Source: Comamonadaceae bacterium
GTDB lineage: Bacteria; Pseudomonadota; Gammaproteobacteria; Burkholderiales; Burkholderiaceae_C
Assembly: GCA_947454955.1 (NCBI GenBank)
Contig: CANGLW010000002.1
Span: 112,974 to 176,973 of the forward strand
Length of the DNA stretch: 64,000 nucleotides
Direction: 5' to 3'
Position 1 is the first letter of the stretch. The number at the start of each line of letters is the position of its first letter. Of this stretch, positions 1 through 64,000 are shown piece after piece. A program made the translations under genes and the position numbers. A model generated the notes under the pieces. The model searched no databases. It was not told the DNA's origin and was given only the letters and a program-made list of their open reading frames with translations.

Positions 1-54
1 CGGCACGGCCGACCACAGGCACGCTGACCTGCGCGGGAGGAGTGATGACAAAGC

Positions 55-381
55 TCATTTTTTTTGCAGCAGGTTGAAGTGTTCGACAGCCGGCGGGCCA
101 GCAAAGAAGGGGCCGACGATGGCACGCCAATCGGCGAAAGCGGGCGAACCTCGGAAGTCCACGGTGTGGTTTTCCAGGGTGTCCCAGTAAATCATGAGCA
201 CATAGCGCTCGGGGCTCTCGATGCCTTTGTTGATCTTGTAGCCATGAAAGCCTTTGGCTTTGGCAATGACGGTGCTCAGGCCTTTTTCAACCGCCACATC
301 AAAGGCGTCTTGCTGGCCGGGGTGTATGCGGATATCGACAAGTTCGAGGATCAAAGCAGTCTCCGGTGATTGGATCGTCAA
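55..381 (-). CDS. Antibiotic biosynthesis monooxygenase (ABM)-domain protein
   Basis: 108-aa ORF resembling the ABM fold (DIRIHPGQQDAFDVAV...GFHGYKI...ERYVLMIYWDTLENH). The track start is a TTG codon, so the start is uncertain. Confidence 0.7.
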   Translation of the reverse strand: MTIQSPETALILELVDIRIHPGQQDAFDVAVEKGLSTVIAKAKGFHGYKINKGIESPERYVLMIYWDTLENHTVDFRGSPAFADWRAIVGPFFAGPPAVEHFNLLQKK

Positions 382-407
382 GTCTACATCCGGTTTAAGC
401 TTGCGGC

Positions 408-1181
408 ATGCAGATTCATCCGGATTGGCTCTTGCCCCAGTGGCCCGCGCCTGCGCACATCAAAGCCGTGTTCACCACCCGCGCCGGCGGTGTGTCGCGG
501 CCGCCTTATGACAGCTTGAACTTGGGCGACCATGTGGGTGACGATCTGCACGATGTGTCTGCCAACCGGGCAAGATTGGGCGCAGGCCTTGGCGTGGCCC
601 CGGTCTACTTGCAGCAGGTGCATGGCACCGCGCTGGTGAAGCTCTCGACGTCCGTACTTGCTGCGCAAGACGCAGCTATCTGTGCTGATGCGGTCTTGAC
701 CCAGCAGGCGCATCAGATTTGCACCATCATGGTGGCCGATTGTTTGCCCGTCCTGTTCACCAACCGCACTGGGAGCTGGGTCGCCGCTGCGCACGCAGGC
801 TGGCGAGGCTTGGCAGGTGGGGTGTTAAGTGAAACAGTCCAGCAAATCCGAGAGGTGGATGCTAGCGAAATCATAGCGTGGCTGGGGCCATGCATCGGCC
901 CCACAACCTTTGAGGTGGGGCCAGAAGTTCGAGAGGTTTTTGTCGGAAAGACGCAGCAAGCCGCGCAGCATTTTTTACCGCAACCCTCAGATCAACCCCA
1001 ACAAAAATACCTCGCCGACCTGGCCGGTCTGGCGCGTGATGAATTGCATGGTCTGGGTGTCACCGCCTTTGGCAACGACAGCACCGCGCCCTGGTGCACG
1101 GTGCTCAACCCCTCACGGTTCTTTTCGCACCGGCGCGATCGGGTCAGTGGGCGCATGGCCGCTTGCATCTGGATGGCTTGA
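408..1181 (+). CDS. pgeF: Polyphenol oxidase/laccase-domain protein (YfiH/PgeF family)
   Basis: Family motifs: FTTRAGGVS, QVHG, VADCLPVLF, AAHAGWRGL, CIGPTTFEVGPEV, C-terminal FFSHRRD. Confidence 0.88.
   Translation: MQIHPDWLLPQWPAPAHIKAVFTTRAGGVSRPPYDSLNLGDHVGDDLHDVSANRARLGAGLGVAPVYLQQVHGTALVKLSTSVLAAQDAAICADAVLTQQAHQICTIMVADCLPVLFTNRTGSWVAAAHAGWRGLAGGVLSETVQQIREVDASEIIAWLGPCIGPTTFEVGPEVREVFVGKTQQAAQHFLPQPSDQPQQKYLADLAGLARDELHGLGVTAFGNDSTAPWCTVLNPSRFFSHRRDRVSGRMAACIWMA
861..877. repeat. 17-bp palindromic element GCTAGCGAAATCATAGC
   Basis: Matches GCTA-N9-TAGC. Confidence 0.65.
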
Positions 1182-1415
1182 GGCACTGGCCTGTGCCTGG
1201 GCCGCCCGGTAGGCTTCCAACTCCGCCGCTTCCCGCGCTTTGATGGTTTTGCGTCGGCTCGAGCTGCCCATCAAATACACCACCAAACCCACCGGCAGCA
1301 GGCCATAGAGCACAAAGGTCATGATGCCGCCCAGCACTGTGCCATTGCTGTTGGTGGCCTCGGCGATGGCCATCATCAGGGCCACGTAAATCCACGCCAT
1401 GGGTATCAAATACAT
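1113..1415 (-). CDS. Small membrane protein of unknown function
   Basis: Two hydrophobic segments (MYLIPMAWIYVALMMAIAEA; GGIMTFVLYGLLPVGLVVYLMG). The start is placed at the internal ATG (MYLIPMAW). Confidence 0.6.
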   Translation of the reverse strand: MYLIPMAWIYVALMMAIAEATNSNGTVLGGIMTFVLYGLLPVGLVVYLMGSSSRRKTIKAREAAELEAYRAAQAQASASSHPDASGHAPTDPIAPVRKEP

Positions 1416-1490
1416 GCAAACCTTCTCGTAAGAAAACTGACGTTCTTTTTTGCCATAATGAGCATAAGTAGTTTTTCGTATAAGGACGTC

Positions 1491-3191
1491 ATGACGACCA
1501 GCGCGCAGGAATTCTGGGGCCAACTCAACCAATTTACCCAGCAGTTTCAAAAACTGATGGCCAGTAACCCCGCCACGTCGTCATCGATGCCCCAATTCGG
1601 CATGCCGCAGGGACAGGGCTTGAATTTCGAGCCGTCCAAGCTGCAAAGCCTGCAGCAACAATACCTCAAAGAAGCCACCGACCTGTGGCAACAGGCTTTG
1701 AGCGCGCAAACCCCGGTGGTGGGTGACCGCCGTTTTGCCGGTGAGGCTTGGCGCCACAACCCGGTAGCCAGCTTCGCGGCAGCCACTTATTTGCTCAACA
1801 CCCGCACCTTGATGGAAATGGCTGATGCGGTGCAGGGCGACGAAAAAACCAAATCGCGTTTGCGTTTTGCGGTGGAACAGTGGGCTGCTGCCAGCGCGCC
1901 CAGCAACTTCCTGGCCTTCAATGCGGATGCCCAGCAAAAGGCCTTGGACACCAAAGGTGAGAGCATCGCCAAGGGCCTGCAAAACCTGCTGGAAGACATG
2001 CAAAAAGGCTCGGTTTCGATGACCGACGAGAGCCAGTTTGAAGTGGGCAAAAACGTGGCCACCACCGAAGGCGCGGTGGTGTTTGAGAACGAGTTTTTCC
2101 AGCTCATTGAGTACAAGCCCTTGACCGCCAAGGTCTACGAAAAGCCTTTCCTCCTGGTCCCACCTTGCATCAACAAGTTTTACATCCTCGACCTGCAACC
2201 TGAGAACTCCTTCATTCGCTACGCGGTGGCGCAAGGTCACCGCACTTTTGTGGTGAGTTGGCGTAACCCCGATGCCAGCATGGGCGGCAAGACGTGGGAC
2301 GACTACATCGAGAACGCGGCCATCCAGGCCATCCACACCACCCAAGAGATCACTGGTGCCAAGCAAATCAATGCGCTGGGTTTCTGTGTGGGCGGCACCA
2401 TCCTGGGCACGGCCTTGGCCGTGTTGGCCGCGCGCGGTGAAGACCCGGTGGCCAGTGCCACGTTCCTCACCACCTTGCTGGACTTCACCGACACCGGTGT
2501 GCTCGATGTGTTCATCGACGAGAACTTTGTGAAGTACCGCGAGATGGAGCTCGGCAAGGGCGGCTTGATGAAGGGCCGCGACCTGGCCAGCACCTTCAGT
2601 TTTTTGCGCCCCAACGATTTGGTGTGGAACTATGTGGTGGGCAACTACCTCAAGGGTGAAACCCCGCCACCCTTTGACCTGCTCTACTGGAACGGCGACT
2701 CCACCAACCTGCCGGGTCCGTTTTACGCCTGGTACTTGCGCAACACCTACCTGGAAAACAACCTCATCAAGCCGGGCAAGGTCACGGTCTGTGGCGAGAA
2801 GGTTGATTTCAGCAAGGTCAAGCTGCCGGTGTACATCTATGGTTCGCGCGAAGACCACATCGTGCCCATCGGTGGTGCGTATGCCTCTACCCAGGTGTTC
2901 CCAGGCAAGAAGCGTTTTGTCATGGGCGCCTCGGGCCACATAGCCGGCGTGATCAACCCGGCCAGCAAAAACAAACGCAGCCACTGGCTGCGCAGCGACG
3001 GCAAGCTGCCTGCCACCCGGGCTGACTGGTTATCTGGCGCCAAAGAGTTGCCAGGCAGCTGGTGGACCGATTGGTCAGACTGGCTCAAAGCACAAGCTGG
3101 CAAGCAAATTGCTGCGCCGAAAACCTATGGCAAAGGCAAGTTCAAAGCGATCGAGCCCGCCCCCGGTCGCTATGTCAAACAAAAAGCCTGA
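1491..3191 (+). CDS. phaC: Class I poly(3-hydroxyalkanoate) synthase PhaC
   Basis: Lipase-like box GFCVGG, PPCINKFYILDLQPENS, VSWRNPD, GASGHIAGVINP. AAGGA RBS before ATG 1491; an alternative in-frame ATG lies at 1458. Confidence 0.95.
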   Translation: MTTSAQEFWGQLNQFTQQFQKLMASNPATSSSMPQFGMPQGQGLNFEPSKLQSLQQQYLKEATDLWQQALSAQTPVVGDRRFAGEAWRHNPVASFAAATYLLNTRTLMEMADAVQGDEKTKSRLRFAVEQWAAASAPSNFLAFNADAQQKALDTKGESIAKGLQNLLEDMQKGSVSMTDESQFEVGKNVATTEGAVVFENEFFQLIEYKPLTAKVYEKPFLLVPPCINKFYILDLQPENSFIRYAVAQGHRTFVVSWRNPDASMGGKTWDDYIENAAIQAIHTTQEITGAKQINALGFCVGGTILGTALAVLAARGEDPVASATFLTTLLDFTDTGVLDVFIDENFVKYREMELGKGGLMKGRDLASTFSFLRPNDLVWNYVVGNYLKGETPPPFDLLYWNGDSTNLPGPFYAWYLRNTYLENNLIKPGKVTVCGEKVDFSKVKLPVYIYGSREDHIVPIGGAYASTQVFPGKKRFVMGASGHIAGVINPASKNKRSHWLRSDGKLPATRADWLSGAKELPGSWWTDWSDWLKAQAGKQIAAPKTYGKGKFKAIEPAPGRYVKQKA

Positions 3192-3226
3192 GCCAGGCCA
3201 CTCTCACACTTAACACTGGAGTCATC

Positions 3227-4405
3227 ATGGAAGACATCGTCATCGTTTCGGCAGCGCGTACCGCTGTGGGTAAATTCGGCGGCACACTGGCCAAGACACC
3301 TGCGACCGAATTAGGAGCAGCCGTCATCAAAGGTTTGCTCGAGCGCACCGGCTTGGCGGCTGATCAAGTGGGCGAGGTCATCATGGGCCAGGTGCTGGCC
3401 GCAGGCGTGGGCCAGAACCCGGCCCGTCAGGCTTTGCTCAAAAGCGGCATGGCCAAAGAAACCCCGGCTCTGACCATCAACGCGGTGTGCGGCTCTGGCC
3501 TCAAGGCCGTCATGCTGGCCGCGCAAGCCGTGGCTTATGGCGACAGCGAGATCGTGATTGCCGGTGGCCAAGAAAACATGAGCGCATCGCCCCACGTGTT
3601 GCAGGGCAGCCGTGATGGTCAGCGCATGGGCGACTGGAAGATGATCGACACCATGATCGTGGACGGCTTGTGGGACGTGTACAACCAGTACCACATGGGC
3701 ATCACCGCTGAGAACGTGGCCAAGAAATACGGCATCACCCGCGAGATGCAAGACGCCCTGGCCCTGGCCAGCCAGCAAAAAGCTGCTGCAGCACAAGATG
3801 CGGGCAAGTTTGCCGATGAGATCGTGCCTTTCAGCATCGCGCAGAAAAAGGGCGATCCCATCGTGTTTGCCAACGATGAATTCATCAACAAGAAAACCAA
3901 TGCCGAAGCCCTGGCCGGTCTGCGCCCCGCGTTTGACAAAGCCGGTGGTGTGACCGCAGGCAACGCCTCAGGCATCAACGACGGTGCGGCTGCCGTGATG
4001 GTGATGACCGCCAAGAAAGCCGCGGCCTTGGGCTTAAAGCCTCTGGGTCGTATCGCCAGCTTTGCCTCCAGTGGCTTAGACCCAGCCTTCATGGGCATGG
4101 GCCCCGTGCCTGCCTCGCAAAAAGCACTGGCGCGCGCCGGCTGGAAAGCTGCAGACCTGGACCTGTTGGAAATCAACGAGGCCTTTGCCGCCCAAGCTTG
4201 CGCGGTGAACAATGAGATGGGCTGGGACACCAGCAAGGTCAATGTGAATGGTGGCGCGATTGCCATCGGTCACCCCATTGGTGCATCGGGTTGCCGCATT
4301 TTGGTGACCCTGTTGCATGAGATGCAGCGCCGTGATGCCAAAAAGGGCATTGCCAGCTTGTGCATTGGCGGCGGTATGGGCGTGGCCCTGACCATCGAGC
4401 GTTGA
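3227..4405 (+). CDS. phaA: Acetyl-CoA C-acetyltransferase (beta-ketothiolase)
   Basis: Thiolase motifs: NAVCGSGLKAV, NVNGGAIAIGHPIGASG, C-terminal CIGGGMGVA. Start corrected to MEDIVIVSAART. Confidence 0.95.
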   Translation: MEDIVIVSAARTAVGKFGGTLAKTPATELGAAVIKGLLERTGLAADQVGEVIMGQVLAAGVGQNPARQALLKSGMAKETPALTINAVCGSGLKAVMLAAQAVAYGDSEIVIAGGQENMSASPHVLQGSRDGQRMGDWKMIDTMIVDGLWDVYNQYHMGITAENVAKKYGITREMQDALALASQQKAAAAQDAGKFADEIVPFSIAQKKGDPIVFANDEFINKKTNAEALAGLRPAFDKAGGVTAGNASGINDGAAAVMVMTAKKAAALGLKPLGRIASFASSGLDPAFMGMGPVPASQKALARAGWKAADLDLLEINEAFAAQACAVNNEMGWDTSKVNVNGGAIAIGHPIGASGCRILVTLLHEMQRRDAKKGIASLCIGGGMGVALTIER

Positions 4406-4434
4406 AGAATATTTAATTAACCAAGGAGATGACA

Positions 4435-5172
4435 ATGACTCAAAAAGTAGCGTACGTGACGGGTGGTATGGGTGGCATCGGAACCGCTATTTGCCAGCGT
4501 TTGCACAAAGAAGGTTTCAAGGTGATTGCCGGTTGCGGCCCCACCCGCGATTTCCAGAAGTGGCTCGACGAGCAAAAGGCACTGGGCTACACCTTCTACG
4601 CCTCGGTGGGCAATGTGGGCGACTGGGATTCCACCGTCGCAGCTTTCGCCAAAACCAAAGCGGAGCATGGCACGATCGACGTGCTGGTGAACAACGCCGG
4701 TATCACCCGTGACCGTATGTTCATCAAAATGACCCGTGAAGACTGGGATGCCGTGATTGAAACCAACCTGAACTCCATGTTCAACGTGACCAAACAGGTG
4801 GTTGGTGACATGGTGGAAAAAGGCTGGGGCCGCATCGTCAACATCTCGTCGGTCAACGGCGAAAAAGGTCAGGCTGGCCAGACCAACTACTCGGCGGCTA
4901 AAGCCGGTATGCACGGCTTCTCGATGGCCTTGGCCCAAGAGCTGGCCACCAAGGGCGTGACGGTCAACACCGTGAGCCCGGGCTACATCGGCACCGACAT
5001 GGTCAAGGCCATCCGCGAGGATGTGCTGGCCAAGATCGTGGCCACCGTGCCCGTGAAGCGCTTGGGCGAGCCCAGCGAGATCGCTTCCATCATCGCTTGG
5101 CTGGCGTCTGAAGAAGGTGGTTACGCCACCGGTGCAGACTTCTCGGTCAACGGTGGTTTGCACATGGGTTGA
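4435..5172 (+). CDS. phaB: Acetoacetyl-CoA reductase
   Basis: SDR fold (TGGMGGIG, NNAG, YSAAKAG). Directly downstream of phaA with AAGGAG RBS. Confidence 0.95.
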   Translation: MTQKVAYVTGGMGGIGTAICQRLHKEGFKVIAGCGPTRDFQKWLDEQKALGYTFYASVGNVGDWDSTVAAFAKTKAEHGTIDVLVNNAGITRDRMFIKMTREDWDAVIETNLNSMFNVTKQVVGDMVEKGWGRIVNISSVNGEKGQAGQTNYSAAKAGMHGFSMALAQELATKGVTVNTVSPGYIGTDMVKAIREDVLAKIVATVPVKRLGEPSEIASIIAWLASEEGGYATGADFSVNGGLHMG

Positions 5173-5193
5173 TCAAACCCTGTGTGTTGTTGA

Positions 5194-5219
5194 GGGCCTC
5201 TTCGGAGGCCCTTTTCTTT
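5194..5219 (+). terminator. Intrinsic terminator after phaB
   Basis: gggcctc-ttcg-gaggccc stem with UUCG tetraloop followed by ttttcttt. Confidence 0.9.
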
Positions 5220-5309
5220 GGGGCTCTCAAGCTGCGACGCCTCACACCAAGAACACCTTGATTTGAGCCAAGTCAATTCTGCGCAGCGCAGAGTTTGGTG
5301 TACTGGGGC

Positions 5310-6245
5310 ATGCCTGAGGTCATCACGCTCACCCTCAACCCGTGTGTGGATGTGAGCACCGCCACGGCGCAGGTGCAGCCCACCCACAAGCTGCGTTGCA
5401 GCGAGCCGGTGCGCACACCCGGTGGCGGCGGGGTGAACGTGGCGCGCTACCTCACGCGCCTGGGGCATGACGCGCTGGCGGTGCATACCGCGGGTGGGCC
5501 AAGCGGGGCCTTGCTGCAGCAACTGCTTCGGGCTGAAGGTGTGTCGCAACTGACGCTGCCCATCGCGCAGGAAACCCGGCAAAGCTGGCATGTGCAAGAG
5601 CACAGCAGCGGTCAAGAGTTTCGCTTTGTCATGCCAGGGCCGCCACTCAGTGCCCAAGCTTGGACGGATGCCACGGTGGCTTGGCGCGACCAATTGGACA
5701 GCTGTCCCCGGGTGGTGGTGCTCAGCGGCAGTCTGCCACCTGGTGCGCCACCCGATGCTTATGCCCAGCTTTTAAGTGACAGCCATGAAGTCTTCACCGT
5801 GGTGGATGCCAGCGGCTTGGCGCTGCACCATGCCTTGGCCGTGGGGGTGGGTTTGGTCAAACCCAGTTTGAACGAGCTGCGGGCCTATACCGGCCTGGGC
5901 TTGCATGAACGCGCCGAGCAAATTGCCGCCATCCAAAGCTTGGTGGCACAACAGCGCGCGCAGGTGGTGGTGTTGTCGCTGGGCGAAGAGGGCGCTTTGC
6001 TGGCCGCGCCTGACACCTTGTTGCAGGTCAATGCGCCAGCTGACCAGGTGATGAGCGCGGTGGGCGCTGGCGACAGCATGGTCGCCGGCTTGGTGAGTGG
6101 TTTTTTGCAGGGCATGAGCTGGTCTGATGCCTTGGCTTGGGCCAGTGCGGTGTCCGCAGCTACGGTGAGCCATGCGCCTGGTAATGCCTGGACAAAAAAA
6201 GACCCGCTGGCCTTTCGGTCGCGGGTCTTGCTACAAACTTTGTAG
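5310..6245 (+). CDS. 1-phosphofructokinase/PfkB-family sugar kinase
   Basis: MPEVITLTLNPCVDVST, GGGGVNVARYL, SGSLPPGAPPD, C-terminal VGAGDSMVAG. Confidence 0.88.
   Translation: MPEVITLTLNPCVDVSTATAQVQPTHKLRCSEPVRTPGGGGVNVARYLTRLGHDALAVHTAGGPSGALLQQLLRAEGVSQLTLPIAQETRQSWHVQEHSSGQEFRFVMPGPPLSAQAWTDATVAWRDQLDSCPRVVVLSGSLPPGAPPDAYAQLLSDSHEVFTVVDASGLALHHALAVGVGLVKPSLNELRAYTGLGLHERAEQIAAIQSLVAQQRAQVVVLSLGEEGALLAAPDTLLQVNAPADQVMSAVGAGDSMVAGLVSGFLQGMSWSDALAWASAVSAATVSHAPGNAWTKKDPLAFRSRVLLQTL
6194..6227 (-). terminator. Intrinsic terminator for the minus-strand frc-like gene, inside the 3' end of the PfkB-family CDS
   Basis: On the minus strand gacccgc...gcgggtc is followed by TTTTTTT (plus-strand aaaaaaa 6194-6200). 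Confidence 0.8.
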
Positions 6246-6246
6246 C
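6230..6246. repeat. 17-bp palindromic element GCTACAAACTTTGTAGC
   Basis: Perfect 8-bp arms around one central base. Confidence 0.8.
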
Positions 6247-6288
6247 TGTATTTGTAGCTGTATTTGTAGCTGTATTTGTAGCTGTAGG
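6241..6288. repeat. 12-bp tandem repeat (TGTAGCTGTATT)x~3.8
   Basis: Three exact copies at 6241-6276, then TGTAGCTGTAGG. Confidence 0.97.
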
Positions 6289-6291
6289 GGC

Positions 6292-7539
6292 TTAGATGAC
6301 CTTGCTGGCGCGCAGATCTTCAATTTGCTCGGTGGTGTAACCCAACTGTTGCAACACCTCCACCGTGTGTTCACCCAGTAGGGGCGAGCGGGTGACTTCG
6401 GTGATGCTGTCCGAGAGTTTGATGGGGTTGCCAACCGTGAGGTACTTGCCACGGGTGGGGTGGTCCACTTCCACCACGGTGCCTGTTTCACGCAGCGACT
6501 GGTCTTCGGCGATTTCTTTCATCGACAAAATCGGGCCGCAAGGAATGTCGTACTGGTTGAGGATGTCCATGGCCTCGAACTTGGTCTTGGTCTTGGTCCA
6601 CTCTTCAATGCGCGCGAAGATCGACTTGAGGTGGGGCAAACGCGCAGCCGGTGTGGCGTAATGCGGGTCGGTGATCCAGCTCTCTTCGTCGATGATTTTG
6701 CAAATGGCTGGCCACACGGCGGCCTGGGTGATGAAGTAAATGTAGGCGTTGGGGTCTTTCTGCCAGCCTTTGCACTTCAAGATCCAGCCAGGTTGGCCGC
6801 CGCCTGAGGCGTTGCCCGCGCGGGGCACCGACTCGCCAAACTCCATGTCGGGGTACTGGGGGTACTCGGTGAGTTCACCCACGCGCTCCAGGCGCTGTTG
6901 GTCACGCAGTTTCACGCGGCACAGGTTGAGCACCGCGTCTTGCATGGCGGCCAGCACCTTTTGGCCACGGCCGGTTTTTTCGCGCTGGAACAGGGCGGTC
7001 ACAATGCCCAGGGCCAGGTGCAAGCCCGTGCCCGAGTCACCAATTTGCGCGCCGGTCACCACCGGTGGGCCGTCGTCAAAACCGGTGGTTGATGCAGCAC
7101 CTCCTGCGCACTGCGCCACGTTCTCGTACACCTTGCAGTCCACATAAGGGCCAGGGCCAAAGCCTTTGACCGAGGCCAGGATCATGCGGGGGTTGATCTC
7201 TTGGATTTTTTCCCAGGAAAAGCCCATGCGGTCCAGGGCGCCTGGCGCGAAGTTTTCCACCATCACATCGCACTCTTGGATGAGCTTGACCAGCACCGCT
7301 TTGCCCTTGGGGTCTTTGGTGTTGATGGTCACCGAGCGCTTGTTGTGGTTGAGCATGGTGAAGTACAAGCTGTCCACACCGGGAATGTCACGCAGCTGGC
7401 CGCGTGTGGCGTCGCCTTCGCCGGCTTTTTCCACCTTGATCACATCCGCGCCAAACCAGGCCAGCAACTGGGTGCAGGTCGGTCCGGACTGGACGTGGGT
7501 GAAGTCCAAAATCTTCACGCCATCGAGGGCTTTGCTCAT
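6292..7539 (-). CDS. frc: Formyl-CoA:oxalate CoA-transferase-like (CaiB/BaiF family), copy 1
   Basis: [29 protein letters not shown]; catalytic-type Asp in [24 protein letters not shown] loop. Start corrected to MSKALDG. Confidence 0.88.
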
Positions 7540-7683
7540 GTGAATACTCCTGAAGTTTAAAAAACCGGGGCAGTCGCCAAGGCGACGCAATGCCAAGCAT
7601 TGTAGATAGCTTGGCTGACAGCCGGGATGGATTCTTAGATTCAGGCCCCCAAACGGGGCAGGCAGGGGCTTGCAGCGGGGTTT

Positions 7684-8130
7684 TTAGCTGGGCGAACCGT
7701 TGTTTTTCACAGCGGCTTCCAACTCGGCCATGCGTTTTTTCAGCGCACGGTCTTCGGCAAATCTTGCCGTCTCGTTGCGGATGACCGCAGCCACCCCGGT
7801 CACCTCGCCAGCTGGGTCCTTGAGCATGGCCACGGTGAAGGCGATCGACATGTTCTCGCCGGCCTTGTTGACGGCTGGCACGCGCAGCACATCGTTGCCG
7901 TAACGGGTGGTGCCGGTTTCCATGGAATGGGCGTAGCCATCGTGGTGGCGGGAGCGCAGCCGCTCGGGGGTGATGAGGTTGAGGGTCTGGCCCAGGGCTT
8001 CGTCCTCGGTGTAGCCAAACATGCGCTGCGCGCCCGGGTTCCACAGGGTGATCAGGCCGGCGCGGTCACACACGATCACCGCATCGCCAATGGCGGCCAC
8101 CAGGTCTTGGGTATCAATTTGGGTTTTCAT
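7684..8130 (-). CDS. Stand-alone PAS-domain protein
   Basis: DAVIVCDRAGLITLWNPGAQRMFGYTEDEALGQ is a PAS motif; there is no attached effector domain. Start corrected to MKTQIDTQ. Confidence 0.85.
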   Translation of the reverse strand: MKTQIDTQDLVAAIGDAVIVCDRAGLITLWNPGAQRMFGYTEDEALGQTLNLITPERLRSRHHDGYAHSMETGTTRYGNDVLRVPAVNKAGENMSIAFTVAMLKDPAGEVTGVAAVIRNETARFAEDRALKKRMAELEAAVKNNGSPS

Positions 8131-8140
8131 GGTGCTCCTT

Positions 8141-8157
8141 GCTATCTTAACGATAGC
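8141..8157. repeat. 17-bp palindromic element GCTATCTTAACGATAGC
   Basis: Matches GCTA-N9-TAGC; upstream of the PAS gene. Confidence 0.75.
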
Positions 8158-8163
8158 ACCCAA

Positions 8164-8191
8164 GAAAAACGGCGCCTGGTGTGGCGCCGTT
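8164..8191 (-). terminator. Intrinsic terminator after frc copy 2
   Basis: Minus strand AACGGCGCC-acacca-GGCGCCGTT followed by a T run (plus-strand aaaaa 8165-8169). Confidence 0.85.
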
Positions 8192-8215
8192 GTTTCATAT
8201 CAAAACAAGCGTTGT

Positions 8216-9487
8216 TTAGACGGCCTTGGAAGCGTGCATGGCAGCAATTTGCTCCTTGCTGTAGCCCAACTCGGCCAAGACCTCGTCGGTGTGCTGGCCC
8301 AGCAGTGGCGAGGCAGTGACTTCAGGCTTGAGGTCCGAGAACTTGATGGGGCTGCCGATGGTGAAGTAGCTGCCGCGCACAGGGTGGGGCACTTCCACAA
8401 TCGAGCCGCTCTTGCGCAGGGACTCGTCACGCAACAGTTCTTTCATGGACAAGACCGGCGCGCAAGGGATGTCGAACTTGCGGAAGATGTCCACGGCTTC
8501 GAACTTGGTCTTGTCTTTGATGAAGTCCTCGATGGTGGCGAAGATGTCCATGATGTGTGGCTGACGGCCTTTAGGCGTGTTGTAAGCCGGGTCGTTTTTC
8601 CACTCGGGTTTGCCCAAGGCGTCGCAAATTGGCTCCCAGGCGTGGCCTTGCACGGTGAAATAAATGTAGGCGTTGGGGTCGGTCTCCCAGCCCTTGCATT
8701 TCAGAATCCAGCCGGGCTGACCGCCACCGCCGGCATTACCGCCACGGGGGGTGACCTTGTCGGCGAAGGCTTCCATTTCATGCGGGTACTGGGGGTACTC
8801 TTCCAGGTAGCCGATGCGCTCCAGGCGCTGTTGGTCGCGCATTTTCACGCGGCACAGGTTGAGCACCGCGTCTTGCATGGATACAGCGACTTTCTGGCCC
8901 TTGCCGGTTTGCTGGCGGCCGATGATGGCCGTCAAAATGCCAATGGCCAGGTGCATGCCGGTGTTGGAGTCGCCCAAGGCTGCGGCAGAGATGGTGGGCT
9001 CGGAATGCTCGCCTTTCCACCAGCCGGTGGTGGAAGCCGAGCCACCAGCGCACTGCGCGACGTTTTCGTAGACCTTGAGGTCCTCGTAGTGGTGACCTTC
9101 GCTGAAGCCCTTGACCGAGGCCAGGATCATGCCAGGGTTGAGCTTTTGGATGTATTCCCAGGTGAAGCCCATGCGGTCCAGCGCGCCGGGGCCGAAGTTC
9201 TCGACCATCACGTCAGACTCTTTGATGAGCTTTTCCAACACGGCTTTGCCCTCGGGGTTCTTGGTGTCCAGGGTCAGCGAGCGCTTGTTGCTGTTGAGCA
9301 TGGTGAAGTACAGCGCGTCAGCTTCGGGGATGTCGCGCAGCTGGCTGCGGGTCACATCGCCAGCGCCGGGACGCTCGACCTTGATCACATCCGCGCCGAA
9401 CCAGGCCAGCAGCTGGGTACAGGCGGGGCCGGCTTGCACGTGGGTGAAGTCGATGATTTTGATGCCACTCAGGGGTTTGTTGCTCAT
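8216..9487 (-). CDS. frc: Formyl-CoA:oxalate CoA-transferase, copy 2
   Basis: [57 protein letters not shown] loop. Next to oxc. Confidence 0.92.
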
Positions 9488-9510
9488 GGTGTTCTCCAGG
9501 TGTTAAAGGG

Positions 9511-11229
9511 TTATTTCTTGGCGGTTTTAGGATTCAGGCTGGTGATGCGGCCGCTCTCGGTGCCAGCGGTCTCGTCAATCACCGCGTTGATCAGCGTGGG
9601 TTGGCGGCTGCGGATGGCTTCTTCCATGGCGGCGCGCAATTCAGCAGGGTTGCTGGCGTTCACACCCACACCGCCAAAGGCTTGCATGAGCATGTCGTAG
9701 CGCGCACCTTTGACGAACACGGTGGGGGCCACATCGGGGCCGCCGGTGGGGTTGACGTCGGTGCCGCGGTACACGCCGTTGTTGTTCATGATGACCACGC
9801 ACACCGGCAGCTTGTAGCGGCAGATGGTCTCGACTTCCATGCCTGAGAAGCCAAAGGCGCTGTCGCCTTCGATGGCAATGACTTGCTGGCCGGTTTCCAC
9901 CGCAGCAGCCACCGAGAAGCCCATGCCGATGCCCATGATGCCCCAGGTGCCCACGTCCAAGCGCTTACGCGGCTTGTACATGTCCACGATGCTGCGGGTG
10001 AAGTCCAGCGCGTTGGCGCCTTCGTTGACCAAAATCGCATCGGGGTTGGCCTTGATGATGTCGCGCACCACGTTCAGGGCGCTGTGGAAGTTCATTGGCA
10101 CGGGGTCTTTGGCCAGGGTCTCGGCCATCTTGGCCACGTTCTTGGTCTTGCGCTCATTGATCGCATCGAGCCACTCGGCTGGCGGCTTGGCCCAGCCTTT
10201 ATTCACATGCTCGAGCAGGGCAGACACGCACGAACCAATGTCGCCCACCAGCGGGGCGTCAATGCGCACATTGCTGTCCATCTCTTGGGCCGAGATGTCG
10301 ATCTGCACAAACTTCTGACCACCCCAGGCTTTGGCATCTTTGCCGCCCCAGGTTTTGCCCTTGCCGTGCGAAAGCAGCCAGTTCAAACGTGCACCGATCA
10401 TCAGCACCACATCGGCCTCAGGCAGCACATACGAGCGTGCAGCCGCGGCTGATTGGTCATGGGTGTCGGGCAGCAAACCTTTGGCCATGGACATGGGCAA
10501 ATAAGGAATGCCGGTTTTTTCCACCAGGGCGCGGATGTCGTCGTCCGCACGGGCGTAAGCCGCGCCTTTGCCCAGCAAAATCAAAGGCTTCTTCGCGCCC
10601 TTGAGCAGGTCCACCGCGCGTTGCACCGCATCGGCTGCAGGGATCTGGCGGGGGGCTGCGTCCACCACCTGGATGAGCGAGTCTTTGCCAGCCTGCGCGT
10701 CCATGGTTTGGCTAAAGAGCTTGGCAGGCAGGTCCAGGTACACACCACCGGGGCGACCCGACACCGCAGCACGGATGGCGCGCGCAATGCCCACACCAAT
10801 GTCTTCAGCGTGCAGCACGCGAAACGCTGCCTTACACAGGGGCTTGGCAATGGCCAGCTGGTCCATCTCTTCATAGTCACCTTGCTGCAGGTCCACAATC
10901 TCGCGCTCGCTGGAGCCGCTGATGAGGATCATGGGGAAGCAGTTGGTGGTGGCGTTGGTCAGGGCTGTGAGGCCATTCAAAAAGCCAGGGGCAGACACGG
11001 TCAGGCAGATGCCAGGCTTTTGCGTCAAAAAGCCGGCGATGGCGGCGGCGTTGCCAGCATGTTGCTCATGGCGGAAAGAAATCACGCGCATGCCTTCTGC
11101 CTGGGCCATGCGGGTCAGGTCGGTGATGGGGATACCAGGCAGACCGTAGATGGTGTTGATGCCATTGAGTTTGAGGGCATCAATGACCAGGTGAAAGCCG
11201 TCGGTCGTGGGGGAGGTGGTGTCTGTCAT
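9511..11229 (-). CDS. oxc: Oxalyl-CoA decarboxylase
   Basis: TPP-dependent decarboxylase ([62 protein letters not shown]). Adjacent to frc. Confidence 0.95.
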
Positions 11230-11363
11230 TCTTGGTCTCTTTGTGGTGAAAGGCTCGGGAAAAAACTAAAGCATGATTCGTCCGCGAACCCGCTAGATTT
11301 ATAGGTTTTCAGCATTTTTAGCAAACCATCGCGGTATCATAGAAAGTGCTTTTCACGGTTCGA

Positions 11364-11377
11364 TTGACCCTGGTCAA
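11364..11377. promoter_or_regulatory. Candidate Crp/Fnr-type operator TTGACCCTGGTCAA
   Basis: Palindrome ATTGACC-CT-GGTCAAT (16 bp at 11363-11378) between divergent oxc and the Crp/Fnr gene. Confidence 0.7.
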
Positions 11378-11431
11378 TTTTCAAAAAATTGCATGGTGTG
11401 AACTCGGTCAGCACACCTTTTACAAATCCAC

Positions 11432-12040
11432 ATGTCCAGCATTGCCAACCATTCTGAGAAAAACATCATTCGCGTTCAGCTGCGGCAGAACGTGGTGCTC
11501 AAAAGTTTGTCTCAGGAAGAACATGCCGAGTTGGAAGGTTTGTTGCAGGTGGTGGAGTGCCAAAAAGGCGACTACCTCTTACATCAGGGCGTGCACGAGA
11601 TGGAGCAGTACTTCATCTTGGACGGGATCCTCAAGCGCATGGTGACCAACCAGCAGGCCAAGGAAATGATTCTGCGGTTTGCGGACGAACGCGACATGGA
11701 GACCAGTTATGCCGCATGGTGCTTGCGCACGCCCACGCCGTACAGCATTTTGTCGGTTACCAAAGCGCGTGTGGTCAAGCTGCCCATGCCACAGTGGATC
11801 TCGTTCATGGACCGGCACCCCGAGGTTAAAAAAACCTTCGAGTTCCAGGTGATGAACTTGATGAGTGAGATCATGGGCCACACCATCACTTTGCATTTGC
11901 TTGACGCGCCAGGTCGGGTCCAGCGTTTCATCCGCAAGCAACCGGATTTGTTCGAGCGCATCCCGAAAAAAGAGCTGGCCTCGTACCTGAATTTGTCAGC
12001 GGAAACATTGAGTCGACTCAAGCAGCGCGGCAAGATCTGA
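11432..12040 (+). CDS. Crp/Fnr-family transcriptional regulator
   Basis: cNMP-binding-like N-terminus (CQKGDYLLHQGVHEMEQYFILDGILKR) and C-terminal HTH (IPKKELASYLNLSAETLSRLKQRGKI). Confidence 0.9.
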   Translation: MSSIANHSEKNIIRVQLRQNVVLKSLSQEEHAELEGLLQVVECQKGDYLLHQGVHEMEQYFILDGILKRMVTNQQAKEMILRFADERDMETSYAAWCLRTPTPYSILSVTKARVVKLPMPQWISFMDRHPEVKKTFEFQVMNLMSEIMGHTITLHLLDAPGRVQRFIRKQPDLFERIPKKELASYLNLSAETLSRLKQRGKI

Positions 12041-12874
12041 TCAGGTCTTGGAGTAGGTGAACAAGCGGGTTGAGGTCATCAAGCGCAATTCGTTGCGCAC
12101 CGAGGTCACGCCTTTGACTTCCGTCGCTACTTTTTCCACCTCGGTTTTTTCACGCTCGTTGATCACAATGCCGCGCAACAGTACGTTGCCGTTTTCGGCT
12201 TCGATGGTGATGTTGATCTCGGCGGTGGCCTCATGGTCTTTGAGCTTGGCACGCACGCGTGCAGCCAGCGTCATGTTGTTCAAAAGCTTGCGTGACTCTT
12301 CGGTCTCTTGAAACTCGGGTCGCTGTGTGAGCGCCCTGATTTGTTCCACGCAGCTGTGCACCGACAAGCGGTCGGTGTTGAGCACCACGTCGTAGAGCAC
12401 CGGGTCACCCCAGGTCACGCCAAACTGCTGTTGCATGCGGCTGGCATGGGCATCGTCGCTTCGGCGAATTTCTGACTCGGCAAACTCGCGGTCATCGGTT
12501 TCCAGGTGGTTCATCAGCCACTCCACCCGCTTGCTCATCGAACGGGTGATGCGCACACACACCACATGCGGCACAGGGCGCAACAAACACGTGGCCCCCC
12601 AGCCGCGTATGACCACATTGCCTTGGTCGGCCTGGGTGAACACCTCTTCGGCCGAATACAAAGCGAAGCGGTCTTTGTCGTTTTTCACGCGCTCAATCAG
12701 CGTGGCCTTGCCTTCGCGCAGACGGCTGATGACGCTGGTGGAGACGTGCAGTTTGCCAGCGAGGTGGTCCACCACCTCGTGGCGCATGACACTGAGGTTC
12801 ATGCTGGCGGCGAGTTCAATGGCCACGTCTTTGGCCAAAGAACCCATCTCTTGCGTCATGGCGATGATGGGCAT
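12041..12874 (-). CDS. Cytidylate-kinase-like domain fused to a C-terminal BON domain
   Basis: MPIIAMTQEMGSLAKDVAIELA resembles the Cytidylate_kin2 N-terminus; C-terminal ARVRAKLKDHEATAEINITIEAENGNVLLRGIVINEREKTEVEKVATEVKGVTSVRNEL is BON-like. Confidence 0.75.
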   Translation of the reverse strand: MPIIAMTQEMGSLAKDVAIELAASMNLSVMRHEVVDHLAGKLHVSTSVISRLREGKATLIERVKNDKDRFALYSAEEVFTQADQGNVVIRGWGATCLLRPVPHVVCVRITRSMSKRVEWLMNHLETDDREFAESEIRRSDDAHASRMQQQFGVTWGDPVLYDVVLNTDRLSVHSCVEQIRALTQRPEFQETEESRKLLNNMTLAARVRAKLKDHEATAEINITIEAENGNVLLRGIVINEREKTEVEKVATEVKGVTSVRNELRLMTSTRLFTYSKT

Positions 12875-12884
12875 GGTGATTCCT

Positions 12885-14414
12885 TCAGTCCACAGGACGC
12901 TCGGCAGCGAACTCGTCTTGCTTGGGCGCTTTGATCAAGGCCAGTGCTTTGGAAATCACAGGCCAGAGCAAGAGCACCAGGGCCAGTGCGGTGATGGAAC
13001 CCACCAGGCCGTTGGAGAACATGATGGACAAATCACCTTGGCTCACCAGCATGGCTTGGCGGAACGAGTCCTCAGCCTTGTCGCCCAAGACCAGCGCAAG
13101 AACCAAGGGTGCGAGCGGGTAGTCGAGCTTCTTGAACAAATAACCCACGATGCCAAAGAGCAGCATGAACCAAATGTCGAGCATGGCGTTGTGCACGGTG
13201 TACGCGCCAATCGCACAGATCACGATGATCACCGGCGCGATGATGGAGAAGGGAATGCGCAAGATGGAGGCGAACAGCGGTACGGTGGTGAGCACCACAA
13301 TCAGGCCAGCCAGGTTGCCCAGGTACATGCTGGCAATCAGGCCCCAGACAAAGTCCTTTTGCTCCACAAACAGGAGCGGGCCGGGCTGCAAGCCCCAAAT
13401 CAGGAGGCCACCCAAAAGCACCGCAGCGGTGGGCGAGCCCGGAATGCCCAGGGCCAACATGGGCAGCAAAGCGCTGGTGCCTGCAGCGTGCGCAGCAGTC
13501 TCAGGGGCCACCACGCCTTCAAGCTGACCGGTGCCAAACTTGGCGCCGTTCTTCGACATTTTCTTGGCCAGGCCGTAGCTCATGAACGAGGCCGGTGTGG
13601 CACCACCCGGGGTGATGCCCATCCAAATGCCAATGAGCGAGCTGCGGATAGAGGTGACCCAGTACTGGGGCAGCTTCTTCCAGGTCTCAAACACCACCTT
13701 GGGGTTGATGGCCGCGCTCTTGCCCGAGAAGGCCAAGCCTTCTTCCATCGACAACAAAATTTCACCGATGCCAAATAGGCCAATCACCGCGATCAGGAAG
13801 TCAAAACCGCGCAGCAATTCAGTGAAGCCGAAGGTCAAGCGCAACTGACCGGTCACCGTGTCCATGCCCACCGCAGCCAAGGCAAAACCGATGGCCATGG
13901 ATGCCAGGATCTTGAAGGGAGAGCCTTTGCCCATGCCCACAAACGAGCAGAAGGTGAGCAGGTAGACCGAGAAGAATTCCGGTGGCCCGAATTTCAGCGC
14001 GAATTTCGCCACCAGAGGAGCCAAGAAAGTGATCATCACCACCGCCACAAAGGCGCCGATGAAGGACGATGTGAAAGCACCCGTCAGTGCTTCACCCGCA
14101 CGGCCTTGTTGCGCCATGGGAAAGCCATCAAACGTGGTGGCCACCGACCAGGGCTCACCCGGGATGTTGAACAGCACCGAGGTGATGGCACCACCAAACA
14201 GCGCGCCCCAGTAAATGCACGAGAGCATGATGATGGCTGAGGTCGGGTTCATGCTGAAGGTCAGCGGCAGCAGAATAGCCACACCGTTGGCGCCACCCAA
14301 GCCGGGCAACACGCCAATGAGCACGCCCAAAATGATGCCGACCAACATCAGCAAGATGTTCATCGGCGTGAGGATCACGGCAAAGCCTTGAAACAGTGCG
14401 TTGATTTCTTCCAT
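12885..14414 (-). CDS. tctA: Tripartite tricarboxylate transporter, large membrane subunit TctA
   Basis: Large hydrophobic protein with GVLPGLGGANGVAILLPLTF, ITSVLFNIPGEP, GIPGSPTAAVLLGGL. Confidence 0.93.
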   Translation of the reverse strand: MEEINALFQGFAVILTPMNILLMLVGIILGVLIGVLPGLGGANGVAILLPLTFSMNPTSAIIMLSCIYWGALFGGAITSVLFNIPGEPWSVATTFDGFPMAQQGRAGEALTGAFTSSFIGAFVAVVMITFLAPLVAKFALKFGPPEFFSVYLLTFCSFVGMGKGSPFKILASMAIGFALAAVGMDTVTGQLRLTFGFTELLRGFDFLIAVIGLFGIGEILLSMEEGLAFSGKSAAINPKVVFETWKKLPQYWVTSIRSSLIGIWMGITPGGATPASFMSYGLAKKMSKNGAKFGTGQLEGVVAPETAAHAAGTSALLPMLALGIPGSPTAAVLLGGLLIWGLQPGPLLFVEQKDFVWGLIASMYLGNLAGLIVVLTTVPLFASILRIPFSIIAPVIIVICAIGAYTVHNAMLDIWFMLLFGIVGYLFKKLDYPLAPLVLALVLGDKAEDSFRQAMLVSQGDLSIMFSNGLVGSITALALVLLLWPVISKALALIKAPKQDEFAAERPVD

Positions 14415-14441
14415 GTTCTTGTCTCTTCTTCGCTTGCGTGA

Positions 14442-14948
14442 TCAGAAGCCCAGTGGGCTGAGCAGGTCAAATTCGCCTTTGAACAAAGGCACTTTGAACC
14501 AGACCTCAAACATCATGAAAAACACCACGTTGACGCTCAGTCCGACCGCCAAGCTTTTGACCCATGAGTACTTGCCCAGAATCACCATGAACAGGGTGAT
14601 GTACAGCGCGGAGGCCACATAAATACCGATGAGCTGAATGGCCAGCACATACACCGCAGCAGGTAACAGCACCGAGAACACTCGGCCGAGTTGTTCGCGG
14701 TCCACGAACACCTCGGTGTTCTTTTTCTTGCCAAACAGCGCTTGAAAGAAAATGCCTGCGCCTGAGATGGTCAAGATCAGGCCGATGTAGAAGGGAAAGT
14801 AACCCGCGCCCGGGCCGTCGCTGGTCCATTCATGTCCCAGCTTGGAGCTGCCAAACAGCACCACACCACCCAGCACCATCACCAGCAGTGCGGTGACTGC
14901 ATCCACCACATGGGTGCCCACGCCGCCGTTCTCTTCTTCTGAACTCAT
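14442..14948 (-). CDS. tctB: Tripartite tricarboxylate transporter, small membrane subunit TctB
   Basis: Four-TM small protein between tctA and tctC; GAGYFPFYIGLIL motif. Confidence 0.88.
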   Translation of the reverse strand: MSSEEENGGVGTHVVDAVTALLVMVLGGVVLFGSSKLGHEWTSDGPGAGYFPFYIGLILTISGAGIFFQALFGKKKNTEVFVDREQLGRVFSVLLPAAVYVLAIQLIGIYVASALYITLFMVILGKYSWVKSLAVGLSVNVVFFMMFEVWFKVPLFKGEFDLLSPLGF

Positions 14949-15028
14949 CTTGTCTCCTCGGATTTCTTTCTCTTAGGGCTCCGGGAATAAGCACCCTCAG
15001 TGCCTCCGAGCCCTGCTGACACGTTGAA

Positions 15029-16042
15029 TTACTTGGCCAAGAAGCCGGCTTCTTGCATCAAGGTGCGGTGTGCTTTTTCGGCCTCGGTGAGCCACTTCAC
15101 AAAGTCATCGCCCGACTTGAAGGAGGGGTTGAAAGCACCTTTTTCCATGTACTCTTTCCAGTCAGGGGTGGCGCGCACTTTGTTGAGCAGATCGAGGTAG
15201 TAAGCGGTTTGGTCTTTGGTCACGCCAGGCGCCATGAAGATGCCGCGCAGCATCACGTAGTCGGTGGGCACACCCGCTTCTTTGCAGGTGGGGATGTCGT
15301 ACCAAGACTGGGTGTCGGTGACCTTGGTTTTGTAGGGCATGCGCTCGTCGTCAAACACGCACAGCGCGCGCAGTTTGCCGGCACGCCACTGGGCCACGGC
15401 CTCAATGGGGTTGTTGACCGATGAGTCCACATGCTTGCCCACCAGCTGCACGGCCACTTCACCGCCGCCCTTGAAGGGGATGTAGATGAACTTGGTGCCC
15501 GTGGCTTTCTCCAGGCCCACGGTCAGAATTTGGTCCTCTTGCTTGGAGCCCGTGCCACCCATTTTCATTTTGCTTGGGCCTGCAGCCTTTGTCGCGGCAA
15601 TGTACTCAGCTGCGGTTTTGTAAGGCGCTTCAGCATTGGTCCACAACACAAACTGGTCCAGGGCCATCATGGCCACAGGGGTCATGTCTTTCCAGTTGAA
15701 TGGCACGCCGGTGGCCATCGGGGTGGTGAACAGGTTGGAGAGGGTGATGATGATTTTGTGCGGGTTGCCCTTGGCTTCTTTCACGTCCAAAAAGCCTTCA
15801 GCACCTGCACCGCCGGATTTGTTCACGACGATCATCGACTCCTTCATGAGCTTGTGCTTGACGATGATGCCCTGGATCAAACGTGCCATTTGGTCGGCAC
15901 CGCCGCCGGTACCAGCAGGCACCACAAATTCCACAGGTTTGGTGGGTTCCCAAGCTGCAGCGGGTGCGGTGCTGAGTAAACCTAGGCTGGCCACAGCGGA
16001 CATGGCGCAGGCCATCCAATGCTTGCGTGTGAGGTGTTTCAT
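15029..16042 (-). CDS. tctC: Tripartite tricarboxylate transporter, periplasmic binding protein TctC
   Basis: Signal peptide, then WEPTKPVEFVVPAGTGGGADQMAR and PFKGGGEVAVQLVGKHVD. Start corrected to MKHLTRK. Confidence 0.92.
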   Translation of the reverse strand: MKHLTRKHWMACAMSAVASLGLLSTAPAAAWEPTKPVEFVVPAGTGGGADQMARLIQGIIVKHKLMKESMIVVNKSGGAGAEGFLDVKEAKGNPHKIIITLSNLFTTPMATGVPFNWKDMTPVAMMALDQFVLWTNAEAPYKTAAEYIAATKAAGPSKMKMGGTGSKQEDQILTVGLEKATGTKFIYIPFKGGGEVAVQLVGKHVDSSVNNPIEAVAQWRAGKLRALCVFDDERMPYKTKVTDTQSWYDIPTCKEAGVPTDYVMLRGIFMAPGVTKDQTAYYLDLLNKVRATPDWKEYMEKGAFNPSFKSGDDFVKWLTEAEKAHRTLMQEAGFLAK

Positions 16043-16127
16043 CGTCTGTCTCCTATGGTTCATGTTGCCTCAGCCTTCGTATGCTGGGTCGTGCATATGA
16101 TGATTTGGTAAAAATCATGAAACCCTA

Positions 16128-16141
16128 TTGACTGCGGTCAA
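16128..16141. promoter_or_regulatory. Candidate operator TTGACTGCGGTCAA upstream of tctC
   Basis: TTGAC-N4-GTCAA, same arms and spacing as 11364-11377. Confidence 0.6.
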
Positions 16142-16210
16142 GATTCACTGTGCAGCAGACTGCGGATTTTCCCTATACCGGCTAACACGTACACGCAACA
16201 GCCAAAAGTG

Positions 16211-16246
16211 AAAAAGCCGTGATAACCACACGGATATCACGGCTTT
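16211..16246 (-). terminator. Intrinsic terminator after the formyltransferase-like gene
   Basis: Perfect 12-bp inverted repeat aaagccgtgata/tatcacggcttt; minus-strand stem followed by a T run. Confidence 0.88.
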
Positions 16247-16264
16247 AAGGAGGCAGAAAAGTGA

Positions 16265-17182
16265 TCAGGTCTGTGACCAGCCCTGGGCTTGTGCGAATTC
16301 TGCAGCACCCATTTTCTTGCCGCCTTGAGGTTTGAGCTTCAAGATCTCGATCATGCCGCCCTGGGCATTCACAAAAATTGACTCGGCAGTGACGCGGGCC
16401 ACTTCACCGGGTTTGCCTTTCACATCGGCAAACTTGCGGGCCACATGCTTGCGGCAGTCATACACCGACACGGTGTGCCCGCCAATCTCACCCCAAGCGC
16501 CAGGGGCAGGGTTGCAGGCGCGAATCAGGTTGTAAACCTGGTCGACATGGTTGTGCCAGTTGATGCGCGACTCGGCCTCTTTCATCCAACCTTCATAGCT
16601 GGCTTGCGATTCGTCTTGCGTGATTTCCTGGTGACGGCCAGCCACCACCAGATCGGCCGCTTCCATCAGGGCTTGCACACCCAGAGGGAACAGCGAGTTG
16701 AAATACACCTCGCCCAAGGTGTCATCAGGCCCGATGGGGCAGGTTTTTTGCAGGATGACGGGGCCTTCGTCCAGGCCGTCGGTGGGGCGGAAGATGGTCA
16801 GACCGGTTTGTGTGTCGCCACGTGCAATCGGCCAGTTGATGGACGAGGGGCCGCGGTACTTGGGCAAGAGGGACGGGTGGTACTGGATGGTGCCGTGCTT
16901 GGGGATGTGCACCAGCGACTGCGGCACAAACTGCAGCACATAGGCCATCACACCAATGTCGGCGTTGAGTGAACGCATGGCGGCTTCAGCGTCTTCGCCT
17001 TTGAGGCTGGCGAACTGAAACACCTGCAGGCCTTTTTCGCGCGCAGCGGCCACCAGGGCATCAGGTTTTTCGCCCGGTTTTTCGGGCTTGCAAAACACAC
17101 CCACCACCTCGTCGCCGCGAGCCAAAAAGGCCTCGAGGGCGGCTTTGCCGAAATCTTGTTGACCGATGAAAGCAATGCGCAT
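16265..17182 (-). CDS. Stand-alone formyltransferase/hydrolase resembling the N-terminal domain of 10-formyl-THF dehydrogenase
   Basis: YHPSLLPKYRGPSSINWPI, TDGLDEGPVILQ, and C-terminal NPAPGAWGEIGGHTVSVYDC. Closer to the FDH hydrolase domain than to Fmt by motif. Confidence 0.8.
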   Translation of the reverse strand: MRIAFIGQQDFGKAALEAFLARGDEVVGVFCKPEKPGEKPDALVAAAREKGLQVFQFASLKGEDAEAAMRSLNADIGVMAYVLQFVPQSLVHIPKHGTIQYHPSLLPKYRGPSSINWPIARGDTQTGLTIFRPTDGLDEGPVILQKTCPIGPDDTLGEVYFNSLFPLGVQALMEAADLVVAGRHQEITQDESQASYEGWMKEAESRINWHNHVDQVYNLIRACNPAPGAWGEIGGHTVSVYDCRKHVARKFADVKGKPGEVARVTAESIFVNAQGGMIEILKLKPQGGKKMGAAEFAQAQGWSQT

Positions 17183-17194
17183 GCGTGTCTCCTG

Positions 17195-17998
17195 TTATCG
17201 CATGAGGAAGTAAATCACCACCGCGTACAGCACAAAGGCGAACGCGCGTTTGAGCGGGCGGATGTCCATGCGGTGCGCAGTGCGCGCACCCAGGGGCGCG
17301 GTGCTCATGCTGGCCATGGAAATCACGACCAAGCCGGGCAGGTAGAGGTAGCCAACGGCACCATCAGGCATGGCCGGTAGGTTGTGGCCGGCCCAAATGT
17401 AGCCCAGGGTGCCCGCCAGGGCAATGGGGAAGCCCAGGGCCGCCGAGGTGGCCACAGCCTGGTGAATTTTCACATTGCACCAGGTCATGAAGGGCACCGA
17501 AATGAACGCGCCACCCGCACCCACCAGGGCCGAGACCACGCCAATCAAATTGCCCATGCCGAACATGCCGGCACCACCAGGCAAGGTGCGGCTGGGTTTG
17601 GGTTTTTTGTCCAACAACATTTGCGTGGCCGAGTACGCCACAAAGGCCGCGAAGAACCAGCTCAAAATTTTCGTGGGCATGGCCACAGCAATTTGCGCGC
17701 CCATGAGTGAGCCCAACAAAATGCCAGGTGCCAACACCTTGACCACCGGCCAAAGCACAGCGCCACGTTTGTGGTGCGCCCGCACCGACGACAACGAGGT
17801 GAAGCAAATCGTGGCCAGCGAGGTGGCCACTGCCATCTTGACGATCACATCGGCCGGGAAGCCTTTGGCGCTGAGGATCATGGTCATGAAGGGCACCATG
17901 ATCATGCCCCCACCAATGCCCAGCAGGCCTGCCAAAAAGCCGGCGATAGCGCCCATGAGCAAGAGCTCAACAATGAGTTGAATTTCGAGATGAGGCAT
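17195..17998 (-). CDS. TauE/SafE-family sulfite exporter-like permease
   Basis: GAIAGFLAGLLGIGGGMIMVPFM and GVVSALVGAGGAFISVPFM repeats. Confidence 0.9.
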   Translation of the reverse strand: MPHLEIQLIVELLLMGAIAGFLAGLLGIGGGMIMVPFMTMILSAKGFPADVIVKMAVATSLATICFTSLSSVRAHHKRGAVLWPVVKVLAPGILLGSLMGAQIAVAMPTKILSWFFAAFVAYSATQMLLDKKPKPSRTLPGGAGMFGMGNLIGVVSALVGAGGAFISVPFMTWCNVKIHQAVATSAALGFPIALAGTLGYIWAGHNLPAMPDGAVGYLYLPGLVVISMASMSTAPLGARTAHRMDIRPLKRAFAFVLYAVVIYFLMR

Positions 17999-18014
17999 GA
18001 GGGGGAGTGGGGTA

Positions 18015-18190
18015 GAAGGTGTCTGCAGGGGCCACCAGGCCGCATCCTGAACCGGGGTTCAGGTGGGCGAGGTCAGCGTTGGCTTCGGGTTCATCTGACG
18101 CGAGACGATCACACCTGCCAGGCGATGTTCCAAGCCCGGGCTCAATGAGCATTGGTTCAAGGAAATATAAAGCCTGATGGCACTGCAGAC
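18015..18190 (-). ncRNA. ssrS: 6S RNA (SsrS)
   Basis: Downstream of zapA. Long-range closing stem between transcript 5' gtctgcagtgccatcaggc and 3' gcctggtggcccctgcagac. TACAAT -10 box on the minus strand (plus 18197-18202). Boundaries approximate. Confidence 0.8.
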
Positions 18191-18234
18191 GGTCTCATTG
18201 TAGGTTGAAGAACAGGGCGTGTGGTGCCGTTTTC

Positions 18235-18573
18235 TCAGAAAAGTCGACCATCGTCACCCAGCGCATTGTCCAGGCTTTGAATCAGCAACTGCAGGGCGTC
18301 AACCTCGTCGGGCGACAGCGTGGAGCTTGACGTTTTGGTGATGGTTGATGCCGTGGAACTTGGCTCAGCTTTGGACTTGACCACCAATTCAAAAGCCAGG
18401 TTGAGCGAGGCCAGCACGGCAATGCGATCGCGCGCCTTGATCTTGCCGGCATCGCGGATTTTGCACATGGCTTCGTCCACTTTCTGCACAGCTTGCAGCA
18501 ACTGGGCTTCGCCATCTTCGGGGCAGGAGAGCCGGTAGCTCTGCCCCATGATGTTCACATCAACTTGTTTCAT
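18235..18573 (-). CDS. zapA: Cell division protein ZapA
   Basis: MKQVDVNIMGQSYRLSCPEDGEAQLLQAVQKVDEAMCKIR. Confidence 0.88.
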   Translation of the reverse strand: MKQVDVNIMGQSYRLSCPEDGEAQLLQAVQKVDEAMCKIRDAGKIKARDRIAVLASLNLAFELVVKSKAEPSSTASTITKTSSSTLSPDEVDALQLLIQSLDNALGDDGRLF

Positions 18574-18593
18574 GGTGGGGAGATGACCTGCGC

Positions 18594-18827
18594 TCAATCC
18601 CGCGCGGGCTGTTCTTGAGCCTGGGGCACGCGCTCGAGCAACGCATCCACACGCGAACGCGCACTGGCCAGGCGGGTTTTGAGCGAGTCGCGCTCTTGTT
18701 TGAGGGTGACCACCTCTTGCATCAACAAGGCGTTGGTGCGCTGAAGCTCTTCAAAGCGCACGAGCAAACGCTCGACGCGCTCGGTGATTTGGGCCACCGG
18801 TTCAGACAAGGGGGTCGAATTCGACAT
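18594..18827 (-). CDS. ZapB-like/TIGR02449-type coiled-coil protein upstream of zapA
   Basis: Short coiled coil (ITERVERLLVRFEELQRTNALLMQEVVTLKQERDSLKTRLASARSRVDALLERV). Start corrected to MSNSTPLS. Confidence 0.75.
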   Translation of the reverse strand: MSNSTPLSEPVAQITERVERLLVRFEELQRTNALLMQEVVTLKQERDSLKTRLASARSRVDALLERVPQAQEQPARD

Positions 18828-18924
18828 ACCCTGCATTGTAGGGGCTCTCAAACCGGGTTTTGGGGCCTGTGCAACCTAGGGTAAGTTGTTGGTTTCACGC
18901 AAGAAAGCCACGTTAAACTCAACG

Positions 18925-19125
18925 CGTTGGTGCTCGTGGCGTGGTTCGCACGCCGCAGTTCAACGGGAAGCAGGAGGGTCATCCCCACGACCTAACCTGC
19001 GCTGCCCCCGCAACGGTAAGTGGACGAACTTAGGTTCCGCTTTCATCACCCAGCCACTGGTGCCCTGAACAAGCACCGGGAAGGCGATGAAGGTTGCATC
19101 CACCAGCCCGGATACCGGCCAACAA
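18925..19125 (+). promoter_or_regulatory. Cobalamin (AdoCbl) riboswitch
   Basis: Conserved core gctgcccccgcaacggtaa, agccactg, cgggaaggcgatg, and B12 box agcccggataccggcc (19105-19120), upstream of a TonB receptor gene. Confidence 0.95.
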
Positions 19126-19206
19126 GGCGGTGCCATGCCTGCATGACACCAGACGCCCATGCGCTGTCGGGGAAGACGGCGAGGGCTTAGTCACTTGTTA
19201 ACTCTT

Positions 19207-21333
19207 ATGACCTTTGTTTCTACGCCCGTGCGCGCGGCTGCCTGCAGCCTGCTTGCGTCTGTGTCCCTGTCCGCGTCTTTTTCTGTGTTGGCCCAAACGG
19301 CGACGTTGAAGGAGACGGTGGTGACGGCTTCACGTTTTGAAGAGTACCGCATCAATGCGCCTATGGCCTTGCAGGTAATCACCCAACAGGACATCTTAAA
19401 TTCTGGTGTTAATTCAGTCCCTGATGCACTTCGTATGCTCGCCGGTATCAATGTACGAGGCAATGCCCCAGGGCAACTCGATTTAAATGCCGCCGTTGAC
19501 CTTGGCGGCTTTGGTGTCACAGCTTCGCAAAACACATTGGTACTGATCGATGGGCGAAAACTTAACCCGATTGATTCTTCTGAAATCGCTTGGGGGGCAG
19601 TCGATATGTCCTCTGTTGAGCGCATTGAAATTGCAACAGGTGGTGCCTCCGTTCAGTACGGTGCTGGTGCAACTGGTGGCGTGATCAACATCATCACTCG
19701 CCAATCTTCAAAAGACCAGTCGATGGCTCAAACTTCGGTTGGCTCGTTTGGAACGATTCAAGGCAGCCTTCAACTAGATCGTCAATTTAATGATGTGGCA
19801 TTTGGCCTGTCCGCGAGCAGCGCCAAGTCAGATGGCTGGCGGGAAAACAGTCAAGTTCGAGCCCAAAACTTAACAGGGCGTTTGAAGAAGACACTAGATG
19901 CTCACAGCTATGTTTTTGCTGAACTCGCGACTGCCGAACAGAGCAATGGTTTTCCTGGTGGCGTGCTTGGTCAGGTTGGCCAGGGTGATCAAGTTGCCGC
20001 TAAATTTAACAATGTCGGATCCAACAATAATCTCAAAAGTCAGACCTTGCGTTTGGGTGGCTTCAAAGATTTGGGCGACTTGAGTTCGCTGGATCTGGAT
20101 GTTTCATTGACGAAGAAAAGCAGTGATTTCAAGCAACCATACTACGATACTTCTGATTCATTTGGGTCTTTTTTCGGAGTGGGTTTTTTGACTGGCTCAG
20201 GACGTTCAACCCTTGATGGCGAGGTGCTTGCCTTTTCCCCAAAATTCAAAAAACTTCTGACATCAGGTGGTAGTTTCGTGGCTGGTTATGATTTTTCTAA
20301 GGCTAACCAATCTGGTACTTCACTGCACGGATCTGCCGCGCAGCAGGTCATCTTAAATAATCAAGTTGCCGATGGTTTTGTTGGTCAAATCGTGACCGAC
20401 CTTCAATCTGTACAACTGTTGAACCAATCGGTTTACGCAATCACACGGCTACCCGTCAACTCTCAGACCGAGTTCAGCGCAGGTATGCGCCGCGAGTTTC
20501 AAAGTTTCGATACTTCAGATATCAACAAGAAGAGCGGTTCTCAGCTCAGCCAGGGTCAATACAAAGCCAACGCTTATGAGGCTGCTGTGAACTACAAATC
20601 GGGTTCCAACTCCCGATTGTTTGCACGTTTGAATCACTCTTACCGCTTTGCCAATACGGATGAGTATTGGGGCTTTGGCCCATCGGGTAACCGTGAGTTT
20701 TCTGGGGAGCTTAAGCCCCAATACACCCGGGCTTATGAGATGGGTTATGAGCAGCTTATCAATCAACATGCTTTGTCAATGGCATTTGGTCAGTCTGTTA
20801 CGCAAGATGAAATACGTTATAACCCGAACTTCTTCCGCAACTCAAATCTGTCAGACGACGTGTTTCGTACCAACTTGTCTGCTAATTATCAGTACACCTC
20901 AACCTCTGGTGGTCGCTTGGCCATTGGTGGGCGTTTTCAACGCGCTGAGTTTTTGAACGGCGACTATGCAGGCCAAACAATTGGTCTTGTGCCAGCGGCT
21001 GTGTATTCAGCTTCTTGGACGCAAGCTCTCGATGCTCGAACGAAGGCAGGCTTGAGTGTCTTGCATGTCTCAAAGCAAAGCTACGACATTGCACCAGAAT
21101 CCGCCAGTGGTAAAGAGCAAATGCCTGCTTACACCACGGCAGACTTATTCTGGATCAGAGCCTACGGCAAACTCGTGACCAAACTGACGGTCAAGAACAT
21201 CACCGGTTCGGTCTATAGCAATTACGGTGGCTTTGCGAGTGTACAAACCCCCGGAGCGACTCTTACGCCGAGTTATTACTACTTTCCTTCTGACCCGAGG
21301 TCTGTCTTCATAAGTGCTACTTACAACTTCTAA
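19207..21333 (+). CDS. btuB: TonB-dependent outer membrane receptor (vitamin B12/BtuB-like)
   Basis: Signal peptide, TonB box/plug (KETVVTASRFEEYRINAPMALQVITQQDI; VQYGAGATGGVINIITR), C-terminal F; preceded by the B12 riboswitch. Confidence 0.88.
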   Translation: MTFVSTPVRAAACSLLASVSLSASFSVLAQTATLKETVVTASRFEEYRINAPMALQVITQQDILNSGVNSVPDALRMLAGINVRGNAPGQLDLNAAVDLGGFGVTASQNTLVLIDGRKLNPIDSSEIAWGAVDMSSVERIEIATGGASVQYGAGATGGVINIITRQSSKDQSMAQTSVGSFGTIQGSLQLDRQFNDVAFGLSASSAKSDGWRENSQVRAQNLTGRLKKTLDAHSYVFAELATAEQSNGFPGGVLGQVGQGDQVAAKFNNVGSNNNLKSQTLRLGGFKDLGDLSSLDLDVSLTKKSSDFKQPYYDTSDSFGSFFGVGFLTGSGRSTLDGEVLAFSPKFKKLLTSGGSFVAGYDFSKANQSGTSLHGSAAQQVILNNQVADGFVGQIVTDLQSVQLLNQSVYAITRLPVNSQTEFSAGMRREFQSFDTSDINKKSGSQLSQGQYKANAYEAAVNYKSGSNSRLFARLNHSYRFANTDEYWGFGPSGNREFSGELKPQYTRAYEMGYEQLINQHALSMAFGQSVTQDEIRYNPNFFRNSNLSDDVFRTNLSANYQYTSTSGGRLAIGGRFQRAEFLNGDYAGQTIGLVPAAVYSASWTQALDARTKAGLSVLHVSKQSYDIAPESASGKEQMPAYTTADLFWIRAYGKLVTKLTVKNITGSVYSNYGGFASVQTPGATLTPSYYYFPSDPRSVFISATYNF

Positions 21334-21336
21334 GTC

Positions 21337-22137
21337 ATGAACCTCCTGCCCCAACGCATCGTCTGCCTCACCGAGGAAACCACCGAGTGGTTGTACATGT
21401 TGGGGGAAGAGGCGCGCATTGTGGGCATCTCGGGCTTCACGGTGCGGCCGCGTCGGGCTCGGCAAGAGAAGCCTCGCGTGAGTGCTTTTTTAACCGCCAA
21501 AATCGACCAGATCTTGGCGCTCAAGCCCGACTGCGTGTTTGGCTTTTCTGACCTGCAAGCCGACATTGCCAGCGCCTTGATTCGTCATGGCATCCAGGTC
21601 ACGGTGTTTAATCAGCGCAGCGTCTCGGAAATCTTCGCCATGATGTACCAGGTTGCCGCCATGGTGGGGCAAGCTGAGAAAGGCCTGGCGCTCATCGCCC
21701 AGTTGCAAAAGCAATTAGAGGACATTCAACAAACAGCGGCCACTTTGCCTCGCAGGCCACGCGTGTTTTTTGAAGAGTGGGATTTGCCGCACATCAGCGC
21801 GATTCAGTGGGTGTCTGAGTTGGTGGGCTTCGCCGGGGGTGACGATGTGTTCCCTGAGCTTGCCAAGGAGTCCTTGGGTAAGAACCGCATCATTGCCGAT
21901 GGTGCTGAGATTGTGCGGCGCGCGCCCGACATCATCATCGGCTCTTGGTGTGGTAAAAAGTTTCGGCCTGAAAAAGTTGCAGCTCGCGCTGGTTGGCAAG
22001 ACGTGCCTGCGGTGCGTCACCAGCAGCTCTTTGAGGTCAAGTCACCGGACATTTTGCAGCCCGGGCCAGCGGCCTTGACCGATGGCGTGCAGGCTTTGCA
22101 CCGCATCATCATGGCTTGGGGCAAGTTGTATGCTTAA
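21337..22137 (+). CDS. BtuF-like cobalamin-binding protein without a signal peptide
   Basis: PQRIVCLTEETTEWLYMLGEEARIVGISGF; the fold begins immediately after Met. Confidence 0.8.
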   Translation: MNLLPQRIVCLTEETTEWLYMLGEEARIVGISGFTVRPRRARQEKPRVSAFLTAKIDQILALKPDCVFGFSDLQADIASALIRHGIQVTVFNQRSVSEIFAMMYQVAAMVGQAEKGLALIAQLQKQLEDIQQTAATLPRRPRVFFEEWDLPHISAIQWVSELVGFAGGDDVFPELAKESLGKNRIIADGAEIVRRAPDIIIGSWCGKKFRPEKVAARAGWQDVPAVRHQQLFEVKSPDILQPGPAALTDGVQALHRIIMAWGKLYA

Positions 22138-23053
22138 AGCTGTGTTCAGCCTTAAAAATACGCGCAAGCAAGCTATTTATTTCATAGCATCTTGTTTGCT
22201 GGCTGCCGCAACAGGTTGGGCGCAAGCGGGCATTCGCGTGCAAGACGATCGCGGCATCACCCATGAATGGGCTGTGCCGCCTGCTCGAATTGTCACACTC
22301 TTGCCCTCGCTGTCAGAAACCGTGTGTGCGCTGGGTCAATGCCAACGCTTGGTGGGTGTGGACCGGTATGCCAATTACCCGGATTCGGTCAAAGCCTTGC
22401 CCAAAGTGGGCGGCGGAATGGACCCCAGCATTGAAGCGGTGGTGGCCCTCAAGCCCGATGTGGTGTTGATGTCCACAACCACCAAAGCCGCTGCACGCTT
22501 GGAGGCTTTGGGCATCAAGGTGATTGCACTCAACACGCAGCAACACGCCGATGTTCAGCGGCTCATAGCTGTCACGGCGCGTCTGCTGGGTTTGGAAGCA
22601 CAGGGCACAGACGCACAGCCCAGTGGCCCTGTCAGCCAGCGCTTGTGGCAAGAACTTCAAGCGGGCGTCAAAGCCGCAGCGAACGGCTTGCCAGCGAAAT
22701 CTAAGGTTTACTTTGAAGTGAACAGTGCCCCGTATGCGGCCAGCGCATCGTCGTTCATCGGTGAAACGCTCACCCAATTGGGCGTCCATAACGTGGTGCC
22801 AGGCCAGCTGGGGTCGTTTCCGAAAATCAACCCTGAAATGGTGGTGCGTGCGGACCCGGATGTGATCATCCTCAGCGAAACCAATTTGGTTCAATTGCAG
22901 CAACGCCCCGGCTGGGCGCAGTTGCGCGCCGTCCGTGAGAACAAGGTGTGTGCGTTCACCGCCGCGCAATCGGATGTGCTGGTGCGGCCCGGTCCGCGTT
23001 TGGCTGAGGCTGCACGCCTCATGGCGCAGTGTCTCAAGGACAAGTTGGCATGA
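22130..23053 (+). CDS. btuF: Periplasmic cobalamin-binding protein
   Basis: Signal peptide MLKAVFSLKNTRKQAIYFIASCLLAAATGWAQA, then PARIVTLLPSLSETVCALGQCQRLVGVDRYANYP. Start corrected to ATG 22130. Confidence 0.85.
   Translation: MLKAVFSLKNTRKQAIYFIASCLLAAATGWAQAGIRVQDDRGITHEWAVPPARIVTLLPSLSETVCALGQCQRLVGVDRYANYPDSVKALPKVGGGMDPSIEAVVALKPDVVLMSTTTKAAARLEALGIKVIALNTQQHADVQRLIAVTARLLGLEAQGTDAQPSGPVSQRLWQELQAGVKAAANGLPAKSKVYFEVNSAPYAASASSFIGETLTQLGVHNVVPGQLGSFPKINPEMVVRADPDVIILSETNLVQLQQRPGWAQLRAVRENKVCAFTAAQSDVLVRPGPRLAEAARLMAQCLKDKLA
22172..22188. repeat. 17-bp palindromic element GCTATTTATTTCATAGC
   Basis: Matches GCTA-N9-TAGC; in the btuF signal-peptide coding region. Confidence 0.7.
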
Positions 23054-24057
23054 GCAAGCGCGCCCTTGTGCTGGTTGTGACGCTGGTGTTGCTCAGCGTA
23101 CTGGGCTTGGTGCTGGGCGCGAGTGTGGGCAGCAGCGGCTGGTCGGCCGATGAGCTGTGGCCCGCTGACTCTGTGGCCTGGCAAATTGTGTGGGACATCC
23201 GCGTGCCTCGCTCCTTGGGCGCTTGGCTGGCCGGTGCTTTGCTGGGCTTGGCCGGTGCTGTTGCGCAAGGCTTGTTTCGCAACCCCTTGGCCGACCCTTA
23301 CCTGTTGGGCAGCGCCTCGGGCGCTTCGTTAGGTCTGGCCTTGGCCTTGAGCTTGTTGGCTTTCTTTCCAGCCTGGGACCTGACCGCTGAGTTGCTGAAA
23401 ACCTTGGGCTTAACCGGTGCTGCGTTTGTGGGTGCGATGGCCGCGGTGTTGCTGACCCTGAGCATGGCGCGCGGCGTACAGCACAGCTTGCGCCTTTTGC
23501 TCTCAGGTGTTGTGGTTGGGGTGGTGCTGGGTGCCTTGAGTTCTTTGTTGATGCTCTTGCAACCCTCGGTGCAGCAAACCCTGCAGGCTTTCATGTTGGG
23601 CAGCACGGCCTTGGTGGGGTGGACGTCATGCATGGTGATGGCGGCCATGGGCTTGCCCTTGTTGTTGGTGGCGATGATGCTCAGCCGCGTGTTGGACGGC
23701 CTGAGTTTGGGAGAGGCCACTGCAGCCAGCCTGGGCTTGCCCTTGCAACAGCTTCGTTGGGTGTTGATTGCAGTGATGGCCTTGGCCACCGCGACTGCCG
23801 TGGCGCAAACCGGCCTGGTGGCGTTTGTGGGCTTGGCTGCGCCCCACATGGTGCGCGCTTGGATGCCCGGTTTGCATGCCCGATTGTTGTTGCTCTCTAC
23901 CTTGATGGGGGGCGTGCTCTTGATGTGGGCAGATGTGGGCGCGCGCTGGTTGTTAGCCCCTCAGGAGTTGCCGGTAGGAGTGGTGACCGCTGTCTTGGGG
24001 GGCGGCTATTTGCTGCACCTCATGCAGCGTCAAATGCGCGAGGGGTCTGGCTCATGA
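23050..24057 (+). CDS. btuC: Cobalamin ABC transporter permease
   Basis: FecCD family (DIRVPRSLGAWLAGALLGLAGAVAQGLFRNPLADPYLLGSASGASLG). ATGA overlap with btuF. Confidence 0.9.
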   Translation: MSKRALVLVVTLVLLSVLGLVLGASVGSSGWSADELWPADSVAWQIVWDIRVPRSLGAWLAGALLGLAGAVAQGLFRNPLADPYLLGSASGASLGLALALSLLAFFPAWDLTAELLKTLGLTGAAFVGAMAAVLLTLSMARGVQHSLRLLLSGVVVGVVLGALSSLLMLLQPSVQQTLQAFMLGSTALVGWTSCMVMAAMGLPLLLVAMMLSRVLDGLSLGEATAASLGLPLQQLRWVLIAVMALATATAVAQTGLVAFVGLAAPHMVRAWMPGLHARLLLLSTLMGGVLLMWADVGARWLLAPQELPVGVVTAVLGGGYLLHLMQRQMREGSGS

Positions 24058-24842
24058 CGTACGCCTTGCAAGCCAGAGACATCTTGGTTCGTCGCAACGG
24101 AAAAACCATTTTGCAGGTGCCTGAACTCAGCATCACTGCTGGGCGGTGGGTCAGCGTGGTGGGGCCTAACGGCGCAGGTAAATCGACCCTGCTCAAGGTC
24201 TTGGCTGGCTTGTCTGAGGACAAGCATGATCATGGTCAGGTCACGCTATTGGGCCAAGACATGGCCTCCATGCCTACACGTCTACGCGCGCAACAACTCG
24301 CTTGGATGGGGCAGAACCAAAGCACCGACGACCTGCGGGTGGCCGATGTGGTGATGCTCGGCCGATTACCGCACCAGGCTTGGTTAGCAGGCCCTTCGGA
24401 CCAGGACCGCGAAAAGGTTGAGGCAGCCTTGCAAGCCACACAAGCCTGGGCTTGGTGTGATCGTCCTTTGAATCAACTCTCAGGCGGTGAGCGTCAACGT
24501 GTGTTGCTGGCGCGGTTGTTGGCGGTGGATGCGCAAGTCTTGTTGATGGATGAGCCTTTGGCTAACCTCGATCCACCCAACCAGGCCGATTGGTTGGTGT
24601 TGATGCGTGAGTTGGTGTCTGCAGGCAAAACCGTGGTGAGCGTATTGCATGAGATTTCCATGGCTTTGCAGTCAGACGAACTCATCCTCATGAAAGCCGG
24701 ACAAGTCACGCACCAAGGTGCCGCAAGCGTCCCGAAGACGCACGAAGCCTTGTGCCACGTGTTTGACCAACGCATCAGCGTGCACAGCGTGGCGGGGCAG
24801 TGGGTGGCCCTACCCCGAAACCTTTCATCCCAAACGCTTTAA
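24054..24842 (+). CDS. btuD: Cobalamin ABC transporter ATP-binding protein
   Basis: Walker A GPNGAGKST, LSGGERQRVLLAR, Walker B VLLMDEP. ATGA overlap with btuC. Confidence 0.9.
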   Translation: MTYALQARDILVRRNGKTILQVPELSITAGRWVSVVGPNGAGKSTLLKVLAGLSEDKHDHGQVTLLGQDMASMPTRLRAQQLAWMGQNQSTDDLRVADVVMLGRLPHQAWLAGPSDQDREKVEAALQATQAWAWCDRPLNQLSGGERQRVLLARLLAVDAQVLLMDEPLANLDPPNQADWLVLMRELVSAGKTVVSVLHEISMALQSDELILMKAGQVTHQGAASVPKTHEALCHVFDQRISVHSVAGQWVALPRNLSSQTL

Positions 24843-24843
24843 A

Positions 24844-25482
24844 TCACGGGGCGGGTGTTTTGTCTTTGAAGTCGCAGCAGGATGCGACGGTGCAGCGCCA
24901 GCATTGCGGGCTACGGGCGGTGCAGACGTAGCGGCCATGCAAGATCAGCCAGTGGTGCGCGTCCACCAGGTAAGCCGATGGCACACGCTTGAGTAGTTTG
25001 AGTTCTACCTCCAGCGGGTTTTTGCCAGGCGCCAGGCCGGTTCGGTTGCCCAAGCGAAAAATATGGGTGTCCACCGCCATGGTGGCTTCACCGAAGGCTG
25101 AGTTCAACACCACGTTCGCTGTCTTGCGGCCCACACCTGGCAGAGCTTCCAGGGCCTCGCGCTGGCGTGGCACTTTGCCGCCGTGGTCACGCATCAAGAT
25201 CTCACAGGTCTGCATCAAATGCTTGGCCTTGGAGCGGTACAGGCCAATGGTCTGGATGTAACTCTCGAGCTTTGCCAAGCCAAGACCCAGGATTTTTTGC
25301 GGGGTGTTGGCCACAGGGAATAATCGGCGGGTGGCCTTGTTCACGCTCACATCGGTGGCCTGGGCGGACAGCAAGACGGCGGTCAGCAGTTCGAACACCG
25401 AGGTGTATTCAAGCTCGGTGACCGGCATGGGGTTGGCCGCCTGGAGCGTGGAAAAAAATGTCTCAATTTGCTGGGTTTTCAT
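24844..25482 (-). CDS. nth: Endonuclease III
   Basis: VLLSAQATDVSVNKATRRLF, LPGVGRKTANVVLN, VDTHIFRLGNRTGL, Cys cluster CTARSPQCWRCTVASCC. Confidence 0.95.
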   Translation of the reverse strand: MKTQQIETFFSTLQAANPMPVTELEYTSVFELLTAVLLSAQATDVSVNKATRRLFPVANTPQKILGLGLAKLESYIQTIGLYRSKAKHLMQTCEILMRDHGGKVPRQREALEALPGVGRKTANVVLNSAFGEATMAVDTHIFRLGNRTGLAPGKNPLEVELKLLKRVPSAYLVDAHHWLILHGRYVCTARSPQCWRCTVASCCDFKDKTPAP

Positions 25483-25515
25483 CTTTTGCGAGTCTAACGA
25501 TTTAAGCTCTCACCC

Positions 25516-27216
25516 ATGAAGCACCTTTTTCAAAACCTCATCGGTTCTTGGTCTGTCAAAAACGGCGGCCGTTTGAAGCGCCGTCTGGTCTTGCTTGCTG
25601 GGGGCTCAGCCCTGGCCAGCATGGCCTTGCTCAGTGCATGCAGCACCACAAACACTGCCGAGGCACCACGCCCCAAATTGCTGGTCTTGCTGGTGGTGGA
25701 TGGCTTGCCGCAACGCCAAGTGATGGACTACCGCGACCAATTGGGTGCCGACGGCTTTGCGCGGTTTTTCAAGCAAGGCACCACCTACACCAACGCGCAT
25801 TACGGCCACGCTTTCACCGTCACCGCGGCTGGCCATGCGGCCATGCTCAGTGGGGCTTATTCGCACCGCAGCGGCATCATTGGCAACACCTGGCGCGACC
25901 CACAAACAGGCGCGGAGGTCTATTGCACCAGTGACACCAGTGCCACCTACATAGGCAACGCCACCAAGCCACTGGACGGCACCAGCCCGAAGAATTTGCG
26001 TGCCGAGATGTTGGGTGATGTGTTCAAAGGCTTGGATGCACGCTCCAAAGTGATTGCGGTTTCTGGCAAAGACCGCGGCGCGATTTTGCCGGCAGGCAAG
26101 CTTGGCACGGCCTACATGTACATGGGTGGCAGCGGTGAATTTGCCAGCACCACCCACTACATGCCGCAGCACCCGGGCTGGGTGAATGCGTTCAACCAAA
26201 GCAAGTTGGCCGACACCTATTTCAACCGGGTCTGGCAACCCCTCTTGCCTGAGGCTGCTTACAGCCGGTCATTGCCCGACGGCCAAGCTTGGTATGCGCC
26301 CGGTGGTGCGCTGCCCAAAACTTTCAGCGATGCCGCCAACAAGCCCAACGCCAAGTTTTACACCTCACTCTTGCCCAGCCCCTATGTGGACGAGATGACC
26401 CTGGCCTTTGCCAAAGCGGCTTTGGAGGGTGAGCAATTGGGTGCGGATGATGCGCCCGATGTCTTGTCGGTGAGCCTTTCCGGGCACGACTATGTGAACC
26501 ACGCCTATGGCGCTGAATCGCGTTTGTCGCACGACCACTTCTTGCAACTCGACCGCATGCTCGAGGGCTTTTTCAAGCACCTGGATGCCAAGGTAGGTGC
26601 GGGCAACTATGTGGCCGTGCTCACCGCCGACCACGGCTTCATGCCCACGCCTGAGCATTTGGCGCAGTTAGGCAAGCCTTCGGGCCGCATTGACCCGCGC
26701 AAGTTTTTAGAGCGCATCAACACCGCTGTGCAAGCCAAGTTTGGCGAGGGCAAGTGGGTGCATGGTTTCAGCGGCTCAGGCATTTTGCTCAACCGCAGCC
26801 TGATCAAAGACAAGCAACAAGATGCTCAGGCCATGGCGCAGTTGGTCGCGCAAACCTTGCTGAAAGAGCCCGGCATTGCTGCAGCCTACTCCGCACAAGA
26901 TTTGATGGGCACCTCGCGCGCGCAAGAGCCTTTGTTTGCCGCCATGCGCAAGTCTTGGCACCCCGAGGTCTCGGGCGAGGTGCAGTACGCGGTGCGTGAT
27001 GGTTGGATGTTTTCAACGGGCAACACCGGTACCACCCACGGCTCGCCCTACACGTACGACACCCATGTGCCCATCTTGGCCTATGGCCCAGCCTGGTTCA
27101 AACCGACCCAGGTTGACGCTGCGGTGCAGGTGGCTGACATCGCGCCCACCCTGGCCCATGTTTTCAAGGTTCGTCCCCCAGCCCAGTCTGAGGGTAAGCT
27201 TCTGCCTTTGCGTTGA
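25516..27216 (+). CDS. Alkaline phosphatase/nucleotide pyrophosphatase superfamily lipoprotein (PafA-like)
   Basis: Lipobox LLSAC; LLVLLVVDGLPQRQVMDYRDQLGADGFARFFKQGTTYTNAHYGHAFTVTAAGHAAMLSG; VLTADHGFMP; THGSPYTYDTHVPILAYGP. Confidence 0.85.
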   Translation: MKHLFQNLIGSWSVKNGGRLKRRLVLLAGGSALASMALLSACSTTNTAEAPRPKLLVLLVVDGLPQRQVMDYRDQLGADGFARFFKQGTTYTNAHYGHAFTVTAAGHAAMLSGAYSHRSGIIGNTWRDPQTGAEVYCTSDTSATYIGNATKPLDGTSPKNLRAEMLGDVFKGLDARSKVIAVSGKDRGAILPAGKLGTAYMYMGGSGEFASTTHYMPQHPGWVNAFNQSKLADTYFNRVWQPLLPEAAYSRSLPDGQAWYAPGGALPKTFSDAANKPNAKFYTSLLPSPYVDEMTLAFAKAALEGEQLGADDAPDVLSVSLSGHDYVNHAYGAESRLSHDHFLQLDRMLEGFFKHLDAKVGAGNYVAVLTADHGFMPTPEHLAQLGKPSGRIDPRKFLERINTAVQAKFGEGKWVHGFSGSGILLNRSLIKDKQQDAQAMAQLVAQTLLKEPGIAAAYSAQDLMGTSRAQEPLFAAMRKSWHPEVSGEVQYAVRDGWMFSTGNTGTTHGSPYTYDTHVPILAYGPAWFKPTQVDAAVQVADIAPTLAHVFKVRPPAQSEGKLLPLR

Positions 27217-27248
27217 TTCCTCACCCCGTTCTCACCTCGCTTCCCACC

Positions 27249-28451
27249 ATGCAATTCGCTGACCGCCTCAACAACGTCGAAACCTCTGCCATCCGTGAGC
27301 TGTTCAAGCTCCTGGGCAAACCCGGCATCATTTCTTTTGCCGGGGGCTTTCCAGACAGCGCCATGTTTGACGTGAAAGGCATCCAGCTTGCCAGCGAAGC
27401 TGCTTTGCGTGAAGAACCGGGTGCCGCCTTGCAGTACGGTGCCACCGAGGGCTATGGACCTCTGCGGGAGCAAATTGCCCACTTCATGGCCACCAAAAAC
27501 GAGCCTGACGTGCAGGTCGCGCCTGAGGGTTTGATCGTCACCACCGGCAGCCAACAGGCGCTGGACCTCATTGGCAAAACTCTGATTTCCCCGGGCGACA
27601 AAGTGATTGTTGAAGGCCCGACCTTCCTCGCCACCATCCAGTGCTTCCGTTTGTATGGCGCGCAGATCATCACCGCACCGGTGGATGAGCACGGCGTGAA
27701 CACCGACGCATTGGCCGCGCTCATGGCCGAGCACAAGCCTAAGTTCGTGTACCTCATTCCCACCTTTGGCAACCCCAGTGGCGCCACCTTGAGCTTGGAG
27801 CGCCGCTTGCGGGTGCTCGAGCTCTCCAAGCAACACCAGATCCCGGTGGTGGAAGACGACCCCTATGGCGATTTGTATTTTGGTGAAGCCCCGCCACCCA
27901 GCCTCTTGGCGTTGAGCGCGCAAGTGCCAGGCAGCCGTGATTTGTTGATTCATTGCGGGTCGCTCAGCAAGGTGCTCAGCCCCGGCTTGCGCGTGGGCTG
28001 GATGATCGCCCCGCCCGAGTTGTTGGCCAAAGCCACCATGTGCAAACAATTCAGCGACGCGCACACCAGCACCTTTGCCCAGGCCACCGCGGCGCATTAC
28101 CTCAAGGCTGGCCGCATGCCTGCCACTTTGGCCCATGTGCGTGAGGTCTATGCCCAACGCGCCCAAACCATGTGCGAGACCTTGCGCGCTGAGTTGGGCG
28201 ATGGCATTGAATTCACCCAGCCAGGTGGCGGCTTGTTTGTGTGGGCCAGATTGACCGGTGCGCGCGGCCAGATGCAAGACGCAGCTGAGTTGGCCAAGCG
28301 CGCGATTGACAAGGGCGTAGCCTTTGTGCCGGGCGCACCTTTTTACGCCACCAACCCCGATCCAGCCACTTTGCGTTTGAGCTTTGCCACCGCCGATGTG
28401 GACAAGATCAAAGAGGGTTTAGCCCGCTTAGGCCAGGCGTTTCTGGCTTAA
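27249..28451 (+). CDS. PLP-dependent class I/II aminotransferase
   Basis: ISFAGGFPDSAMFD, VTTGSQQALDLIGK, HCGSLSKVLSPGLRVGWM. Start corrected to MQFADRL. Confidence 0.9.
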   Translation: MQFADRLNNVETSAIRELFKLLGKPGIISFAGGFPDSAMFDVKGIQLASEAALREEPGAALQYGATEGYGPLREQIAHFMATKNEPDVQVAPEGLIVTTGSQQALDLIGKTLISPGDKVIVEGPTFLATIQCFRLYGAQIITAPVDEHGVNTDALAALMAEHKPKFVYLIPTFGNPSGATLSLERRLRVLELSKQHQIPVVEDDPYGDLYFGEAPPPSLLALSAQVPGSRDLLIHCGSLSKVLSPGLRVGWMIAPPELLAKATMCKQFSDAHTSTFAQATAAHYLKAGRMPATLAHVREVYAQRAQTMCETLRAELGDGIEFTQPGGGLFVWARLTGARGQMQDAAELAKRAIDKGVAFVPGAPFYATNPDPATLRLSFATADVDKIKEGLARLGQAFLA

Positions 28452-28455
28452 GTTG

Positions 28456-28472
28456 CTACGTTTTCAGTAGCG
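28456..28472. repeat. 17-bp palindromic element GCTACGTTTTCAGTAGC
   Basis: Matches GCTA-N9-TAGC; overlaps convergent gene ends. Confidence 0.75.
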
Positions 28473-28982
28473 GTACACCAGGCCGATGGAGGCGCTGGGC
28501 ATCAGCGTCATGCCGCCGAACATCTCACGCAAGCCGCGTTGGGTGCTCAGCTCGTAAGCGTTGCCACCTTGGGTGTTGAGGGAGGGCACGCCCAGCGTCG
28601 TCCCAACCGAGCTGCCCACTGACAAACCCACCCCGGCAAAGAAGTCCAGCCGGTTGGCGGGCATCAAGCTATAACCCAAGCCCAAGCCCAGGTAGGCGCT
28701 GCCGTTGTTGGTCGGGAGTTTGAGGCCCGGGTTGCTGTAAGCCAACTCGGTGCTGTTCAAGCCCTGGCTGTTGCCCACCAGCCGCAAACCCTGCGCCCAG
28801 CTTTTACCGGCCAGGTAACCCTCGGTCAGGTTCAGCGGGCTTTGCCAGCTGAAACGCTGAGCCAGCACGCCTTGAGAATCTGCCTCAGACGCATGCGACA
28901 GGCACGCAGTCAGGGCCGCACTGAGGCCCATCAGCCAACACAGCAGGGGGACGAGGCGACGGTTCAAAGATGGGGCCAACAT
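28464..28982 (-). CDS. Secreted/outer-membrane beta-barrel-like hypothetical protein
   Basis: Signal peptide; Gly-rich alternating strands (AYLGLGLGYSLMPANRLDFFAGVGLSVG); ends in an aromatic residue. Confidence 0.6.
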   Translation of the reverse strand: MLAPSLNRRLVPLLCWLMGLSAALTACLSHASEADSQGVLAQRFSWQSPLNLTEGYLAGKSWAQGLRLVGNSQGLNSTELAYSNPGLKLPTNNGSAYLGLGLGYSLMPANRLDFFAGVGLSVGSSVGTTLGVPSLNTQGGNAYELSTQRGLREMFGGMTLMPSASIGLVYRY

Positions 28983-29180
28983 GACTTCACTCCGGGTTGG
29001 GTTTTATTTTGCAGGCATTTAGGAGAAAAAGGAAAGTATTTAGCCCATGTATCGACAGTTGTTCCGGTTTTTCAAGCGCCGGTCTCTTGTTTAAAGTCCA
29101 TCAGGTGCCTGTGGGTGAGGGAAGTCGGCTCTCATTTATGGCCTAATTCGGTTTCCGTTTATTTTTCAAGGAACTCCAAG

Positions 29181-29351
29181 ATGGGTAACAAAATCATCAC
29201 CGAAGCCGACCGTCAACGTACCCCCGCTCCCAAGCCACTGCCTGGTATGAGCCTGCCCACCGGCGGCCGCGGCCAGCGCGTGAGCCTGGAACGTGGTGTG
29301 GCCACACGCAGCAAGAAAAACCCCGGCAAGCGCTCTAAAAAAGGCGGTTGA
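29181..29351 (+). CDS. 56-aa strongly basic hypothetical protein
   Basis: MGNKIITEADRQRTPAPKPLPGMSLPTGGRGQRVSLERGVATRSKKNPGKRSKKGG; ATG preceded by aaggaac. The track gives an over-long ORF. Confidence 0.65.
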   Translation: MGNKIITEADRQRTPAPKPLPGMSLPTGGRGQRVSLERGVATRSKKNPGKRSKKGG

Positions 29352-29362
29352 CCTGACTTTCC

Positions 29363-31660
29363 ATGCCAGAGCCTCAGTTGCCCGACACGCCGGAACCCCT
29401 CGCGCAAGAGCAACTGGCGCTGGCTGAGAAAGCCCGTTTTTTTGAAGCCATCATCGAGTCGTCCGACGACGCGATCATCAGCAAGACGCTCGATGGCATC
29501 ATCACCAGCTGGAACTCCGGCGCCCAACGCATCTTCGGCTACACCGCCCAGGAGATGATCGGTCGGCCCATGGCCACCATCTTCCCGCCCGATCGGCTGC
29601 AGGAAGAACCCCTGATTCTTCAAAAAATCGCCCGCGGCGAAAAAGTCGACCATTTCGAGACGGTTCGTCTGCGCAAGGACGGCAGTCCGGTCGAAGTCTC
29701 CGTCACCATCTCCCCGGTGCGCGATGCCAGCGACAACATTGTGCTGGCCTCGAAAATTGCGCGTGACATCACCGAGCGCAAACTCGTTGAACGCACCCTG
29801 CAAAGCTACCGCCTGAACCTTGAAGAAGAGGTGAGGGCGCGCACCCGCGAGCTCGAAGACGCCAAGAACATGGCCGAGCAGGCCAATGCGTCCAAGTCCA
29901 CATTTCTGGCCAACATGAGCCATGAAATCCGCACGCCGATGAACGCCATCATCGGTCTGACGCACCTGCTGCAATTGCAAATTGAAGACCCGCGCTACAC
30001 CGACAAGCTGAGCAAAATTTCCACCTCGGCCAAGCACTTGCTGGGCGTGCTCAACGACATCCTGGACCTGTCCAAAATCGAGTCGGGTCATTTCGAGTTG
30101 GAGGCCACCAACTTCACTGCCGGGGCTGTGACCGACCAGGTGCGAAGCATGATGTCCGAGCGCGCGCAAAGCAAGCGCTTAGGGCTGGTGGTCGACATTC
30201 CTGCGGAGCTCAAGGCCATGCCACTGCGCGGCGACGCGCTGCGCATCGGCCAGGTGCTCATCAACTTTTTGAGCAACGCGGTCAAGTTCACCGACCAAGG
30301 CACCATCGTGCTCAGGGCGCGCTTGTTATCACAAAGCGATGCTGGCTTGCAGCTTCGTTTTGAGGTGCAAGACCCGGGCATAGGCATGACGCTTGAACAA
30401 ACCGAGCGCATCTTCTCGCCGTTTGAGCAGGCGGAGTCGTCCACCACGCGCAAATACGGTGGTACGGGTTTGGGCTTGGCCATTTGCCGACGTTTGGCCC
30501 ACTTGATGGGCGGCGAGGTGGGGGTGCGCAGCGAACCTCAACGCGGCAGCACCTTTTGGCTGGAGTGCCAGGTGCAGCAGGGTAGCCTCGAGAGTGCACA
30601 GACCCATCACTCGCCGCTGCCGTCGCGCGATGGCCGCGTGCTGCTGGTCGAAGACAACGAGATCAACCAGGAAGTGGCTGCGCAGTTGCTGCGCAACAAA
30701 GGCCTGAAGGTCGAAATCGCCATGCATGGCGAGCAGGCTGTGGAGATGGTGCGTCACACCTCTTACGACCTGATTTTGATGGACATGCAAATGCCGGTGA
30801 TGGATGGTTTGACCGCCACGCGGCTCATCCGCGAGCTGCCTTATGGCCGCTCGGTGCCGGTGCTGGCCATGACCGCCAATGCCTTTGAAGAAGACCGCAA
30901 GCGTTGCACCGAAGCCGGCATGAACGACCACATCACCAAGCCGGTGGATCCGTATTTTCTGTATGCCGCTTTGGCCCGCTGGATGCCTGCGGTCAGCACG
31001 GTAGACATGGGTCATTCAAGCGGTAATGTCACCACAGCCAAACCCTTGACCAGCAGCTTGCCCGCCATTCAACGCGAGGTGGGGCTGCGTTACTTCGGGG
31101 GTGACGCCAATACCTACGAGCGCATGCTGGCCAAGTTCACCGAGTTGCACGGGCAGGACGCTGAAGTCATCAAAGCCGCCTATGAGCAGGGGCGTCTGTC
31201 GGTGGTGGAGCAAACTGCGCACGCTCTCAAAGGCATAGCGGGTAGCTTAGGTGCGGTCTTGCTTTGCGCCCTTTCAGCCCAAGTGGAAGCTGCAGCGCGC
31301 GATGTCGAGCAACACGCCAATCTGCCTGACCTGATGCCTGAACTCGCCACCGCCATGACCGAGGCGGTGCGGCACATCCGTGGTCTTCAACCCGCCCAGC
31401 CAGGGCTGGCTGATGTATCGCTTGAATCGCAAGATGCTCAAGGGCTTGATGGCTTGGTTCAACAGCTCCAAGACTTGCTGGCTGAGGACGACCCGCAGGC
31501 CGAGGAACTTTGGCGCACGCTCAGGCCCCAGTTGGCCCAAGACTGGCCAGAGGACTTACTCAGCGAGCTGGGCAAAGAGATTGAGAACTTCAATTTCCCC
31601 ACAGCCTTGCAAGTGCTGAGCAGCCACCCCAAAGTTAGTCAACCCCAGGCCAGCGCCTGA
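29363..31660 (+). CDS. Hybrid sensor histidine kinase (PAS-HisKA-HATPase-REC-HPt)
   Basis: [23 protein letters not shown]-type HATPase, [16 protein letters not shown]...[12 protein letters not shown]-terminal HPt-like [15 protein letters not shown]. Confidence 0.92.
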
Positions 31661-31667
31661 AAAAACT

Positions 31668-32480
31668 TCAGCGGATAGATTGCCCCGCCATCTTGGCGGC
31701 AAGCTCGCTCAAGGCCAGGTAGGCTGTGCCCACCAAAGGGTCTGAGGTCGTCAATGCATGGCCTTGCGCTTGCACCAACGTGCTGTCGCCCCGCGATGCT
31801 GGCCCGGTCAAAGCGCCTTGGGGTCCCAGCGTCAGCACGTTGTTGACAGCCAAGCTGAGCAGCTGGGTGCGCAATTGTTGAACCATGGGTTCGGGCATTC
31901 CGACCCCTTGCCAAAGCTGTTCCGCGGTGTGCTGCAGCACGGGCAAAAAGTTGGTGGCCCACACCGCTGCGGCGTGGTAGCTGAGTTTGTGTTGCGCGTC
32001 GATCTCAAAACACTGTGCACCCACGTCGGTCATCAAGGGTGTCAAGATCGCCAGGGCCTTGGCATCGCCTTCTATTGCACACACCACGCCCTTGAACTGC
32101 GTCACGGCCAACTCGGGCTGCGCAAAGCTCAGCAAACAGTGCGCGCTGGCGGTCAGCCAGCCTTGGGCTTGCAAAGGTGCCAGCAGTTCGCTGGTGTATG
32201 CCCCACTGCCATGAACCACCACGCTGGGCCGCAAGCCGGGGCGTTCCGACAAAGCCTTAGCCACGTCGGCAATGTGGCGGTCAGGCACGGCCAACAGCCA
32301 CACATCAGCATCTTGCATGTCTTGCAAATTGCTCACCGGTTGGCCCTGGCCGATGAAATCCACAGCAGCTTGGGCACTGCCGGTGCTGCGCGTGAGCACC
32401 TCGCCCAGGGTGTGATGCTGGGACAGCAAGCGTCCCAGTGTCTGACCCAACCTACCTGCGCCGATCAGGTTGATGCGCAT
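31668..32480 (-). CDS. Rossmann-like DUF2520-type protein
   Basis: MRINLIGAGRLGQTLGRLL; DVWLLAVPDRHIADVAKALSERPGLRPSVVVHGSGAYTSELLAPL. Confidence 0.8.
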   Translation of the reverse strand: MRINLIGAGRLGQTLGRLLSQHHTLGEVLTRSTGSAQAAVDFIGQGQPVSNLQDMQDADVWLLAVPDRHIADVAKALSERPGLRPSVVVHGSGAYTSELLAPLQAQGWLTASAHCLLSFAQPELAVTQFKGVVCAIEGDAKALAILTPLMTDVGAQCFEIDAQHKLSYHAAAVWATNFLPVLQHTAEQLWQGVGMPEPMVQQLRTQLLSLAVNNVLTLGPQGALTGPASRGDSTLVQAQGHALTTSDPLVGTAYLALSELAAKMAGQSIR

Positions 32481-33062
32481 TCAGATCCAGCCCAGGGCAC
32501 CCAGCGCGGCACCTGTTCCCAACAGCCACAGCAAATGCAGCTTGGTCCGCCATACCAGCAAGGTGGCGGCCAAGGTGGTGAGCCACAAGGGCCAGTCGGT
32601 TGCGAGGTTGTGGTGGGTGCTGCCCAGCAGCCAACCGGTGGCCACCAACAGCGCAATCACGATGGGTGCCATGCCTTGTTTGAAGGCACGGACCGAACGC
32701 CAACCATTGTTAGCGCGCCCCCAACGTGCGGCGAAAAACGTCAGCAAAGAGCAGGGCAGCATGATGCCGGTCATGGATAGCAACACCCCCCACAAGGCTG
32801 TGCCTATGCCACCGGCATTCAGACCCACGTTAAAGCCCATCAAGGCAATGAACAGCACATTGGGGCCAGGTGCGGCTTGGGCAATCGCGATCGATGAGTT
32901 GAACTGGCTGTCGGTCAACCAGTGCTGTTGGTCCACCAGAAAGCGGTGCATGTCAGGGGCGGTGGTGATGGCCCCACCCACGGCCAGCAGCGACAAGGTG
33001 GCGTAATGGGTGAACAGGTGCAGCCAGTCTTGCCAGGTCAGGGTTAAGGTCAAGGTGTCCAT
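32481..33062 (-). CDS. Chromate transporter, short-chain CHR family
   Basis: FTHYATLSLLAVGGAITTAPDMHRFLVD; IAQAAPGPNVLFIALMGFNVG. Confidence 0.87.
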   Translation of the reverse strand: MDTLTLTLTWQDWLHLFTHYATLSLLAVGGAITTAPDMHRFLVDQQHWLTDSQFNSSIAIAQAAPGPNVLFIALMGFNVGLNAGGIGTALWGVLLSMTGIMLPCSLLTFFAARWGRANNGWRSVRAFKQGMAPIVIALLVATGWLLGSTHHNLATDWPLWLTTLAATLLVWRTKLHLLWLLGTGAALGALGWI

Positions 33063-33065
33063 GGC

Positions 33066-33665
33066 TTAATCCGAAAGACGGCGATATGCCAGGGTGCAGC
33101 CAATCAGCCCCAAGCCAGGCAGCGCAAAAATCAGCGGCCAGCGCAACCAGGCCACCCCCACAAAACACAGCACGGCCAAGGCCAGGCAAGCGGGCAAGCC
33201 CAAGACATTTTTTTTCAGCGCCGGGAACATCTTGATGCCCACCGCGGCAATCAGTCCGGCCGCCACAGCACCCATGCCACGCAGTGCGCCTTGCACCGCC
33301 GGGTAGCTGGCCACCTGGGCATACATGGTGGCAATCAGCAGCACCACGACCATGGGCATGGCCAAGATGCCGGCCAGGGCGACCACCGCGCCACGCCAGC
33401 CGAAATAACGCTCGCCAATCATGATGCACAGGTTGACCACATTGGGGCCAGGCATGGTCTGGGCCGCTGCCCACTCCTCGACGAACTCATCGAGGGTCAT
33501 CCATTTCTTCTTGTCCACCAACTCCCGTTGCACCACCGCCAGAACGCCACCAAAGCCTTGCAGGGCCAGCCAGGTGAAAGACCAAAACAGGTCAGACAAG
33601 GAGGCTGGGCGGGCGGTGGCTGCGGGCTCAACGGAGGCTGGAGCGTCAGTGGGGTGCGTGGACAT
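33066..33665 (-). CDS. Chromate transporter, short-chain CHR family
   Basis: FTWLALQGFGGVLAVVQRELVDKKKWMTLDEFVEEWAAAQTMPGPNVVNLCIMIG. Start corrected to MSTHPTDA. Confidence 0.87.
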   Translation of the reverse strand: MSTHPTDAPASVEPAATARPASLSDLFWSFTWLALQGFGGVLAVVQRELVDKKKWMTLDEFVEEWAAAQTMPGPNVVNLCIMIGERYFGWRGAVVALAGILAMPMVVVLLIATMYAQVASYPAVQGALRGMGAVAAGLIAAVGIKMFPALKKNVLGLPACLALAVLCFVGVAWLRWPLIFALPGLGLIGCTLAYRRLSD

Positions 33666-33758
33666 CCACTGATTATCCCTTGGCCCCAAGCGCCCATGGG
33701 CTTGTCTCAACGCGAGGCCGCATAAAACCTTACACTCTAGGGTTATCCCCATATCGCC

Positions 33759-36116
<2,358 letters not shown>

Positions 36117-36132
36117 TGTGGGGTGTCGGTTG

Positions 36133-37065
36133 TTAAACCGGCAAGGTCATCAGCGGCAAATCGAGTTGGGTGGCCAACTTCTCCAATTGCACACGGGTTT
36201 GGCCTGCCATCCATGCCGCGATGTGCTCGCGGGTTTTGGGCGACATCATGGTGCGCAGGTCGCTCTTGTCCAGGCCACTGGCCTGGCATAGGCGCTGTGC
36301 AAAATGCGGCTCGAGCGCGGCCACCGCCACACGCCCGTTTTTGCAGGGGTAGACCTGGTAGCCCGCGTGCGCACCACCCACCGCGCCTTTGGGCTGCGTC
36401 AAGCCCCAGGCGCGGGGAAAAGCCAGCCAGCGCGCGGCTTCACTCAAAGCCACTTCCAACTGCACACCGCTGGACGCTTTAGCCTTGCCAGTTTTGTGTT
36501 TCAGTGCTTGCAGCAAGACCGCTTGCAAGACCGCTTCGCTGGCCATCAGCGCGCCACCCATGTCGGCCAACAGGCTGGGGGGCAGGTTCATGCCGGTCAC
36601 CAAATCTTGTTCGGCCTGGTAGGTCAGGTCGTGCCCCGGAATCTCAGCGGCCTCACCGGGCGCGCCCACAATTTTCACCAGGTTCAGGTGCGGATGACGT
36701 TGGTGCAGCTCACGCCAGCCCAAGCCCAGCTTCTTCAAAGCTGAGGGTCTGAAGGAGGTCAACAGCACATCGCTGCGGGCGAGTTGGGTGTCTAACTGCT
36801 TCAAGCCCGCCGCGGTTTTGAGGTCCAGGGTTTTGACCTTCACGCCCTGGTGCATGGTGTCGTAGGCCCCGGGCTGGTAGCTCTTCATCGGGTCGCCTGC
36901 AGGTGGCTCAAGCTTGGTGCAGGTCGCCCCCATGGCTGCACAACGCATCAGTGCGCCCGGGCCAGGCAGGTTCAAACTCAGGCTCAAAATGCGCACGCCT
37001 TTGAGCGGCTGGGGTGAGCGGGCAGGGCGCTTGAGCGGCTTTGTGGAACTTTGAAGACGGGTCAT
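36133..37065 (-). CDS. CaiB/BaiF CoA-transferase (alpha-methylacyl-CoA racemase-like)
   Basis: PLKGVRILSLSLNLPGPGALMRCAAMGATCTKLEPPAGDPMK. Confidence 0.85.
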   Translation of the reverse strand: MTRLQSSTKPLKRPARSPQPLKGVRILSLSLNLPGPGALMRCAAMGATCTKLEPPAGDPMKSYQPGAYDTMHQGVKVKTLDLKTAAGLKQLDTQLARSDVLLTSFRPSALKKLGLGWRELHQRHPHLNLVKIVGAPGEAAEIPGHDLTYQAEQDLVTGMNLPPSLLADMGGALMASEAVLQAVLLQALKHKTGKAKASSGVQLEVALSEAARWLAFPRAWGLTQPKGAVGGAHAGYQVYPCKNGRVAVAALEPHFAQRLCQASGLDKSDLRTMMSPKTREHIAAWMAGQTRVQLEKLATQLDLPLMTLPV

Positions 37066-37101
37066 CTCGTGCTTTTAGTAGGTTGGTGCTGTGTTGAAAT
37101 C

Positions 37102-38235
37102 ATGCCTGAATTTACAAGCCCTATGCCACCATCATCTCGCCGTCGCCCCAGCACCTCACCATCCAGTCTGTCCCAACCCGCTTGGGCAGAGCTCATGGCT
37201 TTGAGTGAGTTGGGCTGCTTGGTGCTCGACACCGATGGCCAGCTCAGCTACATCAACCCCTTGATGTGCAGCTTGCTGGGCATGCCCAGCGACAACCCGC
37301 AAAACCTGGCGGATCTGGATGAGCACATGCAGGCTCGATTGCCTGCGCATGAGCCTCGACGTCGCCCTTTGCTGCGCCTGTTTCAACAGGTCTTGACCCA
37401 CCAAGAGCGCAACACCTGGAGCACCTTCAAGCTCACCCAGCCGCACGCCCAGGTGGTGCAGATCAAAGCCAAACGCTTGTCCGATGGCCAGGTGGTGATG
37501 TATGGGCGTGATGTGACGGTGGCTGAAGAGCTGGACCGTCGTCGGCATGAGTTTCTGTCGGTGGCTGCCCATGAAATTCGCACCCCCTTGGCCAGTGTCT
37601 TCGGGTATGCCGAGCTGCTCATCAAGCGCCAACTCTCGGCAGCCAAGCAACAAGACCTGCTGGGCATCATTCACCGTCAGGCCGGCCAACTGGTGACCCT
37701 CATCAATGAGCTGCTCGACCTCTCGCGCATTGAGGCCCGCCGTGGTGTGGACTTCAATCGCCAGCGTTGCACCCTGGCTCATCTGGTTGAGCATGCGCTT
37801 TCAGATTGGTCTGTGCCCGATGACGCCCGTGTGGTCAAGCTCGGCTCGGTGCACACCGATGTCTCGGTGTGGGTAGACCCAGACAAGACCCGACAAGCTT
37901 TGGTGAATGTTTTGTCAAATGCCTTTAAATATTCGCCCCAAGGTGGCGATATAGAGATGGAGACCGTCACCAAATCGCTTGCTGATCGCTTGTGGGCTGG
38001 CATCCGGGTGCGTGACCATGGTTTGGGCATGAGCGCCTCTGAGATGGAGCGCGTGTTCGAGAAGTTTTACCGGGCCCATCCCACAGGTGTCATTCCCGGC
38101 ACTGGTTTGGGGATGAGTCTGGTGAAGGAAATTACCGAGCTGCAAGACGGCCATGTGCAGCTGGTGAGTGAGTTAGGCAAGGGCACCGAGATCACCCTGT
38201 GGTTTCCAGCCCGCCTAGGGGATGTGGTCTCTTGA
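37102..38235 (+). CDS. PAS sensor histidine kinase
   Basis: SVAAHEIRTPLASVFGYAELL; NVLSNAFKYSPQGGDI; GTGLGMSLVKEI. Start corrected to MPEFTSP. Confidence 0.9.
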   Translation: MPEFTSPMPPSSRRRPSTSPSSLSQPAWAELMALSELGCLVLDTDGQLSYINPLMCSLLGMPSDNPQNLADLDEHMQARLPAHEPRRRPLLRLFQQVLTHQERNTWSTFKLTQPHAQVVQIKAKRLSDGQVVMYGRDVTVAEELDRRRHEFLSVAAHEIRTPLASVFGYAELLIKRQLSAAKQQDLLGIIHRQAGQLVTLINELLDLSRIEARRGVDFNRQRCTLAHLVEHALSDWSVPDDARVVKLGSVHTDVSVWVDPDKTRQALVNVLSNAFKYSPQGGDIEMETVTKSLADRLWAGIRVRDHGLGMSASEMERVFEKFYRAHPTGVIPGTGLGMSLVKEITELQDGHVQLVSELGKGTEITLWFPARLGDVVS

Positions 38236-38325
38236 AGTGTAATGACAAAATCTATCAGATCGGCGTTTCAAATAGCACTCTAAGAAATAAAATGGCTAAA
38301 AACATCAAACCCTTGTCCGGAACCT

Positions 38326-38946
38326 ATGCGCAAGATCAAAGCCAATGATGAGTTGATGACCACCCGGGAGGCCGGCGAATTGCTGGGGGTGGCTGTCCGT
38401 ACTGTTCAACTCTGGGTGGAGTCGGGGGTGTTGCCTGCTTGGCGCACCGCCGGCGGTCACCGCCGAATTTCACGCAGTGCAGTCGACAAGCTCATGCATG
38501 AACGCGCCGCCGTCTTCAACGATAAGAACGCGGTGGCCGTGCCCGCGTCCAACGGCATGGTCCGCATTCTCTTGGTTGAGGACGACCCCGACCTCATGCA
38601 GCTTTTCAGCCTGATGGTGGACGGCTGGAAGTTCCCGGTGGAGTTCATCGTGGCGGACAACGGTTTTGATGGTTTGGTCAAAATCGGTCAGCTGCAACCC
38701 GACATGGTCATCACCGACCTCAACATGCCTGGCATGGATGGTTTTGCCTTGGTGCGCTCACTGCGCAAGCCCGATGCGAACTTCCAGGTCAACAAACTGG
38801 TGGTCATCACGGCCTTGAGCCAAGACGACATCACCGACCGAGGCGGCCTACCGCCCGACGTGGAGGTGTTCCACAAGCCTGTGCCCTTTGACAAGATCGA
38901 AGACTTGGCTGCCGTGTTGCGCGGCGCAGACCGCATCACCCACTGA
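38326..38946 (+). CDS. Response regulator with N-terminal excisionase/MerR-like HTH and C-terminal REC domain
   Basis: MTTREAGELLGVAVRTVQLWVESGVLPAWRTAGGHRRISRSAVDKLM, then VRILLVEDDPDLMQLFS...MVITDLNMPGMDGF. Confidence 0.92.
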   Translation: MRKIKANDELMTTREAGELLGVAVRTVQLWVESGVLPAWRTAGGHRRISRSAVDKLMHERAAVFNDKNAVAVPASNGMVRILLVEDDPDLMQLFSLMVDGWKFPVEFIVADNGFDGLVKIGQLQPDMVITDLNMPGMDGFALVRSLRKPDANFQVNKLVVITALSQDDITDRGGLPPDVEVFHKPVPFDKIEDLAAVLRGADRITH

Positions 38947-38966
38947 GTTCTTGCTGTCACACACCC

Positions 38967-38990
38967 AACCCTGCCTCGGCAGGGTTTTTT
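38967..38990 (+). terminator. Intrinsic terminator after the HTH-REC gene
   Basis: aaccctgcc-tc-ggcagggtt followed by T run. Confidence 0.92.
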
Positions 38991-39153
38991 CATGGGTTCG
39001 TCAGTCCAACCAAGTTGATGTTGAGTTCTTGTTGACCTCTTGTTGAACGATGACAGGCGCGCAGCCACTGTTCGTGGCTTGAGCCTCTGAGCTTAGAACA
39101 TCGCAGCGCAGAAAGTGGGCGTGATGCACAGCGTGCATCCGTAAGTGCAAGGT

Positions 39154-41190
39154 TTAAGCGACCAGGGTGAGCGAGACGCTGCTCTCGTCAACTGGCAAAT
39201 AAAGACGGGCTAAGGTGCCTTTGCCGGCTTCACTTTCCAGCTCTGCGCGGCCGTTGTGCAGCTCGGCAATTTCCTTGACCAAACTCAGGCCTAGACCGGT
39301 GCCCGGGATGTTGCCCGAGGCATCGGCGCGGTAAAAACGCTCGAACGCTCGGGCCACTTGGTCGGGCTTCATGCCGATGCCTTGGTCTTGCACTTCCAGC
39401 ACCACCATACGTTTGCCTTGGTCGGAGATCAAGCGCGCACTGAGGGTGACGTCGCCACCCTGGGGTGAGTATTTGAAGGCGTTGCTCAGCAAGTTGCTCA
39501 AGGCCAGTTGCATTTTTTCAGGGTCCATCAGCAACTGCACATCGGGCACCTCAAGCACGGTCACTTGCCGGTCGGTGTCTTTGCGCATCAAGCCTTTGAC
39601 GCTGTGGTCCACCAAGTCGCGCAAGGGGTGGGCTTGAATCAACAGGTCCATGCCGCGGCGTGATTCAATGCGTGCCAGGTCTAGCAGCTCGTTGATCATC
39701 TTCACCAGCAAACCTGATTGCCGGTGAATGGTTTCGAGCATGTCGGCTTGGCGGTCTTCTTTGTATTTACGCCGCAGCAGCAACTCGGTGAAGCCAAAGA
39801 TGCTGACCATCGGTGTGCGCAGCTCATGCGCGGCTGAGGCCAGGAACTCGCTTTTCATGCGGTCCACCTCATCTTCATGGGTGATGTCGCGGAAGTACAA
39901 AATGGTTTCGCCGCGCCCCACCAGGTTTCGGCGCAACTCGCCGCGCACCACGCGGTGTTGCGGCCTGGCCAACTGCAGGCGTGAATGGCTGGGGTCGCCA
40001 TCTTCCCCCCATTGCGCGATCAAGCCCATGGGGTGGTCGTGGTGACACAAGCGCCCCAGCTCCGATTCAAACGACTCCAAGGTCATGGGGTCGTCCACGC
40101 TTTTCCAGCTGCGTCCGGTCATGCGCTCAAACGCCGGGTTGGCGAACATCAGGTGTTCGCATTCGTCAAACAACACAAAACCATCGGGGCTGAGGCTGAA
40201 GATGGTGTCCAACTGGGCGCTGCGTTGGGCAATGGCTTGCTCGGCTTGAATGTGCGCCGTGACATCAGAGATGATGCCCACAAAATGCGTCAAGTCTTGG
40301 TTGGGGGACATCACCAAAGACAGCGTGACCTTGGCATACAGCTCACGCCCATCCTCGAGTTTGAGCTGCAGATTCACACTGGTGTTGCGCTGCTCACGAA
40401 TAGCTGCCGCCAAAGCTTGCAGGCCTTCATCGGTGTCGTGGCCCACAATCGCGTCTTCAAAATTTCGTCCCAACACCTGGTGCGGCAAGAGACCAAACAC
40501 TTTTTGAAACGCTTCGTTGATGAACACCACCGGTTGGTTGTGCAACTTGGCGTTGATCACAAACACCCCGTTGTGGCTGCTGGCCAGTGCGCGTTCGTAC
40601 AACTCGGAAGACTCTTGCGCTGCGCGTTCGTCGGTCATGTCGCGCACGATGCAGGCAAAGCTCAAGCTCTCAATGTCTTTGACCTCGCCCAATGAAATCT
40701 GAATGGGAAAAGGTGTGCCATCGGCCCGAAAGCCACTGAAATCCTGACGCACGATGCGCAGAGGTCGTCCGTAGTCACGGTGCACCTGACCGAAAAATTC
40801 ATGCAGCATCTGACCGCTCAAGCCACTGATGTAGGTCTGCACCGGTTGGCCCACCAGCTGCGCTTCGCTGCGCCCAAACAAGCTGGTGCAGGCGGGGTTG
40901 ACCGTCATCACTATGCCTTGGTGGTTCAAGCCCAAGATCGCATCGGGTGCGGTGTTGACCACCGCGCGGCTGCGCACCATTTGCTCATGCAGGCTTTGGC
41001 TGGCCTTGTTCATGAGGTGCAGCACAGCGAGCGACTGCCCCATAAGCAACACCACAATCAGCACCGGGGCACTGCCCAGCCCATCCAAAGGCAAGACGCT
41101 CACCACCACACCGATGAGCACCACCATCATGCTCACCGCCACCACGATGGTGGTCTTGAGGCTATAGGCCGGCTTGAGGATTTGCCACAT
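39154..41190 (-). CDS. Membrane-anchored multi-PAS sensor histidine kinase
   Basis: Two N-terminal TMs, repeated PAS motifs, SAAHELRTPMVSIFGFTELLL, NAFKYSPQGGDV, GTGLGLSLVKEI. Confidence 0.92.
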   Translation of the reverse strand: MWQILKPAYSLKTTIVVAVSMMVVLIGVVVSVLPLDGLGSAPVLIVVLLMGQSLAVLHLMNKASQSLHEQMVRSRAVVNTAPDAILGLNHQGIVMTVNPACTSLFGRSEAQLVGQPVQTYISGLSGQMLHEFFGQVHRDYGRPLRIVRQDFSGFRADGTPFPIQISLGEVKDIESLSFACIVRDMTDERAAQESSELYERALASSHNGVFVINAKLHNQPVVFINEAFQKVFGLLPHQVLGRNFEDAIVGHDTDEGLQALAAAIREQRNTSVNLQLKLEDGRELYAKVTLSLVMSPNQDLTHFVGIISDVTAHIQAEQAIAQRSAQLDTIFSLSPDGFVLFDECEHLMFANPAFERMTGRSWKSVDDPMTLESFESELGRLCHHDHPMGLIAQWGEDGDPSHSRLQLARPQHRVVRGELRRNLVGRGETILYFRDITHEDEVDRMKSEFLASAAHELRTPMVSIFGFTELLLRRKYKEDRQADMLETIHRQSGLLVKMINELLDLARIESRRGMDLLIQAHPLRDLVDHSVKGLMRKDTDRQVTVLEVPDVQLLMDPEKMQLALSNLLSNAFKYSPQGGDVTLSARLISDQGKRMVVLEVQDQGIGMKPDQVARAFERFYRADASGNIPGTGLGLSLVKEIAELHNGRAELESEAGKGTLARLYLPVDESSVSLTLVA

Positions 41191-41198
41191 GCTGTTGC

Positions 41199-41573
41199 TC
41201 AGGCGCTGACCAAACGGTCGACCGTATCAAGCAACTCAATGGGGCTGAAGGGCTTGACCAGGTAGGCATCGCACCCTGCGCCATGACCGCGTTCCACGTC
41301 GGTGCGCTGACCACGCGCGGTGAGCAAAATCACCTTGGTGTTGTTCTTCAGGGCTGGATCGGCTTTGATTTTTTCACACACCTGGTAACCATCAAGCCCG
41401 CCGGGCATCATCACATCGAGCAGCACCACCGAAGGGCGCAGGCTTTGGGTCAGGTGCAGCGCGTCCACGCCGTTGTCGGTCTCGTGCAGGTCGAAGTCTT
41501 CCGACTCCATGGTCATCAAAATGAGTTTTCGGATGTCGGCCTGGTCATCCACAATCAGGGCTTTTCGGTTCAT
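41199..41573 (-). CDS. Single-domain response regulator
   Basis: KALIVDDQADIRKLILM...VVLLDVMMPGGLDGYQVC...VILLTARG...YLVKPF. Confidence 0.9.
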   Translation of the reverse strand: MNRKALIVDDQADIRKLILMTMESEDFDLHETDNGVDALHLTQSLRPSVVLLDVMMPGGLDGYQVCEKIKADPALKNNTKVILLTARGQRTDVERGHGAGCDAYLVKPFSPIELLDTVDRLVSA

Positions 41574-42676
41574 ATTCTTTCCTTCTTACGGCGTGACATG
41601 AGTTGGGCCAGGTCTTTGGCATAAGCCTCGGCCTGGGCTTTGTCGAGGTCTTTGTTGCCCCGCACCGGCGCACCGGTGGGGAACTCCATCAAGATTTGCA
41701 CGGTGTCGGCGTCCACCGCGTTCAAGCGCATGTTCCCGCCATGCAAAGCCACGATGCGTTGCACCAGAGGCAGCCCCAGTCGCGGTGCCTGGGGGCTGGT
41801 GGCATCCCCGGTGGGTTTGCTGGCCTGCACAAAAGGCCGCAGTTTTTCTTGGTTGCTCACCTTGAGGTTGGTGACCCCGCGGTTGCGGATGGACACCAGA
41901 ATGTGCTGCCCCGAGAAGGTGAAGCGAATCTCCACATCCAGGCCCAGCTTGGCATCGGTCTGGCGGCGCGAATACGTCACCGCGTTGTCCAGGCATTCGT
42001 AAAAAGCGCGTTTGAGCAGACGGTGGTTGCCGTAAATCGGCGGCAGGGTTTGCTTGGGCTCGTTGAAGCTGAAGTTCACACCGCTGTCGGCCACTTTGGC
42101 GCTGAGTTCGTCGCAGACCTGACGCACCAGCGGCAGCAGCTCCATGCGGTCGCTGTTATTGACGATGTCTTCGCCAAACACCTGAATCAAATCACCCAGA
42201 CGCGACAAGCGCTGCTTGAGGATGTCTGCGGCTTGGGCTAATTTGCTGCCCGGTACGGTGCTCAAGGTGTCAACCTGACCCAGCAGGTACTGAATGGGCG
42301 GCGAGACCTCGGCCTTGAGCAACTCAATGATGTCTTTGAGCTTCATGCCTTGCGCGGCATAGCCCTCGTCTTCACCGGCCAGCATGACAAAGGCAATGTC
42401 CAAGCCTGAAGGGCCTGACATGAAGCGGCCGTGCATCAGGCTGCCGTCGGTCATCTGAATGTCCGCGTCGTAGGGCAATTTGATGGCTCCCAGGGTGGCA
42501 TCTTTGATCAGCTTTTTGATCACGTCCTGCCCATTCATGGCCTCCACCGGTTTACCTGCGTGCTCGTGGGCCGCCCGGTTGGCGAAGTTCACCTGACCGC
42601 TCACACCAAAGAGCAGCAGGGGCAGGGGAGATGCGTCAAACAGCGCGTTGACGGAACTGAGGTTGAGGTTGGCCAT
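41570..42676 (-). CDS. PAS/HATPase sensor protein lacking the HisKA phospho-acceptor His (pseudo-histidine kinase)
   Basis: PAS-like N-terminus; LLKAEVSPPIQYLLGQVDTL where HELRTPL is expected; HATPase-like ECLDNAVTYS...VSIRNRGV...PRLGLPLVQRIVALHGG. Start corrected to MANLNLSS. Confidence 0.75.
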   Translation of the reverse strand: MANLNLSSVNALFDASPLPLLLFGVSGQVNFANRAAHEHAGKPVEAMNGQDVIKKLIKDATLGAIKLPYDADIQMTDGSLMHGRFMSGPSGLDIAFVMLAGEDEGYAAQGMKLKDIIELLKAEVSPPIQYLLGQVDTLSTVPGSKLAQAADILKQRLSRLGDLIQVFGEDIVNNSDRMELLPLVRQVCDELSAKVADSGVNFSFNEPKQTLPPIYGNHRLLKRAFYECLDNAVTYSRRQTDAKLGLDVEIRFTFSGQHILVSIRNRGVTNLKVSNQEKLRPFVQASKPTGDATSPQAPRLGLPLVQRIVALHGGNMRLNAVDADTVQILMEFPTGAPVRGNKDLDKAQAEAYAKDLAQLMSRRKKERI

Positions 42677-42834
42677 GGTCGAAGCACCCCGGATGGGGGT
42701 TCGATCAATGTAGCAAAGCACCCTCGAAAGAAGCGGTGCGTATAAGGCGGTCTTTACCGTCCTTATCACCGCCTTTATTACTGCCTTTGCAGCAGTCGAT
42801 CCATTTGTACTAGGCGCGCTTGACTTGGCTTGAT

Positions 42835-44058
<1,224 letters not shown>

Positions 44059-44100
44059 TTAAGGGCGAAGGGCTTGGTGGGGCAGCGTGGTCTTTTCAAT

Positions 44101-44140
44101 TTGTGCGATGATTGACGCAACTGCGCGATGATCGCGCAAT
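44101..44140. promoter_or_regulatory. Candidate PobR/PcaR-type IclR operator in the pobA-regulator intergenic region
   Basis: Palindrome TGCGCGAT-g-ATCGCGCA (44122-44138) plus a direct repeat TGTGCGATGA (44102-44111) 20 bp upstream. Confidence 0.7.
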
Positions 44141-44146
44141 AAACCT

Positions 44147-44923
44147 ATGCAGATCGCCAAATCCGATTTCATTGAAGGCATGGCCAAGGGCATGGCGGTG
44201 CTCGAGAGTTTTGACACCGAGCGTCAGCGTTTGAACGCGACCCTGGCAGCGCAGCGCTCGGGCATCACACGCGCTGCAGCACGCCGTCATTTGCTCACGC
44301 TCACACACTTGGGTTATTTGGAGAGCGATGGCAGCTACTTTTGGCTCTCGCCCAAAGTCTTGCGCTTCTCCGGGACTTACCTGGCCTCAGCCCGTTTGCC
44401 GCGCGTTTTGCAACCCACCTTGAACCGATTGGCGCGTGAAACGGGTGAGTCATTTTCCGCCGTGGTCTTGGATGCGCGCGAGGTGGTCATTGTGGCGCGC
44501 AGCCTGGATGCCAAGGGCACGGGCGACCGGCAGCTCCTGGCTTATGGTTTGCACCTGGGCGCGCGCTTGCCAGCGCATGCCACCTCAACCGGACGCATGC
44601 TTTTGGCCACACGGCCTAAACGTGAGGTGCAAAGCTGGCTCAAAGCCCAGGCCTTGCCTCGGCTGACCCCGCAAACCCTCACCGATGTCAAAGCCTTGCA
44701 ACAAGCCGTTGACCAAGCGCGCACACAAGACTGGTGCATGGCCAGTGAGGAACATGAGTTGGGCGTGATGGCCCTGGCTGTGCCTTTGCGTGACATGCAA
44801 GGTCGCACGGTGGCTGCCCTCAATGTGGTGACTGCTGTGCAACGCTTCACGCCCGAGGCCATGCGCCATGAACTGCTGCCCTTACTTTTAGACGCTGCGC
44901 GTGAGCTGCGTCCTTTGCTCTGA
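44147..44923 (+). CDS. IclR-family regulator (PobR/PcaR-like)
   Basis: FIEGMAKGMAVLESFDTERQRLNATLAAQRSGITRAAARRHLLTLTHLGYL; divergent from pobA. Confidence 0.9.
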   Translation: MQIAKSDFIEGMAKGMAVLESFDTERQRLNATLAAQRSGITRAAARRHLLTLTHLGYLESDGSYFWLSPKVLRFSGTYLASARLPRVLQPTLNRLARETGESFSAVVLDAREVVIVARSLDAKGTGDRQLLAYGLHLGARLPAHATSTGRMLLATRPKREVQSWLKAQALPRLTPQTLTDVKALQQAVDQARTQDWCMASEEHELGVMALAVPLRDMQGRTVAALNVVTAVQRFTPEAMRHELLPLLLDAARELRPLL

Positions 44924-44929
44924 ACATGT

Positions 44930-46006
44930 ATGACCAAGCAATTCGATTTCGGTTTTGACGACGCGCCTGAGCCAGCGCAGTCCAAAGTCACCAAAACGAA
45001 AGACAAGCCATCCTCCAAACCGGTGGCCTCAGCATCCACGGCAGTGCAAGCTCCGGCTGAAGTTAAGCCTGAGGCCACCACCGCTTTACCTTTGGAGAAC
45101 GACTTGGAAGCCTGCGCTGCCAAACTTGAAGCGCACCCGGACTACCGCGTGCTGCGTCGCTTGCATCCGCAGTTGAATTTCGATCGCCAGCCCCAAGGCC
45201 CGACCCAACGTGTGGTGCTGCTCGACACTGAAACCACCGGGCTTGATCAAAGCAAAGAGAAGATCATCGAGTTGGCGATGGTGGTGGTGGATGTGTGCAC
45301 TGTCACGGGTTTGCCTTGCGGGCCAGTGACGGTCTTTGACGAATTTGATGACCCCGGCAAACCCATCAGCTCTGAGATCGAACAACTCACCGGCATCAGC
45401 AACGACATGGTCAAAGGCCAGCGTTTGAATGAAGCGCGCATCGCAGAGCTGCTTGAAGGTGTGGATATGGTGGTGGCCCACAACGCAGGCTTTGATAGGC
45501 CTTTTGTGGAGGCGCGAGTGTCGGGTTTTGAGACCTTGCCTTGGGCCTGCTCGGTCTCAGACATCGATTGGAAAGCGGCAGGTCAGAGTTCCGCCAAGTT
45601 GGAAATTTTGGCTTTGCGTTTGGGGTGGTTTTACGACGCGCACCGCGCCGAGGCCGATTGCCATGCGTTACTGAAAGTCTTGTGCAGCGAGCCTATTGAA
45701 GGACAAGGTACAGGTTTGGCACGCTTGATCACTGCGGCTTCGCAAATCGCCTACAGGTTACAAGCCACCGGTGCGCCGTTTGAAACCAAAGACTTGCTCA
45801 AAGCGCGCGGTTACCGCTGGAACAATGAGCAGCGGGTTTGGGGCACGCGCTTGAGCGGTGAAGACGCCTTGCAAACTGAATTGGCTTGGCTGCAAACCAA
45901 CGTTTACAAAGGCCGCAACGCGCGGGTGCAGGTGGAAACTTTGAAGGCACACACCCTGTACTCATCGCGCAGCGGCGAGCTAGAAAGCAGGATGGTGGAA
46001 GGCTAA
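44930..46006 (+). CDS. DnaQ-like 3'-5' exonuclease
   Basis: VVLLDTETTGLDQSKEKIIELAMV; VVAHNAGFDRPFVEA; HRAEADCHALLKVL. Confidence 0.88.
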   Translation: MTKQFDFGFDDAPEPAQSKVTKTKDKPSSKPVASASTAVQAPAEVKPEATTALPLENDLEACAAKLEAHPDYRVLRRLHPQLNFDRQPQGPTQRVVLLDTETTGLDQSKEKIIELAMVVVDVCTVTGLPCGPVTVFDEFDDPGKPISSEIEQLTGISNDMVKGQRLNEARIAELLEGVDMVVAHNAGFDRPFVEARVSGFETLPWACSVSDIDWKAAGQSSAKLEILALRLGWFYDAHRAEADCHALLKVLCSEPIEGQGTGLARLITAASQIAYRLQATGAPFETKDLLKARGYRWNNEQRVWGTRLSGEDALQTELAWLQTNVYKGRNARVQVETLKAHTLYSSRSGELESRMVEG

Positions 46007-46019
46007 ACCCAGCTTGGGC

Positions 46020-48017
46020 TCAAGCCGCTTCGAGCAAATCGCTCAATTCAAGCCAACGCTCTTCGGTGCTTTGCAGTTCTGCCAACACGCCTTGCAGTTT
46101 CAAGCTCAAAGCATTGACTTGATCCAGCGGCAAGCTTTGTCCGAGTTGATCTTCCAACGCAGCCACCTCGGCTTGCAGGGCTTGCATGCGCTGCTCTTTG
46201 TCGGCCAACTCTTTGACCATCTGCCGCGTTTTGTTGTCGTTCTTCAACGGCTTTTTCACGGGCGGTGCAGCAACAGGTGTGGTGGCCACTGACGTTGGGT
46301 TGACGACCGGCAATGCCTCAACTGGCTTGATGCCGCCTTCTTTCATCAGTAACTTGGCCGCCTCACGTTGGCGCTTGGCCTCGTCGAGCAAGTAGCGCTG
46401 GTAGTCATCCAGGTCGCCGTCAAACGGTGAAATACCGCCGTGCGACACCAACCAGAACTCATCACACACCGCGCGCAGCAAAGCGCGGTCGTGGCTGACC
46501 AGCATCACCGTGCCTTCAAATTCATTCAGGGCCATGCCCAGGGCTTCACGTGTGGCCAGGTCCAGGTGGTTGGTGGGCTCGTCCATCAACAGCAGGTTGG
46601 GGCGTTGCCACACCAGCATGCACAAGACCAAGCGGGCTTTTTCGCCACCACTCATGGTGCCCACGGCCTGCTTGACCATGTCACCACTGAAGTTGAAGGT
46701 GCCCAGGAAATTACGCAGGTCTTGTTCGCGGGTGGACTGACCGCTCAAGCGGCTCTCAGCACCCAGCTTTTTGGCCAGCGCGATCATGTGCTCCAGCGGG
46801 TTGTCGGCGGGCTTGAGCACATCAAGTTCTTGCTGGGCAAAGTAACCAATGCTCAGGCCTTTGCCCTCGATGATCTCGCCGCTGAGTGGCTGCAAATCAC
46901 GCGCAATGGTTTTGACCACCGTCGATTTACCTTGGCCGTTCGCACCCAAAATACCAATGCGTTGCTCACCCAAAACTGACTTGTTCACATCACGCACGAT
47001 GGTGATGGGCTGGGCTTGCGGGTTGAGCGCCAAAGCCTCGGCCGAGGGCGGGTAACCAAAGTTCACCCCGTGCAGTGAGAGCATGGGGTTGGGCAGGTTG
47101 GCAGGCGCTGAAAACTCAAAGGTGAATTCCGCATCGGCCAGCACTGGGGCAATGCGCTCCATACGCTCAAGTGCTTTGACCCGGCTTTGCGCCTGCTTGG
47201 CCTTGCTGGCCTTGGCCTTGAAGCGGTCAATGAACTTTTGCAGGTGCGCCATTTTTTCCTGCTGCTTGGCAAAGGCGGCTTGTTGCTGCTCCATTTGCTC
47301 GGCGCGCATGTCTTCAAACTTGCTGTAGTTGCCGCCGTAGCGCACCAGCTTGCCGCCATCGATGTGCACCGTGACTTGGGTGACCGCGTCTAAGAATTCG
47401 CGGTCGTGGCTGATGACCAGCATCGTGCCTTCGTACTTTTTCAGCCAGGCTTCCAGCCAGACCAAGGCGTCCAAGTCCAGGTGGTTGGTGGGCTCGTCCA
47501 ACAGCAGCAAATCACTGGGGCACATGAGTGCGCGTGCCAGTTGCAAACGCATGCGCCAGCCACCCGAGAAGCTGTCGACCGGTTGCTCGAGCTCATGGGT
47601 CTTGAAGCCCAAGCCAAGAATCAAGGCTTGCGCCCGCGCTGGTGCATCGTGCGCGCCGGCATCATGCAAGGCCATGTAGGCATGGGCCATGCGTTCGCCG
47701 TCATCGCTCAGTTCTGCGGCTTCCACCTCAGCTTGCGCCGCTGCCAAGGTGGTGTCACCGGCAATCACAAATGCGGTGGCGGACTCATCGGTCTCAGGCA
47801 TGTCCTGCGCCACTTGTGCCATGCGCCACTGCGGGGGCACAAAGAAGTCGCCACCATCCTCGTGCAGCGTGCCGTTGAGCAAAGCAAAGAGGGTGGATTT
47901 GCCCGCGCCATTGCGACCCACCAGGCCCGCTTTTTCGCCGGGGTTGATGGTCAGGTTGGCGTTGTCAATCAGCACCCGCGCGCCACGCCGCAGGATGAGG
48001 TTTTTCAGGGATATCAA
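46020..48017 (-). CDS. ABC-F family ATPase
   Basis: Two ABC cassettes (GRNGAGKST, GANGQGKST), two LSGG-type signatures (SFSGGWRMRL, TMSGGEKARL), C-terminal coiled coil. Confidence 0.93.
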   Translation of the reverse strand: MISLKNLILRRGARVLIDNANLTINPGEKAGLVGRNGAGKSTLFALLNGTLHEDGGDFFVPPQWRMAQVAQDMPETDESATAFVIAGDTTLAAAQAEVEAAELSDDGERMAHAYMALHDAGAHDAPARAQALILGLGFKTHELEQPVDSFSGGWRMRLQLARALMCPSDLLLLDEPTNHLDLDALVWLEAWLKKYEGTMLVISHDREFLDAVTQVTVHIDGGKLVRYGGNYSKFEDMRAEQMEQQQAAFAKQQEKMAHLQKFIDRFKAKASKAKQAQSRVKALERMERIAPVLADAEFTFEFSAPANLPNPMLSLHGVNFGYPPSAEALALNPQAQPITIVRDVNKSVLGEQRIGILGANGQGKSTVVKTIARDLQPLSGEIIEGKGLSIGYFAQQELDVLKPADNPLEHMIALAKKLGAESRLSGQSTREQDLRNFLGTFNFSGDMVKQAVGTMSGGEKARLVLCMLVWQRPNLLLMDEPTNHLDLATREALGMALNEFEGTVMLVSHDRALLRAVCDEFWLVSHGGISPFDGDLDDYQRYLLDEAKRQREAAKLLMKEGGIKPVEALPVVNPTSVATTPVAAPPVKKPLKNDNKTRQMVKELADKEQRMQALQAEVAALEDQLGQSLPLDQVNALSLKLQGVLAELQSTEERWLELSDLLEAA

Positions 48018-48940
48018 ATCAAGTTCTCAATGAGGTCGTCGCGTTGCAGCAGCAAGACCTGGTCTTGCCCAGCACTGGTCATGAGCCAGGTGGGCGATAA
48101 ATGCTCAAACGCCGCTTCAAAGTAAGCGCGCTCGTTGCCAATTTCCAGCACCAGCACGCCATGCTCGCTCAGGTGTTCAGCTGCTTGGGCTAACAAAGTG
48201 CGGATGAAGTCCATGCCATCGGTGCCACCTGCCAAGGCTAGCTCCGGCTCGGCTTGGTATTCGGCAGGCAGCTCAGCCATGCTTTGCGCGTTCACATACG
48301 GCGGGTTGCACAAGATCAGGTCATAGACGCCTGCGCCTTGCAAAGCATCCGCTTCGATGAGCGTGATGCGGTCTTGCAGCTGGTGCTTGTCCACATTGAT
48401 GCGGGCCACAGCCAGGGCATCGGCGGAAATGTCGATCGCATCCACCTGCACCTCGGGGTAAGTGAGTGCGGCAATCACGGCCAGGCTGCCGTTGCCAGTG
48501 CACAAATCCAGCACATGCTGGGTGTCGGGGTGCAGCCATCCATCAAGGGTGGCGTTGGCCATCAACTCGGCAATGAGAGAACGCGGCACGATCGCCCGCT
48601 CATCGACATAAAAAGGCACACCTTGCAACCAGGCCTCTTGGGTGAGGTAAGCCGCTGGTTTGCGGGTGCTGATGCGTGCTTTCAAAAGCGTAGCAACCGC
48701 CTGAGATTGGGCGAGGCTCAGCGGCTTGTTCTGCACCGATTCCAGGTCATCGAGCGGATGCCCGATGCGCCAAAGCACCAACCACACCGCTTCATCAAAC
48801 GCGTTGGTGGTGCCGTGCCCGAAGGACACGCCCGCGCGCTCCAAGGCTTTTTGCGCCACTCGGATGTGGTCCATCACCGAGGCTTCAGCGGGCGGCGCCT
48901 GATCTTCCGACCAGGCGGCCTGAAAGCCCGGCTCGCTCAT
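48014..48940 (-). CDS. prmB: 50S ribosomal protein L3 glutamine N5-methyltransferase
   Basis: [51 protein letters not shown]. Confidence 0.93.
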
Positions 48941-50136
48941 GCCGCGCCTTTGGCTGTGGCGTGGGTGGTGCTGAGTTGTTCAAGCACGCGGCGGTAGATG
49001 TTTTTCAGCGGCTCGATGTCGGCCACGCACACATGCTCGTCTATTTTGTGGATGGTGGCGTTGGGGGGGCCGAACTCAATGACCTGCTTGCAGATCTGCG
49101 CCAGGAAACGCCCATCACTGGTGCCACCGGTGGTGGAGAGTTCGGTGCTCAGACCCGTCTCGGCATGAATCGCGGCTTGCACCGCATTCACCAAGGTGCC
49201 CGGTGTGGTGAGGAAAGGCAGACCGCCCACCGTCCAGGTCAGGTCGAAGTCCAGGCCATGCTTGTGCAAGATGGCGGTCAAGCGTTGCTGCAAACCCTCG
49301 GGGGTGGACTCGGTCGAGAAACGGAAATTGAAGTCCACCACCACCGTGCCGGGAATCACATTGCCCGCGCCGGTGCCGCCGTGGATGTTGCTCACCTGCC
49401 AGGTGGTGGGCGGAAAGAAATCATTGCCGCGGTCCCATTCCACACCCACCAACTCGGCCAGGGCAGGCGAGAGCAAATGGATCGGATTTTTGGCCAGGTG
49501 CGGGTAGGCAATGTGCCCTTGCACACCTTTGACGGTGAGCTTGCCGCTCATGGTGCCTCGTCGGCCGTTTTTGATCATGTCGCCGGTGGCTTGCACCGAG
49601 GTGGGTTCACCCACGATGCAGTATTCCAGCACCTCGCCGCGCGCTGTGAGTTGTTCGCACACCACCACCGTGCCATCGGTGGCCGGGCCTTCTTCATCGC
49701 TGGTCAACAAGAGGGCGATGTTCAACGGGGTGTCGGGCTGCTTTGCCACAAACTCTTCAATGGCCACCACAAAGGCAGCCAGCGATGTTTTCATGTCGCT
49801 CGCACCGCGGCCGAACAATTTGCCATCGCGGTGGGTCGGGCTGAACGGGTCGCTTTGCCAGTTGGCCACGGGGCCGGTGGGCACCACATCGGTGTGGCCG
49901 GCAAACACCAGCGTTGCTGCGTTTTTGCTAGCGGCCTCACCTTGTTTGACAAGGCTTGCAGGTCGTTTGGCCCACAAGTTCTTGACGCGAAAATCAGCCG
50001 GCCCGCTCTCGATCGTCTCGCACACAAAGCCCAGCGGTTTCAAACGCGCGGCGATGATGTCCTGGCAGCCGCCATCCTCGGGGGTGACCGAGGGGCAGGC
50101 GATCAGTTGTTCAGTGAGCTGGAGCGTGGCCGACAT
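48937..50136 (-). CDS. dapE: Succinyl-diaminopimelate desuccinylase
   Basis: [57 protein letters not shown]. Confidence 0.95.
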
Positions 50137-50139
50137 GGA

Positions 50140-50973
50140 TCAGTCGCGCAGCAAGTCGTTGATGCTGGTCTTGGAGCGGGTTTGCGCGTCCACACGTTTG
50201 ACGATGATGGCCGCGTACATGCTGTAAGGCGCGCCATTGGCCGCTGTTTTGGGCAGGTTGCCGCTGACCACCACCGAGCCGCTGGGCACGCGGCCGTAGG
50301 TGATTTCGCCGGTGGCACGGTCAAAAATCGGGGTGCTTTGGCCCAGGAACACGCCCATGCCCAGCACCGAGTTTTCCTCAACAATCACGCCTTCAACCAC
50401 TTCCGAGCGCGCGCCCACAAAGCAGTTGTCTTCAATGATGGTGGGGTTGGCTTGCAGGGGCTCGAGCACGCCGCCAATGCCCACACCGCCAGACAGGTGC
50501 ACGTTCTTGCCGATCTGTGCGCAAGAGCCCACGGTGGCCCAGGTGTCCACCATGGTGCCGGAATCCACATACGCGCCAATGTTCACGTAAGAAGGCATGA
50601 GGATCGCGCCCGAGGCGATGTAGCTGCCGCGACGCGCCACAGCTGGGGGCACCACGCGCACGCCGCTGGCCTTGAGTTGTTCTTCGCTCAGGTGGGCAAA
50701 CTTGGTTTGCACCTTGTCGTAAAAGCCCAGGTCACCAGCTTTGATGACCGCGTTGTCTTTCAAACGGAAGGACAGCAGCACAGCCTTTTTGATCCACTGG
50801 TGCACGGTCCATTGGCCCACACCTTCGCGGGTGGCCACGCGCAGGCGGCCTTTGTTGAGTTCGGTGATGACAGCTTCCACCGCGTCAGCCACTTCTTTGC
50901 TGTGCGACTTGGGGGAGATGTTGGCGCGGTCTTCCCACGCGGCGTCGATGATGGCTTGGAGTTGTTGGGTCAT
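50140..50973 (-). CDS. dapD: 2,3,4,5-tetrahydropyridine-2,6-dicarboxylate N-succinyltransferase
   Basis: Left-handed beta-helix repeats; [55 protein letters not shown]. Confidence 0.96.
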
Positions 50974-50994
50974 GGTTGGCTTTCGAACAAAGGT

Positions 50995-52197
50995 TTAGGA
51001 ATTTTTTCTGACAAATTCAGCGATGCGCTGCGCGGCTTCCAGGCACTCGTCGGTGCCGGCCACCAGGGCCATGCGGATGCGTCCGGCGCCCGGGTTGAAG
51101 CCTTGGGCTTCACGCGCCAAGTAACTACCGGGCAAAACCGTCACATTGTATTGGGCCAGCAACTCGCGGGCGAAGGTGGTGTCTGAGCCACCGCACACCT
51201 TGTTCACGCCAGCCCACAGGTAAAAGGCGGCATCGGGCAGGGCTACATCCAAAACCTCAGCAAGCACGGGGGTGACCTGGGCGAACTTTTGGCGGTAGAG
51301 GTTGCGGTTTTCCACCACATGCGCCTCGTCGTTCCAGGCAGCCACGCTGGCGGCTTGCACCACGGTGCTCATGGCGCTGCCGTGGTAGGTGCGGTAGAGC
51401 AAAAAGGGCTTGATGAGCGCGGCATCGCCCGCCACAAAACCACTGCGCATGCCAGGCACATTGCTGCGTTTGGACAAGCTGGTCAGGGCAATGAGGTTTT
51501 TGAAATCGGCGCGGCCTAATTTCACCGCGGCCTCCAAGCCACCCAAAGGCGCTTCGTCGCGGAAGTAAATCTCGCTGTAGCACTCGTCGGAGGCAATCAC
51601 AAAGCCGTGGCGGTCACTTAACGCAAACAGCTTGGCCCATTCGCTCAGGGGCATGACTGCGCCGGTGGGGTTACCAGGCGAGCAGACAAACAGCAACTGG
51701 GTCTTGGCCCAGACAGATTCGGGCACCGTGTCCCAGTCCACCGCGAAGTTCTTGGCCGGGTTGCTGGGCACAAAGTAAGGCTGGGCACCAGCCAGCAGGG
51801 CCGCGCCCTCGTAGATTTGGTAGAAGGGGTTGGGGCAAACCACCGTGGCACCCGGCTTGGAGGGGTCCACCACGGTTTGCACCAGGGAAAACAGGGCCTC
51901 GCGCGAGCCATTGACCGGCAAGACCTGGGTGGCCGGGTTCACCTTCAGGCCGTAGCGTCGTTCCAGCCATGCTGCGCAGGCCGCGCGCAGGCTGGGTTCA
52001 CCCCCCGTCGCGGGGTAGGTGGACAAGCCGCTCATGTTGGCCATGAGCGCCTCGGTGATCAGACTCGGGGTGGGGTGGCGCGGCTCACCAATGCCCAAGC
52101 TGATGGGCCGGTAAGCCGGGTTGGGGGTGACGTCGGCAAAAAGCTGCTTGAGCCGCTCAAAAGGGTAGGGCTGCAGGCGGGACAACAGGGGGTTCAT
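50995..52197 (-). CDS. dapC: Succinyldiaminopimelate transaminase
   Basis: Class I aminotransferase (FVCSPGNPTGAVMP; SLSKRSNVPGMRSGF) in the dap cluster. Confidence 0.92.
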   Translation of the reverse strand: MNPLLSRLQPYPFERLKQLFADVTPNPAYRPISLGIGEPRHPTPSLITEALMANMSGLSTYPATGGEPSLRAACAAWLERRYGLKVNPATQVLPVNGSREALFSLVQTVVDPSKPGATVVCPNPFYQIYEGAALLAGAQPYFVPSNPAKNFAVDWDTVPESVWAKTQLLFVCSPGNPTGAVMPLSEWAKLFALSDRHGFVIASDECYSEIYFRDEAPLGGLEAAVKLGRADFKNLIALTSLSKRSNVPGMRSGFVAGDAALIKPFLLYRTYHGSAMSTVVQAASVAAWNDEAHVVENRNLYRQKFAQVTPVLAEVLDVALPDAAFYLWAGVNKVCGGSDTTFARELLAQYNVTVLPGSYLAREAQGFNPGAGRIRMALVAGTDECLEAAQRIAEFVRKNS

Positions 52198-52220
52198 CCC
52201 CCGGATTATCCCGCATCAGC

Positions 52221-52364
52221 CTACTTCTGAGCGGGGGCAGCAGGCTTGTCCTTCTCGGCCGTGGTGTCGCTGCTTTGGTCGCCCAACACGGTCTTGAGGG
52301 GGCAAAAGCCGAAGGCCGGGCATTTTTGGCAACCAGCCACGATGGCAATAGGGCAAACCGTCAT
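52221..52364 (-). CDS. 47-aa cysteine-rich mini-protein upstream of dapC
   Basis: MTVCPIAIVAGCQKCPAFGFCPLKTVLGDQSSDTTAEKDKPAAPAQK read from the minus strand; Cys at 4, 12, 15, 21; AGGAGA upstream. Absent from the track. Confidence 0.65.
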   Translation of the reverse strand: MTVCPIAIVAGCQKCPAFGFCPLKTVLGDQSSDTTAEKDKPAAPAQK

Positions 52365-52540
52365 GTCATTCTCCTAAGCGTCGAAGGGGCCGTGCGCGGG
52401 TCAGGGCGAAAACCGGGGGTGTCAAGACCCTTAGAATTTGCTCAGTTCTGGGCACGGGCTGCGCTTCAGTATAGTGAGCCCGTGGCGTTCGGGGTACTGT
52501 CTGTGCAGCACCTTGGCCCTGCATCAATAAAAGGTTACTC

Positions 52541-55500
52541 GTGCGTCTTAACTCCATCAAGCTTTCAGGCTTCAAGTCGTTTGCTGAGCCCACCAACTTT
52601 TTGCTGCCCGGGCAGCTGGTGGGCGTGGTCGGCCCCAATGGCTGCGGCAAGTCCAACATCATGGACGCGGTGCGTTGGGTTTTGGGTGAGAGCCGGGCCA
52701 GCGAACTGCGCGGCGAGTCCATGCAAGACGTGATCTTCAACGGCACCAACACCCGCAAGCCCGCCAGCCGCTCCAGTGTGGAGCTGGTGTTTGACAACGC
52801 TGACCACCGGGCCGGCGGCCAGTGGGGCCAATATGCTGAGGTGGCCGTCAAGCGCGTGCTGACCCGCGATGGCACCAGCAGTTACTTCATCAACAACCAG
52901 CCGGTGCGTCGCCGGGATGTGCAAGACGTGTTCTTGGGCACTGGCCTGGGGCCGCGCGCCTACGCCATCATTGGGCAGGGCACCATCAGCCGCATCATCG
53001 AGAGCAAGCCCGAAGAGCTGCGTTTGTTCCTGGAAGAAGCGGCGGGCGTGTCCAAGTACAAAGAGCGCCGCCGCGAAACCGAAAACCGCCTGAGCGACAC
53101 CCGCGAAAACTTGACGCGTGTGGAAGACATCTTGCGCGAACTCAACGCTAACCTGGAGCGCCTGGAGAAGCAGGCGGTGGTGGCGCAAAAGTTCAATGAT
53201 TTGACGGCTGATGTCACCCTCAAGCAGCACCAGCTGTGGTGGCTCAAGCGAGCAGACGCACAGGCCGACCAGGCCCGTATCCACGCCGAGGGGGAGCGCG
53301 CGGTGATTGAGTTGGAGTCCCGCGTGGCTGACTTGCGCCATGTGGAAGCTGACCTTGAGACCATCCGTCAAGCGCATTACGCCGCTGGCGACCAGGTCAA
53401 CCAGGCGCAAGGCAAGTTGTACGAGGCCAGCACCGAGGTGGGTCGCCTCGAGGCCGAAATTCGCTTTGTGGTGGAGGGCCGCCAGCGCGTTGAAGAGCGG
53501 CTGGTGCAGCTCAAAGAGCAACTGGGCCAATGGGCCACACGCGAACAAGACGCTGCCGCTGAACTCGAGCGCCTGGCCGAACTGGCCATGGCCGGTGAAG
53601 AAAGCACCGAAACCCTGGCCGCGCAATTGGAAGAGCAGGCCGCGCGCCTGCCCGACTTGGAAGACGCCCTGCGCCAGGCACAAAGCCGCGCGAACGAGCA
53701 ACGTGCCAGCGTGACCCAGGTGCAGCAGCAAATTCAGGTGCTGGCCGCAGAGCAGCGCAACATCAGTGAGCAAAGCCGCAGCTTGAACCAGCGCCGCGAG
53801 CGTTTGACGGCTGACCAGCAGCAACTCGATTCACCTGATGAGCAGCGCTTGGTACAGCTGCAAGCCCAGCACGATGAGGCGCAAGAACTCCAAGCCCTAA
53901 CCGAAGCGCGCTTGGGCGAGTTGCAAGACAGCGTGCCTGAGTTGGACGATGCACGACGTGAAGCCCAAAACCGGGTGAACACCGAATCGGCCAAACAGGC
54001 CGAGTTTGCGGCGCGTTTGGAAGCACTCAAAGCCCTGCAAGAAAAAGTGAAAACCGACGGCAAGTTGCAACCCTGGTTGCAACAGCACGGGCTCGATGGT
54101 TTGCAGGGGTTGTGGTCCAAGCTGCACATGGAAGCCGGTTGGGAAAATGCTTTAGAGGCGGCTCTGCGTGAACGACTGGGTGCCTTGGAAATCGGCCGAC
54201 TGGAAACCGTGCGTGGCTTTTTGGGTCAGGGCACGCCGCCAGCCAAATTGGCGTTTTACAGCCCGCCCATGGCCGGTTCGCCCGAAACAGCGGTTAGCTC
54301 GCCGCGCTTGGCCGATTTGCTGCGTGTCAATGACGCAGGCCTCAAAGCGGTCTTGTCGCATTGGCTGTCTGGCTGCTATACAGCTCAGAATATGGAAGAG
54401 GCGCTCTCAAAACGTGAGCAGCTGCAAAGCGGCGAAGCGTTTTTTGTGCCCGAAGGTCACACCGTCACACGCCACAGCGTGAGCTTTTACGCACCTGATT
54501 CTGAACAAGCCGGCATGTTGGCACGCGCCCAGGAAATTGAAAACCTGGAAAAGCAAGTGCGTGCGCAAACCCTGATTGGTGAAGAGTCACGTGCATCCCT
54601 GGTGCGTGCGGAGAGCGCTTACGCCGATGCCGCGCAACGCTTGGTCTCGGCCCGTCGTGAAGCGGCTGAAGCCCAAACTGCGGCGCATCAGTTGCAGGTG
54701 GAGTTTTTGCGCTTGAGCCAACTGGCCGAGCAAGCCCGCGCCCGTAGCGCCCAGCTCAGCGGCGACCTGGCCGAGGTGGATGCGCAGCTTGAAGACTTGC
54801 AAGCGCGGCAGTTGGCGTCGGAAGCCCGTTTTGAAGAACTCGACATGCAACTGGCCGACAGCCAGGAGCGTCATGCCCAACTGGATGAAAAGGTGTTGGA
54901 CGCCGAGCGTCAGGTCAACACCAGCCGCGAGCAACTGCGCAGCCTGGAACGCCAATCGCAAGAAGCCACCTTTGCCCTGCGCTCACTCGATGCCCGCAAG
55001 GCAGAACTCAACCGCACGATCGAAACCTCCACCCAGCAAGCGACATCGATTGCTGATCAAGAACAGCAAGCGCGCGATGAACTCTCGCGCTTGAGTGATG
55101 CGGCCGCCCAAGGTGGCTTGCAAGATGCGTTGGCCTTGAAGCTCGAGCGCGAGCAAACCTTGGCTGCGCGCCGCAGCGAGTACGACGACCTGACCACCAA
55201 GCTGCGCGCCAGCGATGAGCGTCGCTTGAAGTTTGAGCGTGAGCTCGAACCCTTGCGCCAGCGCATCACCGACTTTCAGCTCAAAGAGCAAGCCGCGCGT
55301 TTGGGTTTTGAGCAGTACGAACAACTCTTGGCCGATGCCCAGGCTGATTTGCAAGCGGTGGAATCATCCATCCAACAAGGCAACGTCAAGCTCACCGGTT
55401 TGCAGTCGGAGATTGAACGCATCAACCGTGAAATTGCGGCCTTGGGCGCGGTCAACCTGGCCGCCCTGGATGAGCTCACCACCGCGCGTGAACGCAAGCA

Positions 55501-56058
55501 GTTTTTGGATGCCCAGTCGCTGGACTTGACCGATGCGATGACCACGCTGGAAGACGCGATACGCAAAATTGACGGCGAAACCCGTGAGTTGCTCTCGGGC
55601 ACCTTCAAGGTGGTGAACGAGCATTTCGGTCGCATGTTCCCTGAGTTGTTTGGTGGTGGTCAGGCCCGCCTGATCATGACGGGCGATGAAATTCTGGATG
55701 CGGGTGTGCAGGTGATGGCCCAGCCCCCGGGCAAGAAAAACCAGACCATCCATTTGCTCTCAGGTGGCGAAAAAGCGCTCACGGCCATTGCGCTGGTGTT
55801 TGCCATCTTCCAACTCAACCCCGCACCTTTCTGTTTGCTCGACGAGGTGGACGCGCCGCTGGATGATGCGAACACCGAGCGTTACGCCAAGTTGGTGGCC
55901 AGCATGAGCAAGGGCACGCAGTTTCTGTTCATCAGCCACAACAAGATCGCCATGGAAATGGCCGAGCAACTCATTGGTGTGACCATGCAAGAGCAGGGTG
56001 TGTCGCGCATCGTGGCGGTGGACATGGAGTCTGCGGTGACCATGGCGGAGGCGCTCTG

Positions 56059-56059
<1 letters not shown>
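52541..56059 (+). CDS. smc: Chromosome segregation protein SMC
   Basis: GTG start; Walker A GPNGCGKSN; long coiled coils; LSGGEKALTAIALVFAIF...PFCLLDEVDAPLDDAN. Confidence 0.97.
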
Positions 56060-59791
<3,732 letters not shown>

Positions 59792-59819
59792 TCAAGACGA
59801 CTGAGCGCCGCATCAACGC

Positions 59820-62393
59820 TCAAGCGGCTTCGAGCACGCCCAAGAGTTCTTTTTCAATGTCGAGTTGTGCGCGGTTGTTTTGCAGGGCTGGGCCATCCAC
59901 CAAAAACACATCGTCCACCCGCTCGCCTAAGGTGTTGACCTTGGCGAGTTGCAGGTTGATCTGGTGCTTGGCCAACACACGCGCCACTTTGTAAAGCAAG
60001 CCGGCCTGGTCACTGGCAGAGATGCTGAGCAACCAACGCTGGGCTTTTTCATCCGGCTTGAGGGTCACGCGGGGCGTGACGGGGAAATTCTTCACACGAC
60101 GCGACAAACGTCCACGGCTTGGTGAGGGCAAGTCGCCAGGGGCCTCAATGGCACGTGCCAATTCCACTTCCACCATGCTGGTGAGTTCTTGGTAATGCTC
60201 ATGGAGTTGCGGGGTGACCACCTGGAATGTATCCAGCGCATAGCCGTTGCGCGCGGTGTGCACCCGTGCATCCAGAATGCTGAAACCCGCTTGGTCAAAG
60301 TAGCCGCAAATGCGTGCGAACAAATCGGTGCGGTCTTTGGTGTAGACCACCACTTGCAGGCCTTCGCCCACAGGGGACATGCGCGCTTTGACGACCACAT
60401 CATCGGTGCCCACGAGGCGCGAGAGTTGGCGCGTGTGCCAAGCAATGTCTTGCGCATCATGGCGCATGAAGTAGCTCACATCGAGCGTGTCCCACAAGGG
60501 TTTGTGGGCTTCAAAGGGCAGGCTGTAGAGCGCGAGCTTGACCAGTGCATCACGCTTGCGGCCCTCAACTTCCGCATCGGGCGAAGGTGCGTGGCCACCT
60601 AATGTGCGCAGGGTGTAGCGGTACAGGTCTTCGAGCAGCTTGCCCTTCCAGGCGTTCCACACCTTGGGTGAGGTGCCGCGAATATCAGCCACGGTCAAGA
60701 GGTACAGCGCCGTGAGGTAACGCTCGTTGCCCACACGCTTGGCAAACGCTTGAATCACATCGGGGTCGCTCAGGTCGGACTTCTGTGCAATCTGGCTCAT
60801 GCACAAATGTTCTTTCACGAGAAACGCGATCAGATCAGCATCGTCTTTGGCAATGCCATGGTCTTTGCAAAAGCGTTTGACCTCGTGGGTGCCCAGCTCC
60901 GAGTGGTCGCCGCCGCGGCCCTTGGCGATGTCGTGAAACAAAGCAGCGGCATAGAGCAGCCAGGGCTTGTCCCAGCCTGAGGCCAGTTGCGAGCAAAACG
61001 GGTATTCATGCGCGTGGTCGGCCAGGAAAAAGCGGCGCACATTGCGCAAGACCATCAGGATGTGTTGGTCCACGGTGTAGACGTGGAACAGGTCGTGCTG
61101 CATCTGACCCACGATGCCGCGAAACACCCACAGGTAACGGCCCAGCACCGAGGTTTGGTTGAGCAAGCGCATCACATGGGTGATGCCGCGCGACTCTTGC
61201 AGGATGGCCATGAACATGGCGCGGTTGGCCGGGTCTTTGCGGAAGTCGCCGTTCATCAAGCGACGTGCGTTGTAGAGCGCGCGCAAGGTGCGGGCAGAAA
61301 AACCTTTGGCCCCGCGCGTGGTCTGGAACATGTGAAATGTCTCCAGAATGGCGTGCGGTTCTTGCTGGTACAGGTCGTCGCTGTTGACCTCAATCAGACC
61401 GTTGTTGTCCGAGAAGCGCTCGTTGATGGGCTTGACCTCACGGGCGCTGGGGTTGAGGCGCGCCTCGATGTTGAGCAGCAAAATTTCGTTGAGCTGCACC
61501 ACCGCTTTGGCCGCCCAGTAATAGCGTCGCATGAGCGCTTCACTGGCGCGTTTGACGCCGTTCTCGTAGCCCATGCTTTGCGCCACCGCCGTTTGCAGGT
61601 CAAACACCAAACGGTCTTCGCGCCGCTTGGCCATGAGGTGCAAGCGGGTGCGGATGAACTGCAACGTGGCTTCGTTGCGCTTGAGCTGAGTCACTTCAAA
61701 AGGCGTGGCCAGGCCATTGCGCGCCAGGTCATTCCAGCTTTTGCCCAGGCCCGCAGCACGCGTCACCCACAAGATGATTTGCAGGTCGCGCAGGCCGCCG
61801 GGTGACTCTTTGCAATTGGGCTCGAGCGAGTAGGGCGTGTCTTCAAACTTGTTGTGGCGCTGGTTCATTTCCAGCGTTTTGGCCACAAAGAAAGCACGCG
61901 GGTCCATTTGCGCAGAGTACTGCTGCTCAAACTGCGCGAACAAGGCCGCATGGCCAGTGATCAGCCTCGCCTCGAGCAAGGCGGTTTGGATGGTGACGTC
62001 TTTGGCCGATTCGCTCAGGCATTCGCTCAGCGTGCGCACGCTCGAGGCGATTTCCAAACCCGCATCCCAGCAGCTGGTGATGAAGTGCTCCAGCTTAGGC
62101 TTGAGGGCGGCGTCTTCTTCGGCGCTCAAGCCGTCGGGCAAGAGCAAGAGCACATCAATGTCTGAATACGGGAAGAGTTCGCCGCGCCCAAAACCACCAA
62201 CCGCCGCCAGTGCCAGCGACGGGGGCAGGTCGCTGAGTTGCCACAGCTGCGTGAGGGTGCGGTCCGTCAGGGCTGAGAGGTCTTGCAGTGCGCGTTGCAC
62301 ACCGCGTGTGGATTCACCCGCCTCAGCCAAGGGCGCCAGCAGCGCATCTTTGCCATGTCGGTAAGACGCGCGCAGGTCTTGGGGCGTGGTCAT
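59820..62393 (-). CDS. glnD: Bifunctional uridylyltransferase/uridylyl-removing PII regulator
   Basis: Nucleotidyltransferase GGFGRGELFPYSDIDVLLL; HD domain ALFHDIAKGRGGDHSELG; C-terminal ACT domains. Confidence 0.97.
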   Translation of the reverse strand: MTTPQDLRASYRHGKDALLAPLAEAGESTRGVQRALQDLSALTDRTLTQLWQLSDLPPSLALAAVGGFGRGELFPYSDIDVLLLLPDGLSAEEDAALKPKLEHFITSCWDAGLEIASSVRTLSECLSESAKDVTIQTALLEARLITGHAALFAQFEQQYSAQMDPRAFFVAKTLEMNQRHNKFEDTPYSLEPNCKESPGGLRDLQIILWVTRAAGLGKSWNDLARNGLATPFEVTQLKRNEATLQFIRTRLHLMAKRREDRLVFDLQTAVAQSMGYENGVKRASEALMRRYYWAAKAVVQLNEILLLNIEARLNPSAREVKPINERFSDNNGLIEVNSDDLYQQEPHAILETFHMFQTTRGAKGFSARTLRALYNARRLMNGDFRKDPANRAMFMAILQESRGITHVMRLLNQTSVLGRYLWVFRGIVGQMQHDLFHVYTVDQHILMVLRNVRRFFLADHAHEYPFCSQLASGWDKPWLLYAAALFHDIAKGRGGDHSELGTHEVKRFCKDHGIAKDDADLIAFLVKEHLCMSQIAQKSDLSDPDVIQAFAKRVGNERYLTALYLLTVADIRGTSPKVWNAWKGKLLEDLYRYTLRTLGGHAPSPDAEVEGRKRDALVKLALYSLPFEAHKPLWDTLDVSYFMRHDAQDIAWHTRQLSRLVGTDDVVVKARMSPVGEGLQVVVYTKDRTDLFARICGYFDQAGFSILDARVHTARNGYALDTFQVVTPQLHEHYQELTSMVEVELARAIEAPGDLPSPSRGRLSRRVKNFPVTPRVTLKPDEKAQRWLLSISASDQAGLLYKVARVLAKHQINLQLAKVNTLGERVDDVFLVDGPALQNNRAQLDIEKELLGVLEAA

Positions 62394-62418
62394 AGAGCGG
62401 TTGAAGGAGAGGGTGTTT

Positions 62419-63246
62419 TCAGGCCAGCGATTTTTGCGCTTCGATGGCTTGGGCTGCGAAAGCGGGCAGCTCCGGGTAGCCCTCTGACATGGTCAGCACC
62501 TCAAAGCCGTTGCGGGTCACCAGCACGGTGTGTTCCCACTGGGCGGAGAGCGAGTGGTCTTTGGTCACGATGGTCCAGCCGTCGCCCAGCTCTTTGATGT
62601 CTTTGCGCCCGGCGTTGATCATGGGCTCGATGGTGAAGGTCATGCCTTCAACCAGCTCAGAGAGCGTGCCGGGTTTGCCGTAGTGCAGCACCTGGGGCTC
62701 GTCGTGGAACACCCGGCCGATGCCGTGGCCGCAAAACTCTCGAACCACCGAAAAGCCATTGTCTTCGGCAAATTTTTGAATGGCCCAGCCGATGTCGCCC
62801 AGACGCGCACCGGGTTTGACCTGCAAGATGCCGTGCCACATGGCTTCATAGGTGAACTGGCACAGGCGCTTGGCTGCGATCGAGGTCTCGCCCACCGAGA
62901 ACATGCGGCTGGTGTCGCCATGCCAACCATCTTTGATGACGGTGATGTCGATGTTGACGATGTCGCCCTTTTTGAGCGCCTTCTCATTGGGAATGCCGTG
63001 GCAGACCTGATGGTTGATCGAGGTGCAGATGGACTTGGGGTAGGGCTTGTAGCCCGAGGGGGCGTAGTTCAGCGGGGCCGGAATGGCGCCTTGCACCCCG
63101 GTGATGTAGTCGTGCGCCAACTGGTCCAGCTCGTTGGTGGTGACACCGGGTTTCACAAAGGGCGCGAGGTAGTCCAGCACTTCAGAGGCCAAGCGGCCGG
63201 CGGTACGCATGCCCTGGATGTCTTGGTCGTTTTGCAGAATCGTCAT
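62419..63246 (-). CDS. map: Methionine aminopeptidase type I
   Basis: SINHQVCHGIPNEKALKKGDIVNIDITVIKDGWHGDTSRMF; FCGHGIGRVFHDEPQVLHYG. Start corrected to MTILQNDQ. Confidence 0.97.
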   Translation of the reverse strand: MTILQNDQDIQGMRTAGRLASEVLDYLAPFVKPGVTTNELDQLAHDYITGVQGAIPAPLNYAPSGYKPYPKSICTSINHQVCHGIPNEKALKKGDIVNIDITVIKDGWHGDTSRMFSVGETSIAAKRLCQFTYEAMWHGILQVKPGARLGDIGWAIQKFAEDNGFSVVREFCGHGIGRVFHDEPQVLHYGKPGTLSELVEGMTFTIEPMINAGRKDIKELGDGWTIVTKDHSLSAQWEHTVLVTRNGFEVLTMSEGYPELPAFAAQAIEAQKSLA

Positions 63247-63383
63247 CCTTGAATTATCCCATCTGGCGCTGCGGACTGGGTTCGGCCGGCCTTGGGCGCC
63301 AAGACGGGGCAAATGGGGCGGCGGGGCGGATAAAATAGCGGTCTCAGGGGGCGCGGCCCTCTACGTCTGAACAAGCCACCACC

Positions 63384-64000
63384 GTGACCCTGCACATCTC
63401 CTCTTTCGAGGGCGCCAGCGCGCTCAGCCCATTCCGCGTCGCGCAACTCCTGCCCCGTCTGGCGGCCATTCACGACAAGATCACCGGCATTGCCGCGCGC
63501 TATGTGCATCTGGTGGCCTGCGACAGCGCCCCCGATGCCGCCTTGAGCAGCAAACTCGCGGCCCTGTTGACCTACGGCGAGCCCTACACCGGCCCGCAAG
63601 ACGGCGCTTTGGTGGTGGTGTTGCCCCGCCTGGGCACGGTCTCGCCCTGGGCCTCGAAGGCCACCGACATTGCGCGCAACTGCGGCTTGCAGGTGCGCCG
63701 TGTGGAGCGTTTGGTGGAATACCGCTTGACCCTCAAATCGGGCTTGCTGAGCACCGCAGCATTGAATGCTGAACAGTGGGGCCAAGTGGCGGCCTTGTTG
63801 CATGACCGCATGACCGAAAGTGCCTTGAGCGACCGCAGCCAAGCGCATGCTTTGTTCACCGAATTGCAAGCCGAGCCCATGGCCCATGTGGATGTGCTGG
63901 GTGGTGGGCGTGTGGCCTTGGAGGCTGCCAACAAAACCTTTGGTTTGGCCCTGGCTGACGATGAGATCGATTACCTGGTGAAAGCCTTCACCGGTTTGGG
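63384..64000 (+). CDS. purL: Phosphoribosylformylglycinamidine synthase, N-terminal part (truncated by window end)
   Basis: GTG start: [44 protein letters not shown]; open to the window end. Not in the track. Confidence 0.88.

Follow-up and report, generated by a model that had tools for sequence, protein, structure and literature searches.

A Cytidylate_kin2-BON fusion protein encoded after tctCBA as a candidate modulator of oxalate transport

At the end of a predicted tctCBA operon in the 64-kb window (the whole stretch of DNA analysed here), we characterized a gene encoding a Cytidylate_kin2 domain fused to a BON domain, referred to as KB, which sits between the transporter genes and an oxalate-catabolism gene set. 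From domain content, residue loss and gene context, we put at roughly one half the probability that KB, co-transcribed with tctCBA, serves as a cytosolic, probably non-catalytic ligand-binding accessory that modulates an oxalate transporter, a role like that of TeaD. The features on which this reading draws are as follows.

12041-12874, minus strand: KB, Cytidylate_kin2-BON fusion, 277 aa, ATG start, final gene of the putative tctCBA operon (open reading frame and Pfam)
12371-12868, minus strand: Cytidylate_kin2 (NMP-kinase-like) domain, residues 3-168 (Pfam, 1.8e-27; Foldseek, 3hdt/3fdi)
12080-12271, minus strand: BON domain, residues 202-265 (Pfam, 1e-13)
12821-12856, minus strand: degenerate nucleotide loop TQEMGSLAKDVA, residues 7-18 (alignment; Gln8 and Ala14 replace the family-invariant Arg and Gly)
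12599-12601, minus strand: Trp92 in place of the invariant Arg of the GRGA motif
12885-14414, minus strand: tctA, large membrane subunit (PF01970, 1.2e-149)
14442-14948, minus strand: tctB, small membrane subunit (PF07331, 7.1e-22)
15029-16063, minus strand: tctC, periplasmic solute receptor (PF03401, 3.2e-30)
11432-12040, plus strand: CRP-like regulator, convergent with KB (cNMP_binding, 6.2e-8; HTH below cut-off)
9511-11229, minus strand: oxalyl-CoA decarboxylase, oxc (TIGR03254, 998 bits, cut-off 739)
8216-9487, minus strand: formyl-CoA transferase, frc, copy 1 (TIGR03253, 714 bits, cut-off 504)
6292-7596, minus strand: formyl-CoA transferase, frc, copy 2 (TIGR03253, 731 bits)
16128-16141, no strand: candidate operator preceding tctC, palindrome TTGACCGCAGTCAA (motif scan)
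11364-11377, no strand: candidate operator in the intergenic region of the CRP-like gene and oxc, palindrome TTGACCAGGGTCAA (motif scan)

Domains, fold and gene neighbourhood of KB

Profile searches bore out the first-pass annotation of this DNA, which had read the N-terminal half as Cytidylate_kin2-like and the C-terminal part as a BON domain: PF13189 matched with E = 1.8e-27 (97.1 bits against a cut-off of 28) and PF04972 with E = 1e-13 (51.8 bits against a cut-off of 27), and these were the sole Pfam domains above cut-off in KB. Both recurred in all 44 KB homologues when the aligned set was checked by profile. The fold was likewise confirmed by the AlphaFold and Foldseek comparison that the annotation had proposed, with an AlphaFold2 model from 45 aligned sequences reaching a mean pLDDT of 87.3 and a pTM of 0.81, and with 3hdt and 3fdi, which also match the Cytidylate_kin2 family by sequence profile, as its top PDB matches; shikimate and CMP kinases came next and the dual-BON protein DolP lower. 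Estimates of dN/dS were about 0.06-0.13 for the kinase domain and 0.13-0.31 for BON, several dS values being near saturation, and by this measure purifying selection acts on both domains.

We found no membrane-spanning stretch in KB (highest 19-residue Kyte-Doolittle mean 1.03), and no signal peptide was apparent, as had been noted before, the first kinase beta strand of the model occupying residues 3-7. Because there is no membrane stretch and the first kinase strand starts at residue 3, KB is expected to be a soluble cytosolic protein. It has the BON domain in common with OsmY, DolP and Kbp, and the lack of a signal sequence in common with Kbp, but differs from all three in that its BON domain is fused to a kinase-like domain. 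Known BON ligands are K+ in Kbp (PMC9481166) and anionic phospholipid in DolP (PMC7806268). A kinase-like combination is not named among the main clusters of BON architectures, of which CBS+CBS+BON is the nearest (PMC7806268), and the combination in KB is an addition to the known cytosolic BON fusions. A literature search with the terms used found no paper on Cytidylate_kin2, on Cytidylate_kin2 with BON, or on oxalate tripartite tricarboxylate transporters.

The KB start codon lies 10 bp after the end of tctA on the same strand, as the annotation had stated, with tctC and tctB preceding. Oxalate is broken down via oxalyl-CoA by two enzymes, oxalyl-CoA decarboxylase and formyl-CoA transferase, and since genes for both lie close by, the transporter most likely carries oxalate.

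Other features of the neighbourhood include a shared palindrome, TGATCA, formed by the stop codons of KB and the CRP-like gene (window positions 12038-12043, zero gap); a formyltransferase with Formyl_trans_N and _C domains upstream of tctC (16265-17182), which recurs near the oxalate locus in several relatives; and a small PAS-domain protein between the two frc genes (7684-8163), also found in several relatives. A scan of sigma-70 promoters and terminators performed at about chance level and was left out of account.

Distribution of KB and of loci that lack it

We surveyed three genome samples, comprising 201 genomes of the same family, 399 of the order Burkholderiales and 399 from across the phylum. 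A close KB homologue occurred in 13/201 same-family genomes and a homologue in 26/399 genomes of the order, while full-length matches in the phylum-wide sample came from the window genome and one same-family genome only; among the genomes sampled, full-length homologues were confined to the same order. No plasmid-borne copies were found. In the tree, KB formed a clade with 100/100 support and the canonical Cytidylate_kin2 proteins were placed outside it. Within KB, the 32 of 44 genes that lie directly 3' of tctA grouped as one clade (support 99/100), which fits a single recruitment of an existing gene into a tct operon. The tctA-KB gap, measured in 31 loci, had 29 usable values with a median of 16 bp and extremes of 1 and 98 bp, the values for L072 and L073 being excluded as script artefacts because the frames there appear to overlap.

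The tct-linked loci share a layout of tctCBA-KB, a convergent CRP-like gene, and oxc (or another ThDP enzyme) with frc, and they carry oxc and/or frc wherever the contig reaches far enough. In some of them oxc is replaced by a different ThDP enzyme, which accompanies a formyl-CoA transferase, so the transporter there may carry something other than oxalate. The 12 remaining KB genes occupy varied contexts, with a redoxin neighbour in five loci (four between redoxin and ffh) and the rest near chaperone, TctC or other genes; genome G330 carries one tct-linked and one non-tct copy. At L094 (7439-7990), reading by eye, an apparent response-regulator receiver domain comes after a Cytidylate_kin2 domain without a break in the open frame.

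A TctA search of the same 201 genomes recovered 12 more oxalate loci in which tctCBA, oxc and frc are laid out in the same way but KB is missing. The coupling to tctA, for which the annotation had suggested a survey of tctA neighbourhoods, thus does not extend to every oxalate locus. On the TctA tree, KB presence changed at least 6 times on well-supported branches, a pattern indicating repeated loss of KB from oxalate loci, or its relocation. KB is therefore dispensable and cannot play an essential part in transport, and the KB-less loci favour a modulator over a component of the transporter. In the six KB-less loci where we inspected the gap between tctA and the CRP-like gene, no KB-like replacement was present, and we rejected the idea of a substitute gene there; the gap held repeated sequence in one locus and short or unrelated frames in the others. 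By eye, the translation of one such gap (L162, 6034-7197) shows apparent repeats in several frames.

This distribution could also be read as that of a general cytosolic stress or envelope factor of the BON type, attached to the tct operon and having no direct effect on transport, an explanation we regard as somewhat unlikely. The varied housekeeping contexts of the non-tct relatives and the repeated loss from oxalate loci are in its favour, and the 12 relatives outside tct operons mean that KB may have a broader function, one that does not concern transport in particular. Yet all copies of the tct clade, in several families, remain next to tctA, and at position 8 the clade is marked by a substitution of its own; both points count against this explanation.

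Residue changes in the kinase-like site

We compared 44 KB proteins (32 tct-linked, 12 non-tct) with 22 canonical Cytidylate_kin2 members. At the pre-loop position 8, Arg is present in 22/22 canonical and 12/12 non-tct KB proteins and replaced by Q, H or M in 32/32 tct-linked ones, and loop position 14 is G in the same 22/22 and 12/12 and A in 20/32 tct-linked proteins. The Arg of GRGA, R in 22/22 canonical members, is W (W92) in 44/44 KB proteins, and the lid Arg, R in 21/22, is H (H143) in 32/44. At these conserved positions the window KB has Q8, A14, W92 and H143; it shares the fold of PF13189 (solved as 3fdi and 3hdt) and its profile match over residues 3-168, but has Trp for the GRGA Arg, His for the lid Arg, Gln for the pre-loop Arg and an extra C-terminal BON domain. 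Part of the arginine loss thus seems, on the alignment, to coincide with entry into the tct operon.

The annotation had remarked on a non-classical nucleotide loop. There is indeed no classical P-loop in TQEMGSLAKDVA, but the trait is not particular to KB: canonical Cytidylate_kin2 members also lack the Walker lysine, and the whole family seems to be without it. In hhalign, the family-invariant Gly fell at the Walker A lysine position in a weak alignment (probability 3%), and direct comparison of KB with the CMP-kinase profile was not significant. Since the loop is common to the whole Pfam family, what sets KB apart is that it has lost conserved arginines as well.

As for CMP kinase itself (cmk, PF02224), KB has a distant fold similarity to it (2h92 and 1cke in Foldseek) but no significant profile similarity, scoring 23 bits against the 102 of TIGR02173, with GSLAKD in its loop where Walker A reads GxxxxGK[ST]. 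We rejected KB as a replacement CMP kinase because the congener G015 carries both a separate cmk and KB. The window's own assembly shows no cmk and no full rpsA, while congeners have cmk; since the full rpsA is missing as well, the absence is probably explained by a gap in the assembly.

By profile KB belongs to the Cytidylate_kin2 superfamily, but it is a divergent branch of it and probably non-catalytic. Four residues, Glu33, Trp92, His103 and Arg116, are identical in all 44 KB proteins, which suggests a kept or altered binding site. The earlier proposal that KB could sense a ligand or a nucleotide agrees with the loss of conserved arginines from a modelled fold that is itself retained. These same residues, together with Lys15, could instead form the shifted active site of an active but unusual kinase that serves the oxalate pathway by acting on nucleotides or small molecules. 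We consider this doubtful. In its favour, the fold is well kept, the kinase domain evolves more slowly than the BON half and the Walker lysine is missing from canonical members as well, but KB has lost Arg8, Arg92 and Arg143, which hardly vary among canonical members, and the loop varies inside the tct clade (GSLAK, GSKGK, GTRGS, ATLGS).

A shared palindrome and a possible role in transporter regulation

The palindrome TTGACN4GTCAA occurred with at most one mismatch in 33/33 intergenic regions that separate the CRP-like gene from oxc, 27 of them with a perfect copy, and in 31/37 regions upstream of tctC, 22 with a perfect copy, counts in which the loci are related and the rows are not independent events. 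Dinucleotide shuffles reached this level in 0.6% and 2.6% of cases, respectively, and never with zero mismatches. Perfect copies number two in the 64-kb window (11364-11377 and 16128-16141) and seven in the genome. The palindrome is kept in many oxalate loci, whether they have KB or not, and loci without the CRP-like gene (L024, L068) are also without the palindrome. Its presence before both oxc and tctC ties KB to the oxalate regulon and supports a single regulon comprising tctCBA-KB and oxc-frc; the CRP-like protein encoded between them is probably the binder. KB could instead bind or titrate this CRP-like protein and so control transcription of the locus, not the transporter. In favour of this, the CRP-like gene converges with KB in most loci and the palindrome precedes both units, but we regard it as improbable: KB-less loci retain both the gene and the palindrome, and the CRP-like gene is missing from some loci with KB (L024, L067, L068). 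The annotation's picture of the fusion, its loop, its cytosolic character and its coupling to tctA has stood; the oxalate locus, the linkage across 32 homologues, the shared palindrome and the dispensability of KB had escaped it.

For the accessory role that we favour, the closest parallel is TeaD of the ectoine TRAP transporter TeaABC: teaD follows teaABC, and its deletion raises ectoine uptake with teaA mRNA unchanged, marking TeaD as an uptake modulator (PMC2964678). Both TeaD and KB are small cytosolic proteins encoded by the final gene of an operon for a binding-protein-dependent secondary transporter, and KB likewise directly follows a membrane subunit on the same strand, at a distance of 10 bp in the window and a median of 16 bp over the loci measured; a similar role is proposed for KB. 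They differ in family: TeaD is a universal stress protein (USP), whereas KB, which by Pfam is not, pairs an NMP-kinase fold with BON.

In the mechanism we propose, the tctCBA-KB operon and oxc-frc would be jointly controlled through TTGACN4GTCAA, probably by the CRP-like protein. The N-terminal domain would keep the NMP-kinase fold and most likely bind a nucleotide or CoA-type metabolite without phosphoryl transfer, a reading prompted by the loss of several family-conserved arginines. The BON domain might then relay the ligand signal to the membrane or to TctAB, with the outcome that oxalate uptake is tuned to metabolic state, much as the USP protein TeaD acts on TeaABC.

A more specific version, which we think unlikely, makes this pseudo-NMP-kinase-BON protein a post-translational gate on the tripartite tricarboxylate transporter, sensing a metabolite of the oxalate pathway, for example oxalyl-CoA or formyl-CoA, or else the nucleotide pool, and binding TctAB or the adjacent membrane. 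We rejected a KB-specific tail on TctA, as the full TctA C-terminus is retained in KB-less loci too, and so no co-evolving contact site is seen. If the gate were real, tripartite tricarboxylate transporters would have a cytosolic regulator of a new class.

To our knowledge, regulation of tripartite tricarboxylate transporters after their synthesis has been little studied. The locus offers a defined and dispensable candidate for a cytosolic partner, with natural presence/absence pairs among close relatives, a candidate substrate in oxalate and a candidate operator, and the question of how these transporters are regulated therefore becomes directly testable.
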